Shown here: piece after piece, positions 1-64,000 of the stretch | How the letters are laid out: every line of letters starts with the position of its first letter | Position numbering within the stretch: position 1 is the first letter of the stretch | Assembly: GCF_000422245.1 (NCBI RefSeq) | Contig: NZ_ATHI01000029.1 | Location: 29,363-93,362 of the forward strand | Length of the DNA: 64,000 nt | Origin: Alkalidesulfovibrio alkalitolerans DSM 16529 | GTDB lineage: Bacteria > Desulfobacterota > Desulfovibrionia > Desulfovibrionales > Desulfovibrionaceae | Reading direction: 5' to 3' | The notes under the pieces: model-generated | What the model saw: the letters and a program-made list of their open reading frames with translations, nothing else | Databases searched by the model: none | What the model was told of the DNA's origin: nothing | Translations under genes and position numbers: made by a program

Positions 1-1
1 C

Positions 2-601
2 ATCCTGCCGCTCATGGTCGCGCTGGGCGCGCGCCTCGCCCTTGGCGAACGCACGGCGGGCCGCACCTACGCGGGTTTTTGCCTGTCCATCGTCGGCGTG
101 GTCTGGCTCACAGGCGTGGCCGTGCAGACCGAAAACGCGCCCAACCCCCTGTTGGGCAACTTCCTGGAGTTCGTGGCCATGTGTTGCGCCACGGGCTACA
201 TGGTGCTGCTCAGGCACCTTTCCTCGCGCTACAACGCCTGGTTCCTGACCTTCGCCCAGGCGGCCGTGGGCGCGATATTCTTCCTGCCCGCCATGGCCCT
301 GCCGGGCGTGCAACTGCCCCAGGAGCTGCCCCTCGTCCCGGCGCTGTGCATCGTCTATCTCGGCTTGGTCATCAGCATCGGGGCCTACGGGCTGTACAAC
401 TTCGGCATGAGCCGCGTACCCGCGGGCCAGGCCTCGGCCTTCGTCAATCTCATCCCGGTCGTCTCGGTGGTCCTGGGCTGCCTGCTCCTCGGCGACACCT
501 TCACAAAGCAGCAGATGCTGGCCGCCGTCGTCGTCTTCGCAGGGGTCTTCCTGAGTCAGCGCAGGATTCCGGCGGCCGCTCCGCCATCTGAAACGGCATG
601 A
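2..601 (+). CDS. EamA/DMT-family transporter, C-terminal part (5' end outside window)
   Basis: The reading frame is open from the first bases of the window, so the gene begins upstream. The visible 199 residues hold the end of one EamA repeat and a complete second repeat with about five membrane helices, followed by a short polar tail. The typical late-EamA pattern of small residues and a Pro (SAFVNLIPVVSVVLG) is present. Members of this drug/metabolite transporter superfamily export small metabolites across the inner membrane; the substrate cannot be read from sequence. A strong hairpin follows the stop codon by 5 bp. The family call is secure; the substrate is unknown. Confidence 0.85.
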   Translation: MLPLMVALGARLALGERTAGRTYAGFCLSIVGVVWLTGVAVQTENAPNPLLGNFLEFVAMCCATGYMVLLRHLSSRYNAWFLTFAQAAVGAIFFLPAMALPGVQLPQELPLVPALCIVYLGLVISIGAYGLYNFGMSRVPAGQASAFVNLIPVVSVVLGCLLLGDTFTKQQMLAAVVVFAGVFLSQRRIPAAAPPSETA

Positions 602-606
602 ACGAA

Positions 607-630
607 AAAGGCCCCCTTTCGGGGGCCTTT
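607..630. terminator. Bidirectional intrinsic terminator between EamA gene and flagellin
   Basis: A perfect 10-bp stem (aaaggccccc / gggggccttt) with a 4-nt loop has A-rich and T-rich flanks on both sides. It lies 5 bp past the EamA stop codon and 33 bp past the flagellin stop codon on the other strand, so it can end both convergent transcripts. Confidence 0.8.
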
Positions 631-663
631 CCGGTGACGGTCGCCGTTTAAAGGTTTTCGGGG

Positions 664-1557
664 CTAGCCGCCCAGGAGCTGCATGGCCATCCTCGGCAGG
701 CTGTTGGCCTGCGAGAGCATGGCGACTGCGGCCTGGGAAAGGATCTGCTGACGCACGAACTCGGTCATCTCGGTGGCCACGTCCACGTCGGAGATGCGCG
801 ACTCGGAGGCCTGCAGGTTCTCGGCCTGAATCTGGAGGTTGGTGATGGTGTTCTCCAGACGGTTCTGGAGAGCACCCAGGTTGGCGCGGATCTTGTCCTT
901 GGAGATGATGGCATTTTGGATGCCTTCCAGAGCGCGCTGGGCCAAAGCCTGGGTGGACACGGAACGAGCCTGAGCGCCAGACCCAGCACCGATGCCGACG
1001 CCGAGCGCCGAGGCCGTGGAGTTGCCGATCTGCACGTAGTAGTAGTCCTCGGCCGAGTCGTTGCCCGCGCCGAAGTGGACCTTGAGCTTACCCGTGGAGT
1101 TCAGTCCCTCGCCGTTGTGGGTCTCGGAACTCAGGTTGCCGTTCAGCAGGTAGATGCCGTTGAAGTCCGTGGCGTTGGCAATACGGGTGATTTCCGAGGC
1201 CATGGCTTGGAACTCGGAGTCGATGATGAGGCGCTGGTCCGAGTTGTAGGTGCCGGTGGCGGCCTGCTCGGCGAGTTCCTTCATGCGGATCAGCTTTTCG
1301 TCGATGACTCCCAGCGCGCCGTCCGCGGTCTGGATCATGGAGATCGCGTCCATGGCGTTGCGCACGCCCTGGTTGATGGACGCGATGTCCGCGCGCATGA
1401 GTTCGCGAATCGCCAGACCCGCGGCGTCGTCGGCCGCGCTGTTGATGCGCAGGCCCGAAGACAGCCGGTTCACCGACGTGCCCAGGTTGCTGTAGGCCGT
1501 GGTCAGGTTGCGGGCCGCGTTCATGGCCATCAGGTTGTGGTTGATAACGAGCGACAT
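664..1557 (-). CDS. Flagellin
   Basis: 297-residue flagellin, the secreted subunit of the flagellar filament. The conserved N-terminal D0/D1 helices (start MSLVINHN; NRLSSGLRINSAADDAAGLAI at about 31-51) and the C-terminal helix pair (end region MLSQANSLPRMAMQLLGG) are both complete. The variable D2/D3 region is very short, so this is a small flagellin. No cysteine is present, as is usual for filament proteins. The start is supported by an AGGAGG ribosome-binding site 6 bp upstream. A sigma-28 promoter lies about 80 bp upstream, indicating late-class flagellar regulation by FliA. No other flagellar gene is in the window, so it is a stand-alone filament gene. Confidence 0.96.
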   Translation of the reverse strand: MSLVINHNLMAMNAARNLTTAYSNLGTSVNRLSSGLRINSAADDAAGLAIRELMRADIASINQGVRNAMDAISMIQTADGALGVIDEKLIRMKELAEQAATGTYNSDQRLIIDSEFQAMASEITRIANATDFNGIYLLNGNLSSETHNGEGLNSTGKLKVHFGAGNDSAEDYYYVQIGNSTASALGVGIGAGSGAQARSVSTQALAQRALEGIQNAIISKDKIRANLGALQNRLENTITNLQIQAENLQASESRISDVDVATEMTEFVRQQILSQAAVAMLSQANSLPRMAMQLLGG

Positions 1558-1638
1558 GTTGTTCCTCCTTGAAGTCCTTGCCCTCGGCGTCCTTGCCTCA
1601 GGCGGTTCATGATGCTTGGACGACCACCGTCGCTCGCC

Positions 1639-1665
1639 CTATCGTCCCTTTAGGGGAATCCTTTA
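1639..1665 (-). promoter_or_regulatory. Sigma-28 (FliA) promoter of the flagellin gene
   Basis: Read on the minus strand: TAAAGGAT, an 11-bp spacer, then GACGATAG. The sigma-28 consensus is TAAAGTTT-N11-GCCGATAA, so the spacing is exact and most key positions match. The site is about 80 bp before the flagellin start codon, giving a leader of roughly 70 nt. CCCCTAAAGG is duplicated here at 13-bp spacing, so a second, shifted -35-like motif exists, but only this register has an 11-bp spacer. Confidence 0.75.
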
Positions 1666-1859
1666 GGGGAATAAGACAGATTTTTTCCCGTGTTCCGAAA
1701 ACGCCGAAACTGGCCGACGACCGGCAAAGACGCCCTCGATCCCCTTGCGTTGTCAACTCCGGGGAATGGACACTCTCTTGCGAAGAGTGTATTGGGGCGG
1801 TGAAAATACAACGCGGAGCACACTGCCTGCGGCGTGAACATCGGACATACTGCGAGAAC

Positions 1860-3203
1860 ATGGCAAAACCCAATCGCTATCTATTCGGCACAAAGGCCAA
1901 ACGTTCTCAGGCGAAACGTTTGGCCTTCTTGTTTTGTGTTGCCCTTCTCTGCGCGACGCTCCTCGTTCCCATCCTGAAAGAACGGTTCTCTTTCGAAAGT
2001 CATGACGAAGGCCAAGAACCACACGCAACCCTCTCCCAAAGCGGAGAGTCGTGCGAAGCCGAAAACACCGGCCCTGTCATCGACGTCTCCAAGGGAGTTG
2101 TCCAGCCAGGGGACACGGTCTCCAACATTCTGGGACAGTATTTCGGCCCCTCGGACATCCACACACTTGTACAAAAGTGCGCCGATGTCTTTCCCCTTTC
2201 CCGTATCAATGCGGGGCGGGAATATAGCATCATCTCCGAAGACAATACGTTCCGCAGTTTCGTCTACGACATCGACGCGGAGGAACAGTTGATCATCGAG
2301 CACGCCGAGGACGGCTTCGTGGTCAACCGAGTCCCCATCGAATACGAGACCCAGACCGTCACTGTGCGCGGAACCATCTCAGACAGCCTCTTCCAGGCGG
2401 TCGAGGGCAGCGGCGAGGGAGCATCCCTTGTTTTTGCCATCGCGGGCATTTACGAATGGGACATCGACTTCACCCGCGACCTCAGACAAGGCGACTCCTT
2501 CAGTCTTGTGGTCGAAAAACGCTATCGCGAGGGCGCCTTCGCGGGCTACGGCAAGGTGCTTGCGGCGCGCTTCGACAACCAAGGGACTCCCTTCTACGCG
2601 ATCCTCTTCGAGGAGTCTGAAGGACGGCCCTCCTATTTCAACCTCGAAGGGCGCTCCATGCGCAAGGCATTCCTCAAGGCTCCGCTCAAATTCACCCGCA
2701 TTTCCTCGGGCTACAACCTGCGCCGGGTGCACCCCATCCTCAACGAAGTCAGGGCACACCCGGCCATCGACTACGCCGCGCCGACCGGAACGCCGGTGCG
2801 CACAATCGGTGACGGCACCGTGACCTACGCGGGATACAACGGAGCGGCCGGCAACATGATCAAGGTCCTGCATCGCAACGGCTATGAAACGTGGTACCTG
2901 CATCTACAGGGCTATGCACGCGGCGTGCGCAAGGGAACTCGCGTCTCCCAGGGACAGATCATCGGATACGTGGGCTCCACGGGCCGTTCCACCGGGCCAC
3001 ACCTGGACTTTCGCATGCGCCTCAACGGGAAATACGTTAACCCCATGAACGTGAAGATGCCCCCGGCCGAGAACGTATCCAAGGCCAGGATGGACGCCTT
3101 CGAGCGCACCGTGCGCCACCTGCGGCCCCTGCTCGATGCGGAGGAACCGCTGCGCGTCCAGACTCCGGTGCGCCCCCCCGAAAAGGATCCTACCGCTCTG
3201 TAG
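1860..3203 (+). CDS. M23 (LytM-type) peptidoglycan endopeptidase, membrane-anchored, paralogue 1
   Basis: 447 residues. A basic N-terminus and one hydrophobic anchor (about 21-37) are followed by a LysM-like/OapA-type segment starting at VQPGDTVS, a mixed beta domain, and a C-terminal M23 zinc peptidase domain. H300-x3-D304 (HPAIDYAAP) gives two expected ligands. The final motif is GPHLDF, so the residue normally His in HxH is Asp383. The family cleaves cross-links in peptidoglycan; a periplasmic location is inferred from the anchor. The start at 1860 is chosen because the N-terminus then aligns with the paralogue at 3380 (NRYxF shared); no good ribosome-binding site is seen. It is divergent from flagellin and followed by the paralogue. 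Confidence 0.88.
   Translation: MAKPNRYLFGTKAKRSQAKRLAFLFCVALLCATLLVPILKERFSFESHDEGQEPHATLSQSGESCEAENTGPVIDVSKGVVQPGDTVSNILGQYFGPSDIHTLVQKCADVFPLSRINAGREYSIISEDNTFRSFVYDIDAEEQLIIEHAEDGFVVNRVPIEYETQTVTVRGTISDSLFQAVEGSGEGASLVFAIAGIYEWDIDFTRDLRQGDSFSLVVEKRYREGAFAGYGKVLAARFDNQGTPFYAILFEESEGRPSYFNLEGRSMRKAFLKAPLKFTRISSGYNLRRVHPILNEVRAHPAIDYAAPTGTPVRTIGDGTVTYAGYNGAAGNMIKVLHRNGYETWYLHLQGYARGVRKGTRVSQGQIIGYVGSTGRSTGPHLDFRMRLNGKYVNPMNVKMPPAENVSKARMDAFERTVRHLRPLLDAEEPLRVQTPVRPPEKDPTAL
1893..1927 (+). other. Terminator-like hairpin inside the 5' coding region of M23 paralogue 1
   Basis: A perfect 13-bp stem (AAGGCCAAACGTT / AACGTTTGGCCTT) with a 9-nt loop spans codons 12-23, followed by a T-rich stretch (cttgttttgtgtt). 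It has the build of the intrinsic terminators elsewhere in this window, yet lies within the open reading frame just before the membrane anchor. The paralogue has a hairpin at the same place with different stem bases. An attenuator role is inference. Confidence 0.6.
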
Positions 3204-3302
3204 CCGCGCCGCGAATCATGGCGGACGAACCGTCGCGCGGCTGCCACCAGGCAACCGCTCTCGCGGCTTGCCGGACGCCTCTCGCAAAGGGGTGGACAAG
3301 TC

Positions 3303-3349
3303 TACATAATCCATGTATCTCTCTGCACGACTGTAGATGATCCATGCAT
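3303..3349. promoter_or_regulatory. Pair of 16-bp near-identical direct repeats upstream of M23 paralogue 2
   Basis: TACATAATCCATGTAT (3303-3318) and TAGATGATCCATGCAT (3334-3349) match at 13 of 16 positions and start 31 bp apart, close to three helical turns. The first copy is itself a dyad (TACAT/ATGTA). The pair sits 31 bp before the M23 start codon at 3380 and could be a regulator-binding site. No regulator is identified. Confidence 0.4.
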
Positions 3350-3379
3350 CGAATGGACCTGCCGCAGGAATTGTGCAAA

Positions 3380-4744
3380 ATGATGAAGAAACGAAACCGT
3401 TACATCTTCGCGCAAAAGGCCAGACGCCCCGTGGCGGGGCGTCTGGCCTTCGCTTTTTTCGCCCTGCTGCTCAGCGCAACGCTTATCCTCCCCACACTCA
3501 CCGAAGAAAGAACGGCTCCCTTGATGGGTGCTCGAAGCGAAGTCGAGAATTGCGATGCCTCGGCCCAGGCGGATATGCTTGCGGAAATCGACGATGAGAT
3601 CGAGATCGCTGACGCTGCATCCGCAATCGACGTCGTCAAAGGCGTCATCAAACCCGGCGAAACGGTCTCGAATCTTCTCGGTTCCTATTTCGGCCCAGCG
3701 GACATCCATGCACTTGTGCAAAAATGCGCCGACGTGTTCCCCCTCTCGCGCATCAATGCCGGACGCGAATACAGCATCATCGCCGAAAACGACTCATTCC
3801 GCAGCTTCGTCTACGACATCGACGCTGAAGAACGTCTGGTTGTCGAACTCGATGAGAGCGGCTTCGTTGTCAATCGCGTGCCCATCGAATATGAAACCAC
3901 GACCGTCACGGTCAGCGGCACGATCAACGACAGCCTCTTCCAGGCGGTCGATGACAGCGGCGAGGGTCCGTCCCTCGTTTTCGCCATAGCGCGCATCTAC
4001 GAATGGGACATCGACTTCACCCGCGACCTGAGACAAGGCGACTCTTTCAGCCTAGTCGTCGAAAAGCGCTATCGCGAGGGCGCCTTCGCTGGCTATGGCA
4101 GGGTGCTCGCGGCGCGCTTCGACAATCAGGGGGATTCCTACTACGCCTTCCTCTTCGAGGAGGCCGAGGGACGGGCCTCCTATTTCAACCTCGAAGGCCG
4201 CTCCATGCGCAAGGCTTTCCTGCGTGCGCCGCTCGAATTCACCCGCATCTCGTCGGGCTTCAACCTCAGGCGCATGCACCCCATCCTCAACGAGTTCAGA
4301 GCGCATCCAGCCATCGACTACGCCGCTCCCATCGGCACGCCGGTGCGTACCGTCGGCGACGGCACTGTGACCTTCGCCGCCTTCAATGGCGGCTCGGGCA
4401 ACATGGTCAAGATCCAGCACCGCAACGGCTACGAGACGTGGTATCTGCACCTGAACGGTTTTGCGCGGGGCATCAGGAAAGGGGCACGCGTGAACCAGGG
4501 GCAGGTCATCGGCTACGTTGGCACCACAGGCCTCTCGACCGGCCCGCATCTGTGCTTCCGCATGCGACTCAACGGCCAGTACGTAAACCCGCTGAACGTA
4601 AAAACGCCTCCTGCGGACAATGTTTCCAAGGAGAACATGAAGGCATTCAAGCGGGTCGTGCAGCAGCTCAGGCCACTGCTCGACATGGACGAGCAGCTTC
4701 AGGTCCAGGCTCCAGCCCCACGCGAAGCGCCCACGGCCCTGTAG
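3380..4744 (+). CDS. M23 (LytM-type) peptidoglycan endopeptidase, membrane-anchored, paralogue 2
   Basis: 454 residues, same architecture as the gene just upstream: basic N-terminus, single anchor (about 21-39), LysM-like segment from KPGETVS, and C-terminal M23 domain. H309-x3-D313 is present. The last motif reads GPHLCF, so the third zinc-ligand position is Cys392 where paralogue 1 has Asp. Cys or Asp at this place occurs in some M23 subfamilies, so loss of activity cannot be assumed. AGGAA 9 bp upstream supports the start at 3380; the next ATG at 3383 is also possible. The two genes look like a tandem duplication that has diverged most near the N-terminus. A terminator follows. Confidence 0.88.
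   Translation: MMKKRNRYIFAQKARRPVAGRLAFAFFALLLSATLILPTLTEERTAPLMGARSEVENCDASAQADMLAEIDDEIEIADAASAIDVVKGVIKPGETVSNLLGSYFGPADIHALVQKCADVFPLSRINAGREYSIIAENDSFRSFVYDIDAEERLVVELDESGFVVNRVPIEYETTTVTVSGTINDSLFQAVDDSGEGPSLVFAIARIYEWDIDFTRDLRQGDSFSLVVEKRYREGAFAGYGRVLAARFDNQGDSYYAFLFEEAEGRASYFNLEGRSMRKAFLRAPLEFTRISSGFNLRRMHPILNEFRAHPAIDYAAPIGTPVRTVGDGTVTFAAFNGGSGNMVKIQHRNGYETWYLHLNGFARGIRKGARVNQGQVIGYVGTTGLSTGPHLCFRMRLNGQYVNPLNVKTPPADNVSKENMKAFKRVVQQLRPLLDMDEQLQVQAPAPREAPTAL
3416..3459 (+). other. Strong terminator-like hairpin inside the 5' coding region of M23 paralogue 2
   Basis: A perfect 15-bp stem (AAGGCCAGACGCCCC / GGGGCGTCTGGCCTT) with a 5-nt loop GTGGC is followed by cgcTTTTTT. By form this is an intrinsic terminator, but it lies only about 36 nt after the start codon and encodes the Lys/Arg-rich residues before the anchor. 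Compared with paralogue 1, changes in one arm are matched in the other, so pairing is kept while sequence changes. Premature termination controlled by leader translation is one possibility. Confidence 0.65.
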
Positions 4745-4786
4745 GGCCAAGTTTGCGGATTCCCAGCGCCTTCCCGAAAAACGCAA

Positions 4787-4821
4787 AAAGACGCCGGAGG
4801 TTTTCAGCCCCCGGCGTCTTT
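4787..4821 (+). terminator. Intrinsic terminator after M23 paralogue 2
   Basis: An 11-bp stem (aaagacgccgg / ccggcgtcttt) lies 42 bp past the M23 stop codon, with A-rich and T-rich flanks. It is also 60 bp beyond the stop of the convergent minus-strand zinc-ribbon gene and may serve both. Confidence 0.75.
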
Positions 4822-4881
4822 CATTTCGAATTCGGTAGCGAGGCCCCACCAGGAGCTCGCCCGTGGCGTCAGCGCGAAGAA

Positions 4882-5127
4882 TCAGTCAAGCCTGGGGCAC
4901 CAGGAAAGAAGGTTGAAGGGGGCGTAATCAAGCTTGGGGTCTTCGGCGTAGCGGGTTCCAAGGCCCGAATCGTCCCGTTTGCCCGCGATCTCGTCGTTGG
5001 AACCCTTGAAGTAGCTGCAATCGTTGTTGTTGCAGACCAGAATGATGCCCCACCAAGTCTCGGGGGGCGCTTCCCATTCGCACAGCTTGTCGCCGCAATG
5101 GGGACAAAAACGTTCGGCATACGTCAT
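4882..5127 (-). CDS. Small Ogr/Delta-like zinc-ribbon protein
   Basis: 81 residues. CPHCG at 8-12 and a second pair in CNNNDC (about 32-37) form a CxxC...CxxxxC ribbon expected to bind one zinc. A further Cys lies in the C-terminal SWCP. The middle is rich in Trp and acidic residues. The resemblance is to short Ogr/Delta-like zinc-finger proteins found in Desulfovibrio chromosomes, whose phage relatives act as transcription activators; the role of the chromosomal proteins is unclear. AAGGAG 7 bp before the ATG at 5127 supports the start. It is a single gene between convergent and divergent neighbours. Confidence 0.75.
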   Translation of the reverse strand: MTYAERFCPHCGDKLCEWEAPPETWWGIILVCNNNDCSYFKGSNDEIAGKRDDSGLGTRYAEDPKLDYAPFNLLSWCPRLD

Positions 5128-5267
5128 ATATACGCTCCTTGCTCTGATAAAACCTTGTTGCAGGGTAGTAAGGCTTCATGCCCCGCCGTCAAGACGCCGG
5201 AAAAAGAAACCATTCAAAACGGCCGACGGACGTTGCAAAAAAGGGCGCTTGGCTCCATCATGCATTC

Positions 5268-6812
5268 ATGCCACAGGCAACCGAAGTATTCACCATTGTC
5301 ACGAACGACGGCCGATACGTGACCGTTCCCGTGGAGCCGGGGATTACCGTTGCGCAGGCCATGTTCCTGCACCTTGCGGGGCATGTCAAGCCGATGTGCG
5401 GCGGAGCGGGGCTTTGCGGCCGCTGCAAGACGCGTTTTTTGAAAGGAACGCCGCCTTTGGACGATGCCGAACGCAAACTTCTCTCTCCCGAGGACATCGA
5501 CTCGAGCGACCGCCTTGCCTGCCGCCACGTTGCCGCACCGGGCATGATCGTCGCCCAGGGCGGACCTGCCGCGCCGGTTCCCGCTCCCATGCCAACCGTC
5601 GAAGCCGCTGCCCTGGCTGTGGACCTGGGCACCACGAGCCTGCAATGGTCAGCCCTGGCCCTGGATGGTCGCGAACTGGCCTTCGGGTCCGACCTGAACC
5701 CCCAAATTGGCGCGGGCAGCGAGATCATGTCACGCCTCGCCCTGGCCCTGGCCGGACATGCCCCTCATCTGCGACGAGTAGTGCACGAACGCCTTTTGGA
5801 CCTGCTCCGCCTCACAGGCTACCCCGAACTTCTTGTGATGGCGGGCAACCCATCCATGACCAGCCTGCTCCTCGGCCTGCCCGTGGAGGGCTTGGCCCGC
5901 GCGCCCTACCACCTGGACTACGCGGGCGGCCGACTGGAGCGACTCGGAGAGGGCCTGCCAGAGGCCTACATCCCGCCGCAGTTCGGCCCCTTCGTCGGCG
6001 GGGACGTGGCGGCCGGAGTCGTGCACCTGGAACGGGAGGTCCACCCTGCTCCGCCCTGGCTTCTGGCGGATTTCGGGACCAACGGCGAGTTCGTCCTGGC
6101 CCTGCCGGACGGCCGCCTTCTCATGGCCAGCGTTCCCATGGGGCCCGCGCTCGAAGGCGTGGGGCTTTCACACGGCTGCCTGGCCGGTCCCGGCGCGATC
6201 ACCGGCTTCGATCTGACGCCAGCAGGCCTTTTGCCGCGCATCCTGCCGCCGTGCCCAGAAAACGGCCCGAGCGGCATTTCCGGCACGGGCGCGATCTCGC
6301 TCCTCGCCTGCCTGCGCCGGGCAGGAGCGCTTGACGAGGACGGCCGTTTCATGGATGGTCCCTCTCCCCTCGCGGCCCGGGTTCTGACCACGCTCGACCG
6401 CACGCGGGGACAACCCGCGCTGGAGCTTTCGGGCGGACTGCGCTTCACGGCCTCGGACGTGGAGGAAGTCTTGAAGGTCAAGGCCGCTTGCAACCATGCC
6501 CTGGCCAGCCTTTTCGAGGCCGCCGCATGTACGCCGCGCGGCGTCACAACCGTCCATCTGGCCGGAGCACTAGGCAGCCATGTGCACCCCGAGGATTTGG
6601 CCGAACTCGGCTTCCTGCCTCAGACGCTCGCGACGGCATGCCGGGCGGCTGGCAACACCTCGCTTGCCGGAGCCCGCCTTCTGGCCATGGACAGCGCCGC
6701 GCGCGACCACGCCCAGTCCCTGCCAGAGCGAGCCACGGTGCTGGACCTGACCGCGCGGTCCGATTTCGGCCGCCACTATCTTGAAAGGATGCGATTCACC
6801 TATGTTCCCTGA
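5268..6812 (+). CDS. 2Fe-2S / ASKHA-domain protein, RACo/RamA-like corrinoid activator
   Basis: 514 residues. The N-terminal ferredoxin-like domain has C44-x5-C50-x2-C53 and C85, the plant-type 2Fe-2S pattern. From about residue 118 an ASKHA ATPase fold begins (VDLGTTSLQW; DFGTNGEF later), corresponding to DUF4445. Proteins with this layout reductively reactivate corrinoid methyltransferases by ATP-driven one-electron transfer to Co(II). It is shorter than the best-known activators of about 630 residues, mainly through a smaller linker. The target is unknown. The start at 5268 lacks a clear ribosome-binding site, and in-frame codons exist upstream. The end overlaps the Rsm22 gene by 11 bp. 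Confidence 0.82.
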   Translation: MPQATEVFTIVTNDGRYVTVPVEPGITVAQAMFLHLAGHVKPMCGGAGLCGRCKTRFLKGTPPLDDAERKLLSPEDIDSSDRLACRHVAAPGMIVAQGGPAAPVPAPMPTVEAAALAVDLGTTSLQWSALALDGRELAFGSDLNPQIGAGSEIMSRLALALAGHAPHLRRVVHERLLDLLRLTGYPELLVMAGNPSMTSLLLGLPVEGLARAPYHLDYAGGRLERLGEGLPEAYIPPQFGPFVGGDVAAGVVHLEREVHPAPPWLLADFGTNGEFVLALPDGRLLMASVPMGPALEGVGLSHGCLAGPGAITGFDLTPAGLLPRILPPCPENGPSGISGTGAISLLACLRRAGALDEDGRFMDGPSPLAARVLTTLDRTRGQPALELSGGLRFTASDVEEVLKVKAACNHALASLFEAAACTPRGVTTVHLAGALGSHVHPEDLAELGFLPQTLATACRAAGNTSLAGARLLAMDSAARDHAQSLPERATVLDLTARSDFGRHYLERMRFTYVP

Positions 6813-8208
6813 CAATCCCTCGTCCGCGCCCTGCCCTTCGCTCTTTGGACCGCTCACACCGGAGGCGGCCGGGCATCTGGCCGAATACGGGCGCATGCTC
6901 AAGCAGGTCATGCCGCTCACCCCGCGCCACGCCCGGACGCTGCACTACGAGGTGCGCGACCTTTCCGCCAGCCTGACCGAGGAGCGCGGCGAGGCCTTCG
7001 CCCCGGACTACATGACGCGGCCAGGCCCCCTGGCAGCCTACCTGCACTATTTCCACCCCTGGAACCTGGTGCGCCTGACCCGGCTCTTCGCCAGCCTGCC
7101 GCTCGCCCTGCCCGACGACGCCCTGGTGGTGGACCTGGGGGCCGGGCCGCTGACGGTATTGCAGGCCCTGTGGCTGGCGCGGCCCGAGCTTCGCCGCCAG
7201 AAACTTCGCTTCGTCTGCCTGGATCGCGCGGGCAAATCCTTGCGCCTGGGACGCGACCTCTTCCGCCTGCTCGACCCAAAGAGTCCGTGGGACATCCGAC
7301 TCGAAGCCGAACACCTGTTCAAGCTGCCGCGCGCGCGGGCCGACCTGATCACGGCTGCCAACGTTTTGAACGAACTTTCCGGAGGTCCGGGCTCGCGGCG
7401 CGAGCCTGATCTTGCCGGACTTGCCGGACGTCTGGCCTCGCATCTCGCGGCCGACGGCTCGCTTCTGCTCGTGGAGCCGGGAACCCGGCTGGCCGCGCGC
7501 CGGTTGATCGAACTGCGCGAAACCCTGATCGAGGACGAGGGCTTCGTCATGGCCTCGCCCTGCCCGCACCAGACGCAATGCCCCATGCCGGGCACGGGCC
7601 GGAAGGCGTGGTGCCACTTCGGCTTCGACAGCCAGGGCGCGCCCGCCTGGCTCACGCACCTGAGCGAAGCCGCGCGGCTTCCCAAGTCGCGGCTGCATGT
7701 CTCGTTCGTCCTGGCCGGGCGTACGCTGCCCCGGCCCGACGAAACGCAGGCTCGCGTGGTCTCCGAGGCCTTCCCCCTGCCCGGCGGCGAGCGCGGACAG
7801 TACGCCTGTTCCGTGCGGGGACTGACCCTGCTCATGGGCTGGATGCGCCAGTCCGGTGAACTGGTGAGGCCGGTGTGGCCGGAAGCGGACGTGGTGGACA
7901 AGGTCTCCGGGGCGCTTCGCGTGCCCATGCCCGGCCCGGACGGCAAGCCGCATCGCGGTCCGCAGGCACGGCACACGAAGGACGCCGGGGCGAACCGCAC
8001 GACTTTTGGCAAGGCCCCGGGCGAGAAAAAGCCGCGCGAAGAGCGGCAGCCGCGCGACGAAGCAACGGCCCATGGCGCAAAAGGGCAGGACCGTCCCGCG
8101 CGGCCGGGAGCCATGAAAGGAACGTCCAAGGCCCCGGCCAAGCGCGAACCGGGCGGTAAGGCTAAAGCGAAAGCTCCAGGCCCACGGGGCAGTGGTCGGA
8201 GCCGTTGA
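6802..8208 (+). CDS. Rsm22-family (mitochondrial small-subunit type) rRNA methyltransferase-like protein
   Basis: 468 residues. A Rossmann methyltransferase core carries the SAM loop VVDLGAGPLT near residue 112. The family's Cys motif is present as SPCPHQTQCPM ... WCHF near 252-275; related proteins bind an Fe-S cluster there and act in ribosomal small-subunit maturation. The last roughly 95 residues are a low-complexity tail rich in Lys, Arg, Gly and Pro, likely disordered and RNA-binding. The start is taken at ATG 6802, 11 bp inside the previous gene, with AAGGA upstream; TTG 6781 is an alternative. The 3' end runs 47 bp into the convergent exonuclease III gene, and that overlap encodes the end of the basic tail. 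Confidence 0.78.
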   Translation: MFPDNPSSAPCPSLFGPLTPEAAGHLAEYGRMLKQVMPLTPRHARTLHYEVRDLSASLTEERGEAFAPDYMTRPGPLAAYLHYFHPWNLVRLTRLFASLPLALPDDALVVDLGAGPLTVLQALWLARPELRRQKLRFVCLDRAGKSLRLGRDLFRLLDPKSPWDIRLEAEHLFKLPRARADLITAANVLNELSGGPGSRREPDLAGLAGRLASHLAADGSLLLVEPGTRLAARRLIELRETLIEDEGFVMASPCPHQTQCPMPGTGRKAWCHFGFDSQGAPAWLTHLSEAARLPKSRLHVSFVLAGRTLPRPDETQARVVSEAFPLPGGERGQYACSVRGLTLLMGWMRQSGELVRPVWPEADVVDKVSGALRVPMPGPDGKPHRGPQARHTKDAGANRTTFGKAPGEKKPREERQPRDEATAHGAKGQDRPARPGAMKGTSKAPAKREPGGKAKAKAPGPRGSGRSR

Positions 8209-8926
8209 CATCGGGCTCGATCCAGGCCCGCTTCACGGCGTCCTTCAATTCCTCGCAGACGAAGAAATAGTCGATGCGCCAGCCCAGGTTCCTGGGTCTG
8301 GCCCGCGTGCGATAGTCCCACCACGTATAATGCCCGCCGCTCTGTTCGAAGAGCCGGAAGCTGTCCACGTATCCGGCGTCCACGAACCGATCCACCCAGG
8401 CCCGCTCCTCGGGCAGAAATCCGGAAGACTTGGCGTTGCCCACGGGATCGTGCAAATCGATCTCGCGGTGCGCAGTGTTCACGTCGCCGCAAAAGACCAC
8501 GGGCTTGTCGCGGCGCAGTTCCTGGCAGTAGTCGAGAAACGCCTGGTAATAACCGAGTTTGTAGGCCAATCGCGCGGGCCCCTGGCCGGAATTGGGGAAA
8601 TAGCAGTTCAGCAGGTGGAATTTCTCGAACTCCACGTGCACGAGCCTGCCCTCCCCCTGCCAAGCCGAGTCCGGCAATTCGAGACGATGGTCAAGGGGTG
8701 CTTGACGACAGAAGCATGCGGTTCCAGAGTAGCCCTTCTTCACCGTGGAGGCGCTCCAGATGCCCATGTACCCGTCGGGATTGATGTCCGAGGGGGAAAG
8801 CTGCTCCGGCGACGCCTTGGTCTCTTGCAAACAAACGACATCCGCTCCACGCTCGCGAAACCAGTCCCAAAAACCTTTCTGCACCACGGCCCGAAAGCCG
8901 TTCACGTTCCAGGAATAGAGAATCAT
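8162..8926 (-). CDS. xth: Exodeoxyribonuclease III
   Basis: 254 residues, normal length for the AP endonuclease/exonuclease III family. Motifs are in order: YSWNVNG at the N-terminus, LQETK (metal-binding Glu), the CGDVNTAH region, and the C-terminal GSDHCPV catalytic Asp-His. The enzyme cleaves DNA 5' to abasic sites and removes 3'-blocking groups in base-excision repair in the cytoplasm. The start at ATG 8926 (MILYSWN) is preferred to the TTG three codons upstream. The 3' end overlaps the convergent Rsm22 gene by 47 bp. Confidence 0.95.
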   Translation of the reverse strand: MILYSWNVNGFRAVVQKGFWDWFRERGADVVCLQETKASPEQLSPSDINPDGYMGIWSASTVKKGYSGTACFCRQAPLDHRLELPDSAWQGEGRLVHVEFEKFHLLNCYFPNSGQGPARLAYKLGYYQAFLDYCQELRRDKPVVFCGDVNTAHREIDLHDPVGNAKSSGFLPEERAWVDRFVDAGYVDSFRLFEQSGGHYTWWDYRTRARPRNLGWRIDYFFVCEELKDAVKRAWIEPDVNGSDHCPVGLELSL

Positions 8927-8943
8927 CAGGCACAATCCCGTGG

Positions 8944-9854
8944 CTAGATATTATCTTCAATGAAATAACCGAGGTCGATTCTCTTGATCACATATGAATC
9001 TTCGACAGCAACACCGACGCCATACTCAATCATGTATTCTGCAAGCTTTTGCCCATCAATCAAAACTATTTTCGCTTCTACCGAGTTTGCAAAAGATACT
9101 GCTTCTTTTGTAAAAGAAGATGTTGTTATAAAAACACCTTTCTTAGCTTTTTTGCCCAAAAGAGCACCTGCAAATTTTTGAATCTCAGGCCGAGAAACAG
9201 AAGATTCCCATTTCTTCGCCTGCACATAAACAACATCAAGACCAAGTCTATCTTCCTTGATTATGCCATCAACTCCTTCGTCATTTGCATATGACGTGAC
9301 GAGTCCAGCTTCCTTCTTTGATCCACCATATCCCATCGCAATCAATAGATCGACGACAAGTTTTTCAAAAAACATTGGCGAGCATTTCTTTATCGTATCA
9401 ATGATACTCGCGACAAGCTCATTCCGTATACTCAGAAATCCTTCCTCAATGAGTTCAAGGGGGGTCTTCTCGCTTTGCCCCTCACACGAAGATTGCATAT
9501 CTCCATTCTTCCCACCCTTTTGAACTCAACAAATTCATCAAATCTACAAAGATATTTGTTCGTCAATCTTTGTACATTCTCTGCCAGAACTTCTTTTCCC
9601 CGCTTCGTGATTACATAGTTTCCCCGCGCAGGAGACTCCAATATCCTCGCTTGCTTGAGAAATGCTTTTGCCCACGCAACACGATTCTTGAAGATAGGTT
9701 GCCTTCCACTTGGAAGCAACACTCGGAGATCATCCTCGGAAAGAGAAAAGTGTTTGGCCATCTCAGCATATATCTCAGCGTTGGAACGAATTTCTCCATC
9801 ACCAAGGTACCGAAGAAGCGGCAATGTTATGTCTTGAACACCTGGGAATGCCAT
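8944..9854 (-). pseudogene. mrr: Mrr-type restriction endonuclease gene, frameshifted
   Basis: Two overlapping frames together make one Mrr protein. The frame starting at 9854 (ribosome-binding site AAGGAGGG) gives the Mrr N-terminal winged-helix domain, from FPGVQD. The other frame, ending at 8944, gives the C-terminal PD-(D/E)xK nuclease domain (GYGG, DGII, VQAKKW). The switch fits one missing base near 9511-9521, where the minus strand reads AAAAGGGTGGG: an added base would continue as ...EFK-K-GGKNGDMQ. Mrr enzymes cut modified foreign DNA. The gene is much more AT-rich than its neighbours, suggesting transfer. Either it is broken or the sequence has a homopolymer error; no canonical slippery heptamer is seen. 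Confidence 0.8.
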
Positions 9855-9881
9855 ACGCCCTCCTTTCACGGTATACATCGA

Positions 9882-10547
9882 CTACACATGGCGTAATTTT
9901 ATTGCTATCTTATCATTTCGGACTGTTATCAGCGCGTAGCCGCCCTGGCCGAGCATGCCCGGATTGACGATCCGGGTGTCGCCGAGCGTATCCTCGCAGG
10001 CCGATTCGTGGATATGGCCAGTCAGGCAGACCGGCGGCCGCCGCCTGAGCAGAAACCCGCGCACCGCCACGCTGCCCACGTGCGTCCCTTTGCCGATCAC
10101 ATCGGCCTTGGTGCCGTGAGGCGGCGTGTGGCAGACCACGATCAGCCGTGAGGGATCGCCCACCTTGACCCACGTCTCCTCAAGCCACTCGCCGAGCACC
10201 TCGTCCGGCATCTCCGAGGGCGTGCCAAAAGGCGTGGGTGAGGACCAGCCGACGCCCATCATCCACACGCCGCCAGGCAGTTCCACGGCCTTCCGGTGGA
10301 TGTTTGCACCGACCTCGTCAAGCCACGCTTCGGCGGCCTTTTTATCCATGTTGCCGATCTGGGCGTAGACGCGGTCATTCAAGGCGCGCGCCGCACCAAT
10401 GATCGCCTCGGCCTCGGCCTTGCCGCCGTGGTTGGAAAGATCGCCGGAAATGATGACGCCCGCGGCCGTCCGTATCTCGGGGATGCGGGCCATGTTCTCC
10501 AGACGACCGTGCACGTCGCCGAATCCAACGTATATCTGCTCGTCCAT
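9882..10547 (-). CDS. Calcineurin-like metallophosphoesterase
   Basis: 221 residues. The five metallophosphoesterase motifs are visible in order: GDVHG, GDLSNHGG, GNMD, the CHTPPHG His, and GHIHES. These bind two metal ions and hydrolyse phosphoesters; whether the substrate is a nucleotide, phosphoprotein or lipid head group cannot be told. The start at 10547 is preceded by GAGAGG. The last dozen codons are AT-rich like the mrr island that begins 27 bp further on, so the island border may lie within this 3' end. It diverges from the formyl-THF cyclo-ligase gene across 84 bp. Confidence 0.88.
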   Translation of the reverse strand: MDEQIYVGFGDVHGRLENMARIPEIRTAAGVIISGDLSNHGGKAEAEAIIGAARALNDRVYAQIGNMDKKAAEAWLDEVGANIHRKAVELPGGVWMMGVGWSSPTPFGTPSEMPDEVLGEWLEETWVKVGDPSRLIVVCHTPPHGTKADVIGKGTHVGSVAVRGFLLRRRPPVCLTGHIHESACEDTLGDTRIVNPGMLGQGGYALITVRNDKIAIKLRHV

Positions 10548-10631
10548 CGTCCTCTCCATGCGCAAAGGCCCTCGTTCACACGGCAGGCCCTTGGTTTTCC
10601 CTTCGGACCCTGATAACGTATACCGGTTGCC

Positions 10632-11222
10632 ATGAAAACCTTCGCCATGGACCATAAGCAGGCCGTACGGGCCGCCATGCTCGCCAGACGCTCGTCGCAA
10701 CCGGATGCAGAGCGAATGGCGCTTTCCCGGCGCATCCAGAAGCGAATCCTGGCCCTGCCCTCCGTCGCGCAGGCGCGTGAGGTGCTTCTTTACGCCCCGG
10801 TGCGCGGCGAGGTGGACACGGACATGCTCCGCGACGCGCTGTGGAAACGTGGGGTGCGAGTACTCCTGCCCCGTTGTCGCCCACACGAGGCAGGCTGCCT
10901 GGACCTGCACCGCGTAACCTGCGTAGGCGAGCTCGGGTCGGGGAAATACGGCATCCCGGAGCCGGACCCGGCAGTGTGCGAACTGATCGAGGCAGCCCAG
11001 CCAGATGTCGCCATCGTGCCCGGGGTGGCCTTTGACCGCACAGGCGCGCGGCTTGGCATGGGCGGCGGATTCTACGACCGGCTTTTGGCCCGGATGCCCG
11101 AGACAGCGGCAATAGCTCCGGCGTTCGGATTTCAGCTTCTCGACGAGGTGCCGAGCGACACCTGGGACAGGCGCATGCATTTCATCGTCACTGAATCGGA
11201 AACAATAGAGGTAGCCTCATGA
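10632..11222 (+). CDS. 5-formyltetrahydrofolate cyclo-ligase
   Basis: 196 residues. The MTHFS fold is recognised by YAPVRGEVDT, the Lys/Arg-rich N-terminal helix, PGVAFD and the GMGGGFYDRLL loop that binds ATP phosphate. It converts 5-formyl-THF to 5,10-methenyl-THF with ATP hydrolysis, returning folate to one-carbon metabolism. The start could instead be the ATG at 10647; neither has a strong ribosome-binding site. Its stop codon overlaps the next start (ATGA), so the two genes are translationally coupled. Confidence 0.93.
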   Translation: MKTFAMDHKQAVRAAMLARRSSQPDAERMALSRRIQKRILALPSVAQAREVLLYAPVRGEVDTDMLRDALWKRGVRVLLPRCRPHEAGCLDLHRVTCVGELGSGKYGIPEPDPAVCELIEAAQPDVAIVPGVAFDRTGARLGMGGGFYDRLLARMPETAAIAPAFGFQLLDEVPSDTWDRRMHFIVTESETIEVAS

Positions 11223-11977
11223 AGAACATCCCCACTCCCTTCGCCATCCCCTTCGCCTTCCCCGGCATCGAAAACGTACGCTGCGCCTTCGGCACCCGTT
11301 TCGGCGGCTATTCGTCCAGTCCCTTCGACCTGGCGAACATTTCCATGGAAGTCGGTGATGACCCGGCCAAGGTCGTGGCCAACCGCCAAGCCATGCAACG
11401 CGAGCTGGGCTTCGCCCACTGGCAGGAGCTCAGGCAGGTGCACGGCGTAGGCATGGTCTTCGACCCCGAGCCCGGCGACATCGCGAAAGGCCCCATCATC
11501 GAGGGCGATGGCCTAGCCTCCGCCATGCCCGGACAGGCGCTGGTCATCAAGTCGGCCGACTGCCAACCCATCTTGCTCGCCCACCGCTCGGGCAAATACG
11601 TGGCCGCGCTGCACGTGGGCTGGCGGGGCAACGTGCAAGGCTTCCCCTTGCTCGGCACAAAGGCCTTTTGCGAACGTTATTCCCTGGACCCGGCCGACGT
11701 CCTGGCCGTGCGAGGCCCCTCGCTCGGGCCGTCGGCCAGCGAATTCAGCGACTTCGAGCGGGAATTCGGCCCCGACTTCAAAGACCACTATGACCCGGCC
11801 ACGAAAACCGTGAACCTGTGGTTGCTCACACGCCATCAGTTGCGCGAGGCGGGACTCAAACCCGGCAACATCTTCCAGATCGACTTGTGCACCAACTCCC
11901 TGGCCGATACGTTCTTCTCCTACCGCCGCCGGGAAAAGACGGGCCGCCAGGCCAGCCTGATATGGATCAGGGGCTAG
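11219..11977 (+). CDS. pgeF: Multicopper polyphenol oxidase/laccase-domain protein, PgeF family
   Basis: 252 residues of the DUF152/YlmD family. The conserved metal or catalytic residues are visible as QVHG, SADCQP and HVGWRG. Family members have been described as purine nucleoside phosphorylase/adenosine deaminase-like enzymes and, in E. coli, as a peptidoglycan editing factor that prevents misincorporation of Ser at the Ala position. The exact reaction here is not determinable. It is coupled by ATGA overlap to the cyclo-ligase gene and followed by a strong terminator. Confidence 0.88.
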   Translation: MKNIPTPFAIPFAFPGIENVRCAFGTRFGGYSSSPFDLANISMEVGDDPAKVVANRQAMQRELGFAHWQELRQVHGVGMVFDPEPGDIAKGPIIEGDGLASAMPGQALVIKSADCQPILLAHRSGKYVAALHVGWRGNVQGFPLLGTKAFCERYSLDPADVLAVRGPSLGPSASEFSDFEREFGPDFKDHYDPATKTVNLWLLTRHQLREAGLKPGNIFQIDLCTNSLADTFFSYRRREKTGRQASLIWIRG

Positions 11978-12026
11978 CTGTCGAAAAGACCCTGCCTGCC
12001 GCATTGCCGGAAGGAAGCAAAAGAAA

Positions 12027-12065
12027 AGGCCGGGCGCGAAACATCGCGTCCGGCCTCGCTTTTTG
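12027..12065. terminator. Bidirectional terminator between pgeF and the amino-acid ABC operon
   Basis: A 13-bp stem (aggccgggcgcga / tcgcgtccggcct, one G-T pair) has a 4-nt loop and is followed by cgcttttt on the plus strand; the minus strand also has a T-rich exit (ccttttctttt). The genes converge here. Confidence 0.85.
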
Positions 12066-12076
12066 CAAACGGTCTG

Positions 12077-12772
12077 CTACCTGTCACGCGCCTGATAGCG
12101 CGACATGTGCTTCTCCAGACGGCGCGACGTAGCCGTGAGCACATAGCAGATGATGAAATAGAGCACGAGGATGGTGAAATAGATCTCCGTAGGCGCGGTC
12201 AGCACGCGGTTGCTGATCTGATCCGCCGCGCGCGTCAGTTCGAGCACACCGATGATCGAAGCCAGGGACGTGTCCTTGGTCAGGGAGACGAACTGGTTGA
12301 CGAAGGAAGGGATCATGTTGCGGAGGGCCTGGGGCAAAATCACGTAGCGCATGGCCTGCACGTGCGACAAACCCGACGAGCGCGCCGCCTCCATCTGCCC
12401 TCTGGGCAGGGCGAGCACGCCCGCTCGCACGATCTCGGCCACATACGCCCCGGTAAAAACGATGAAGGCAATGAGCGCGCTCGTCGTCTCGGGCAGAACG
12501 TGGCCAAAGGCAACCGGGCCCAGGAAGTAGAACCAGAAAATCAAGAGCAGCAGGGGAACGCCGCGGATGATTTCGATGTAGACGATGGAGGGCAGGCGCA
12601 CCCACCAGCGCGTGGAGAGACGGCCAAGGCCCATGACCAAGCCGATCCAGAAGGCCCCGAAGATGCCGCCCGCGGCGAGCACGATGGACAGGGCCAGACC
12701 GCCAAGGGGACCGTCGGGATAGGCGCCCCAGAGCAGGTACGGGAAGTTGGCGATGACGACGTCGAAGTTCAC
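12077..12772 (-). CDS. Polar amino-acid ABC transporter permease (second permease of operon)
   Basis: 231 residues, His/Glu/Gln-type permease. About five membrane helices and the ABC-coupling EAA loop (EAARSSGLSHVQAMRYVILPQALR region, about 128-151) are present. It forms the membrane pore with the product of the gene just upstream in the operon and moves a polar amino acid, powered by the GlnQ-like ATPase. The start ATG at 12772 follows the first permease gene by 10 bp. It is the last gene of the operon, ending beside a terminator. Confidence 0.92.
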   Translation of the reverse strand: MNFDVVIANFPYLLWGAYPDGPLGGLALSIVLAAGGIFGAFWIGLVMGLGRLSTRWWVRLPSIVYIEIIRGVPLLLLIFWFYFLGPVAFGHVLPETTSALIAFIVFTGAYVAEIVRAGVLALPRGQMEAARSSGLSHVQAMRYVILPQALRNMIPSFVNQFVSLTKDTSLASIIGVLELTRAADQISNRVLTAPTEIYFTILVLYFIICYVLTATSRRLEKHMSRYQARDR

Positions 12773-12782
12773 GCTCAGCCCC

Positions 12783-13484
12783 CTAGTACCTTATCTGCCT
12801 GAGGAAAAGGCGGTTGTACTGGGTGATGACGAAGGACACGATGAGCGAGATCGTCAGGTAGATCAGCGTGGCCACCGTGAATGCTTCGAAGCCCTTGAAG
12901 CTGTATGATTCGATCTGGCGCGCCATGTAGGTCAACTCCATGACGCCGATGGTCATGCACAGGGAGGAGTTCTTGATGAGGTTCAGGAACTGCGAGATGA
13001 GCGGCGGGATGATGATTCTGAAGGCCTGGGGCAAAATGACGTAGCGCATGGCCTGGATGAAGGACAGGCCGCAGGCCCGCGAGGCCTCAAGCTGTGTCTT
13101 GGGAATGGAGAAGATGCCCGAGCGGATTTCCTCGGCGATGAAGGCCGAGGTATAGACGGTGAGGGCGATGACACCGGCCGCGAACTCGAAATCGCGCTGG
13201 TACAGCCACTGGTTCACAGCATTTGGCAAAATGGCGTAGGATCCGAAATACCAGAAGAATATCTGCACCAGCAGCGGCGTGTTGCGGAAAAACTCCGTGT
13301 AGGCGAGCGCGAACCATTCGAGGGGTTTGAGCCCCGTGAGGCGCATGACCGCGATCAGGGTACCCAAAAGCATCGAAAACACGATGGATACGGCGGAGAT
13401 GTGCAGCGTCATGATCACGCCGTCCACGATCCAGCCGCCGTACTCGCCGGTCAGGGCGATGCTCCAGTCGAAATTGTAGGCCAC
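12783..13484 (-). CDS. Polar amino-acid ABC transporter permease (first permease of operon)
   Basis: 233 residues, paralogous to the next permease. It has an N-terminal amphipathic stretch, about five helices, and an EAA loop (LEASRACGLSFIQAMRYVIL region, about 132-151). It presumably forms a heterodimer with the downstream permease in a Gln/Glu-type importer. The periplasmic binding protein gene precedes it by 72 bp containing a strong hairpin, an arrangement that commonly lowers permease expression relative to the binding protein. Confidence 0.92.
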   Translation of the reverse strand: MAYNFDWSIALTGEYGGWIVDGVIMTLHISAVSIVFSMLLGTLIAVMRLTGLKPLEWFALAYTEFFRNTPLLVQIFFWYFGSYAILPNAVNQWLYQRDFEFAAGVIALTVYTSAFIAEEIRSGIFSIPKTQLEASRACGLSFIQAMRYVILPQAFRIIIPPLISQFLNLIKNSSLCMTIGVMELTYMARQIESYSFKGFEAFTVATLIYLTISLIVSFVITQYNRLFLRQIRY

Positions 13485-13517
13485 GTCGAATCCGTTGTGT
13501 CGGTAGGTTCAAACGAA

Positions 13518-13542
13518 GCGGGGCGCGTCAGACGCGCCCCGC
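13518..13542 (-). terminator. Intercistronic hairpin between binding-protein and permease genes
   Basis: A perfect 11-bp G+C stem (GCGGGGCGCGT / ACGCGCCCCGC) with a 3-nt loop lies 15 bp past the binding-protein stop codon. No T-run follows, so it is more likely an mRNA-stabilising or attenuating stem than a full terminator. Confidence 0.6.
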
Positions 13543-13556
13543 CGAAGCTTGGGGCC

Positions 13557-14378
13557 TTAGAACGGCCAGACTTCCATTTCCCACTCAAGAGGCAGGTAGT
13601 ACTTGGTGTCGGGGCCGAACCACTTGTCGTAGTTGGCCTTGTAGTCGCCGGACACCCACATCTCGGCCAGGGAGCGGTTCACGAAGTCGCGCAGCTTGGA
13701 CTCGTTTTCCACCATGCCGATGCCGTAGGGCTCGGAGGAGAACGCCTCGCCCACGATGGCCCACTGGTCGGGGTTCTCGTCGCTGTTCTTGATGCCAAGC
13801 AGGATGGTGGAGTCGGTGGTCACGGCGGAAACCTTGCCCTGTTTCAGGGCCAGGAAGGCCTGCGGGTAGTTCTCGAAGGACAGCACCTGGGCCTGGGGCT
13901 GGGCTTCCTTGATGTTCTTCTCGGAGGTGGAGCCCTTGGCGGTGCCCACTTTCTTGCCCGCGAGGTCGGCCACGGAGTTGATGCCCTCACCCTTCTTCAC
14001 GAGCAGCTTCTGGCCGTCCATGAAGTAGGTGATGGAAAAGTCGATGACGTCGTCGCGCTCGAACTTGTGGGTCATGGTGGCGATGACCAGATCAACGGAG
14101 CCCTGGGTGAGCATGGGAATGCGGGTGGCCGAGGTGACCGGCTTGACTTCGGACTTCACGCCCATCTTGTCCGCGATGTAGGAGCAGATGTCGATTTCGA
14201 AACCGGCCAACTGCTTGGTCGTTTCGTCAACGAACCCGAAGGGGACCTGGGAATCCTTGACGCCGCAAACAAGCACGCCTTTCTGCTTGATCTGCTCCAG
14301 CTTGTTGGCCATGGCCGTGGAGCCAAGGGCCAGGACGCAGCACAGGGCCACGGCCAGGGTAAGGGTGATTCTGCGCAT
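13557..14378 (-). CDS. Polar amino-acid ABC transporter periplasmic binding protein
   Basis: 273 residues. A signal peptide of about 24 residues (basic MRR, hydrophobic core, probable cleavage after AMA) is followed by a family-3 solute-binding domain: VCGVKDSQVPFGF, GFEIDICSYIADKM, and VDLVIATMT. It captures a polar amino acid in the periplasm for the two permeases downstream. The ligand may be Glu, Gln or a relative; this cannot be settled by eye. The operon order is ATPase, binding protein, permease, permease. Confidence 0.92.
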   Translation of the reverse strand: MRRITLTLAVALCCVLALGSTAMANKLEQIKQKGVLVCGVKDSQVPFGFVDETTKQLAGFEIDICSYIADKMGVKSEVKPVTSATRIPMLTQGSVDLVIATMTHKFERDDVIDFSITYFMDGQKLLVKKGEGINSVADLAGKKVGTAKGSTSEKNIKEAQPQAQVLSFENYPQAFLALKQGKVSAVTTDSTILLGIKNSDENPDQWAIVGEAFSSEPYGIGMVENESKLRDFVNRSLAEMWVSGDYKANYDKWFGPDTKYYLPLEWEMEVWPF

Positions 14379-14426
14379 TGAACCGACCTCCTGCGGGTTG
14401 ATTGTGATGCGGCCGACGGATGTCGG

Positions 14427-15155
<729 letters not shown>

Positions 15156-15249
15156 GGCGCTCCTTTACGCGGAGAATTGTCCAAGCCCGTGAAAGGGCCC
15201 GGAGTACGACAACGGCAAGCCCCCCGCCGTTTCCGAAATGAGCCGAACG

Positions 15250-15277
15250 GTTGTATCTTTTGTGCCGGAATTGTCAA
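15250..15277 (-). promoter_or_regulatory. Sigma-70-type promoter of the amino-acid ABC operon
   Basis: On the minus strand TTGACA, a 16-bp spacer, then TACAAC. This is the best -35/-10 match in the 270-bp gap between glnQ and the divergent kor genes, and it lies about 95 bp before the glnQ start. Confidence 0.6.
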
Positions 15278-15425
15278 GCTCGCGTCATGGCGGCGTCGGC
15301 CGCCGCACAATTGCCATTTTCCCTGGGTTGAGGTAAGGCGCATGGACGCGCGATCATATTTTCAGGGCGAACACCGTGCGGGCCACAGGCCCGTTCGCCA
15401 ACAATTCAGCGCCGGAAGGCGGAAA

Positions 15426-15698
15426 ATGTCGAAAAAAACAAAAGGCCAGACGGAAATCACCATCTATCCCGACTGGTGCAAGGGCTGCGGCATCTGCGTG
15501 GCCTTCTGCCCCGCCAAGGTACTGGTCCTGACCAAGGACGGCAAGGCCAGGGCGGCCAGACCCGGCGAGTGCATCAACTGCGGATTCTGCGAACGTCACT
15601 GCCCCGACTTTGCAATTGTCGTCCGGGGCAAAGGACGCCGCAGGAAGTCTCCGGAATGTTTCGAGAACGGTCTGGAAACAGAAGCCGGCAAGGAGTAG
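15426..15698 (+). CDS. korD: 2-oxoacid:ferredoxin oxidoreductase, ferredoxin-like delta subunit
   Basis: 90 residues with two 4Fe-4S motifs, CKGCGICVAFCP and CINCGFCERHCP. It passes electrons between the catalytic subunits and soluble ferredoxin. The start at 15426 is preceded by GGAAGGCGG. The C-terminus is basic then acidic. It is the first gene of a four-gene operon (delta, alpha, beta, gamma); the next gene starts 10 bp after the stop codon. Confidence 0.92.
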   Translation: MSKKTKGQTEITIYPDWCKGCGICVAFCPAKVLVLTKDGKARAARPGECINCGFCERHCPDFAIVVRGKGRRRKSPECFENGLETEAGKE

Positions 15699-15708
15699 AG
15701 GGAGCCCG

Positions 15709-16860
15709 ATGCCGAACCACAAAAAGAAAAACGCCAAGGCTCTCTTCGCACTGGGCAACGAGGCGGTCGTCGAAGGCGCGCTCATCGCCGGGTGCACCTT
15801 CTACGCGGGATATCCCATTACCCCATCGTCCGAGATCATGGAGGTCATGGCCGCGCGCCTGCCCCGGATTCCCGACGGGGCGTTCATCCAGATGGAAGAC
15901 GAGATCGCGAGTCTGGGCGCTGTCATCGGCGCGTCACTGGCCGGAAGAAAGGCCATGACCGCCACTTCGGGCCCCGGCTTCTCGCTCATGCAGGAGAATC
16001 TGGGTTTCGCGTGCATGACCGAGGTGCCGCTGGTCATCGTCAACGTCATGCGCGGCGGGCCTTCCACCGGACTGCCCACCTCTCCGGCCCAGGGCGACGT
16101 ACAGCAGGCACGGTGGGGCACGCACGGCGACCATCCGATCATCGTGCTCTCCGCCTCGGACGTGAAAGAATGCATGGAGATGACCATTCAGGCCTTCAAC
16201 TTCGCCGAGAAGTACCGCACGCCGGTCATCCTGCTCATCGACGAGATCACCGCCCACACCCGCGAACGTATCGACGTTCCCGGCCCCGAGGCATTCGAGA
16301 TATTCAACCGTTCCTATCCGAGCGTGCCGCCCGAATGGTACAAACCCTACGAGGACACCATGCGCGGCGTCTCGCCCATGCCCCCCATCGGCTCGGGCTA
16401 CCGCCACCACGTCACGGGGTTGACCCACGACGTGATGGGGTTCCCCACGCAGCAGCCCGAGGAGATCAAATCGCTCATGGAGCGGTTGTTCCGCAAAATC
16501 GACCAATTCTTCCCGGACATAATGCTCGTGGAGGAGTACCGCACCGAGGATGCCGAGATCGGCGTGATCGCCTACGGCTCCGTCGCTCGCTCGGCGCATC
16601 TGGCCATCGACATGGCCCGCGAGCAGGGCTACAAGGCTGGGTTGCTCAAGCTGAAGACCCTCTTCCCCTTCCCGAAGACTTACGTGGACAAGTTGGCGCA
16701 CCGCTGTTCGCGGATCATCGTGCCCGAGATGAACATGGGCCAGATGTCGCGGGAGGTGAAGCGCGTAGCCTCCAAGACAACCTCGGTGCGGACCATCAAC
16801 CGCATCGACGGCCAGATCATCACCCCGTCGCAAATCTACAAGTCCATAAGCCAGGGGTAG
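15709..16860 (+). CDS. korA: 2-oxoacid:ferredoxin oxidoreductase alpha subunit (2-oxoglutarate type)
   Basis: 383 residues. The pyrimidine-binding domain of thiamine diphosphate is recognised by YAGYPITPSSEI (about 28-39) and MEDEIASLGA; the GPGFSLM stretch and the long C-terminal domain II are typical of KorA. With beta and gamma subunits it oxidatively decarboxylates a 2-oxoacid to acyl-CoA using ferredoxin and CoA, or runs in reverse for carboxylation. In sulfate reducers this completes a partial, mainly biosynthetic TCA path. The 2-oxoglutarate assignment is by subunit layout, not proven. Confidence 0.92.
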   Translation: MPNHKKKNAKALFALGNEAVVEGALIAGCTFYAGYPITPSSEIMEVMAARLPRIPDGAFIQMEDEIASLGAVIGASLAGRKAMTATSGPGFSLMQENLGFACMTEVPLVIVNVMRGGPSTGLPTSPAQGDVQQARWGTHGDHPIIVLSASDVKECMEMTIQAFNFAEKYRTPVILLIDEITAHTRERIDVPGPEAFEIFNRSYPSVPPEWYKPYEDTMRGVSPMPPIGSGYRHHVTGLTHDVMGFPTQQPEEIKSLMERLFRKIDQFFPDIMLVEEYRTEDAEIGVIAYGSVARSAHLAIDMAREQGYKAGLLKLKTLFPFPKTYVDKLAHRCSRIIVPEMNMGQMSREVKRVASKTTSVRTINRIDGQIITPSQIYKSISQG

Positions 16861-16864
16861 CTGT

Positions 16865-17722
16865 ATGTCCGACGTCACCGAACTCATCCATCACTACCTG
16901 CGGCACAACAAAAAATTCCCCCACGTCTTCTGCGCGGGCTGCGGCCACGGCATCGTGCTCGGCTCGCTCATCCGGTCCATTCACGGCCTCGGCCTCGAAA
17001 AGGACGACGTGTGCATCGTGGCGGGCATCGGCTGCTCGGGCCGCATTGCGGCCTACGTGGACTTCAACACCGTCCACACCACTCACGGCCGTGCCCTGAC
17101 CTTCGCCACCGGAATCAAGATGGCCAACCCCAAGCTCAAAGTCATCGCCATCATGGGCGACGGCGACGCCTTCTCCATCGGCGGCAACCACCTCATCCAT
17201 GCCGCGCGCCGCAACATCGGCGTCACGGCCCTGGTGCTCAACAACTACATCTACGGCATGACCGGCGGGCAATGCTCGGCCACCACGCCGCAGGGCGCGA
17301 ACACGCAGACAACACCCTTCGGACAGATGGAGAAATCCTTCGACCTGGTGGACCTGACTCGCGCGGCCGGGGCCAACGGCGTGTACCGAGGCAGCGTGTT
17401 CCACGTGAACATGCTCGACCGTCTGGTCTCCACGGCCATCGAGCGGCCCGGCTTCAACCTCGTGGAGATCATCTCGCCCTGTCACACCCAGTACGGCCGC
17501 AAGAATAAGTACAAGACCGCCGTGGACATGTATTCCTGGCTCAAGCACACCTGCGTGAAACGCGAGAAATACGAAGCCATGAAGCCCGAGGACCGCAAGG
17601 ACAAGCTGCCCATCGGCACCTTTGCCGAGCACGACACCAAGGGGCTTGAAGAGCTTTACGCCGACCTGCGAACAAGCCTTTGCCCGCAGCCGACCGAGGC
17701 CGTCGAAGGGAGTGGGAAATGA
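16865..17722 (+). CDS. korB: 2-oxoacid:ferredoxin oxidoreductase beta subunit
   Basis: 285 residues. The thiamine diphosphate/Mg motif is GDGDAFSIGGNHLIHAARRN with VLNN downstream. CAGCGHG near residue 20 and a later Cys in SPCHTQYG match the cysteines that hold a 4Fe-4S cluster in this subunit. It lies 4 bp after korA and its stop codon overlaps the next start (ATGA). Confidence 0.93.
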   Translation: MSDVTELIHHYLRHNKKFPHVFCAGCGHGIVLGSLIRSIHGLGLEKDDVCIVAGIGCSGRIAAYVDFNTVHTTHGRALTFATGIKMANPKLKVIAIMGDGDAFSIGGNHLIHAARRNIGVTALVLNNYIYGMTGGQCSATTPQGANTQTTPFGQMEKSFDLVDLTRAAGANGVYRGSVFHVNMLDRLVSTAIERPGFNLVEIISPCHTQYGRKNKYKTAVDMYSWLKHTCVKREKYEAMKPEDRKDKLPIGTFAEHDTKGLEELYADLRTSLCPQPTEAVEGSGK

Positions 17723-18330
17723 AGACGCCCCAGGATCTGCATCGTTTCGAAATCCGGCTTTCGGGCACTGGCGGCCAAGGCATCATCACCCTGGGTCGCA
17801 TTCTCGGACATGGGCTTGCCTTGGGCCACGGCTACTACGTGACCCAAACCCAGAGCTACGGCCCCGAGGCGCGCGGCGGCGCCAGCCGCTCGGACCTTGT
17901 CGTCAGTTCGCAACCCATCAGCTACCCCAAGACCGAGAACGTGGACATGCTCGTGGCCCTCTCGCAAGAGGCCTGCTACGCCTACTACCGCTACATCAAG
18001 CCCGGCGGAGTGCTGGTGGTGGACACCTCGCTCGTGCGCCAGACGCCCTCCAATCTCTTCCTGGGCCTGCCCTTCACGGACATGACGACCAAGAAGATCA
18101 AGACCCCACAGGCCATGAACGTGGTGGTGCTGGGCGCGCTCACGCGGCTTCTGCCCTTCGCGGAACAGCGGGTCATGAAGCAGGCCCTGCGCGAAAACCT
18201 GCCTCCCAAAATACTCGACCTGAACATGAAAGCCTTTCAACTCGGCTACAGCGAGGCGAAGAAGCACTGGCCCGACCATGCTGCCTGGGGCGAACGTGTT
18301 CCGTCGGAAGAGGAGAACGCCCTGGCCTGA
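17719..18330 (+). CDS. korC: 2-oxoacid:ferredoxin oxidoreductase gamma subunit
   Basis: 203 residues of the gamma domain, starting with the family hallmark LSGTGGQGIITLGRIL (about 14-29) and followed by QSYGPEARGGASRSDLV. It completes the active site and CoA-binding region with alpha and beta. It is translationally coupled to korB by a 4-bp overlap and followed by a terminator. Confidence 0.93.
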   Translation: MKTPQDLHRFEIRLSGTGGQGIITLGRILGHGLALGHGYYVTQTQSYGPEARGGASRSDLVVSSQPISYPKTENVDMLVALSQEACYAYYRYIKPGGVLVVDTSLVRQTPSNLFLGLPFTDMTTKKIKTPQAMNVVVLGALTRLLPFAEQRVMKQALRENLPPKILDLNMKAFQLGYSEAKKHWPDHAAWGERVPSEEENALA

Positions 18331-18373
18331 GGCCGGACCAATCGCGACGCCCGCGCGGAAAGCGCAATGAGAA

Positions 18374-18415
18374 AAGGCCCGGCACGCATCACGAACGCGC
18401 CGGGCCTTCTGCTTT
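18374..18415 (+). terminator. Intrinsic terminator after the kor operon
   Basis: A 10-bp stem (aaggcccggc / gccgggcctt) with a 15-nt loop is followed by ctgcttttt, 43 bp past the korC stop codon. Confidence 0.8.
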
Positions 18416-18461
18416 TTCAAAGCCGCCCCCTTCGACGCTTCTCGCGCCAAGGGGAGCCGGT

Positions 18462-18821
18462 TCAGTTCGCGGGCTTGGCCACGGTCCCCTTGTTCACGCC
18501 CGTGAAGCCGGGATCGAGGGGTTTGAACTCGATCAGCCCCATGCTCGCGGGCACGCCCAGTTCACGCTCCAGGAACTCGCCGATGAACACGGCCAGGGCC
18601 GGGCAGTCGTCGGCGGTCAGGCCGATGCTCTTCAACTCCACGAAGGCCGCCGGGTCGCTGGTGCCGCGATAGGAAAGCGCCATCCCCGGCTCGATGACCG
18701 CCAGGATACGGTCAACGGGCTTGCCGATGGGTGCGGCCAGATCCTGGGCCAACTTCAGCGCAAGGGCCTTGGCCTTGGCAGGGTCCAGGGAAACGTTGGT
18801 CTCGATCTTGATGCAGGGCAT
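18462..18821 (-). CDS. MIF-like tautomerase
   Basis: 119 residues. Proline directly after the initiator Met (MPCIKIETN) is the catalytic base of the tautomerase superfamily. The length, and the mid-protein pattern GKPVDRILAVIEP with SIG..., match macrophage migration inhibitory factor rather than the shorter 4-oxalocrotonate tautomerases. MIF relatives tautomerise phenylpyruvate and D-dopachrome; the bacterial role is unclear. It lies 63 bp downstream of the penicillin-binding-protein gene on the same strand. Confidence 0.85.
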   Translation of the reverse strand: MPCIKIETNVSLDPAKAKALALKLAQDLAAPIGKPVDRILAVIEPGMALSYRGTSDPAAFVELKSIGLTADDCPALAVFIGEFLERELGVPASMGLIEFKPLDPGFTGVNKGTVAKPAN

Positions 18822-18884
18822 GCACGCCTCCTTGACAGTTGTTGTCGGACGTAACGTATCGCTTCGGGCAGGCGCCCGTAAACA

Positions 18885-21233
18885 TCAAAACACCTGACGG
18901 AACAGGTCCTCGCCCTGGCTCTGCTCGCCCTCAAGAGACGAGACGCCCGAGGAGACCTGCGTAGGCTCCGTGCCCGCCATGAACGGCAGGAAGAAGCTCT
19001 CGTCCGAGGCGGGGCCGGCCAGAAGACCGTTCTTGGCGTCCACGCGCACCATGCCCACTCCCGGCGGCTGCGGGAAGTCGTCCGGCGGGAATTGGCTCTC
19101 CACGCGCTGCCTGTAGTCCACCCAGATGGAGAGCGCGGCACGCGAGCCGGTCTCGAATTTGCCCATGGGACGATTGTCGTCGAAGCCCACGTAAACCACG
19201 GACACCAGATGCGGCGTGAAGCCCACGAACCAGGCGTCGCGTTCCTCGTTGGTGGTGCCGGTCTTGCCGGCCACGGGACGATTCAGTACCCTGGCGCGCG
19301 CGCCCGTGCCGCTACGCACGACTTCCTTCATCATGGAGGAGACAAGGTAGGCGTTTTGCGGACTCACGGCCTCGTACGGTTCCGGCGGATTCTCGTAAAT
19401 GTCCTGTCCCCAGGCGTCGGCCACGCGCAGCACCAGACGCGGCACTATGCCCGTGCCGCCGCGCGCGAAAACGGTGTAGGCCTGAGCGAGGTTGAGCGGC
19501 GTGACTTCGGCCACGCCGAGAGATTCGGAGAGGTTGCCTTGGAAGTTGGCCTGAAGCCCAAGCTCGCGGGCACGCTCAGCCACCGAGGCCATGCCGATGC
19601 GCTGCGCGACGCGGATGGTCACAAGGTTGCGTGACTTGGCCAAGGCCGTGACTAGGAGCGTGGGGCCCTGGAAGTTGGCCTCGTAGTTCTCGGGCTTCCA
19701 GGTCTGCTGCGTGGTGTGATCCGTGAAGACGATGGGCGCGTCCATGACCACGGAGGCCAGGGTGAAGCCCTTGTCCAAGGCCGCGGAATAGACGATGGGC
19801 TTGAAGGCCGAGCCAGGCTGGCGTCTGGCCTGGGTGGCCCGGTTGAAGTGCGAACGGTTGAAGGAGAACCCGCCCACCAGGGCCACGACTTCTCCCGTCT
19901 CAGGGAGCACGGAGGCGAGGGCCCCCTCGATGTCAGGCTGCTGCTGCAAGGCCAGCTTCCAAGTTCCCACGCCGTCTTCGCCCGGCCGTTCGACGACCTC
20001 CACCCAGACGACGTCGCCGGGCTTGACCACGAGGGTGGCGTCACGCACGGCAGCCACTTCCTCGGTGGCGCGGCGCAGATCCTGAACACGCGCCCAGTGC
20101 ATGGTAGCCACGTCAATCCTGGCCGAGGCCGCGCCGAAGCGCACCTCCGCGCCCTGGGGCTGCACCTTGGTCACGAGGACTTGGATCCAGTCGCCGACTT
20201 CGGCTGTCTCGGCCACGTTGCCTCTGCTGTGCAGGAAGGTCTCGTATTCGCCGGGGTTCAGGTGCTCGGCGGGTCCAGCCCAGCCGCGACGCCGCGTGGA
20301 GGCCACCAGGCCGTCGCGCAGCGCGTCCTCGGCTTCGAGTTGGTGTTCCATGTCGCAGGCCGACCAGACGTGCAGCCCCCCCTCGTAGACAGCCGCCTCG
20401 CCATAGCGATCCACGAGCCAACGCCGGACCTCCTCCAGATACCACGCCCCCTTCTTCCAGGAAAAGTCGTCCATGCTCGATAGAACCAGTTCCTCGGCCA
20501 GGGCCTCATCGTACTGCGCCTGAGTGATCCAGCCACGCTGCATCATCTGGTCAAGCACATAGCGCTGCCGCCCCTTGGCCGCCTCCCAGTTGGTGTAGGG
20601 ATTGTAGCGCGTGGGAGCCTGAGGCAGCCCGGCGATCATGGCGGCCTCGGCAAGCGTGAGGGCGTCCACATGCTTGCCGAAAAAGGTACGGGCCGCGGCC
20701 TCAACGCCGTAAGCGCCCGCGCCGAGATATATCTGATTCAGATAGATGGTCAGGATCTCGTCCTTGGTCAGATAGCGTTCCAGACGGTAGGCAAGGATGG
20801 CCTCCTTGATCTTGCGCTGGTAGCTCTTCTCCGAAGACAGGAGCAGCCGTTTGATGACTTGCTGCGTGATGGTGCTGCCGCCCTGCTTGATCTCGCCCGC
20901 CGAGAGATTGCGGATGAAGGCGCGAACGATGGCCATGGGATCCACGCCGTCGTGTTGATAGAAACCGGCATCCTCGGCCGCCAGAAAGGCGCGGGGAACC
21001 CAGGGCGACATCTCGGGCAGCGTGGCCAGGAACCGCTTCTCGCGGTAGAAATACCCCATGACCTGCCCGGAGCGGGCATAAACGGTGGTCACCAGCGGCG
21101 GCCGGTAGTCGCTGAGCTTCTGGTAGTTGGGCAGATCCCGCGAAGCCCAAAAATACAAGCCGATCCCTCCTCCGATGACGCAAAGGATCAGGAGCGACGA
21201 GACGATCGCCAAGGCGATGAACGCTTTCTTCAT
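18885..21233 (-). CDS. Bifunctional penicillin-binding protein 1A
   Basis: 782 residues. One N-terminal anchor (about 4-30) precedes the glycosyltransferase domain (EDAGFYQHDGVD with catalytic Glu; GGSTITQQVIKRLLL) and an inserted OB-like domain. The transpeptidase domain has the SAFK catalytic Ser-x-x-Lys, SRN and KTGTT motifs. It polymerises and cross-links peptidoglycan at the outer face of the inner membrane. The start at 21233 (MKKAF) is used because the upstream codons overlap the previous gene; its ATG overlaps that gene's stop codon (ATGA). Length and domains are normal for class A PBPs. Confidence 0.94.
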   Translation of the reverse strand: MKKAFIALAIVSSLLILCVIGGGIGLYFWASRDLPNYQKLSDYRPPLVTTVYARSGQVMGYFYREKRFLATLPEMSPWVPRAFLAAEDAGFYQHDGVDPMAIVRAFIRNLSAGEIKQGGSTITQQVIKRLLLSSEKSYQRKIKEAILAYRLERYLTKDEILTIYLNQIYLGAGAYGVEAAARTFFGKHVDALTLAEAAMIAGLPQAPTRYNPYTNWEAAKGRQRYVLDQMMQRGWITQAQYDEALAEELVLSSMDDFSWKKGAWYLEEVRRWLVDRYGEAAVYEGGLHVWSACDMEHQLEAEDALRDGLVASTRRRGWAGPAEHLNPGEYETFLHSRGNVAETAEVGDWIQVLVTKVQPQGAEVRFGAASARIDVATMHWARVQDLRRATEEVAAVRDATLVVKPGDVVWVEVVERPGEDGVGTWKLALQQQPDIEGALASVLPETGEVVALVGGFSFNRSHFNRATQARRQPGSAFKPIVYSAALDKGFTLASVVMDAPIVFTDHTTQQTWKPENYEANFQGPTLLVTALAKSRNLVTIRVAQRIGMASVAERARELGLQANFQGNLSESLGVAEVTPLNLAQAYTVFARGGTGIVPRLVLRVADAWGQDIYENPPEPYEAVSPQNAYLVSSMMKEVVRSGTGARARVLNRPVAGKTGTTNEERDAWFVGFTPHLVSVVYVGFDDNRPMGKFETGSRAALSIWVDYRQRVESQFPPDDFPQPPGVGMVRVDAKNGLLAGPASDESFFLPFMAGTEPTQVSSGVSSLEGEQSQGEDLFRQVF

Positions 21234-21826
21234 TGCGGATTCCGTTGCAAACGCAGAGTTACATTCGGCATTTCCGGCCGGGGAGGCAACCCCCAAGCCA
21301 GACGCAACCGGGCGTGCATATCGCGCGCGGCCGGGCGCGAAAGGTTGACGCTGTCAAGCAGCCGGGCCGTGCCCGTGGCTTCCTTCACGGCCAAGCACTG
21401 CCCGGCCAGGACGAATAATTTCTCGCCGCTCAGCCAAACGGGAAACAGGCGGCAGTAATAGGGCCTGGCCTCCACGGGCAGAGTACAGCCATTCTCGCCC
21501 AGAAGCGCGCAACGACCGTCAGGACCCGTAGCCAGACGGAAATGATGACGACGAAGGGGAAACAGAATGCGTATCTGCTCTTCCTCGCCCGGAAAGAGGC
21601 GATCGAGATGATGCACGAACGAGGCGGAATTGGGCTCCTGAACGAACCACCCCCGTGCCCCGGCGATATCCCGGATCCGGTCCATCTCCACGTCGGAAAG
21701 GGGGAAGCACAGGTCTTCCTGGCCCGGGACCAGGGTGCAGCAGGAACCCGACAGGACGGCGCAACGCGCGCAGACTCCGGGGCTGCGGGAAACAGTGCTC
21801 ATAGCGGTGCGGACGGCCGCCTCCAT
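21230..21826 (-). CDS. YkgJ-family cysteine-cluster protein
   Basis: About 198 residues. The cysteine cluster is CARCAVLSGSCC near residue 20, then CALLGENGC ... YYCRLFP near 100-120, the pattern of UPF0153/YkgJ proteins that probably bind zinc or an Fe-S cluster. Function is unknown. The start is uncertain: ATG 21826 is used, ATG 21802 is equally possible, and neither has a clear ribosome-binding site. The 3' end overlaps the PBP1A start by 4 bp, so the two are coupled. Confidence 0.75.
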   Translation of the reverse strand: MEAAVRTAMSTVSRSPGVCARCAVLSGSCCTLVPGQEDLCFPLSDVEMDRIRDIAGARGWFVQEPNSASFVHHLDRLFPGEEEQIRILFPLRRHHFRLATGPDGRCALLGENGCTLPVEARPYYCRLFPVWLSGEKLFVLAGQCLAVKEATGTARLLDSVNLSRPAARDMHARLRLAWGLPPRPEMPNVTLRLQRNPQ

Positions 21827-21929
21827 GGATACGTTTGACTCGCCAAGGCGGGAGGAAGGTAAATCTTCACAGGCGCGATGTCCAGCCACCGCATGCGGCC
21901 GTGGCGCAAGGACTTTTCCAGACAGTCTT

Positions 21930-22334
21930 TCAGGCCATGCCCCTTGGCTCGTCCCTTGCGCCCTCGGTGGCCTCGCCGCGCGCGTCCTCGGGCAGGAACG
22001 GTTGCACGTGCACTTGGTGCTGAAACTCCAGGATGGCGTCGGGAGGGATGTCCAATGGCTCGAAAAAACGTACTCCGACGAGTGCGCCGCTCAGCCAGAC
22101 GACCTCGGCTTGCTTGCCGCGCACATGCTCCCGGATGGGGTCGGGAAACCCTTCCAGGGTCACGGTCTCACCCACCACGAGCGACGCGGGACGCCGCTCG
22201 TCGGCCAGTTCGAGCTTCATGCCTAAAAGGCTTATGTTACGCAGGATGCCGGGAAAAAGCTCCTTGCCGCGAGTCTTGATGCGAAAATCGACTTCAAGCG
22301 GAATACGCTCGTCCTGACGCTTCTCGTCAATCAT
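21930..22334 (-). CDS. PilZ-domain protein (cyclic-di-GMP receptor)
   Basis: 134 residues. The PilZ signature is complete: RQDERIP at about 6-12 (RxxxR) and NISLLGMKLEL (D/NxSxxG), which bind c-di-GMP. The C-terminal tail of about 30 residues is polar. As a single-domain PilZ protein it probably relays c-di-GMP levels to motility, envelope or secretion partners. The start at 22334 is chosen for the GGAGGGGGAG immediately upstream, in preference to two in-frame ATGs further out. Confidence 0.87.
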   Translation of the reverse strand: MIDEKRQDERIPLEVDFRIKTRGKELFPGILRNISLLGMKLELADERRPASLVVGETVTLEGFPDPIREHVRGKQAEVVWLSGALVGVRFFEPLDIPPDAILEFQHQVHVQPFLPEDARGEATEGARDEPRGMA

Positions 22335-22370
22335 CTCCCCCTCCGTCATCCCCGTGCTGCAAGGGGCTCT

Positions 22371-22409
22371 TCGCGGCAACACAGCAGATGCTGCTTTGGG
22401 GACAGTCTG
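22371..22409. repeat. Partial copy of a post-stop-codon repeat element
   Basis: Read from the GT39 stop codon on the minus strand, CAGACTGTCC and AGCAGCATCTGCTGTGTTGC match the first part of the nested-palindrome element at 34007-34130 (CAGACCGCCC ... AGCACCATCTGCTGCGTTGC). Only the stop-proximal third is kept. Both copies begin directly after a stop codon. Confidence 0.6.
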
Positions 22410-23984
22410 CTAATATTGCCCATACTGCCTCGGCCACTCGCCGTTGTATCCCCGGCACAGGAAGATTGTGAACCGGCGCGCGGGAACTCCCCTGAACGTC
22501 GTCTGGTAGTGGATGGGCGGGCTGATCTCGCGAAACATCCGCTGCACCTCGGCCTGCGGGCCGTCCTTGAACTCCTTGCGCACATAAATGGCGTCCCAGC
22601 CCACCTTGTTCTCGGGGCCGGGCCACAGGTCGTACTGGTTCATACGCCGCGAAATCCAGACGTTGTAGGTACGCGGCTGGCCCGGAACGTAGAAAGCCAG
22701 GGCGGCCGTCATGTCGTAGTGCTCGCTGAAGATGAAGACCCGACCGGGATCGTCGAAGGCGGAAAGGCGCAACGACTCGACGCGCTCGCCCAGATCGTCC
22801 CAGCCCTTGAGGCGATGCGTGGGATTCAGGTGGTCCGGGATGGGCAGCACAGGCGCGGACGCAACCAGCATGAAGACCAGGACCGCAAGCCCGGCCCAGA
22901 CTTTGCGCAGCCGTCCATCGGCCTGCCAGTAGCGGACAAAGGCGATCGCGGCCAGAAGGAAACCCGCCGGGTAGCTGACCGCCGACCAGTTGGGCTGGAT
23001 CTTGGTGTGAAAGCTCCACAGGATGAAGAAGCCCCAGACCGGCCAAAAGAACAGCGCCAGAAGGCCCGACTGGCGCCGCGAAAGGCCGAGCGCCCCCTGG
23101 TCGCCGCGAAACATCTGGCGCGTGGCGGCCAGACCGCCCAGAAGCATGAACACGAACCACCACGGGGTCATGAGCCCCACCTGGCTGCCGAAATAGTCGG
23201 GGAAGCGGTCGAAGCGGATCAGGCTCTCGGCGGTTTTTCCGGCCACGCCCGCAAGCACTCCCACATGCTTGAAGCCCACGAAATCGTTCTGCATGTTCCA
23301 GATCAGGATGGGCAGGAAGCCAAGCGCCGCTCCAGCGGCCACGGCCGCGACCAAGTGCGGCAAAACGCCCTGGGGCGCGTCCTCTGCCCTACGCAGCCAC
23401 AGAACATAGACAACGGCGAGAACCGGGAAGACGAGCATCATGTACTTGGCCAGCACCCCCACCGCCACGAGAGGCACGAGTGCGGCCAAGGCCAGCTTGC
23501 GGCGGCCAGGCGAGACCTCCGCGCGCGTGGCCGCGTCAAGGCAGAACATGGAGGCGGTCCAGCAGATCAGGAGCGGGTTGTCCGTGGTCATGAGCACGCC
23601 CGAAGCCAGGAACATGGGCGCGGTGTTGGCCACGAAGAGCGTCGCCAGGGCGAGCCCTGGCCGCTTCCACAGCCGAGAGAGCCAGATGTAGATGACGCTC
23701 TGCAAAACCCCTGAACCGAAGAGCGCGCCCGCGCGCACGCCAAGCTCCGTATCGCCGAAAATGGACGTGAAGGCTGTGATGATCCAGGCGATGAGCGGCC
23801 CTTTGGAGTAGTAGGACCATTGCGGCGTGCGGGTCCAGTCCCAGTACTGGGCCTCGTCCTGCACCAGACCGATCTGGCCGGTGGCCACGACGACGAGGCG
23901 CACGGCGATGCTGACGACAATGATTGCAAGGGCGACAAGATCGTAGCGGATGACGTCGCCCTGAGAGATTGGCTGCTGCTTCAT
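22410..23984 (-). CDS. Glycosyltransferase family 39-like (ArnT/PMT) membrane protein
   Basis: 524 residues with about ten membrane helices and a C-terminal periplasmic domain. The GT39 acidic motif near the first loop is VQDEAQYWDW (about 41-50), including the Asp-Glu thought to be catalytic. Such enzymes move sugars from polyprenyl-phosphate carriers to lipid or protein on the periplasmic side. Lipid A or cell-surface glycan modification is likely given the nearby kdsD and heptosyltransferases elsewhere in the window, but the substrate is unknown. The start at ATG 23984 lacks a strong ribosome-binding site. Confidence 0.82.
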   Translation of the reverse strand: MKQQPISQGDVIRYDLVALAIIVVSIAVRLVVVATGQIGLVQDEAQYWDWTRTPQWSYYSKGPLIAWIITAFTSIFGDTELGVRAGALFGSGVLQSVIYIWLSRLWKRPGLALATLFVANTAPMFLASGVLMTTDNPLLICWTASMFCLDAATRAEVSPGRRKLALAALVPLVAVGVLAKYMMLVFPVLAVVYVLWLRRAEDAPQGVLPHLVAAVAAGAALGFLPILIWNMQNDFVGFKHVGVLAGVAGKTAESLIRFDRFPDYFGSQVGLMTPWWFVFMLLGGLAATRQMFRGDQGALGLSRRQSGLLALFFWPVWGFFILWSFHTKIQPNWSAVSYPAGFLLAAIAFVRYWQADGRLRKVWAGLAVLVFMLVASAPVLPIPDHLNPTHRLKGWDDLGERVESLRLSAFDDPGRVFIFSEHYDMTAALAFYVPGQPRTYNVWISRRMNQYDLWPGPENKVGWDAIYVRKEFKDGPQAEVQRMFREISPPIHYQTTFRGVPARRFTIFLCRGYNGEWPRQYGQY

Positions 23985-24034
23985 GACCCGAGGGGTTGTA
24001 GCCGAGGCCGGACGCGAAGTCCAACCCGGCGACA

Positions 24035-24925
24035 TCAATGGCTCCGGTTGCGTTGCGGGCGGTTGGTCATGAACACGCCGGTCATGACCATAGCCCCGCC
24101 GAAGGCCAGGGAGAGCGTGACCTTCTCGCCGAGAATGAGCACACCAAGACCGATGGCGGCCACGGGCACGAGGTTGATAAAAACCCCGGCCCGGCTTGCG
24201 CCGATGGCCTTGATGGCCGCGTAATACCAACAAAAGGCCAGCCCTGTGGCCATGACGCCCAAAAAGACCAAGTTGCCCCAGACCGCGGGGCTCACGGTCG
24301 CGACGCGGGCGGCGAGCCCTTCGCCCAGGGCGAAGGGAAAGAGCAGCGCGCAGCCCATCAGGCACGACCAAGTCACGGCGAACAGCGGGGACATGGTGGT
24401 CATGAAGCGCTTGCCCAGGAGCGAATAGGCTGTCCAGGAGGCCACGCAGCCGAAAAGAAAGAGCTCTCCCCGGCCCACGCCGCCGGTGAACAGCCGCTCG
24501 GGATGAAAATCGGACAGGATGACGGCCACGCCAAAAAGCGACAAGGGAATGCCTGCCAGACGGCTCGGCGAGAGGCGTTCGCCCATGAACAGACAAGCCA
24601 AAAGCGCCATGCAGGCGGGTATGGAGGCGATGATCAGCGAGGCCCGCCCCGCCTCCACGGTCTGCAGGGCACTGAAGAAAAAGGCGTTGTAGCCGAAGAT
24701 GCCGGTCAGGCCCAAAAGCGCCAGGGGCACGAGTTGCCCGCGCTCGGGCAGGGGAAAGCGGCGCTCCACGCGGAAAGTCACGGCCAGAAGAAACACCCCG
24801 GCGAAGAGAAAGCGCAGGAACGCGGCGGAAAAGGGCTCCATCTCCGCCGCCACGATGCGGCCGGCGACCCATGTTCCGCCCCAGATGAGCATGGACAGGA
24901 CGAGTTTGACGTAGGTGGCGAACAT
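24035..24925 (-). CDS. EamA/DMT-family transporter
   Basis: 296 residues with ten predicted helices in two EamA repeats. The opening MLIWGGTWVAGRI and the loop after helix 3 (FFFSALQTVEAGRASLI) are typical. It is an inner-membrane exporter of an unknown small metabolite. Its gene lies within the long minus-strand cluster, 50 bp before the GT39 gene. It is a different branch from the EamA protein at the window start. Confidence 0.9.
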   Translation of the reverse strand: MFATYVKLVLSMLIWGGTWVAGRIVAAEMEPFSAAFLRFLFAGVFLLAVTFRVERRFPLPERGQLVPLALLGLTGIFGYNAFFFSALQTVEAGRASLIIASIPACMALLACLFMGERLSPSRLAGIPLSLFGVAVILSDFHPERLFTGGVGRGELFLFGCVASWTAYSLLGKRFMTTMSPLFAVTWSCLMGCALLFPFALGEGLAARVATVSPAVWGNLVFLGVMATGLAFCWYYAAIKAIGASRAGVFINLVPVAAIGLGVLILGEKVTLSLAFGGAMVMTGVFMTNRPQRNRSH

Positions 24926-24984
24926 GATGAACGGCGTTTACGCCCGAACCCTCGCCGAGGCAAGGGCCGACAGGGGCCGGATCG

Positions 24985-25431
24985 TCACGAAACCGCGTCC
25001 CGGATGAGCTCCCGCCCCTTCTCGGCCGCGAAGGCGATGTAGCGAGCGCAGTGCGAATCTCGCAGCCCGCGCTCGGCGAAAATCTTCTGCCCCTCGGGCG
25101 TGCCCAGATGACAACCCAGCAGTTCGACGCAATTGTCGCTGCCGAAGCTCTCGCGGAAGGAGGCGAGCAATTCCTGGGTCAGGGCGTAGGGGATCTCCAG
25201 GGAATCCTCGGGCGAATCGCGGCCCGTGGCCAGCCCGATGGCCAGCACGGCCCCGGCGAGCGCGCCGCACATGCCGCCGCTGCGGGACAGGCCGGAGCAA
25301 AACGCGGTCGCGGCGCGCGGCAGGCAGCCAGCGTCGAGCCCCAGGTCTTCGGCCAGGGCGCGGCTCACGCTCTCGGCGCACAGCCATTTGGCATTCCAAT
25401 GGGACAAGGCGCGGGTAGCCACGTCGTTCAT
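24985..25431 (-). CDS. C-GCAxxG-C-C family redox protein
   Basis: 148 residues. Cysteines are spread as LCAESV, FCSGLSRSGGMCGALAG, NCVEL, GCHLG and HCARY, the signature of the C_GCAxxG_C_C family. These proteins are common in anaerobes beside redox enzymes and are thought to bind a metal centre; the reaction is unknown. The start ATG 25431 is 18 bp after kdsD on the same strand, consistent with an operon. Confidence 0.8.
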   Translation of the reverse strand: MNDVATRALSHWNAKWLCAESVSRALAEDLGLDAGCLPRAATAFCSGLSRSGGMCGALAGAVLAIGLATGRDSPEDSLEIPYALTQELLASFRESFGSDNCVELLGCHLGTPEGQKIFAERGLRDSHCARYIAFAAEKGRELIRDAVS

Positions 25432-25449
25432 GGGAGACCTCGCAAGAAT

Positions 25450-26430
25450 CTAGGGCGCGAACTTGAAGCGGCCTTTGCCGAGCAGGTCGTGCAGATGGAC
25501 CATGCCCGCGAGCCTGCCCTGCCCGTCCACCACAGGCAACACCGTGACCTGGCGCGCTTCCATGAGGTCCATGGCCTCGGCCGCGGTCTGCCTGGACGAA
25601 AGCCTGAGCCCGCCGCGCGTCATGACGTCGCCCACGGGCGCGGAAAGATCGAGCCGTCCGGCAGCGGCCATACGCCGCACGTCGCCGTCCGTGAGCACGC
25701 CGAGCAGGCGGCCTTCGTCGCACACGGCAAGAAAGCCCAGGCGGCCCTCGTTCATCACGGCCAGGGCCTGCGAAAGCGCGGCTCTCGGTGTGGCGATGGG
25801 CAGCTTCTGGTCGTGCATCACGGCCGTCACCGGCTGAGCCAAGCGGCGGCCCAGGGCTCCGCCGGGATGGCAGCGCTGGAAATCCTCCTGGCGGAACTGC
25901 TTGAGCTCGATGAGACACACGGCCAGCGCGTCGCCAAGGGCAAGCTGGGCCGTGGTCGAGGCCGTGGGCGCGAGGTTGTGCGGACAGGCCTCGCGCGGCA
26001 CGCGGGCGTCAAGCACCACGTCGGCCATTTGGGCGAGGCTCGAATCGGCCCTGCCGGTCATGGCCACCACGCACACGCCAAGAGTCTTGAGCGGCGGAAT
26101 GATGGCGTTGAGCTCGTCGGTCTCGCCGGAATTGGAGATGGCCAAAGCCACGTCCTCGGGCCGGATCAGGCCCAGGTCGCCGTGCGCGCCTTCCACAGGG
26201 TGCAGGAAATAGGCGGGGGTGCCGGTACTGGAGAAGGTGGCCGCGATTTTGCGTCCCACGAGGCCGGACTTGCCAAGCCCCGTGACGACCACCCTGCCCC
26301 GACAAGCGGCCAGCAGCTCCACAGCCTGGGAGAACGCGCCGTCGAGCCTCCCGGCCACGCCCAAAAGCCCCTCGACCTCGATGGCGATGACCTCGCGGCC
26401 CAGGGCCGCCCAATCGCGCGAGCCGTCCAT
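25450..26430 (-). CDS. kdsD: Arabinose-5-phosphate isomerase (KpsF/GutQ family)
   Basis: 326 residues. The N-terminal SIS sugar-isomerase domain has GLGKSGLVGRKIAAT (about 51-65) and SNSGETDE; two C-terminal CBS domains follow (from about 205). It interconverts ribulose-5-phosphate and arabinose-5-phosphate, the first step to Kdo for lipopolysaccharide. GGGAGGGAC directly precedes ATG 26430. It lies 17 bp after purF. Confidence 0.92.
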   Translation of the reverse strand: MDGSRDWAALGREVIAIEVEGLLGVAGRLDGAFSQAVELLAACRGRVVVTGLGKSGLVGRKIAATFSSTGTPAYFLHPVEGAHGDLGLIRPEDVALAISNSGETDELNAIIPPLKTLGVCVVAMTGRADSSLAQMADVVLDARVPREACPHNLAPTASTTAQLALGDALAVCLIELKQFRQEDFQRCHPGGALGRRLAQPVTAVMHDQKLPIATPRAALSQALAVMNEGRLGFLAVCDEGRLLGVLTDGDVRRMAAAGRLDLSAPVGDVMTRGGLRLSSRQTAAEAMDLMEARQVTVLPVVDGQGRLAGMVHLHDLLGKGRFKFAP

Positions 26431-26447
26431 GTCCCTCCCTCGTCCAG

Positions 26448-27854
26448 TTACCAGGACAGGGCGATCTCGTTCTCCAGGCAAGCCTTGCCGCTCTCGGGCG
26501 GCACGGCCACCGGATACTCGCCGTTGAAACAGGCCAGACACCAGGCGTCCTTGGCCTGGACCGAGCTCAAGAGCCCCTCGACGGAGATGTAATGCAGCGA
26601 CTCCAGGCCGATGAAGCGGGCGATCTCGTCCACGGTGTTGTTGGCCGCGATGAGTTCGCCCTTGGAGGAGAAATCGATGCCGTAGAAGCAGGGAAAGCGG
26701 ATGGGCGGGCAGCACACGCGCATGTGCACCTCGCGCGCGCCCAGTTCGCGCAGCTTCTTGACGCGGCTGCGGATGGTCGTGCCGCGCACGATGGAGTCAT
26801 CCACGATGCAGATGCGCTTGCCTTTGATCATGTTGCGCACCGGGTTGATCTTGATGCGCGTGGAGAAGTCGCGCATGGTCTGCGAGGGCTGGATGAAGGT
26901 CCGACCCACGTAGTGGTTGCGGATCATGCACATTTCGAGCGGCAGGCCGGACTCCTGGCCGAAGCCCACGGCCGCGTAGATGCCCGAATCCGGGAAGGGC
27001 ATGACGAAATCGGCGTCCACCGGAGCCTCGCGCGCCAATATCTGCCCCATGCGCTTCCTGTTTTCATAGACGACTTCGCCGAAAACCGTGGAGTCGGGAC
27101 GCGCGAAGTAGATGTGCTCGAAAATGCACTGTCGCGTGGGCGCGGGGTCGCCCAGGGTGACAGAGCGCACGCACTTGTTCTCGATGACCAGCATCTCGCC
27201 GGGTTCGAGGGGGCGGATGTATTCGGCTTCGAGGAGGTCGAAGGCGCAGGTCTCGGAGGCCAGGACGTGGGCGTCCTGCACGCGGCCGAGCGCCAACGGC
27301 CGAAAGCCGTTGGGATCGCGCACGGCGATCAGCTTGTTGTTCACCAGAATAAGCAAAGAATAGGCCCCGCGCACCCGCTCACAAGCCTTGGCGATGGCCT
27401 GCTCCACGCCGCCGTTGTGCAGGTGGCGGGCGATGAGGTGCACGAATATCTCGGAATCCATGGTGGTCTGGAAGATGGAGCCCGTGGATTCGAGCTCGCG
27501 CCGCAGTTCCAGGGTGTTCACCAGATTGCCGTTGTGCGCGATGGCCATCTGGATGTTGCCGAAGCGCACCAGGAACGGCTGGGCGTTGCGGATCAGCGAC
27601 GCGCCCGTGGTGGAATAGCGCACGTGGCCCACGGCGATGCGGCCCTTGAGTTCTTTGCCGAGATGGCGCTCGGTGAAGACGTCGGGCACGAGGCCCATGC
27701 CCTTGTGCTCGCGAATCTTCTCGCCGTCCCAGGTGACGATGCCCGCCGACTCCTGCCCGCGATGCTGCTGGGCGTACAGGCCGAAATAGGCCATGCGGGC
27801 GGCCTCTTCGTGATTGTAGATGGCGAAGAGCCCGCAATACTCCTTCTTGCTCAT
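26448..27854 (-). CDS. purF: Amidophosphoribosyltransferase
   Basis: 468 residues. A six-residue propeptide precedes Cys7 (EYCGLFAI), which becomes the N-terminal nucleophile of the glutaminase domain. The PRPP loop is ICIVDDSIVRGTT. Cysteines in RQCIFEH, RVCCPP and WCLACF fit the 4Fe-4S, propeptide-processed (Bacillus) type rather than the E. coli type. It makes 5-phosphoribosylamine, the first committed step of purine synthesis. GGAGG supports the start; it follows carB by 23 bp. Confidence 0.96.
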   Translation of the reverse strand: MSKKEYCGLFAIYNHEEAARMAYFGLYAQQHRGQESAGIVTWDGEKIREHKGMGLVPDVFTERHLGKELKGRIAVGHVRYSTTGASLIRNAQPFLVRFGNIQMAIAHNGNLVNTLELRRELESTGSIFQTTMDSEIFVHLIARHLHNGGVEQAIAKACERVRGAYSLLILVNNKLIAVRDPNGFRPLALGRVQDAHVLASETCAFDLLEAEYIRPLEPGEMLVIENKCVRSVTLGDPAPTRQCIFEHIYFARPDSTVFGEVVYENRKRMGQILAREAPVDADFVMPFPDSGIYAAVGFGQESGLPLEMCMIRNHYVGRTFIQPSQTMRDFSTRIKINPVRNMIKGKRICIVDDSIVRGTTIRSRVKKLRELGAREVHMRVCCPPIRFPCFYGIDFSSKGELIAANNTVDEIARFIGLESLHYISVEGLLSSVQAKDAWCLACFNGEYPVAVPPESGKACLENEIALSW

Positions 27855-27877
27855 GGCCGTCCTCCGGGACCGGGGCC

Positions 27878-31111
<3,234 letters not shown>

Positions 31112-31161
31112 GTTTGGCAGGAGTTGAGGTTTGAGGCGCTTGGGCCGGAAATGTGCTGGAA

Positions 31162-31196
31162 GCGGTGTATGCCATAGAGCCTTACACCGCAAGGCT
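31162..31196 (-). promoter_or_regulatory. carB leader with mutually exclusive stem-loops
   Basis: An 8-bp perfect inverted repeat (GCGGTGTA / TACACCGC, 13-nt loop) overlaps a second inverted repeat (AGCCTT / AAGGCT, 7-nt loop) in the 51-85 nt before the carB start. The arms share bases, so only one can form at a time. Read on the plus strand, the smaller stem is followed by five T. A regulatory switch for pyrimidine control is possible but unproven. Confidence 0.4.
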
Positions 31197-31323
31197 TTTT
31201 GCAGCCCCCCGCGAGGCATGGGGAGACTAGCGCAAAGCCCGCCGAGAAGCAAGGCGGGGGCGCGCTCCCGATCCCGCACCAACCCGCCCCGGAAGGCACG
31301 CCGGGCGCTGTTTCGCGGGGTGA

Positions 31324-31352
31324 TTGACACTCCGAGCGGTCGGCCCTAATGA
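31324..31352 (+). promoter_or_regulatory. Candidate sigma-70 promoter of the DUF486 gene
   Basis: TTGACA, a 17-bp spacer and TAATGA lie 52 bp before the GTG start. The -35 is perfect and the -10 is weak. A 6-bp hairpin (CCCCGC/GCGGGG, 31360-31377) follows in the leader. Confidence 0.5.
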
Positions 31353-31403
31353 GGCCACACCCCGCTTTCCGGCGGGGATTCGTCTTTCCATCGGAGTCCG
31401 GCC

Positions 31404-31745
31404 GTGCCCGTGCTTCTCAAGACCGTCATCCTGCTCACGCTGTCCAACGTCTTCATGACCTTCGCCTGGTACGCGCACCTGAAGAACCTGGCGGCCAAGC
31501 CGTGGTACGTTGCGGCCCTCGTCTCGTGGGGCATCGCCCTGTTCGAGTACCTGCTCCAGGTGCCCGCCAACCGCATCGGCTACACCCAACTCAGCCTGCC
31601 GCAACTGAAGATCATGCAGGAGGTCATCACCCTGGCGGTCTTCGCGCCCTTCTCCATCTGGTACATGGGCCAGCCCTTCAAGCTCGACTTCGTCTGGGCG
31701 GGCCTTTGCCTGTGCGGGGCGGTCTACTTCATCTTCCGGAATTAG
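31404..31745 (+). CDS. DUF486 / DMT-like small membrane protein
   Basis: 113 residues with four membrane helices. The conserved SNVFMTFAWYAHLK near residue 14 and the C-terminal AVYFIFRN identify the DUF486 family, distantly related to small multidrug transporters. Function is unknown. The GTG start at 31404 is used because the family begins here and CGGAG lies 7 bp upstream. It converges with hgcB, 68 bp apart. Confidence 0.85.
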   Translation: MPVLLKTVILLTLSNVFMTFAWYAHLKNLAAKPWYVAALVSWGIALFEYLLQVPANRIGYTQLSLPQLKIMQEVITLAVFAPFSIWYMGQPFKLDFVWAGLCLCGAVYFIFRN

Positions 31746-31813
31746 AAATGGCGAAAGACGTCTGTTCAGATACAGGTCTGCGCCTTTCCCCCAACCAACC
31801 TGCCAAGCGGTAA

Positions 31814-32113
31814 TCAGGAACAGCAGGCGTCCGGGGCCACGACCCGGCGCAGAAGCGGCACGCGCGAGAGCCAGCCGTAGAGGATGGCCTGGGCGCAGCC
31901 CACGCCCGGCCGGACCGTGATGGCCCCGGACGGACAGTTCAAGGCGCAGGCCCCGCACTCCATGCAGCCGCCGTGGTCCACGAGCTCGGCCTTGTCTCCA
32001 CGCAGCGCGAAGACCTCGTGCGGGCAGACCGTGGGGCACGCGCCGCAGCCGATGCACTTCTCCCGGTCGTAGTCCAGGGTGACGATGTTCTCCAGGTGCC
32101 TGAAATCCCTCAT
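31814..32113 (-). CDS. hgcB: HgcB, ferredoxin of the mercury-methylation system
   Basis: 99 residues. Two 4Fe-4S motifs are present (CIGCGACPTVCP at 20-31 and CMECGACALNCP at 50-61). An additional Cys lies in GVGCAQ (about 73) and a vicinal Cys pair ends the protein (DACCS). The extra Cys and terminal pair are the hallmarks of HgcB that separate it from ordinary 2[4Fe-4S] ferredoxins; both are thought to handle Hg(II) or methylmercury. HgcB reduces the corrinoid of HgcA and may deliver mercury to it. Its ATG shares a base with the hgcA stop codon (TGATG) and has GGAGG upstream, so the pair is translationally coupled. Confidence 0.95.
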   Translation of the reverse strand: MRDFRHLENIVTLDYDREKCIGCGACPTVCPHEVFALRGDKAELVDHGGCMECGACALNCPSGAITVRPGVGCAQAILYGWLSRVPLLRRVVAPDACCS

Positions 32114-33156
32114 CACGAACCTCCAGCAGCCGGGCCGCCGAACCAGGACCAGCCCAGCCACAACATGACGGCCAGAAACGCCAGCAGCCCCTGCGCGGGC
32201 ATGTAGCGCCGCATCTCGCGATCCACGCCGGAGAGCGAGGTGAACGGCGTGGAGCCGGTGTAGTGCATGGCGAACCAGGAAGAGAACGCGGCGCAGATCG
32301 ACAGCGCGGCCAGCCCCTCGGGTACGGAGCGCGCCAGAAGCACGGCCAGCGGCAGCCCAACGGCCGCGCCCGCGAGCAGCCCCTTGGCCGCAAAGGCGCG
32401 GCCGGGCAACAGACGCAAGAGCGCGGGCGTGACGAACGTGCCCCCGACGAACCCCGCCAGGGTCATGGCGAAGGCCCCAAGGCCCACCGCAAGCAGGCCC
32501 ATGACCGAAAAACCGCCCTTCCAGGCCGGCCCGAGCGCGGCCAGCACAAGGCAGAGCGCCAGGGTCCAGGCCATGAACTTGCGCGCGGCGTGCATCTCCA
32601 CCAGGGCCACGGTCAGCCTCTCGCCGAGCGGAAACTCGGCCCGCCGCATAGACGGCTCGGCCGTGAACCCGGCCCCCAGAAAGGCAGGCAGATCGCGCGA
32701 GCGCACCGGGCCGAACACGGCGCCGAAACCGCACAGCCCACGCAGTTTGCGGGCGGCCACGCCGGGCGCGGCAAGCTGGGGCAAGACGAGCCTGCGGTGC
32801 TCCACGATCCGTTCGAGCCCCGTGGCGCGGACCCGCGCGGCCACCTCTGCGGTGGAGAAGCTGCGCTTGCCCGCCGCGCACCAGACGTTGATCCCGTAGG
32901 TCTCGATGACCAGAAGCCAGCAACTGTGCCCGGCCAGGTCACGGCGAAGGATATCGAAGGTCAGCTTGTAGTTGCAGGTCACGATGACCGGGCTTTGTGC
33001 GTCCGGCTCACCCAGGGCGTAGAGCCCCGGCGCGATGCGGTAGCTGTCGCGGCCGATGCCCATGCGCACGGCCAGCGCGCCCAGGCGGTCCGACGCGGCC
33101 CAGTCAAACCGCACCCTCGGCACGAGCCCGGCGGGCGTTTGCAGCCAGCCACTCAC
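32113..33156 (-). CDS. hgcA: HgcA, mercury-methylating corrinoid membrane protein (conserved core)
   Basis: From the GTG at 33156 the product is 347 residues. The corrinoid-binding domain is related to the CO dehydrogenase/acetyl-CoA synthase corrinoid protein and holds the diagnostic NVWCAAGK; its Cys (residue 93 in this numbering, the same number as the characterised Cys of strain ND132) is the lower axial ligand that allows methyl-carbanion transfer to Hg(II). Five membrane helices follow (from about 195). The GTG has no good ribosome-binding site, and the family-like PG..WDFVSGW begins upstream of it. The frame stays open from 33516 except for two TGA codons (separate entry), so a longer selenoprotein form is likely. 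It is coupled to hgcB downstream and linked to arsR upstream. Confidence 0.93.
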   Translation of the reverse strand: MSGWLQTPAGLVPRVRFDWAASDRLGALAVRMGIGRDSYRIAPGLYALGEPDAQSPVIVTCNYKLTFDILRRDLAGHSCWLLVIETYGINVWCAAGKRSFSTAEVAARVRATGLERIVEHRRLVLPQLAAPGVAARKLRGLCGFGAVFGPVRSRDLPAFLGAGFTAEPSMRRAEFPLGERLTVALVEMHAARKFMAWTLALCLVLAALGPAWKGGFSVMGLLAVGLGAFAMTLAGFVGGTFVTPALLRLLPGRAFAAKGLLAGAAVGLPLAVLLARSVPEGLAALSICAAFSSWFAMHYTGSTPFTSLSGVDREMRRYMPAQGLLAFLAVMLWLGWSWFGGPAAGGS

Positions 33157-33188
33157 GAAATCCCAGGACCTGAGCCCCGGCCGCTCTC

Positions 33189-33207
33189 CTGCCGCCTCCG
33201 GCGGCAG
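33189..33207 (-). promoter_or_regulatory. SECIS-like hairpin after the second in-frame TGA of hgcA
   Basis: A perfect 8-bp stem (CTGCCGCC / GGCGGCAG) has the 3-nt loop GGA. The loop begins 23 nt after the TGA at 33223-33225. Bacterial SECIS models expect a stem just 3' of UGA with the apical loop about 16-37 nt away and a G among the first two loop bases; all are met. Confidence 0.6.
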
Positions 33208-33411
33208 TTCGTTCCTGGGGCCTCAGCACGGCGCGTCGTCGGCAGGCGCACCCTGCGCGATCACATCCCCTGCCCCGCACGGCGACCCGTTCGTTCCGCA
33301 TGAAATATTGGTCGTAAAGGCAGCAAAGTCCTTGGCAGTTAAAGCGGCCGGGGAAACCAGCGTGCGGTCGCCCGGCGCATCCGGCGAGCATCCGCATGCG
33401 CCGCTAGTCGT

Positions 33412-33428
33412 CTCCGCGCCCGGCGGAG
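33412..33428 (-). promoter_or_regulatory. SECIS-like hairpin after the first in-frame TGA of hgcA
   Basis: A 6-bp stem (CTCCGC / GCGGAG) has the 5-nt loop CGGGC. The loop begins 16 nt after the TGA at 33439-33441, at the short end of the usual bacterial SECIS range, with G as the second loop base. It is weaker than the hairpin of the second TGA. Confidence 0.45.
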
Positions 33429-33512
33429 GAGGTGGAGTTCAGGTGAATCGTCCGGGACCGCAGGCCCCTGCTGATTCCGGGCCGGGTTGCGCGGCAAAGG
33501 GATCGAGTGGTT

Positions 33513-33830
33513 TCATGGCTTCTCCGTGGCGTCAAGCCCGGCCGCACAGGCGGCGAAGCGGGCCAGACGCTCCCTGTCGAGACAGTAGCAGATGCGCGGC
33601 CCCTCCACCTCGCCGAGCAGCAGCCCGGCCTCCTTGAGCACCTTCAGGTGCTGGCTGACCGTGGACTGGGCGAGCGGCATGATCTCCACGATACGGCCGC
33701 AGACGCAACGCCCCTCGGCTGCCAGATGGCGCACTATGGCCACCCGCGCCGGATGCCCCAGAGCCTTGGCCATCGCGGCGAATTCGTCGTCGGACAGGGA
33801 GAGGGAATTCGTTTCGGCATCCATCGCCAT
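33513..33830 (-). CDS. arsR: ArsR-family metalloregulator of the hgc operon
   Basis: 105 residues. The winged helix-turn-helix shows ALGHPARVAIVRHL, then RCVCGRIVEIM with the CxC pair at the place of the As(III)-binding Cys pair in ArsR, and the recognition helix QSTVSQHLKVLKEAGLL. A third Cys pair follows in ICYC. Such proteins release their operator on binding As(III), Sb(III) or other thiophilic ions. arsR-like genes next to hgcAB are known in other Desulfovibrionaceae. Its stop codon overlaps the upstream hgcA ATG. The true start may be an internal ATG (33824 or 33773), because a promoter-like sequence sits only 4 bp before 33830. Confidence 0.9.
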   Translation of the reverse strand: MAMDAETNSLSLSDDEFAAMAKALGHPARVAIVRHLAAEGRCVCGRIVEIMPLAQSTVSQHLKVLKEAGLLLGEVEGPRICYCLDRERLARFAACAAGLDATEKP

Positions 33831-33862
33831 TCGACGATAGGCGATGAAAAATGCGAGGTCAA
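33822..33862 (-). promoter_or_regulatory. Candidate arsR promoter and ArsR operator
   Basis: On the minus strand TTGACC (33857-33862), a 17-bp spacer and TATCGT (33834-33839) form a sigma-70-like promoter. A perfect 7-bp inverted repeat CATCGCC-N11-GGCGATG (33822-33846) covers the -10 and the arsR start, as expected for an autoregulatory operator. With this promoter the arsR transcript would be nearly leaderless. No experiment is implied. Confidence 0.5.
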
Positions 33863-33924
33863 GGAGTGCGGCGCTCTGAAGAGCGCTTTCCGACTTTGCT
33901 CAAAGCCTCGCGCGCGCGGGTGCA

Positions 33925-33976
33925 AAAAAAATCCGGGCCTGGACACGCCATCATGCGCCCAGGCCCGGATTTTTTT
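33925..33976. terminator. Strong bidirectional terminator after the suf genes
   Basis: An 18-bp perfect stem (seven A, then TCCGGGCCTGG, with its complement) and a 16-nt loop give T-runs on both strands. It ends minus-strand transcription from sufCB and isolates the arsR-hgcAB unit, whose promoter lies just beyond. Confidence 0.9.
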
Positions 33977-34006
33977 CATGCAGGCTATTGCCGAATTCCT
34001 TTTGGG

Positions 34007-34130
34007 CAGACCGTTCAAAAAGCGCCAGATGCAAGGCGCAAGAAAAGTTCAAGGCCGACGCGTATTACAAATACGCGAGGATTTGAACTTTTCGCGGCAA
34101 CGCAGCAGATGGTGCTTTTAGGGCGGTCTG
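34007..34130. repeat. Nested-palindrome repeat directly after the sufB stop codon
   Basis: Three inverted repeats are nested. The outer arms are cagaccgttcaaaaagcgcc near 34007 and its imperfect complement ending at 34130. The middle arms are aaaagttcaa / ttgaactttt. The inner hairpin is gcgtatt-aca-aatacgc. The element starts exactly at the base after the sufB TAA. A partial copy follows the GT39 stop codon at 22410. It is REP-like and may protect mRNA 3' ends or be a non-autonomous mobile repeat. Confidence 0.7.
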
Positions 34131-35288
34131 TTAGAACATGTCCTTTTCGGATTCCGCGATAGTCTTGTCCAGCACCTTGCGCAGCTTGTCCGGCAGACCC
34201 ATGATGTCCACGTTCAAAAAGCCCCGCACGATGGTCGAGGTGGCCTCGTCCTCGTCCAGGCCGCGCGCGGTCAGGTATTCGATCTCTTCCTGGGCGATCT
34301 TGCCCACGGCCGCCTCGTGCGAGAGCTCCACGCCCTCCACCGTGCCTTCAAGTTCAGGAATGGCGTGGATCACGCCTCCGCCGAGGATGAGTCCCTTGCA
34401 CTCCAGATGCCCCTTGGCGGGCACGGTGTTGCCCTGGATGTGGCCGCGGTTGACGATGGTTCCGCCGCTGGCGATGGTCCGGGCGATGATCTCGCAGCGC
34501 GTCTCGGGCGCGTTCATGATCACGCGGTTGCCCATGTCCAGGTACGAGCCCTTGGGCGCGACGACCACGGAATTAAAGCGCGCCAGCGCCCCCCTGCCGG
34601 CCAGGGTGATGGTCGGATACATCTGGAGGTACTTCACGGGCTTGAGCAGCACGTAGTTGTTCAGGAACTGCCCCCCTTCCTCCACGTATCCGGCCGAGCG
34701 CGGCACCACGGAGACGTTCTCGCCCCAGTTGTGGATCATGGTGAAGGTCAGCTTGCCACCCTTCTTGACGAAGAACTCGGAGATGCCGACGTGCGCGCTC
34801 TCCTGGGTGTGGCGCGAGACGGCGCAGCCGGTGATGATGTGCAGTTCCGCGCCCTCTTCGACGATGACGATGTTGTGCACGGACTGCCCGGCCTTGTTGG
34901 CCTTGATAAACAGGCACGACTGCACCGGCTCCTCGATCTTCGCGCCCTTTTCGGCCCGGATGAAGTAGCCGCCGTGCAGCACCTCGTTGGCCTTGCGGGT
35001 GGCCTCGTCCTTGTTCGGATCGACGAGCTTCCAGAAGTAGTCGGTCAGGCCGTCGTACTTGGCCAGGGCGTCCTTGATGTCCAGCACCTCAAGGCCCGGG
35101 TGCGAGGTTTTACAGTACGCGCCGGAATGGTCCATGTGCAGGAAGCTGCCGCTGCGGCCGGTCTCCTCCACGTCCACGCCGGACATGAGCAACTGCTCCT
35201 TGTCGTGGTCGTCCAGAACGCGCAGGTCGCCGAGCTTTTGGGCCTCGTGGCCGGTGAATTCGAATGTTTCGAGATTGATGGGCTTCAT
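34131..35288 (-). CDS. sufB: SufB/SufD-family Fe-S cluster assembly scaffold
   Basis: 385 residues of the SufBD beta-helix fold (from about 120, with the C-terminal ISHEAAVGKI-like SHEAAVGKIAQEEI and MGLPD stretches). With SufC it forms a SufBC complex that assembles Fe-S clusters. Only sufC accompanies it; no sufD, sufS or sufU is adjacent, the minimal SufBC arrangement found in many anaerobes. It is shorter than E. coli SufB and could equally be called SufD-like. Its start lies 12 bp after sufC. Confidence 0.88.
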   Translation of the reverse strand: MKPINLETFEFTGHEAQKLGDLRVLDDHDKEQLLMSGVDVEETGRSGSFLHMDHSGAYCKTSHPGLEVLDIKDALAKYDGLTDYFWKLVDPNKDEATRKANEVLHGGYFIRAEKGAKIEEPVQSCLFIKANKAGQSVHNIVIVEEGAELHIITGCAVSRHTQESAHVGISEFFVKKGGKLTFTMIHNWGENVSVVPRSAGYVEEGGQFLNNYVLLKPVKYLQMYPTITLAGRGALARFNSVVVAPKGSYLDMGNRVIMNAPETRCEIIARTIASGGTIVNRGHIQGNTVPAKGHLECKGLILGGGVIHAIPELEGTVEGVELSHEAAVGKIAQEEIEYLTARGLDEDEATSTIVRGFLNVDIMGLPDKLRKVLDKTIAESEKDMF

Positions 35289-35300
35289 GACGCCGCTCCT

Positions 35301-36071
35301 TTAGACCAGGGCCTTGTCCAGGCAGCGCACGCACTCCTGGTAGCCGAACTTGCGGATGTGTTCGAGGATGTCGCGGGGCCTGGCTTCGCAGCACAGATGG
35401 CCGTCGTAGAGCACTTGGCCACGGTCGGCGTTGACATAGTCGAGGATGTAGCCGGTGTGGGTGATGATGAGCCCCGAGGTCTCGCGAGTGCGCTTGAGTT
35501 CCTCAAGGCTCTTGTCGGGCCGTGGCTTGTCCTCGCCCTGCAAAAGTTCGCGCACAACGCGGCCGATCAGGGCCATGTTCTCCAGGTCCACGCCGGACTC
35601 GGGCTCGTCGAAAAGCACCAGCGACGGCTGCTGGGCCATGAGTTGCAGCAGTTCGCTGCGCTTGATCTCGCCGCCGGAGAAGCCCGCGTTCACGTCGCGC
35701 TCCAGGAACTGGTCGAAATTGACCTTGCGAGCCAGGGAGTCGGCGTCGATCTCGCGGCCGCGCGCGCACATGTTCACCAGATGGCGTATGGGCAGGCCGT
35801 GGATGGTCGGCGGCCGCTGAAAAGACATGCCAAGGCCCAGGCGGGCGCGCTCATAGGTGGGGGCGTGGGTGATGTCCTGCCCCCTGAAGATGATGCGTCC
35901 CTTGGTGACGGTATAGTTGCCGAATCCCATGAGGGTCATCAGGAGGCTCGTCTTGCCCGAGCCGTTGGGGCCGAAAAGAATGAACGTTTCGCCGGGATTG
36001 ATGTGCAGATCGATGCCCCGGAGCACTTCGCGCTCCTCGATCTTCACGTGCAGATTTTCGATGTGCAGCAT
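35301..36071 (-). CDS. sufC: Fe-S cluster assembly ATPase SufC
   Basis: 256 residues. ABC ATPase motifs: Walker A GPNGSGKTS (about 34-42), Q-loop FQRPPTIHGLP, signature FSGGEIKRSE, Walker B LVLFDEPESGVD and the H-loop THTGYIL. The Q-loop and the GEIKR signature are typical of SufC rather than transport ATPases. It powers cluster assembly on SufB in the cytoplasm. GAGGACC precedes ATG 36071. A short AT-rich stretch about 90-110 bp upstream is the likely promoter area. Confidence 0.93.
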   Translation of the reverse strand: MLHIENLHVKIEEREVLRGIDLHINPGETFILFGPNGSGKTSLLMTLMGFGNYTVTKGRIIFRGQDITHAPTYERARLGLGMSFQRPPTIHGLPIRHLVNMCARGREIDADSLARKVNFDQFLERDVNAGFSGGEIKRSELLQLMAQQPSLVLFDEPESGVDLENMALIGRVVRELLQGEDKPRPDKSLEELKRTRETSGLIITHTGYILDYVNADRGQVLYDGHLCCEARPRDILEHIRKFGYQECVRCLDKALV

Positions 36072-36188
36072 ACGGTCCTCACTTGTGCGCAAGACGCGGA
36101 AAGTTTTGAGGCGATACCCTGTCGCGGCCCCCTGGGCAACCCCTGACAGGCCCATACGCCATATTTAACAAAAACAACAAACGGCTGA

Positions 36189-36917
36189 CTAGCGTTCGCG
36201 CTCGTACCGGCGGGAAACGCGGTTGAAGCAGTAATAGCAGCGTCTCCTTATCCTGAAGACGGGGATAAGCAGCATGCCTGCGGCGAAACCGCCCGCATGG
36301 GCCCAAAAGGCGATGCCGGAACCGTCGCCGGGCGTGGTCGCGTCCATCAGGCCGGATACAAACTGGAGCACGAACCACAGCCCAAGGAACAGGATGGCCG
36401 GGATCTCCACGATCCAGGGAAAGATGAAAATCGGGATCAGGGTCAGCACCCGCCCGTGGGGATAGAGCACGAAATAGGCCCCCATGACTCCGGCCACCGC
36501 TCCCGAAGCGCCGACAACCGGGACGGTGGAGGACGGATGAAAGACTATGTGCGTGGCCAGGGCGGCCAGTCCGCACAGCACGTAGAAGAGCAGGAACCGC
36601 CCCGGCCCCATGACGTCCTCCACGTTGTCCGCAAAGATCCATAGCGACCACATGTTGATCAGGAAGTGCATAAAGCCGGCGTGCAGGAACATGTAGGTCA
36701 GAAGCGGCGCAACGTCCCACAGCACGCTGCCCGTGACCGAACCCAGCGGAAGATGCGTGTAGCGCGCCGGGATGACCCCGAAAAGATGGGCGAGCTGATT
36801 CATGCCCTGCGGAGTGAGATGCAACGTAAAGAGAAAGGCCGCCGCGTTCAGGGCAAGCAGAAGCCACACGGCCACGGGCCGGTGCACGTTGGGGATGCTG
36901 TCCCTGAGCGGGATCAT
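36189..36917 (-). CDS. Rhomboid-family intramembrane serine protease
   Basis: 242 residues with about six helices. The rhomboid catalytic Ser lies in GASGAVAGVMG (about 138-148) and the His in AFWAHAGGFAAG; the earlier HAGFMHFLINMWSLW is the usual L1/helix-2 region. The C-terminus carries two Cys (CYYCFNR) in a basic tail. It cleaves transmembrane substrates; the targets are unknown. Its start codon overlaps the coaE-domain stop codon (ATGA), so it is coupled to that gene. Confidence 0.9.
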   Translation of the reverse strand: MIPLRDSIPNVHRPVAVWLLLALNAAAFLFTLHLTPQGMNQLAHLFGVIPARYTHLPLGSVTGSVLWDVAPLLTYMFLHAGFMHFLINMWSLWIFADNVEDVMGPGRFLLFYVLCGLAALATHIVFHPSSTVPVVGASGAVAGVMGAYFVLYPHGRVLTLIPIFIFPWIVEIPAILFLGLWFVLQFVSGLMDATTPGDGSGIAFWAHAGGFAAGMLLIPVFRIRRRCYYCFNRVSRRYERER

Positions 36918-38632
36918 GTCGCGTCGTCCGCGTCGCCCTCGGCGCAGAAGGGAACGCCCTCCCCTCGCCAAAACCGGGCCAGGCGCTCCCAAAGCCCGCG
37001 CATGACCGCAACCCGCATGGCGCGAAGCTCGCTGACGGCGCGCGCAGCTTCTTCGGCCAACTCGTCCAGGCCGCCGTCGTTTCGCACCACGATGTCGGCG
37101 GCGCTTTCCTTGCGCGCGGCGGGCCACTGCCAGGCCGCGAGCCAGGCCGCGGTCTCGGGGTCCACACCGCGCACGGCCAGCCGCGCGGCCCGCACGTCAT
37201 CCGCAGCGCTCACGCAGAGCACGACGTCGGCCTCGTCCTTCCAGCCCTTCTCCAAAAACAGCGGCACCTCAGCCACGGCGGCGCCGCGCGAGACATGTCC
37301 GGCAAAAAAGGTCCGCATCCGGTGGCGGACCAGGGGATGGACGACTTCCTCCACCTCGCGCCGCACCCTTTCGTCCTCGCGCATGGCCGCGAACAAGGCG
37401 CGGCGGTCCACGGGTGCCTCCTCGTCGGGTACGAAGCGCTCCCCGAAGCGGCCGCGCAAAAGATGCCAGCCGTCTGCGCCGGGCTGGTATTCCTGCGCAA
37501 CGGCCTCGTCCGCGCTGAACACGGGTAGCCCCATCCCGGCCAAAAGGCGGCACAGGGCGGACTTGCCCGCGCCGGGCAGGCCGACCACGGCCACGCGCTG
37601 CACCTTGCGCATCAGGTAGAGCGGCAGGCGGCGGAAATCCACCGGCGGCGGCGAACGAAAACACAGCCTGCGTCCGTCATCCGGATGGGGAAAGGCCAGG
37701 GAGAAGGCGTGCAGCATCTGGCGGTTGGCCAGCTTGCCAAGGAGGGGATTCGCGCGGCGTACCTCGGCCCATTGGCGCGAGCCATAAACCGCGTCGCCCC
37801 ACAAGGGATGGCCCAGATGGGCCATGTGCACTCGGATCTGGTGCGTGCGGCCGGTGTGGATGCGGATGGCCACGAGCGAAACGACCCTGTCCGGGCTTGT
37901 CCACACCGTTTCGTAGTCCGAGCGGGCTTCGCGGCCGCCCTTCTCCACCACGGCCATGCGCGTGCGGCTGCCCGGATCGCGGCCGACCGGGGCCTCGACG
38001 AACCCTTTCGGCGGTTTCGGAACGCCGTGGGCCAGGGCCAGGTAGACCTTGCACGTCTCGCGCCGAGCGAAGGCCTCGGCCAGGGAGAGGCGCGCGCGGT
38101 CCGAGAGCGCCGTCAGGATCAGCCCGGAAGTGTCCTTGTCCAGGCGGTGCACGATGCCCGGCCTCTCGCCTTCCTGGGCGGAAAGCTCGGGAAAGTCGTG
38201 CAACAGCCGGTGCACGAGCGTCTCTTCGCTGATGCCCGGCGCGGGATGGGTGGTCAGCCCGGCGGGCTTGTCCACCACAGCCAGGGCGTGGTCGCTGTAA
38301 AGCACCCGAACCCCGCGCCTAGCCGGGGCAAGGCGTGAGACGGTCGGTCGGCCGTGAAGTTCGAGCCGTTCGCCGCCGTAGACCTTGGCGTTGGGCTTTT
38401 TCATTGTCGCGCCGTCAATCAGGGCCAGGCCCTGGCGGATGTATTCCTGCACCCTGGAGCGCGAGACGCCGGTTTTGGCCAAAGCCTCGGCAAGCACGGC
38501 GTCGAGCCGCGCACCCGTGGCGGTGACAGGAGCCTCGCCCGTGTAAAGCAGCACGGTCGGGGACTCCGATGCAACCTTACTCTCCGCTTCACAGCCAAGC
38601 GTGGCGGGTCCTGAAAGATGATGTCGTGTCAT
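36914..38632 (-). CDS. Fusion of RluA/RluD-type pseudouridine synthase and dephospho-CoA kinase
   Basis: About 572 residues. Residues about 30-345 are an S4 domain plus RluA-family pseudouridine synthase (HRLDKDTSGL with catalytic Asp; GRTHQIRVHM). Residues about 350-560 are CoaE, with P-loop GLPGAGKS at about 350-357, DEAVAQEY and a C-terminal helical end. One half isomerises uridines in rRNA; the other makes CoA in its last step. The frame is continuous, so this is a real fusion. The start is uncertain: ATG 38632 is used, ATG 38677 and later starts at the S4 domain are possible, and none has a convincing ribosome-binding site. Both halves keep their key residues. Confidence 0.85.
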   Translation of the reverse strand: MTRHHLSGPATLGCEAESKVASESPTVLLYTGEAPVTATGARLDAVLAEALAKTGVSRSRVQEYIRQGLALIDGATMKKPNAKVYGGERLELHGRPTVSRLAPARRGVRVLYSDHALAVVDKPAGLTTHPAPGISEETLVHRLLHDFPELSAQEGERPGIVHRLDKDTSGLILTALSDRARLSLAEAFARRETCKVYLALAHGVPKPPKGFVEAPVGRDPGSRTRMAVVEKGGREARSDYETVWTSPDRVVSLVAIRIHTGRTHQIRVHMAHLGHPLWGDAVYGSRQWAEVRRANPLLGKLANRQMLHAFSLAFPHPDDGRRLCFRSPPPVDFRRLPLYLMRKVQRVAVVGLPGAGKSALCRLLAGMGLPVFSADEAVAQEYQPGADGWHLLRGRFGERFVPDEEAPVDRRALFAAMREDERVRREVEEVVHPLVRHRMRTFFAGHVSRGAAVAEVPLFLEKGWKDEADVVLCVSAADDVRAARLAVRGVDPETAAWLAAWQWPAARKESAADIVVRNDGGLDELAEEAARAVSELRAMRVAVMRGLWERLARFWRGEGVPFCAEGDADDAT

Positions 38633-38694
38633 GCGGGCACCATGCCATGCCGCGCGTTTTTCGTCATCAGCCTCCATGCCCCCCATTTGAGGAC

Positions 38695-38724
38695 TTGACC
38701 ATGCTTCCCCCATGCCAGTACAAC
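38695..38724 (+). promoter_or_regulatory. Candidate sigma-70 promoter of upp-uraA
   Basis: TTGACC, an 18-bp spacer and TACAAC lie about 90 bp before the upp start. It is the best match in the divergent gap. Confidence 0.5.
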
Positions 38725-38813
38725 CGGGCGGGACGTGACCGCAAGGGCTCACCTGCGCTCCCATCTTATTGGATTCACTCGTTTATTTCGAACAGTAACC
38801 GAAGGAGGCGTGC

Positions 38814-39440
38814 GTGCCCGTCATCGTTGTGGACCATCCGCTGGTCAGGCACAAACTCGGCATCATGCGCGAGGAAGGCATCAGCACCAAACATTTTCGA
38901 GCCCTGGCCAGCGAGGTCGCCCGCCTCCTGACCTACGAGGCCACCAAGGATTTCGAAACGCGAAAGGCCGTGGTCCAAGGTTGGGCCGGACCGGTCGAGG
39001 TGGAGCACATCAAGGGCAAGAAGGTGACTATCGTGCCCATCCTGCGCGCGGGCCTGGGCATGCTCGACGGCGTCATGGACATGATGCCCAGCGCCAAGGT
39101 CAGCGTGGTCGGCCTGTACCGCAACGAGGACACGCTGGAGCCCGTGCGCTACTACGTGAAGCTGGCCAGTCAGATCGAAAAGCGCACAGCCATCATCCTC
39201 GATCCCATGCTGGCCACGGGCGGCACCCTCATCGCCACCATAGACATCCTCAAGGAAGCGGGCTGCACCTCCATCAAGGGCCTCTTCCTAGTGGCCGCGC
39301 CCGAAGGCATCAAGCGACTCGAAGCCAAGCATCCCGATGTGGAGGTCTATGTGGCCGCCATCGACGAGCGGCTGAACGAGAATGGCTACATCATTCCCGG
39401 CCTGGGCGACGCAGGCGACAGAATCTTCGGCACCAAGTAG
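38814..39440 (+). CDS. upp: Uracil phosphoribosyltransferase
   Basis: 208 residues, normal length. The PRPP loop is [10 protein letters not shown] (about 128-137) and the uracil-binding C-terminus ends in [15 protein letters not shown]. It salvages uracil to UMP with PRPP. The start codon is GTG, with GAAGGAGG 5 bp upstream. The uracil permease gene follows by 31 bp. Confidence 0.96.
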
Positions 39441-39471
39441 CGGAAACCTCAACTTCCCGGAGGCCTTCGAC

Positions 39472-40713
39472 ATGAACTCGTCCAGCGACTACGCCTTCCG
39501 CCTTCGCGACAGCCTGCTCGGCGCGCAGATGCTCTTCGTGGCCTTCGGCGCCCTGGTTCTGGTGCCGCTCCTCACCGGACTCGACCCCAACGTGGCCCTG
39601 TTCACGGCTGGCGCGGGAACGCTGTTGTTCCAGGTCATCACCGGCGGCCGCGTGCCAGTGTTCCTGGCCTCGTCCTTCGCCTTCATCGCCCCGATCATCT
39701 ACGGCGTGCAGACATGGGGCATTCCCCAGACCATGTGCGGTCTTGCCGCCGCAGGTCTGCTCTACGTGGTCTTCGCCGCGCTCATCCACAAGTTCGGCAC
39801 GCGCGTGCTGGAGCGCCTGCTGCCGCCCATCGTCATCGGCCCGGTGATTATGACCATCGGACTCATCCTCGCGCCGGTGGCCGTGAACATGGCCATGGGC
39901 AAGACCGGTGACGGCTCGCTGCAACTCGTGCCCGAGGGCACGGCCCTGTTCATCTCCATCGCGTCCCTGGCCACAACCGTGTTCGTCTCCCTCTACGGCA
40001 AGGGCATGTTCCGCCTCGTGCCCATCCTGTCGGGCATCGTCGTGGGCTACGCGCTCTCTCTGGTCTTCGGCCTCGTCTCCTTCGATCCCGTGGCCGCCGC
40101 GCCCTGGATCGCCCTGCCCAACTTCGTGGCCCCGCAATGGAACTGGGAGGCCATCCTGTTCATCGTGCCGGTGGCCATCGCCCCGGCCATCGAGCACTTC
40201 GGCGACGTCCTGGCCGTGGGCCAGGTGACGGGCAAAAACTACGTGGAAAAGCCTGGCATCCATCGCACCATGCTCGGCGACGGTCTTGCCACCTCCATGG
40301 CCTCCATGCTCGGCGGCCCGCCCAACACCACCTACTCCGAAGTCACCGGCGCGGTGGCCCTGACCAAGGTCTTCAACCCAGCGATCATGACCTGGGCCGC
40401 CATCTGCGCCATCGCGCTGGCCTTCGTGGGCAAGCTTGGCGCGGTGCTTTCGACCATCCCGGTGCCGGTCATGGGTGGCATCATGGTGCTGCTCTTCGGC
40501 GCCATCACCGTAGTTGGCATGAACTCGCTGGTGCGCTCGCGCATGGACCTGCTCAGGCCGCGCAACCTGACCATCGTGGCCGTGGTGATCATCATGGGCA
40601 TGGGCGGCATGAGCCTGCCCTTCGGCCCCGAGTTCCGCCTGGGCGGCATCGGCCTCGCGGCCATCCTGGGCGTGACCCTGAACCTGATCCTGCCCGACCG
40701 CGACGACGAGTAG
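39472..40713 (+). CDS. uraA: Uracil permease (nucleobase:cation symporter-2 family)
   Basis: 413 residues with about 14 membrane segments. Family motifs include the helix-8 acidic stretch AIAPAIEHFGD and GLATSMASMLGGPPNTTYSE. It imports uracil for the adjacent Upp. GGAGG lies 8 bp before ATG 39472. A perfect terminator follows the stop codon. Confidence 0.94.
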   Translation: MNSSSDYAFRLRDSLLGAQMLFVAFGALVLVPLLTGLDPNVALFTAGAGTLLFQVITGGRVPVFLASSFAFIAPIIYGVQTWGIPQTMCGLAAAGLLYVVFAALIHKFGTRVLERLLPPIVIGPVIMTIGLILAPVAVNMAMGKTGDGSLQLVPEGTALFISIASLATTVFVSLYGKGMFRLVPILSGIVVGYALSLVFGLVSFDPVAAAPWIALPNFVAPQWNWEAILFIVPVAIAPAIEHFGDVLAVGQVTGKNYVEKPGIHRTMLGDGLATSMASMLGGPPNTTYSEVTGAVALTKVFNPAIMTWAAICAIALAFVGKLGAVLSTIPVPVMGGIMVLLFGAITVVGMNSLVRSRMDLLRPRNLTIVAVVIIMGMGGMSLPFGPEFRLGGIGLAAILGVTLNLILPDRDDE

Positions 40714-40736
40714 CGCAGGTTTTCGATAACGCACGC

Positions 40737-40775
40737 AGAAAGGCCCCGTCTTCGTTCAAAAGACGGGGCCTTTCT
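40737..40775. terminator. Bidirectional terminator after uraA
   Basis: A 16-bp perfect stem (agaaaggccccgtctt / aagacggggcctttct) with a 7-nt loop lies between the convergent uraA and HMA genes. Confidence 0.88.
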
Positions 40776-40799
40776 CATGAAGAATAAATCTCTAGTGCG

Positions 40800-41006
40800 T
40801 CAGCCCACGAACTCGAAGCCGATCTTCTCGATGGCGTCCTTCAGGACTTTCGCATCGACGGGCGCGGCCTCGCTGAACGTGGCCGTCCCGAAGGTCAGAT
40901 CGACCGTGACGTCGGAGACGCCGGGGATCTTGGACAGGGCCTCGCTGACGGCGGCCACGCAATGGCCGCAGCTCATGCCTTTCACGGTGATGGTGCGCTT
41001 GGCCAT
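40800..41006 (-). CDS. Heavy-metal-associated (HMA) domain protein, CopZ-like
   Basis: 68 residues forming one HMA fold (beta-alpha-beta-beta-alpha-beta). The metal site GMSCGHC is at 10-16. Such proteins carry Cu(I) or similar soft metal ions in the cytoplasm to P-type ATPases or regulators; no partner ATPase is nearby. It lies 27 bp after hisA and ends the minus-strand cluster before the terminator. Confidence 0.9.
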   Translation of the reverse strand: MAKRTITVKGMSCGHCVAAVSEALSKIPGVSDVTVDLTFGTATFSEAAPVDAKVLKDAIEKIGFEFVG

Positions 41007-41033
41007 GAAACGTCTCCTTGCAGATCGCCGCGT

Positions 41034-41765
41034 CTAATGTTGTGACTCGATCCAGGCCATGGCGGCCGCGAAATCGAGCGTGCCCTCGTAGATGGCCCGG
41101 CCGGTGATGACGCCTTCCAAGCCTTTGCCGCGAAGCGGCCACAGAGCCTTGAGGTCGTCGAGATTGGTCACGCCTCCGGCCGCCACCACAGGCAGGGAGG
41201 TGGATGTGCACAGCCGCTCCATGGCCTCCACATTGACCCCGGCGTGCATGCCGTCGCGGCTGATGTCGGTGTAGACCACGAAGGCCGCGCCCTGTTCGGC
41301 GAGACGGGGCAAAACGTCGTCCACGGTCAGTCCGGCGTCCGCCACCCACCCCTTGGTTTTGAGGCGGCCATCCACGGCGTCGAGCGAAACGCCGATTCTG
41401 CCCGGCAAAACCCGGCACATGGTTTCGAACGCTTCAGGGTCTTCCAGGGCCAGGGTGCCGATGATCAGGCGCGTGACGCCGGCCTCGACATAGGCCTTGG
41501 CCGTGGCCAGATCGCGGATGCCTCCGCCGAGTTGCACGGGCACGGAGAACTCCTGGCACATGCGGCGCACCAGGTCGAAATTCACGGGATGGCCGTCGAA
41601 CGCGCCGTCCAAGTCCACGATGTGCAGAAAACGCGCGCCTAGATCGACCCAATGCCGGGCCTGGGCCACGGGATCGTCGCCAAATACCGTGACGTCGTCC
41701 TTTCTGCCCTGACGCAGGCGGACACAGCGGCCGTCCTGGATGTCAACCGCGGGGAAAAGGATCAC
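41034..41765 (-). CDS. hisA: ProFAR isomerase (HisA)
   Basis: 243 residues, TIM barrel. The N-terminal catalytic Asp is in PAVDIQDG and the second in SLDAVDG; the phosphate-binding GGGIRD and AAGGV ... ITGRAIYEG loops are present. It carries out the fourth step of histidine synthesis. Its start overlaps the preceding lipoprotein gene by 4 bp (ATGA). Confidence 0.95.
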
Positions 41766-42457
41766 TGCGCCTGCCTCCCCGAAGAGGTCGTCCTGGCTGG
41801 ATCGGCCAAGCCAAGCCTCCTGATCGCGGCTTTGATGGCCTCAGTGGCCATCTCGTCGGCCGATATCCATTTGCCGCCGCGTTCGAAGAACTTGCCCGCC
41901 TCCAGAAGGTTCGCGGACAGCGCCTCCTGCGTCTCGTCGAAGACAAACCGTCGCGCCACGCCCTTGTTGCCGACGTCGAGCAGATAGACGTACATAATGA
42001 CGCTCGAAGGTTTGTTCACACCCCATTCGCCGCCCTCACGGTCGCGGAAATACATGAGCTGGGGCAAAAGCAGATAGTCCGTGCCCACGCATTCACCCAC
42101 GCGGATCCAATAATTCAAGGCCTGAGCCTGATTCGATCCGCCCGTCTCCACGAACTCCACCGTCTCCTGGCAACGCCTGACAATCTGACGCTCGACGAAC
42201 GTGCGACCCTGGTTCCTCAATTCCTCTTCCATGACGAGGTTGAGCCGCATCAGTATTTCGGGGTCCACGATGTTGCACATGGAGGGATCGCACCCGGCGA
42301 GCAACTCCCATTCATGGCGCGGGTTGGAAAATCCGGCCACGGCCAGCGTCTTGTTCACGGTGACGTCGCGGGGCGGGGGCGGTTCCTTGGCGCATCCGGC
42401 CATAGACCCAGCGAGGAGAAGCGCCATGAGAAGGCCGCAGAGGGTGAGACGTGGCAT
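41762..42457 (-). CDS. Predicted lipoprotein of unknown function within the his genes
   Basis: 231 residues. The signal peptide ends in a lipobox SMAGC, so residue 22 is the lipid-modified Cys. The mature part has two Cys in GCDPSMC and one each in RRCQE and GECVG, then a domain rich in beta-like segments with no motif I recognise. It resembles short outer-membrane lipoproteins that report strain-specific families in Desulfovibrio. It is coupled on both sides: TGATG with hisB and ATGA with hisA. Placement inside a histidine operon is unexplained. Confidence 0.75.
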
Positions 42458-43047
42458 CAGTCGAGACTCCCTTTGGTGCTGGTGACGCCCCGGCGGGAAC
42501 GGGCCACGGCCGCGCGAACGGCCAAGCCCAATCCTTTGAAGGCGGATTCGAGCAGGTGGTGCCCGTTGGTCCCATATTCAAAGCGGATGTGCAGATTGAG
42601 GTTCGCCTTGTAGGCGAAGGATTTGAAGAATTCGCGCCAGAGATCCTTCTCCTGCCCGGCAATGACCGGTGGCAGGAGATCGTCGCCCAGATAAACGAAA
42701 TAGGGGCGGCCCGAGATGTCAATGCAGACCTCGGACAAGGCCTCGTCCATGGGCACCTTGGCGAATCCCACGCGCTCGATGCCTTCCTTGCCGCCCAAGG
42801 CCTGGGCAAAGGCCTGTCCAAGGGTCAGCCCCACGTCCTCCAGACTGTGGTGGGCGTCGATCTCCATATCGCCGGTGCAGACGACGTGCAGGTCGAGCCC
42901 CCCCCAGAAGGCGAACAAGGTCAACATGTGGTCGGCAAAGCCGAATCCTGTGGAAATGTCCGTGGTTCCCGCGCCGTCGATGGCGAGTTTCAACTGGATG
43001 GACGTTTCCCTGGTCTGGCGGTCGATTGCGGCAAAACGTTCGTGCAT
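42457..43047 (-). CDS. hisB: Imidazoleglycerol-phosphate dehydratase
   Basis: 196 residues, the monofunctional form. The manganese-binding His motifs are [18 protein letters not shown] and GTNGHHLLE. It removes water from imidazoleglycerol phosphate, the sixth step of histidine synthesis. The start at 43047 (MHERF) is preferred; the longer frame upstream has no ribosome-binding site. It is coupled to the lipoprotein gene by TGATG. Confidence 0.95.
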
Positions 43048-43107
43048 CGTTCTTCCCTGGTATCGCAAAAAATGACAGGAATCCACGGCCAAGACAAGGC
43101 CGCGCGC

Positions 43108-44178
43108 TCACGCCTCCTCGCCAGCCCGCTCCTCCTTGGCCTCTTCGTCCTCTTTTTCTTCCTTTTCCGGAGCCTTGCGACCGAAGATGGAAGCCACATA
43201 GATGCTGATCTCGTAAAGTACGAGCAGCGGCAGGGCCATGAGCGTCTGCGAGAAGGGGTCTGGCGGCGTCAGGATGGCCGCCACGATGAAGATGATAAGG
43301 ATATTGTAGCGCCGCATGCGCCGCATGCCCGCCGCCGTGACCATGCCGAGCCTGGCCAGGAAAAGGATGAAGAGCGGCATTTCGAAGATCAAGCCGAAAG
43401 CTAGCAGCATCTTCACGGCAAAGCCGAAATAGGTGGCCAGCGCGGGCAGGAATTGAAGCTGCGGGCTGATGAAACTGGCAAAATAGTCGAAACCCACGGG
43501 GAAGACCACGAAATATCCGAAACAAGCCCCTGAAACGAACAGCAGGGCAGAGAAAAGAGCTATGGGAATCAGCCACTTGCGCTCGTGAGGGTACAGCCCT
43601 GGAGCGATGAACGACCACAACTGGTAGAAAAGATACGGGCTTGTCAGAATTAGGCCGCCGAGAAAGCTGGCCTTGACGTAGGTGAAGAAAGCCTCGGCGG
43701 GCTGAAGATAGATGAAGTGGGTCTGGCCGCTGGCTTCAAGCACCTTGAGCATGGGCTCCATGAGCACGTCGAGGATGCGCTCCTTGAAGCCCCAGCAGGC
43801 GATAAGGCCCACAAACGCGGCGATGACGCAGCGCACAAGCCGGGTGCGCAGTTCACCAAGATGTTCGAGGAGCGACATGCGGGCCGGTTCGGCCTCTTCG
43901 CCCTCGTCGGATTCACTCTCTTCGCCGGTCTTGGCGGGCTCGCCGTCCGGACGCTCGGCAGGCGCGTCCGCCCCATCGCCGCCCTGCTCCGAAGACGGCT
44001 TGCCGGACGCGCCCCCCCCCCCGGACTCGTCCCCCTCTCCGGCAGGGCCGTCTGTCGCGGCACCCTCGCTCGTAGAGTCTGTGGCAAGCTCCGAAGACGC
44101 CTCCTCCGCGGTGGATTCCAAAGAGGATTCGGGGGCACCCTCACGCGGTTCCTGGTCGTTGCCCGAGGGCTTGCTCAT
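43108..44178 (-). CDS. tatC: Twin-arginine translocase subunit TatC with long acidic N-terminal extension
   Basis: 356 residues. TatC proper begins near residue 100 ([17 protein letters not shown]) and has six helices with the family's conserved acidic and Pro residues. The first 98 residues are an extension of Ser, Glu, Asp, Gly and Ala with no predicted fold, and the C-terminus is a charged Glu/Lys tail. With TatB it forms the receptor for folded, twin-arginine precursor proteins. The start is coupled to tatB (ATGA). The extension is in the same frame and codon style, so a misplaced start is unlikely, but an internal start at about residue 100 is possible. Confidence 0.93.
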
Positions 44179-44519
44179 GCCTTGTCTCCGGGCGTGGCGG
44201 ATGTCTTGGCCTCAGCCTTCGGCTCGTCGGCCGACGCGACCTCGGTAGGAGCGCTTTCGACCTCCGTCTTCGGCTCCGCAGCCGGAGGCTCCTTGCGGGC
44301 GGCGGCTTTCTTTTTGACGGCTTCTTCCTTGTCTCGCGCTTCGACCTCCGCCTTGCGCACCTCCAAGTCGAAGGTCTGCTTGACGTCGCTCGAAACGCGC
44401 TTGAACTCGGCGAAGCCCTTGCCGATGGTGCGCATCATGTCCGGCAGTTTACCGGGACCGATGACGATGAGCGCGACGACGATGATGATCAGCAGTTCAA
44501 ACTGGCCGATGCCGAACAT
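44175..44519 (-). CDS. tatB: Twin-arginine translocase TatA/TatB-type subunit
   Basis: 114 residues. One N-terminal helix ([16 protein letters not shown]) is followed by an amphipathic helix and a charged, Ala/Glu/Lys-rich tail. GPGKLP after the membrane helix and the start MFGIGQ favour TatB over TatA; no second tatA is in the window, so this protein may serve both roles. It forms the precursor receptor with TatC. GGGAG lies upstream of ATG 44519. Confidence 0.87.
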
Positions 44520-44543
44520 GGGAACTCCCGGGAAGTTTCCGCC

Positions 44544-46094
44544 CTACTCCCACTCGATGGTGCTAGGCGGTTTAGACGAGATGTCGAGGACGACGCGGTT
44601 GACGCCCTTGACCTCGTTGATGATCCGGTTCGAGATGCGGGCCAGGATCTCCGTGGGCAGGCGCGTCCAGTCCGCGGTCATGGCGTCGATGCTGTCCACG
44701 ATGCGAAGCGCGATGACGTGCTCATAGGTGCGGTCGTCGCCCATGACGCCTACGGTCTTCAGCGGCAACAACACGGCGAAACCCTGCCAGACCTTACGGT
44801 ACCAGTCCGTGGCCAAAAGTTCCTGCTGCACGATGCGGTCGGCCTGACGCAGGATCTCCAGGCGTTCGGTCGTGATCTCACCGATGACGCGAATGGCCAG
44901 GCCGGGGCCGGGGAAGGGATGACGCCAGATGATGTAGTCGGGCAGCCCCAACTCCATGGCGACCTTGCGCACCTCGTCCTTGAACAACTCGCGCAACGGC
45001 TCCACCAGGGAAAGATTCATCTTCTCGGGCAAGCCGCCCACGTTGTGGTGGCTCTTGATGACCGCCGAGGGCCCGCCTTTGAAAGACACGGATTCGATGA
45101 CGTCCGGATACAGGGTGCCCTGGGCCAAGTACTTCACGTCCGTGATCTTGGCCGCTTCCTCGTCGAAGACCTCGATGAAGGTGTAACCGATGGTCTTGCG
45201 CTTCTTTTCCGGATCCTCGACTCCGGCCAAAAGCGACAGGAAGCGCTCGGCCGCGTCCACGGTCACGAGGTTGAGGTCGAAATGGCGTTCGAGATAGCCG
45301 ATGACCTCCTCACGCTCGTTCATGCGCAAAAGACCGTTGTCCACAAAGATGCAGGTCAACTGCTTGCCGATGGCCTTGTGCAGCAACAGCGCGACGACGG
45401 TGGAATCTATGCCGCCCGAAAGGCCGCAGATCACGCGCGCGTCGCCGATCTTCTCGCGCAGGTCGGCCACGGTGGATTCCACGAACGAGGCCATGGTCCA
45501 GCCCGGCTTCACGTTCGCGATCTTGAAGAGGAAATTGTGCAGGATGATCTCGCCGTCGTCCGTATGCGCGACCTCGGGATGGAACTGCAGGGCGTAGATG
45601 CGCTTCTCGTCGCAGGCCATGGCCGCGATGGGCACGGACGGCGTGCGGGCGATGACCGTGAAACCCTCGGGCGCGGTCTCGACGTGATCGCCGTGCGACA
45701 TCCAGACTTTGTGGCTGTGCGAAGAACGCAACCCATCCAGAAGCACGCTTGGCGCGATCAGTTCCAGATCGGCGCGGCCATACTCGCGGTCCTTGGCCCG
45801 CGTGACCTTGCCCCCGAGCGAGTGGGAGAGGAGTTGCATGCCGTAGCAGATGCCGAGCACGGGCACGCCCAGGTCGAGCAGGCTACGCTCAAGTCCGGGC
45901 GAATCGGCGTCGAGGACGCTGGCCGGACCTCCAGAGAGGATGACGGCCTTGGGGTCGAGAGCCTTCAATTCTTCCGGAGCGATGGTGCAGGGATAAATCT
46001 CCGAAAAGACCCCGGCCTCGCGCACCCGGCGCGCGATAAGTTGGGTGTATTGCGAACCGAAATCGAGAATGACGACGCGATCGAACTGTTCCAT
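44544..46094 (-). CDS. guaA: GMP synthase (glutamine-hydrolysing)
   Basis: 516 residues. The class I glutaminase domain has GICYGMQLL (catalytic Cys) and FHPEVAHT; the ATP pyrophosphatase domain has SGGIDSTV; the C-terminal dimerisation domain ends in PPSTIEWE. It converts XMP to GMP. It follows guaB on the same strand by about 100 bp with a hairpin between. Confidence 0.97.
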
Positions 46095-46140
46095 GCGTAT
46101 GATTCCTGGGAAACGGTGTTGGGGCCTTGTACCCCCAAAC

Positions 46141-46162
46141 CCGGCCCCGGTAAAGGGGCCGG
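46141..46162 (-). other. Intercistronic hairpin between guaB and guaA
   Basis: An 8-bp perfect stem (ccggcccc / ggggccgg) with loop ggtaaa, without a T-run. It may tune the two genes or protect mRNA. Confidence 0.5.
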
Positions 46163-46195
46163 ATCCACGGGCAAGAGGACGGCGCGAACGTGCCG

Positions 46196-47671
<1,476 letters not shown>

Positions 47672-48379
47672 CTAGTCCAGTCCGAGATAGGCGGACTTCA
47701 CCTTGGGATCATTCATCAGTTGTTTTGCGTCGCCTGAAAGCGTGACCTTGCCCGTTTCAAGGACATAGGCGCGATGGGCGATGGAAAGAGCCATCTGCGC
47801 GTTCTGCTCCACGAGCATCACGGTCACGCCCTCGGCGTTGATCTTCTTGATGACCTCGAAGATGTTCTCCACCACGATGGGTGCCAGCCCAAGGGAAGGT
47901 TCGTCAAGCAGAAGGAGCTTGGGCCTGGCCATCAAGGCACGGCCGATTGCGAGCATCTGCTGCTCGCCCCCGGAAAGCGTGCCCCCGTGCTGCGTGCGGC
48001 GCTCCTTGAGGATCGGGAAGAGGCTGTCCACGTGGTCGAGATCCTGGGCTATCCCGGCCTTGTCCTTGCGAAGGTAGGCACCCATGAGCAGGTTCTCGCG
48101 CACGGTCAATCCGGGAAAGATGAGTCGTCCCTCCGGCACCTGCGTGATTCCCAGGGCCACGATCCTGTCCGTGGGCATGCGGGTGACGTCCGTGCCTTCG
48201 AAGACGACCGAGCCGGTGCGCGGCGGCGTGACGCCGCAAATGCTCATCAGCGTGGTGGACTTGCCCGCGCCGTTCGCGCCGATGAGAGTCACTATCTCGC
48301 CGCGCTCGACCTCGATGGAGACACCCTTGAGCGCCTCGATGTTGCCATAGAAGGTGCGAATGCCGTCGACTTTAAGCAT
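47672..48379 (-). CDS. livF: Branched-chain amino-acid ABC transporter ATP-binding protein LivF
   Basis: 235 residues. Walker A GANGAGKST (about 36-44), Q-loop VPEGRLIFPGLTV (typical of LivF), signature LSGGEQQM, Walker B LLLLDEPSLGL. It is one of two ATPases of the system. Its ATG lies 8 bp inside livG. Confidence 0.95.
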   Translation of the reverse strand: MLKVDGIRTFYGNIEALKGVSIEVERGEIVTLIGANGAGKSTTLMSICGVTPPRTGSVVFEGTDVTRMPTDRIVALGITQVPEGRLIFPGLTVRENLLMGAYLRKDKAGIAQDLDHVDSLFPILKERRTQHGGTLSGGEQQMLAIGRALMARPKLLLLDEPSLGLAPIVVENIFEVIKKINAEGVTVMLVEQNAQMALSIAHRAYVLETGKVTLSGDAKQLMNDPKVKSAYLGLD

Positions 48380-49172
48380 GGGCCGCCCCCCTGCCCAGAT
48401 AGGCTTCGATGACCTGGGGGTTCTCACGTATCTCGCGCGGCCCGCCCTCGGCGATCTTCATGCCGTGGTCCAGGACCACGAGGTGCTCGCAAATGCCCAT
48501 GACCAACTTCATGTCGTGCTCGATGAGCACGACTGTGATCCCTTGACCCATTATCGCATGGATAAGCTTCACGAGCGAGGCTGTTTCCTGGGGGTTCATT
48601 CCGGCGGCGGGCTCGTCCAGGAGGATCAGCCGCGGCCCCGTGGCCAGGGCGCGGGCGATCTCCAGGCGGCGCTGATCGCCGTACGACAGTGCCGAGGACT
48701 GGTAGAAGGCCTTGCTTTCCAGCCCGACGAAGGAAAGCCAGCGCATGGCGTCGTCCACGATACGCTGCTCTTCCTCACGCTGGCTCTTGTTCCGGAATAT
48801 GGCCCCGATGACTCCGGCGGACGTGCGGCAGTGCCGTCCGATGCGCACGTTGTCCAACACGGTCAGCTCGGAAAAGAGCCGGATGTTCTGGAACGTGCGG
48901 GCGATGCCCAGCGCCGTCATCTTTTCGGGCTTGAAGCCGTTGGTCAGCCTCTGCCCGTCGGGAGCGTCGAACAGGAGTCGCCCCTTGGTGGGAGTGTAGA
49001 CCCCGGCGATACAGTTGAAGAGCGTCGTCTTCCCCGCTCCGTTGGGGCCAATGAGTCCCATGATCCGACCGGGCATGACGTCGAAGGAGACGTCGGAGAG
49101 CGCCATGAGCCCCCCGAACTGTTTGCTGATGGAATCGACCTGGAGTAGCGGCGTTTTGGTCTGGGCGGCCAT
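48372..49172 (-). CDS. livG: Branched-chain amino-acid ABC transporter ATP-binding protein LivG
   Basis: 266 residues. Walker A GPNGAGKTT (about 42-50), the long insert after the Q-loop (TFQNIRLFSELTV) typical of LivG, signature LSYGDQRR, Walker B LILLDEPAAGMN. It pairs with LivF. The start at 49172 (MAAQTK) is used; it follows livM by 1 bp. Confidence 0.95.
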   Translation of the reverse strand: MAAQTKTPLLQVDSISKQFGGLMALSDVSFDVMPGRIMGLIGPNGAGKTTLFNCIAGVYTPTKGRLLFDAPDGQRLTNGFKPEKMTALGIARTFQNIRLFSELTVLDNVRIGRHCRTSAGVIGAIFRNKSQREEEQRIVDDAMRWLSFVGLESKAFYQSSALSYGDQRRLEIARALATGPRLILLDEPAAGMNPQETASLVKLIHAIMGQGITVVLIEHDMKLVMGICEHLVVLDHGMKIAEGGPREIRENPQVIEAYLGRGAAHA

Positions 49173-49173
49173 A

Positions 49174-50217
49174 TCAGACGATCCCCTTGGCCTTGAGCGT
49201 GCGGCGCAGTTCGATGATGATCGGATTTTGCAGCGCGGCATCGGCGATTCTTGGCATGAAACCGGAAGGCTTGAAGCGCATGATGAGCACCATGATCATA
49301 CCGTAAACGATGAAGCGGGTCTCGGCCGGCATGCCCAGGCGAGGGAGCACCTCGCGCAGGATCTCGCCCAGCGCGATGAGCACGGCCGAGCCGATCAGCG
49401 ACCCGGTCATGTTGCCCAATCCGCCCAGCACGACCATGCACAGCACGAGGAAGGACTCCCAGAACTGGAACATGTCGGGCGAGAGGAACATGGTCCAGCG
49501 CGCCAGGAAACTGCCTGCGAGGGCTCCGATGGAAGCGGAGACGCCAAAGGCGATGACCTTGTAGATCTGCACGTCGATTCCGGCGGAGGCGGCGGCCAGG
49601 GGGTCCTCGCGAATCGCGAACCATGCGCGGCCGACACGGGAGTCCTCGATGCGCCGGATCATCAGGAAGATGCCCACGACCATGGCCAGGCCCATGTAGA
49701 AGTAAGGCGTCTCGCCGATGAACTCCCAATACCAGTCCCATTCGGGATTCAGCATCTTCGAGAGCCAGGACAGGTCGAGGATCGCCGGTTCGATGCCGGG
49801 CAGGCCGAGCGGGCCGCGCGTGAGCCATATCTCGTTCGTCAGGAACAGGACCACGAGTTGGGAGAAGCCGAAGGTCACGATGGCGAAATAGTCGCCCGAC
49901 AGCCTGAGCGTCGGCGCGGCGCGCAACACGCCCCAGACCATGCCGTTGAGCGCCGCCAGCGGCAGCAGCATCCACAGCGACAAGCCGTAGGTCATGGTCA
50001 GCAGCCCGCAGGTGTAGGCGCCGATGCCGTAGAAACCGACGAAACCGAGGTCCAGCATGCCGATGAAGCCCGTGACGATGTTCAGGCCCATGGCCAGGAC
50101 CATGTACACCATGATGAGAGTCAGCACGTGGAGCACGTAGTCGCTGGCGAACGGCAGAAACGGAATCGTCAGCACCGCCAGGAACAGGGCCCGCTTGATG
50201 GTTTTGGAGATGGTCAT
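49174..50217 (-). CDS. livM: Branched-chain amino-acid ABC transporter permease LivM
   Basis: 347 residues with about eight to ten helices. Family features include the N-terminal GLNIVTGFIGMLDLGFVGFYGIGAY region and the cytoplasmic EDPLAAASAGI loop that contacts the ATPases. It forms the pore with LivH. The start at 50217 (MTISK) is used in preference to the longer frame. Confidence 0.94.
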   Translation of the reverse strand: MTISKTIKRALFLAVLTIPFLPFASDYVLHVLTLIMVYMVLAMGLNIVTGFIGMLDLGFVGFYGIGAYTCGLLTMTYGLSLWMLLPLAALNGMVWGVLRAAPTLRLSGDYFAIVTFGFSQLVVLFLTNEIWLTRGPLGLPGIEPAILDLSWLSKMLNPEWDWYWEFIGETPYFYMGLAMVVGIFLMIRRIEDSRVGRAWFAIREDPLAAASAGIDVQIYKVIAFGVSASIGALAGSFLARWTMFLSPDMFQFWESFLVLCMVVLGGLGNMTGSLIGSAVLIALGEILREVLPRLGMPAETRFIVYGMIMVLIMRFKPSGFMPRIADAALQNPIIIELRRTLKAKGIV

Positions 50218-50221
50218 GGTC

Positions 50222-51109
50222 TTACGCCTTCTGGCGCACGGACTTTCCAAGGAAACCCGTGGGCTTGAAGAGGATGACTGCGATAAGCACCGCGTAGGCG
50301 ATGCCGTCGCGGTACAGGGATGATATGTACCCCGCGCCGAGCGCTTCGGCCACGCCGAGCACGATGCCGCCGATCATGGCTCCTGGCACCGAGCCGATCC
50401 CGCCCAAAACAGCGGCCGAGAAGGCCTTCACGCCGGCGTTGTAACCCATGGTCGGGTACATGGTATTGTAGAAAACGCTAACGAGAATGCCGGCCACCGC
50501 GCCAAGGGAGGAACCGATCAGAAACGTGAAGGAAATGACTCGATTGACGTTGATGCCCATGAGCGCCGCGGCCTTCTGGTTCTGGGCGAGAGCACGCATG
50601 GCGGTGCCGGTCTTGGTTTTGGTGATGACAAGGTTCAGACTGATCATGAGAACGATTGTCAGCGCGAAAATGAAGACCTGCAGCCAGCTGAGGTGCACCC
50701 CGGAGAAGGAGAACGCGGTCTCGCGGAAGAAGGTGGGAAGGGCCTCCTGGGGGAAGGGGCGGGGGCGGCTGCCCCAGATGATCATCGCCAGGTTCTGCAA
50801 GAAAATGGACATGCCGATGGCGGTGATCAGCGCGGCGAGTCGCGGAGCCTTGCGCAACGGCCTGTAGGCGATGATGTCGAGCAGCACGCCGAGACACCCG
50901 CAACAGAGCATGGCCATGGCGATGGCCGGAAAGAACGGCACTCCGAGCACGGTGATGAAGGTGGCGCAGAAAAAGGCGCCGAACATGTAGATTTCGCCAT
51001 GGGCGAAGTTGATCAGCTCGATGACGCCGTAGACCATGCTGTATCCCACGGCGATGAGCGCATAGATCACGCCCAGGGTGAGTCCGTTGATAAGTTGCTG
51101 TTCGAGCAC
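50222..51109 (-). CDS. livH: Branched-chain amino-acid ABC transporter permease LivH
   Basis: 295 residues with eight helices. It opens with QQLINGLTLGVIYALIAVG and has the conserved INFAHGE and ALAQNQKAAALMGIN coupling loop. It partners LivM. The gene is separated from livK by a terminator-like hairpin. Confidence 0.95.
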   Translation of the reverse strand: MLEQQLINGLTLGVIYALIAVGYSMVYGVIELINFAHGEIYMFGAFFCATFITVLGVPFFPAIAMAMLCCGCLGVLLDIIAYRPLRKAPRLAALITAIGMSIFLQNLAMIIWGSRPRPFPQEALPTFFRETAFSFSGVHLSWLQVFIFALTIVLMISLNLVITKTKTGTAMRALAQNQKAAALMGINVNRVISFTFLIGSSLGAVAGILVSVFYNTMYPTMGYNAGVKAFSAAVLGGIGSVPGAMIGGIVLGVAEALGAGYISSLYRDGIAYAVLIAVILFKPTGFLGKSVRQKA

Positions 51110-51141
51110 GGTGATCGCTCCAAGGGGGCCGCCTTGAAAAA

Positions 51142-51174
51142 GAAACAGGCTGGATGTGTTTTCCAGCCTGTTTC
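51142..51174 (-). terminator. Attenuator-like hairpin between livK and livH
   Basis: A perfect 13-bp stem (gaaacaggctgga / tccagcctgtttc, 7-nt loop) is followed on the minus strand by ctttttc. Placed between the binding-protein gene and the permease genes, it probably lets only part of transcription proceed. Confidence 0.7.
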
Positions 51175-51196
51175 CCTTTCAGATCCGGTCCGCCCG

Positions 51197-52345
51197 CTAG
51201 TTCATCTGTTTAGGCGCAGCGGCGAACTTGCCGTCAATGACCATCTTCACGAACGCAGGCTTCTCGCAGTCGCCCTTCTCGTCGAACACGGTCTTGCCGC
51301 CGATGCCCATGTAGGGGTTGGAGGCGTTGAAGCCGGCCATGGCCTCGCGCACCTTCTCGCGGTCCGCGCCGCCCTTGGCGATGGCTTCGGCAACGATGCC
51401 GGTGGCGTCGTAGGCGTTGACGCTCATGTAGTCGGCGTCGCGCTTGTAGGTGGCCTTGAACTTCTCGATGAACTGCTTGGCCTCGGGAGAGGCGACGTCC
51501 TCGATGAAGGGAACGGCCACGTAGGTCTTCTCGGCGGCATCGCGCGCGAGCTTGATGTAGTCAACGTTGTCCAGGCCCTCGCCGCCGAGCTTGACGACGT
51601 CCATGCCCAGTTGCTTGGCCTGGGAGGCGATGAGCGCGCCCTCGCCGTAGTAGCCGGAGATGAAGATGCCCTCGGGGTTGGCGGCGCGGAACTTGGTCAG
51701 CTGCGGCGCGAAGTCCTGGGCGCCCTTGACGTAGGCTTCCTCGCCAACGACGTTCAGGCCGATCTTCTTGGCTTCGGCGGAGAAGGCGTCCTTCAGGCCG
51801 ATGCCGTAGTCGTTGTTCTCATAGAACACGGCCACGGAATTCAGGCCCAGCATGTTCTTGGCGTAGCGGGCCATGAACACGCCCTGGAAATCGTCGCGGT
51901 ACACGTTGCGGAACGACCAGACCTTGCCCGCGCGGTCCTGGTTCTTCTCGGAGATGGCGACGTTGGTCGCGGTCGGGGAGATGGCGGCCACGCCCGCGCG
52001 CACGTAGTTGGGCAGCGCGGCCAAGTGGGCGGAGGAGCAGACGTGGCCGACGACGGCCAGGATGCTCTTGTCCTGGGCGATCTTGGGAGCGACGGTGGCG
52101 GCTTCCTTGGGATCGCACTGCTCGTCCATCCAGACGACTTCGAGCTTGTTCCCGTTGATGCCTCCGGCGGCGTTGATCTCGTCAACCTTGATCTGGACGC
52201 CGGCCTTGACGTTGTCGCCATAAGGGGCGGCAGCGCCGGTGAAGGGGGCGGCCACGGCGATCTTGACCGAGGCCGCGAAGGACGGGGCGGCGAAAAGCGC
52301 CACGGCCAGGGCCGCGACCAGGACACTGAACAGTCTCTTGGACAT
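51197..52345 (-). CDS. livK: Branched-chain amino-acid ABC transporter periplasmic binding protein
   Basis: 382 residues. A signal peptide of 24 residues (cleavage near SFA-ASVKIA) precedes a type 1 periplasmic-binding fold with GVQIKVDEINAAGGINGNKLEV-like opening and a Cys pair (EQCDPK; GHVCSS) that forms the usual disulfide. It binds Leu, Ile, Val or a related ligand. GGAGGAAG lies upstream of ATG 52345. First gene of livKHMGF. Confidence 0.94.
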   Translation of the reverse strand: MSKRLFSVLVAALAVALFAAPSFAASVKIAVAAPFTGAAAPYGDNVKAGVQIKVDEINAAGGINGNKLEVVWMDEQCDPKEAATVAPKIAQDKSILAVVGHVCSSAHLAALPNYVRAGVAAISPTATNVAISEKNQDRAGKVWSFRNVYRDDFQGVFMARYAKNMLGLNSVAVFYENNDYGIGLKDAFSAEAKKIGLNVVGEEAYVKGAQDFAPQLTKFRAANPEGIFISGYYGEGALIASQAKQLGMDVVKLGGEGLDNVDYIKLARDAAEKTYVAVPFIEDVASPEAKQFIEKFKATYKRDADYMSVNAYDATGIVAEAIAKGGADREKVREAMAGFNASNPYMGIGGKTVFDEKGDCEKPAFVKMVIDGKFAAAPKQMN

Positions 52346-52540
52346 GCTCTTCCTCCATGCTGGTTGAAGCAGATGCACGACGATGTATCCCCTTGCGGGC
52401 GGCCGGGCCGACAATCGGCTTCGGCCGTCTTGGCCTATGTCCCGTCACCTGACGGAAGCAAGAATCTCTGCCACGAAGTGGCAAATTTTGTCAAACACCC
52501 GCAACACGCCAGATTCGCCGAATATTGTTCGGTTCGAATC

Positions 52541-53185
52541 CTATTGCAAATGTTCCGGAGCCCTGGCGAGTTCGGCCTCGATCATGGCCCGCACACGCTC
52601 GTCCTTTGGCTCGATCGCGAGGGCCCGGCGCAGGCGCTCCTCCCCTTCGAGCGGGTTGTCGAGGTAATGCTTGTAGATCACGCCGAGATTGAAGAGGGCC
52701 ATGACGTTTCCGGGCGCAACCGCCACGAGTTGCTCCAGAATGGCCGCGGACTCGGCGTAGCGCTCCATGCGGAACAGGGCCACGCCGTAAAGGTTCAGCG
52801 CCTCGGGATTGGTCGGCATGAGGTTCACCGCACTCTGGGCGAAAGATGCGGCCCTGTCCCAGGCGTTCATGGCCAGGAAGCGACGAGCCAGTTCGAGCTG
52901 CGCTTCGGGGTCGTCCGGGTTCTCGGCCAGCCGCTGCATCAGGCCGCGCACGGCCTCCATGTCGGCCTCTGACATGGCTGCCGGGCCGCCGCCCCCCATG
53001 GCTTGGCGGGGCTGCTCGCGCGGAGCCACGATGCGCGAGGGGTTCTCCATGCGGTAGAACAACGAGGACAGGAACATGACCACGAGCGAGGCCGCGACCA
53101 GAAGCACGAGCACCTTCCCGCCGACCGGGCCTATCGCGCCGGGGGTCGCGCCGTTCGTTCCCGAGGATTTGGCGGCACGCGTCAT
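52541..53185 (-). CDS. TPR protein of the cytochrome c maturation cluster
   Basis: 214 residues. One N-terminal membrane helix (about 24-44) and a Gly/Pro linker precede about three to four tetratricopeptide repeats (about 85-205) facing the periplasm. The position after ccmD and the layout suggest a CcmI/CycH-like apocytochrome chaperone, though it lacks the longer N-terminal part of CcmI. It is coupled to ccmD by ATGA. Confidence 0.75.
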   Translation of the reverse strand: MTRAAKSSGTNGATPGAIGPVGGKVLVLLVAASLVVMFLSSLFYRMENPSRIVAPREQPRQAMGGGGPAAMSEADMEAVRGLMQRLAENPDDPEAQLELARRFLAMNAWDRAASFAQSAVNLMPTNPEALNLYGVALFRMERYAESAAILEQLVAVAPGNVMALFNLGVIYKHYLDNPLEGEERLRRALAIEPKDERVRAMIEAELARAPEHLQ

Positions 53186-53331
53186 GACCGGACCTCCTCG
53201 TTCCCGCGCAAGGCGGCGAAACGTTTCAAGCTTCGCTCAAGGCCCGCCAGGCGGACCGCCAAAAAGGCCACGTAACCGCACAGGCCGAGCCAGACGGCCA
53301 CGTTGGCGGCGATGAGATAGGTCGTGGTCAT
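53182..53331 (-). CDS. ccmD: CcmD, small heme-exporter protein
   Basis: 49 residues: one membrane helix (about 6-28) followed by a basic cytoplasmic tail, the CcmD pattern. It stabilises the CcmABC release complex for heme-loaded CcmE. ATG 53331 is used for its GAGG spacing; ATG 53334 directly before is an alternative. Confidence 0.82.
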   Translation of the reverse strand: MTTTYLIAANVAVWLGLCGYVAFLAVRLAGLERSLKRFAALRGNEEVRS

Positions 53332-53338
53332 CATTCCC

Positions 53339-54007
53339 TCACACGTTTTCATCGGCCAGGACGGCCGTGCGCGCCGAAATCTCGTCCTGGGCCGCGAGGA
53401 CGCGGAGCCTGAGCACGAGCAGCGCAATGAACAAAAGGCCGAAGGCGACGAGGCTCGCGCCCATGGCGTGCCACATCTCGGGCTCCATGCCCCCTCCCTT
53501 GGTCCCGATGACCGCGGGGTGGATGGAGCGCCACATCCTGGCCGAATAAAAGACCAGCGGCACGTCCACGAAGGCCACGATACCAAGCACGGCACAGGCC
53601 TTGGCGCGCCTGCCTTCGTGCATGGGCGCGCCGCGAAGCGCCAAGTAGGCCGCGTAGACGAACCACATCACCAGGGTCGTGGTCAGCCGCGGATCCCAGG
53701 TCCACCAAACGTTCCACGCCGCCCGGCCCCAGAACATGCCCGTGAGCAGCGCAAGACTCGTGAAGAGCACGCCCAGTTCGGCCGCAGCGCCCGCAAAGCG
53801 GTCGTAGCGGGCCTCGCCGCGCACCAGATAGAGAATGCTGGCGACGAAGACCAGGAAAAAGGAAATGAGCGCCCACCAGGACATGGGCAGGTGGAGGTAG
53901 AATATCTTCTGCACGAGCCCCATGGTGGCCTCGATGGGCGCGTAGACCCAGATCATGTACTGGGCCAGACACAAGGTCAGGGCGGCGAGGACAAGCAGGA
54001 TGCGCAT
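53339..54007 (-). CDS. ccmC: Heme exporter protein CcmC
   Basis: 222 residues with six helices. The tryptophan-rich WWD motif NVWWTWDPRLT lies near 98-108 with flanking His (HLPMSWW and RSIHPAV) that bind heme. It loads heme on CcmE at the periplasmic face. It lies 1 bp after ccmB. Confidence 0.93.
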   Translation of the reverse strand: MRILLVLAALTLCLAQYMIWVYAPIEATMGLVQKIFYLHLPMSWWALISFFLVFVASILYLVRGEARYDRFAGAAAELGVLFTSLALLTGMFWGRAAWNVWWTWDPRLTTTLVMWFVYAAYLALRGAPMHEGRRAKACAVLGIVAFVDVPLVFYSARMWRSIHPAVIGTKGGGMEPEMWHAMGASLVAFGLLFIALLVLRLRVLAAQDEISARTAVLADENV

Positions 54008-54008
54008 T

Positions 54009-54686
54009 TCATTCGTCTCCACAGAACACGAAGGGGTATAGCACCAAGGCCCCGGCCGTGAACAGGGCATCGAAGGCCGCTCCCAGGGCGAGCCACTGCA
54101 TCGGTCCCTCGATGTCCTCGGCACCCAGGGCGAAGGCGAGCGTCTTGACTCCGGCCAGAAGGGCCGGGACCAGGAGCGGGAACAGGATGATGGAGAGCAA
54201 CGACTCCTTGGCCGACTGCCCGTGCGCCAGCGCGCCCAAGAGCGCGCCCAGGCAGCAAAGTCCCCAATCGACCACAAGGATGCCAAAGAGTCCCATGGCG
54301 AATCCCTCGCCGAGTCCCTGGCCGAGAAAGACGATCACGGCCGGGGCGAACACGGCCTGTACCAACAGCAGGAGCGCCATGCAGGCAAGAGCCTTGCCCA
54401 GCCACACGGCCTGCGGCGGCGCGGGCGAGAGCAAAAGCCCCTGGCGCGCTCCGGCTTCGTCCTCGAAGCCGTAGAGCGTGTTGCAGAACAGGATCAGGGC
54501 GAAGGCCGTGGAAAGCCAGAAGATGACTGCGGCCGCAAGGGCTGGCGTGGCCTCGCCCGGTGCGCGCGAAAGGCTGAAAAGAAAGACCAGAAGAAGGCCC
54601 AGCAGCAATGCCTGGGCAAGTCCCTGCCCGGCCGCGAAGACCATGCGCAAGTCCTTGGAGGCTATGGCCAGGGCGGGTCTCAGCAC
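54009..54686 (-). CDS. ccmB: Heme exporter protein CcmB
   Basis: 225 residues with six helices, typical ABC-2-type CcmB. The GTG start at 54686 lies 7 bp inside ccmA with GGAGG 5 bp upstream, and the product begins with the family-like LRPALAIASKDLR. CcmB pairs with CcmA to release heme-loaded CcmE from CcmC. Confidence 0.9.
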   Translation of the reverse strand: MLRPALAIASKDLRMVFAAGQGLAQALLLGLLLVFLFSLSRAPGEATPALAAAVIFWLSTAFALILFCNTLYGFEDEAGARQGLLLSPAPPQAVWLGKALACMALLLLVQAVFAPAVIVFLGQGLGEGFAMGLFGILVVDWGLCCLGALLGALAHGQSAKESLLSIILFPLLVPALLAGVKTLAFALGAEDIEGPMQWLALGAAFDALFTAGALVLYPFVFCGDE

Positions 54687-55357
54687 AGCCCCTCCGCCTC
54701 GGGCCTGAACTCCGCGGCCGGACCGCAGAAGGCCGCGCGGCCTCCCTTCAGGTGCAAGACCTTGTCCGCCATGGCCAGATCGTGCGCCACGTGGTGGCTG
54801 ACCCACACGAGCCCCGCGCCGCGGTCGCGCGCGACCGTTATCTCGCGGTCGAGCATGGTCCGCGAGCGGACGTCCAAGCCTGTGCCGGGCTCGTCGAGCA
54901 GCAAGAGTTCGGGCGAGAGCAGCAGCACGCGCGCCAGGGCGAGACGCTGCGCCATGCCACGCGAGAAGCGGCCCGCCTTTTCCTCGGCCACGGCCGCGAG
55001 GTTCACGCGCGAGAGGATCGCGAGCAGCGTCTCGTGATCGGCGGCGCAACCGTGCAGTCCGGCCCAGAACCGCAGGTTGTCCAGGGCGCTCAGGTGCGGA
55101 TAGATGAAGGTCTCGTGACCGAGCAGGCCGACGCCGCCCGCTCGCGCGCCGCGTTCGACCGCGCCTGCGTCGGGCCGGGCCAGACCGGCCAGAAGGCGCA
55201 AAAGCGTGGACTTGCCCGCGCCGTTCTCTCCGGCCAGGAGCCAGATCTCGCCGGGCAGGACGCTCAGGCTCACGCCTTTGAAGACGAGCTTGTGGCCGTA
55301 GAACTTGGCCACGCCCGAGCAGGAAACGAGCGGGGCGGCGCCCCTAGCCTCGCCCAT
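54680..55357 (-). CDS. ccmA: Heme exporter ATP-binding protein CcmA
   Basis: 225 residues. Walker A GENGAGKST (about 43-51), signature FSRGMAQRLALAR, Walker B LLLLDEPGTGLD, H-loop VSHHVAHD. It drives release of heme-loaded CcmE. It overlaps ccmF by 14 bp and ccmB by 7 bp. Confidence 0.93.
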   Translation of the reverse strand: MGEARGAAPLVSCSGVAKFYGHKLVFKGVSLSVLPGEIWLLAGENGAGKSTLLRLLAGLARPDAGAVERGARAGGVGLLGHETFIYPHLSALDNLRFWAGLHGCAADHETLLAILSRVNLAAVAEEKAGRFSRGMAQRLALARVLLLSPELLLLDEPGTGLDVRSRTMLDREITVARDRGAGLVWVSHHVAHDLAMADKVLHLKGGRAAFCGPAAEFRPEAEGLC

Positions 55358-57245
55358 TCGCCGTCCCTTCGCGCCTGTGCACGCCGCGCATGCACAAGAA
55401 TCCCGCCAGACACATCAGGGTCGAACCGATCCAGACCCAGTTGACCAGGGGGTTGACCGAGAGTTTGAAGGAGGCGCGATGCTGCCGGTCCACGGCCAGG
55501 AGCACGGCGTACAACTCCTTGCCCAAGGAGGGAATGACCTCGACCTCGGCGAACGGCTGGTCGAAATTGCGGTAGATGCGGCGCTCGGGGCGCAGCACGC
55601 CGACCTCGCGGCCGTCCTTGGTCGCCTGGACGCGGGCCTGGATGCCGGACATGCCGACGCGCTCGAACTCGCGCATGTCGTGGTAGGTGAAGACGTAGCC
55701 GTCGATGGTCACGGACTCGCCCGGATCGAGCACCGCCTCCACGGCCTCGGAATACGGCCCGGACACGGCCACGCCGATCACGACCAGCGCAAGCCCCATG
55801 TGCACGCCGACGAAGCCCACGCCGCGCATGCGCTTCCTGACCGAGGCGTCGGTGGCGAGCAGCACGGCCAGCCCCACGAGGGCGGCTCCTCCGGCAGCGC
55901 CGGCGAGCAGGGCCACGGGCATGGTGTAGCCGAACAGGGCCATGACGCCCGCCGCCGGAAGCAGCGCGGCCAGGGCGATCTTGGCTCCGGCCTTCAACCC
56001 CTGCCCGTCCTTCCAGTTCAGCCAGGGACACGGCACGAGCAAAAGCGCGATGACCGCGAAGAGCGGCAGGCAGACGCGATTGTAGAAGTTCGCGTCCAGT
56101 CCCACGGTGTTCTCGCTCCACAGGGAGCTTATGACTGGCCACATGGTGCCGAGTCCGACCACGAGGCCAAGGCCCAGGAAGAGCCAGGCCGTGAGTAGCA
56201 GAAAGCCGGGCCGGGTGAGCAGGCCGGGCATGTCGCGGCCCTGCGGACCGGGCGTGACGACCAGGGCGATCAGGGTCAGGGCCAAGCCGAAAAGCATGGA
56301 AACGATCAGCGGTACGGCCACGCCGGTGCCGCCGAAGGCGTGCAGCGAATCAACCACGCCGCTACGCACAAGGTAGGTGGCGAAGATGCAGGTCAGAAGC
56401 GAGAGCATCATCAGGAAGATGTTGGTGTTGTGCAGGCTGCCCCGCCGTTCCTGGACGATCAGGGTGTGGATCAGGGCCGAGGAGGCGAACCAGGGCAGGA
56501 GCGAGGCGTTCTCGACCGGATCCCAGGCCCAGTAACCGCCCCAGCCGAGCTCCATGTAGGCCCACCAGCCGCCGAGCACGATGCCCGCGGTCAGGAATAT
56601 CCAGGAGAAGAGGTTCCAGACGCGGCCCACGGGCAGCCAGTCATGGTTCTCACCGGACAGGCGGCTGGCCAGGGCCAGACAGGCGGGCACGGTGAAGCCC
56701 GCGTAGCCCAGGAAGAGCAGCGGCGGGTGGAAGATCATGCCGGGGTTGCGCAGAAGCGGGTTCAGGCCCCGGCCGTCGGCCGGAGGCACGGCGAACTCGA
56801 TGAAGGGGTTGCTCCAGGCGCTCAGGAGCAGCAGGAAGAACGCCTGTACGGCCAGGAAGAGCAGCCAGTAGGTGTTCTTCGTGGCGGTCGGCATGGCGCG
56901 GTAGCTCGGCGTGACCTGAAACACGAGGCCCATGAGCGCCACGAGCCAGGCCCAGAAGAGCAGCGATCCGGCCTGCCCGGCCCAAAAGGCCGTGACCGCG
57001 TAGAACAGCGGCAGGGTCGAATCGGAGTAGTCGTGCACGTACTTGAGGGAATAGTCCTGGCGCACGAAGGCCAGCAGGAGCAGCAGCGAGGACAGCGTGA
57101 CCGAGGCCACGGCCAGGAAGTTGCCCCGCTCGATCCAGGGGCCGAAACCCCTCTCGCCGCGCAGGGCCTGGAACGCGGCGGCTCCGCCGGAGAAAAGGTA
57201 AACGAAGAGAGCCAGAAGAAGAGCCCAATAGGCGATAGCGTGCAT
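55344..57245 (-). CDS. ccmF: Cytochrome c heme lyase CcmF
   Basis: 633 residues with about 15 helices. The WWD domain GGWWAYMELGWGGYWAWDPV (about 223-242) and surrounding conserved His are complete; the large periplasmic loop near the C-terminus is present. It transfers heme from CcmE to apocytochrome c. The His that binds the b-type heme cannot be proven by eye. Confidence 0.95.
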   Translation of the reverse strand: MHAIAYWALLLALFVYLFSGGAAAFQALRGERGFGPWIERGNFLAVASVTLSSLLLLLAFVRQDYSLKYVHDYSDSTLPLFYAVTAFWAGQAGSLLFWAWLVALMGLVFQVTPSYRAMPTATKNTYWLLFLAVQAFFLLLLSAWSNPFIEFAVPPADGRGLNPLLRNPGMIFHPPLLFLGYAGFTVPACLALASRLSGENHDWLPVGRVWNLFSWIFLTAGIVLGGWWAYMELGWGGYWAWDPVENASLLPWFASSALIHTLIVQERRGSLHNTNIFLMMLSLLTCIFATYLVRSGVVDSLHAFGGTGVAVPLIVSMLFGLALTLIALVVTPGPQGRDMPGLLTRPGFLLLTAWLFLGLGLVVGLGTMWPVISSLWSENTVGLDANFYNRVCLPLFAVIALLLVPCPWLNWKDGQGLKAGAKIALAALLPAAGVMALFGYTMPVALLAGAAGGAALVGLAVLLATDASVRKRMRGVGFVGVHMGLALVVIGVAVSGPYSEAVEAVLDPGESVTIDGYVFTYHDMREFERVGMSGIQARVQATKDGREVGVLRPERRIYRNFDQPFAEVEVIPSLGKELYAVLLAVDRQHRASFKLSVNPLVNWVWIGSTLMCLAGFLCMRGVHRREGTANGRG

Positions 57246-57306
57246 GCGGCGTCCTTTGTCGCGGGAGGTTTTGGCCCGGCAGGCCGTTTCGAAGGAGAGA
57301 AGACGG

Positions 57307-57738
57307 CTAGCCCTTGAGAGAGGCCTTCTCTTCCTCGCGGATCTTCTCGTACTTGCTCGGACACTTGGTCATCAGCGTGGTGGCCATGAAGGCTTCAGGA
57401 CCCATACGGCCCTCCACGATGACTTCGACGCCGGGAGTGAATGTGTCGGGAACCACGCCGGTGTAATCCACGCGCATGGTCTTTGCGGGGTCGTCCTTGT
57501 CGGCCAGGGTGAATACTGCCCCGAGCCCGCCTTCCTTGCGCGAAAGGTCGTCGGGCAGCACTTGGCCGAACAGCCGGGCCTGCTTCAACTCGCCCTTGGC
57601 CTCAACGGCCAGCGCCTCGGAGACGTTGACGAAATAGACGCTGTCGCCGGTCAGCCCGGAGAACAACAGCCAGCCGAACCCCGTCAGGAACAGGGCGGCG
57701 GCGACGAGATAGATGGACTTGCTTGAACGCTTGGCCAT
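57307..57738 (-). CDS. ccmE: CcmE heme chaperone of the Cys-x3-Tyr type
   Basis: 143 residues: one N-terminal membrane helix, an OB-fold, and a C-terminal heme motif CPSKYE (C126-x3-Y130 region). The classical motif is His-x3-Tyr, with heme covalently bound to His; in Desulfovibrio and some archaea Cys replaces His and binds heme instead. The sequence belongs to this variant. It accepts heme from CcmC and delivers it to CcmF. It is the first ccm gene here, 19 bp after the CNNM gene. Confidence 0.93.
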   Translation of the reverse strand: MAKRSSKSIYLVAAALFLTGFGWLLFSGLTGDSVYFVNVSEALAVEAKGELKQARLFGQVLPDDLSRKEGGLGAVFTLADKDDPAKTMRVDYTGVVPDTFTPGVEVIVEGRMGPEAFMATTLMTKCPSKYEKIREEEKASLKG

Positions 57739-57757
57739 GTATGTCCTCCGAAGGATA

Positions 57758-58792
57758 TCACGATCTGGACTGGGTCAGGGTCTTGCGCCGTCGGCGGGCC
57801 AGTTCGCGCATGTCGGCCACCTGGTCGGTCTCGTCGACGATTTCCTTGCCCAATATTTCCTCCAGCACGTCTTCCAACGTAATAACGCCAGAAAAACCTC
57901 CGTACTCGTCGAGCACGACGAACAGGTGCGTGCGGGATTCGAGGAACTTAATAAGCGCACGGTCCAGGGTCAAGGATTCCAGGATAAATTCCACCGGTTT
58001 CATGAGTTGGGCCAGGGTCGCGCCGTGGCGGTCCTTGGCCAAGGCTTCGAGCACCTCGCGGCGGTAGACCAGCCCGACGATGTCTTCGGAGTCGTCCTCC
58101 CAGACGGGCACGCGGCTGTGCGGCCACATGCCGTCCTCGCGCATGGCCTCGGACACGCTGAGATTCGCGGGCCGGGAAAAGACCACCGTGCGCGGGGTCA
58201 TGACGTCTTCAACGCGCTTTTTATCCAGGGTCAGGATGTTGCGGATGGACAGTTCCTCGTAGGGTTTGAGAAGCCCGGCCTTGCGCGTCAGGCTGACGAT
58301 GGCCTTGATGTCCTCTTCCGTGGTCTGCGGGCCGCCGCTCTTGTCCTTGAGAAAACCCACCACGAAGCCCAGCAGCCAGGTGACGGGCGAGAAAACGCGC
58401 ACCATCCATCTGATGGGCCAGGCCAGCACCGGAGCCACTTGGCGGCAGTAAAGCACGCCGATGGTTTTGGGAATGATTTCGCCGAAGATCAGGATGATGA
58501 CCGTAAAGACGATGGCGAAGAACAGCAGGTTCTGCGTCCCGAAGACGCCCGCCGCAGCCGCCCCGGCCACGGAGGCTCCGGCCGTGTTGGCCACGGTGTT
58601 CAGAGTCAGGATGGCGGAAATGGGCTTCTCGATGTCCTGGCGCAACTCGTAAAGGACGTCTCCCGAGCGACGCTTTTCGCGGCGCAGCCCCTCGATCTTG
58701 GCCCAGGATATGGAATACAGCGCGGCTTCGCTCAGCGAGCAAAAGAAGGAGATGAGCGTGGCGAGCCCCACGGCGAGGATAAGTACCAGCAT
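57758..58792 (-). CDS. CNNM/CorC-type hemolysin-family membrane protein
   Basis: 344 residues. An N-terminal DUF21 membrane domain (about four helices; FGEIIPKTIGV) is followed by two CBS domains (MTPRTVVF; ...DEYGGFSGVITLEDVLEEILG) and a short basic tail without the usual C-terminal CorC domain. Relatives transport or sense Mg2+. The gene lies upstream of ccmE on the same strand. The start at 58792 has only a weak ribosome-binding site. Confidence 0.88.
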   Translation of the reverse strand: MLVLILAVGLATLISFFCSLSEAALYSISWAKIEGLRREKRRSGDVLYELRQDIEKPISAILTLNTVANTAGASVAGAAAAGVFGTQNLLFFAIVFTVIILIFGEIIPKTIGVLYCRQVAPVLAWPIRWMVRVFSPVTWLLGFVVGFLKDKSGGPQTTEEDIKAIVSLTRKAGLLKPYEELSIRNILTLDKKRVEDVMTPRTVVFSRPANLSVSEAMREDGMWPHSRVPVWEDDSEDIVGLVYRREVLEALAKDRHGATLAQLMKPVEFILESLTLDRALIKFLESRTHLFVVLDEYGGFSGVITLEDVLEEILGKEIVDETDQVADMRELARRRRKTLTQSRS

Positions 58793-58922
58793 GTTCGATC
58801 CGGACCGCACACGGGAAATCCTTGCTGCGGCTCGAACCGAAGCCACTAGCAGACGGACGGGCTTCCCGCAAGCACCCGCGCCTTGACCGCGCGGGGCCAA
58901 ATGGCGCATACCTGCCCCACCC

Positions 58923-59996
58923 ATGGACTCGCGAAAAACTCCGCCCACCGGCCCCTTTTCCCGCATCGCCCTGTGGCAGACCGCCTTTCTGGGCGACGCA
59001 GTGCTCACGCTGCCCCTAGCCGCGACGCTCAAGCGCGCTTGGCCCAGTGCCGAGATGACTTTTTTCGTGCGCAAGGGCCTTGGCGGCCTCTTTTCCGCTC
59101 AGCCCGAGTTCTCGCGCGTCGTGGAGATCGACAAACGCGGCGCGGACAAGGGGATTGCCGGGGCCATCCGCCTGGGACGCATGCTGCGCGGCCAGGGATT
59201 CGACCTCATGGTCTCGGCCCACACGAGCCTTCGCAGCGCCCTGGTGGCCCTGTCCTCGGGCATCGCCACGCGCGTGGGTTACGACGCGCCGCTCTTCAAC
59301 CGCCTGGCCTACACCCGCGCTGTGCCGCGCCGTTTCGAGGAATTGGACGAGATCGAACGGCTGCTCGGCCTGGCCGAGGCGCTGGGGCTTCACGATCACG
59401 CCGCCTGGCCCGGCCTCGTCCTGCCGGACGCGGCGCTTCGCGAGGCCGAGGCGCTCCTTCACGGCCTGAGCGGGCCGCTGATCGGCCTGCACCCAGGCTC
59501 GGTCTGGCCCACCAAACGCTGGCCCGCACCGCATTTCGCGCGGCTGGCCGATCTTTGCCTCACGGCCGGGTTCACGGTCCTGCTCTTCGCCGGCCCGGGC
59601 GAGGAGGACACGGCGCGCGCCGTGCGCGCGGCCATGCGCGGCAAAGACAGCGCCGGGTTGACGGACTTCTCCGGCAGGCTCTCCCTGCCCGTGCTCGCTG
59701 CCGTGCTCGGCAGGCTCGACGCCTACGCCACCAACGACTCCGGCCCCATGCACCTGGCCTGGGCGCAAAAGACGCCCGTGGCCGCCTTCTTCGGCCCCAC
59801 GGTGCGCTCGCTGGGGTTCTTCCCGCGCGGCCGGAGCCGCGTGCTGGAAACGCCCCTGCCCTGCCGCCCCTGCGGCCTGCACGGCCACAAGACGTGCCCC
59901 GAAGGGCACCACCGCTGCATGACCGATGTCACGCCCGAGGAGGCCTTCGCCGTGGTGCGCGATCTCGTGGAGCAGGGCCGGGAGGACGCCCGGTGA
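58923..59996 (+). CDS. Heptosyltransferase-like glycosyltransferase family 9 protein, copy 1
   Basis: 357 residues, GT-B fold. ADP-heptose-binding motifs: HPGSVWPTKRWP (about 191-202) and TNDSGPMHLAWA; the C-terminus has a Cys/His cluster (PCRPCGLHGHKTC...HHRC) common in Waa-type transferases of this group. It presumably adds heptose to the lipopolysaccharide inner core. Stop codon overlaps the next start (GTGA). Confidence 0.9.
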   Translation: MDSRKTPPTGPFSRIALWQTAFLGDAVLTLPLAATLKRAWPSAEMTFFVRKGLGGLFSAQPEFSRVVEIDKRGADKGIAGAIRLGRMLRGQGFDLMVSAHTSLRSALVALSSGIATRVGYDAPLFNRLAYTRAVPRRFEELDEIERLLGLAEALGLHDHAAWPGLVLPDAALREAEALLHGLSGPLIGLHPGSVWPTKRWPAPHFARLADLCLTAGFTVLLFAGPGEEDTARAVRAAMRGKDSAGLTDFSGRLSLPVLAAVLGRLDAYATNDSGPMHLAWAQKTPVAAFFGPTVRSLGFFPRGRSRVLETPLPCRPCGLHGHKTCPEGHHRCMTDVTPEEAFAVVRDLVEQGREDAR

Positions 59997-61000
59997 GCGA
60001 AAAACCGAACCGGTCCGTGGACGCCGTGGCCGTTCGCCTCGGCGCGCTCGGCGACGTGGTGCTGACCACGGGCGTTCTGGACTACTGGGGCCGCACCCGG
60101 GACATGCGCTTTTGCGTCGTGACCCGCGCCCGCTTCGCGCCGGTCTTCGAGGGCCACCCGGCCGTGGCCGAGGTGGTGGCCCTTGACGAGGCCAAGGTGC
60201 GCTCGGAGTGGTTCTCGATCTGCTCGCGGCTGGCCAAGAGCCGTGGCGGGCTGCCGCTCGTGGACCTGCACGCCAACGGCCGTACCCTGCTCCTGGCCTC
60301 GCTGTGGAAGGGACGATACCGCAAATATCCCAAGCTCTCGCTCATGCGCCGCCTGTACCGGGCCTTCAGGCCGGGGTTCGCGGCCGCGCGGCTGTTGCGC
60401 TGCAACGTGCCGCAGCGCTACGCCCTGGCCCTGGAGAAGGAGCCGCCCCCGGCCGAGGAACTCGTCCCGGTCATCCGCGTCTCGGAGGAAGAGACGCGAA
60501 AGGCCCTGGAGTTCCTGCGCACCGAGGACATGGCCTCGCCCTTCGTGGCCCTGCACCCCTACGCAACGCACGTGAACAAGGCTTGGCCCAAGGAGCGTTG
60601 GCTGGAACTGATCGAGCTTTTGGAGCGTGCCGGACGCGACTATCTGGTGCTGGGCATGAGCAAGGACCCCTTCCTACGCGGGCACGCGGGAAAGCGCGAC
60701 CTGACGAACGCGACGAGCCTTCGCGCCACCTGCGCTCTGCTCGCCCAGGCGAGCGCCCTGGTCACGGGCGACTCAGGCCCCATGCATCTGGCCACGGCCG
60801 TGGGCACGCCCGTGACAGCGCTTTTCGGCCCCACCACGCGCCACTGGGGTTTCTACCCCTCCGGTCCTGGGGATGCAGTGGTCGAGCGTCCCCTGCCCTG
60901 CCGCCCTTGCGACCTGCACGGCGGCGCGGCCTGCGCGCGCGGACACGAGTGCCTGGCGTCCATCACGGCCGACGAAGTCTTCGGCCTCCTGCCCGCCTGA
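59993..61000 (+). CDS. Heptosyltransferase-like glycosyltransferase family 9 protein, copy 2
   Basis: 335 residues, GT-B fold, divergent from copy 1. Motifs: RLGALGDVVLTT, HPYATHVNKAWP, TGDSGPMHLATAVGTP, and the Cys cluster PCRPCDLHGGAAC. GTG start with the 4-bp overlap indicates coupled translation of a two-enzyme core-biosynthesis unit. The sugars cannot be assigned. Confidence 0.9.
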   Translation: MSEKPNRSVDAVAVRLGALGDVVLTTGVLDYWGRTRDMRFCVVTRARFAPVFEGHPAVAEVVALDEAKVRSEWFSICSRLAKSRGGLPLVDLHANGRTLLLASLWKGRYRKYPKLSLMRRLYRAFRPGFAAARLLRCNVPQRYALALEKEPPPAEELVPVIRVSEEETRKALEFLRTEDMASPFVALHPYATHVNKAWPKERWLELIELLERAGRDYLVLGMSKDPFLRGHAGKRDLTNATSLRATCALLAQASALVTGDSGPMHLATAVGTPVTALFGPTTRHWGFYPSGPGDAVVERPLPCRPCDLHGGAACARGHECLASITADEVFGLLPA

Positions 61001-61020
61001 CAGACTGCCCTGATCAGGCG
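60994..61020. terminator. Hairpin between convergent heptosyltransferase and nadD genes
   Basis: A perfect 7-bp stem (cgcctga / tcaggcg, 13-nt loop) spans both stop codons. No T-run follows, so termination is uncertain. Confidence 0.4.
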
Positions 61021-61675
61021 CGGGCCTCGCCCCGCCAGGGGGCCAGGGCCTCGGGCGAAAGGGCTGAAAGCCCCTCCTCCACCTCCGGCGGCACTAGGCA
61101 TTTGAGGCTCTGGCCCGCGAGCAGCCGCGCCCGGACGAGCGTAGCGCTGATATCGAGCAGCGGCGCGTCCAGAAGATGCACCGCGCCGCCCTCGGGCAGC
61201 CGCCACACGCCGGCCCTCTCCTCGCGCGCGCCGGGCCAGAACCGGGGCACGAAGGCCTCGGCCTCGGCCCGGGTCGCGCCCGGCCGGGGCAAGACGGCCA
61301 GCGCGGCGTGGCGCGGCAGTTCCCGGCCGCGATGCCACAGCCCGAGGCTCACCAGGTCCGTGGCTCCGCAGATGAAGAACAGTTCGTCGTCAGGGTGACG
61401 GCGGGCATAGTCGGCCAGGGTGTCCACCGTATAGGACGGCCCCGGCCGCCCGGCCTCCACGCGGCTCAACGCGAAGCCGGGGCAACTCGCCAGGGCCGCT
61501 TCGAGCAACCGGCAGCGCGCCTCGAAATCCAGGATGCCGCCGGACTTGTGCGGCGGCCGCGCGGCGGGCACGAACTCGACGCGCGAGAGATCGAGCGCCT
61601 CGCGCGCCTCCACGGCCATACGCAGATGGGCGCAGTGCACGGGATTGAAGGTGCCGCCGAAAATCCCGAGCCGCA

Positions 61676-61676
<1 letters not shown>
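61014..61676 (-). CDS. nadD: Nicotinate-nucleotide adenylyltransferase
   Basis: 220 residues. The nucleotidyltransferase motif GGTFNPVHCAHL at 7-18 and the C-terminal ISATLVRARL (SxTxxR) are present. It makes nicotinate adenine dinucleotide in NAD synthesis. Its ATG shares a base with the proA stop codon. Confidence 0.94.
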
Positions 61677-62944
<1,268 letters not shown>

Positions 62945-63086
62945 CTTCTCCGTCCTCCACGTGGGCCTGTGGCGGCCCGCCCGGGGCGAGCCGTCCATCG
63001 TTCGCTTGCTATCAGATCGCCCCTGTCTTGGCAAAAGCAGAAGGCACCGCCAAGATGTGTTTCCGGACAATCAAATTTGTCATGTC

Positions 63087-63167
63087 TTGACGCCACAGGG
63101 AACCTCGGGCCATAACTCTTTTCGACGAGGAGACGCCGCCGAACAGACTGGCGGCGTCCCCTTTTTT
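63087..63167 (+). promoter_or_regulatory. Isolated promoter-terminator unit, possible short RNA
   Basis: In the 356-bp gap before 63301, TTGACG (63087-63092), an 18-bp spacer and CATAAC (63111-63116) resemble a sigma-70 promoter. About 10-20 bp later comes a 9-bp stem (gacgccgcc / ggcggcgtc, 63132-63158) followed by ccc and six T. No plus-strand gene ends here, so this may make an RNA of about 45 nt or attenuate the downstream gene. The rest of the gap has no visible feature. Confidence 0.45.
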
Positions 63168-63300
63168 CATGTCGCGTCGGTAGCTTGACACGAACTCTCG
63201 GCGCGGAGCGAGAACTCTGGAAGAATCTTTTTGATCTTTTTGTCATTTAGGCGTACAGACAACCTTCATTTTCGTAAAATCATACGGAGGCCCCCCCTGC

Positions 63301-63963
63301 ATGACCGCTGACCAAAGTTCGACGTCCAATGCCCAGCGCCCGCTGGAGCCCATCCAGGCCGACACCGGAATGCCCCAGTGGCTGACGGCCAATCTGAAGA
63401 CAATCATCGCGGGCATCGTCGGCGCGGTGCTCGTGGCCGTGCTCATCGCGGGCTACCGCTGGTACGACGAACGCACCACCCGCGCGGCCATCGACAGACT
63501 CGGCGAAATCATGGCCATGGACTCCGGCGCTACGCAGGTCAAGGAGCTCACGGCTTTTGCGGCCAGCGCGCCCAAGGACCTGCGCCTGAACGCACAATTC
63601 CTCCTGGCCGACGCGGCCATGGAGTCAGGTGACTACACCACGGCCGCGACGGCCTATGCAACCATCGAGAGTTCGGCTGAAAAAGCCCTGGCTCTGACAG
63701 CCGGGCTCGGCCGCGCGGCCGCCCTGCTCAAGGACGGCAAGGCCGACGAGGCCCTGCGCGTGCTGAATGGCATGCGGACCAAAGCGCCCCAGACCTTCAT
63801 GAACATCATTCTCGTGCAGACGACCGTGGCCGCCGAAGCAGCCGGAAACAAGGCCGAGGCGCTCGCCGCCTTCGAGGCCCTGGCCGATCTTCCGGGCGGA
63901 GCGGAGAATCCCTACTACGCATACAAGATCGCGGCCCTCAGGGCTTCCCTGGCCGGATCGTAA
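63301..63963 (+). CDS. YfgM-like tetratricopeptide membrane protein
   Basis: 220 residues. A short cytoplasmic N-terminus, one membrane helix (about 31-51), and a periplasmic helical-repeat region (TPR-like, about 75-215) match the YfgM/TPR_21 group, which assists the Sec translocon and periplasmic chaperones. No ribosome-binding site stronger than GGAGG directly before is needed: ACGGAGGCC lies 13-21 bp upstream. The role here is inferred only from fold. Confidence 0.75.
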   Translation: MTADQSSTSNAQRPLEPIQADTGMPQWLTANLKTIIAGIVGAVLVAVLIAGYRWYDERTTRAAIDRLGEIMAMDSGATQVKELTAFAASAPKDLRLNAQFLLADAAMESGDYTTAATAYATIESSAEKALALTAGLGRAAALLKDGKADEALRVLNGMRTKAPQTFMNIILVQTTVAAEAAGNKAEALAAFEALADLPGGAENPYYAYKIAALRASLAGS

Positions 63964-63979
63964 AGGAGTTGGCGACACC

Positions 63980-64000
63980 ATGGCCCATCCCCTTCTGGCC
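63980..64000 (+). CDS. Start of a further gene (seven codons only)
   Basis: ATG 63980 follows AAGGAG by 12 bp and lies 16 bp past the YfgM-like stop codon. The frame reads MAHPLLA and leaves the window. It is too short to identify. Confidence 0.5.

Follow-up and report, generated by a model that had tools for sequence, protein, structure and literature searches.

Our analysis leads us to regard the HgcA encoded in the window (the whole stretch of 64,000 nucleotides from Alkalidesulfovibrio alkalitolerans DSM 16529 analysed here) as a two-selenocysteine variant of a known selenoprotein. Translation likely begins at ATG 33516, and selenocysteine is very likely inserted at codon 98 and probably also at codon 26. 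We infer this start and the insertion from an open frame, a shared start, a conserved codon 98 place, a UGA26 that is shared with a congener, hairpins and the presence of the sel genes. The sequence-only reading had proposed selenocysteine insertion at both codons. For UGA98 this proposal is strongly supported by the conserved place, the hairpin and the sel set, and for UGA26, which is congener-shared and has a weak hairpin here, it is probable.

The genes are arranged on the minus strand in the order arsR, hgcA, hgcB, with neighbouring ends overlapping. An arsR/smtB-type regulator gene (33513..33830, minus strand; NF033788 match) overlaps hgcA by ATGA. The product of hgcA (32113..33516, minus strand) has 467 residues, provided that selenocysteine is inserted at both UGAs, and matches NF040863 with 422 bits (cut-off 275) over residues 132-458. 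As the match begins at residue 132, neither UGA falls inside the part modelled by NF040863. The adjoining hgcB (31814..32113, minus strand) encodes a Cys form (GVGC; ends ACCS) that matches NF040864 with 126.4 bits (cut-off 99). The corrinoid-ligand cysteine of HgcA is C213 in N-V-W-C-A-A-G-K, invariant across 40 aligned HgcA sequences. Re-reading of the frame bore out the continuity described earlier: it begins with ATG 33516, ends with the stop at 32113 and is open apart from TGA codons 26 (33439-33441) and 98 (33223-33225) and the final TGA. The interval between the sufB and arsR genes contains a likely terminator, a perfect inverted repeat of 18 nt that ends in T runs (33925-33976), and, immediately before arsR, a sigma-70-like site (33862-33834).

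UGA98 (33223..33225, minus strand) very likely encodes selenocysteine. The codon is indeed preceded by Cys, as had been pointed out, in the context P-C-UGA-G-P. Comparison with homologues, suggested earlier as a way to look for Cys in place of TGA, places codon 98 at a conserved UGA-or-Cys position: 57 of the 76 hgcA loci of the order have a UGA 20-23 codons upstream of the F-V-S-G-W core, and 14 of the other 19 have a Cys pair in the same stretch (judged by eye). Outside the order, CU or CC before the core was found in many of the 106 hgcA loci of a phylum sample of 395 genomes. A SECIS-like hairpin (33189..33207, minus strand; 8 bp, loop GGA, -14.6 kcal/mol) starts 23 nt past UGA98, where the local fold has a z of -3.3, and 99 of 104 of its pair cells are kept in 13 relatives. 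Hairpins of -9 kcal/mol or lower follow 50 of the 57 core-proximal UGAs of the order, compared with 62 of 1608 UGAs in the window, a background that includes UGA26 and UGA98 themselves. An Rfam search of 33100-33560 gave no match up to E 5. Selenocysteine at UGA98 is strongly supported by the conserved place, which holds a UGA or a Cys pair, together with the hairpin and a full sel set.

Components of this set, which the initial reading had proposed to look for, were all recovered from the genome: selA, selB, selD and a tRNA-Sec (88.8 bits, anticodon TCA). In-frame TGAs also occur in selD and in the FdhA gene of the same genome. At these codons, which were picked among many TGAs by their flanking residues and which we take to be Sec codons, the same hairpin measure gives -9.1 (FdhA) and -2.7 (SelD), compared with -9.0 at UGA26. 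Across the order, selB exceeds the cut-off in 71 of 76 hgcA genomes and therefore cannot separate UGA-type from Cys-type hgcA. It falls below the cut-off in G016, G024, G138, G203 and G323, among which G024 (67% complete), G138 (96%) and G323 (82%) carry UGA-type hgcA. Genome G138, with its UGA-type locus L108, counts mildly against the UGA reading because it is 96% complete and has no selB match over the cut-off.

The overlap of ATG 33516 with the arsR stop (ATGA) and the upstream GGAG were confirmed, the duplex energy being -6.6. The exact ATGA overlap is found in 22 of 40 arsR-coupled hgcA genes of the order (those whose start lies between -14 and +15 nt relative to the arsR stop), and MKPL or a close form is the N-terminus in many of these relatives; in relatives, the tail ahead of the corrinoid domain is therefore coding. 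A short HgcA starting at GTG 33156 (33154..33156, minus strand), the start expected in an ordinary gene model, had been put forward as a serious alternative; neither UGA would then be read, and the upstream frame would be a relic or a leader. Counted from this GTG the corrinoid Cys is residue 93 (residue 213 from ATG 33516), and the claimed agreement with Pseudodesulfovibrio mercurii ND132 holds, as the Cys is called C93 in the available part of PMC11588087. GTG is also found at the same place in 35 of 52 UGA-type loci (71 loci were examined for this count, with five further loci outside it). Both congeners, G001 and G002, however, read GTC there, and for this reason we judge the codon not to be the start and the short form very unlikely. 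Furthermore, in 8 of the 52 UGA-type loci start codons are absent throughout the region that runs from the UGA up to the tenth codon of the core. PCUGP and its hairpin are conserved, as is the MKPL start, and GTG 33156 falls on the first predicted strand (residues 121-127). In the window, the stretch from TGA 33223 to GTG 33156 is free of ATG, GTG and TTG, just as reported before.

GTG is thus common as the codon of the second core residue (35/52 UGA-type loci), and in loci of genus g5 the corrinoid Cys then becomes residue 93. Models of the gene with a start downstream of the UGA would therefore share this number and lose the tail. ND132 HgcA has the same corrinoid core with HgcB beside it, and its numbering in PMC11588087, as far as available, is consistent, by the spacing found here, with translation beginning where GTG 33156 lies and thus leaving out the tail. 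The hgcA of ND132 itself presumably carries the tail.

UGA26 (33439..33441, minus strand) is found in the context R-F-T-UGA-T-P-P and probably encodes selenocysteine. The same UGA is present in the congener G001. Between MKPLDPFAA and ADDAPCUGP the tails of the window and G001 are hard to align, save for a 40-base island around UGA26 (33411..33450, minus strand; 32/40 identical), which is the best local match between the two tails and was equalled by none of 2000 codon shuffles. The island ends in a hairpin with stems in the same columns in both genomes. In G001 it has 9 bp, a loop GGU and -14.0; in the window it is a weak SECIS-like hairpin 16 nt past the UGA (33412..33428, minus strand; 6 bp, loop CGGGC, -9.0 kcal/mol). 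Hairpins as good as the latter follow 1.4% (strict) to 3.7% (wide) of 1606 UGAs in the window and 14 of 400 GC-matched UGAs. Counting against the hairpin, the minimum-energy fold of the 54-nt region of UGA26 is another structure (z +0.92). Selenocysteine at this codon is graded as probable because the hairpin is weak here and is not the best local fold. Thr and not Cys precedes UGA26, which is unusual. Among the 40 arsR-coupled hgcA genes, 35 have one UGA, three have none and two (the window and G001) have two; the absence of TAA and TAG from these 40 tails is by construction, as frames were followed only to the last such stop. The second congener, G002, has a shorter tail without UGA26, and Cys pairs occur near the N-terminus in other genera, where the tail is not alignable residue by residue with UGA26. 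Another relative, the 95%-identical P0003, is represented by its protein sequence only.

The main rival reading accepts selenocysteine at UGA98 only. UGA26 would end a 25-residue leader peptide, and synthesis of HgcA would begin at GTG 33264 or through re-initiation; the protein would then contain a single selenocysteine, like other HgcA. GTG 33264 (33262..33264, minus strand) is the one possible start between the two TGAs and has a fair ribosome-site energy of -7.7. In G001, an internal ATG likewise lies between the two UGAs (-6.3). Such a scenario would also be in line with the weak UGA26 hairpin in the window genome and with the single selenocysteine given for HgcA in the available part of the published record. 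These internal starts, however, occupy different places in the window and in G001, whereas ATG 33516 is the start common to single-UGA relatives, and UGA26 with its hairpin forms the centre of the conserved island. We therefore consider the leader scenario unlikely. UGA26 could in principle also stem from faulty sequencing, or from a nonsense mutation if the gene is decaying, given the single assembly of the species and the imperfect hairpin. This explanation is hardly credible, as G001, an independent genome of another species, has the same UGA in conserved surroundings, and the remainder of hgcA, and hgcB, are intact. Translation from ATG 33516 through both UGAs is the reading we prefer.

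Additional N-terminal UGAs are seen in other genera. Two loci of genus g22, L088 and L092, carry a UGA in an N-terminal CUAPP in addition to PCUGP, and L039 of that genus has PCUGP only. The hairpins after the N-terminal UGAs of L088 and L092 keep 7 of 8 pairs, three of them via two-sided changes, while the residues differ. In genus g10, six of seven loci (L027, L033, L087, L089, L090, L091) have an N-terminal CUPP and no core-proximal UGA. From the CUAPP of g22 and the CUPP of g10 it follows that an N-terminal Cys/Sec place recurs. The seventh g10 locus, L048, has Cys pairs only, and the HgcA tails of L088, L092 and L039 are very long and Cys-rich, with two, two and one in-frame UGAs, respectively. 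Inspection by eye of the 106 phylum hgcA loci gave no clear second UGA (one, L165, reads N). An extra UGA in L012 was not counted as a second Sec (hairpin -5.8, start ATG without a ribosome site), nor were upstream in-frame UGAs in L006, L007, L035 and L041 (hairpins none to -9.1, start unclear). The latter UGAs are located about 93-95 codons upstream of the core, and L006 and L041 have UDC(A/S)S.AQ after the UGA in common.

HgcA as such is no new selenoprotein. A 2026 review (PMC13188914), in its available part, lists it as a CU selenoprotein with one Sec, citing Haft and Gwadz 2023, and lists HgcB also. The window HgcA shares with this CU-type HgcA (NF040863, PMC13188914) the family, the Cys-Sec pair near the N-terminus and the presumed SECIS-dependent insertion. 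It differs from the form listed there in a UGA at codon 26, preceded by Thr, and in a longer tail. UGA26 is the new part relative to the one-selenocysteine "CU" HgcA already in print. Other prokaryotic selenoproteins with 2-3 Sec, as listed in the same part of PMC13188914, also have more than one Sec per chain, but their families and functions differ. No two-Sec HgcA was found in the literature searched; Haft and Gwadz 2023, PMC4393432 and PMC12013261 may mention one. With two Sec, the window HgcA would represent a new variant among HgcA selenoproteins, one that offers a natural test of the role of the arm.

In the predicted structure, residues 1-109 have a pLDDT <50 and are probably disordered, and the first strand comprises residues 121-127. 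HgcA would accordingly present an arm of about 110 residues, predicted to be disordered, with Cys and Sec ahead of the corrinoid domain. Its likeliest role would be that of a flexible arm whose thiols and selenols take up Hg(II) and may hand it over to the methylated cobalt next to Cys213, jointly with the Cys pair at the HgcB end. The HgcB pair is discussed in the available part of a 2024 PNAS paper. Since the UGAs, if read, need selenocysteine, synthesis of HgcA would depend on selenium; full-length protein would be made only at sufficient selenium, subject to two UGA checkpoints instead of a single one. We put forward, as a tentative proposal that may well prove wrong, that HgcA of this genus has two selenocysteines on a disordered arm delivering Hg(II) to methyl-cobalamin, that selenium gates methylmercury at two codons, and that the gene models of many methylators, starting after the UGA, lack the arm. 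HgcA participates in the formation of methylmercury, a global pollutant. If the native HgcA of many methylators has a Cys-Sec arm, residue numbers, constructs and assays may miss a mercury-handling part of the protein, and selenium supply would be a direct control on whether HgcA is made.

For the order survey 348 genomes were searched, and HgcA exceeded the cut-off in 76. The 76 order loci that were read derive from 75 of these genomes plus G092, whose split hit scores under the cut-off. G141 and G148, both partial, and G316, a remnant, were excluded from the order loci. Contig ends truncate L032 and L094. The apparent hgcA remnant of G316 consists of two short pieces of the gene and contains an in-frame stop (G316:C3:30253-30600).
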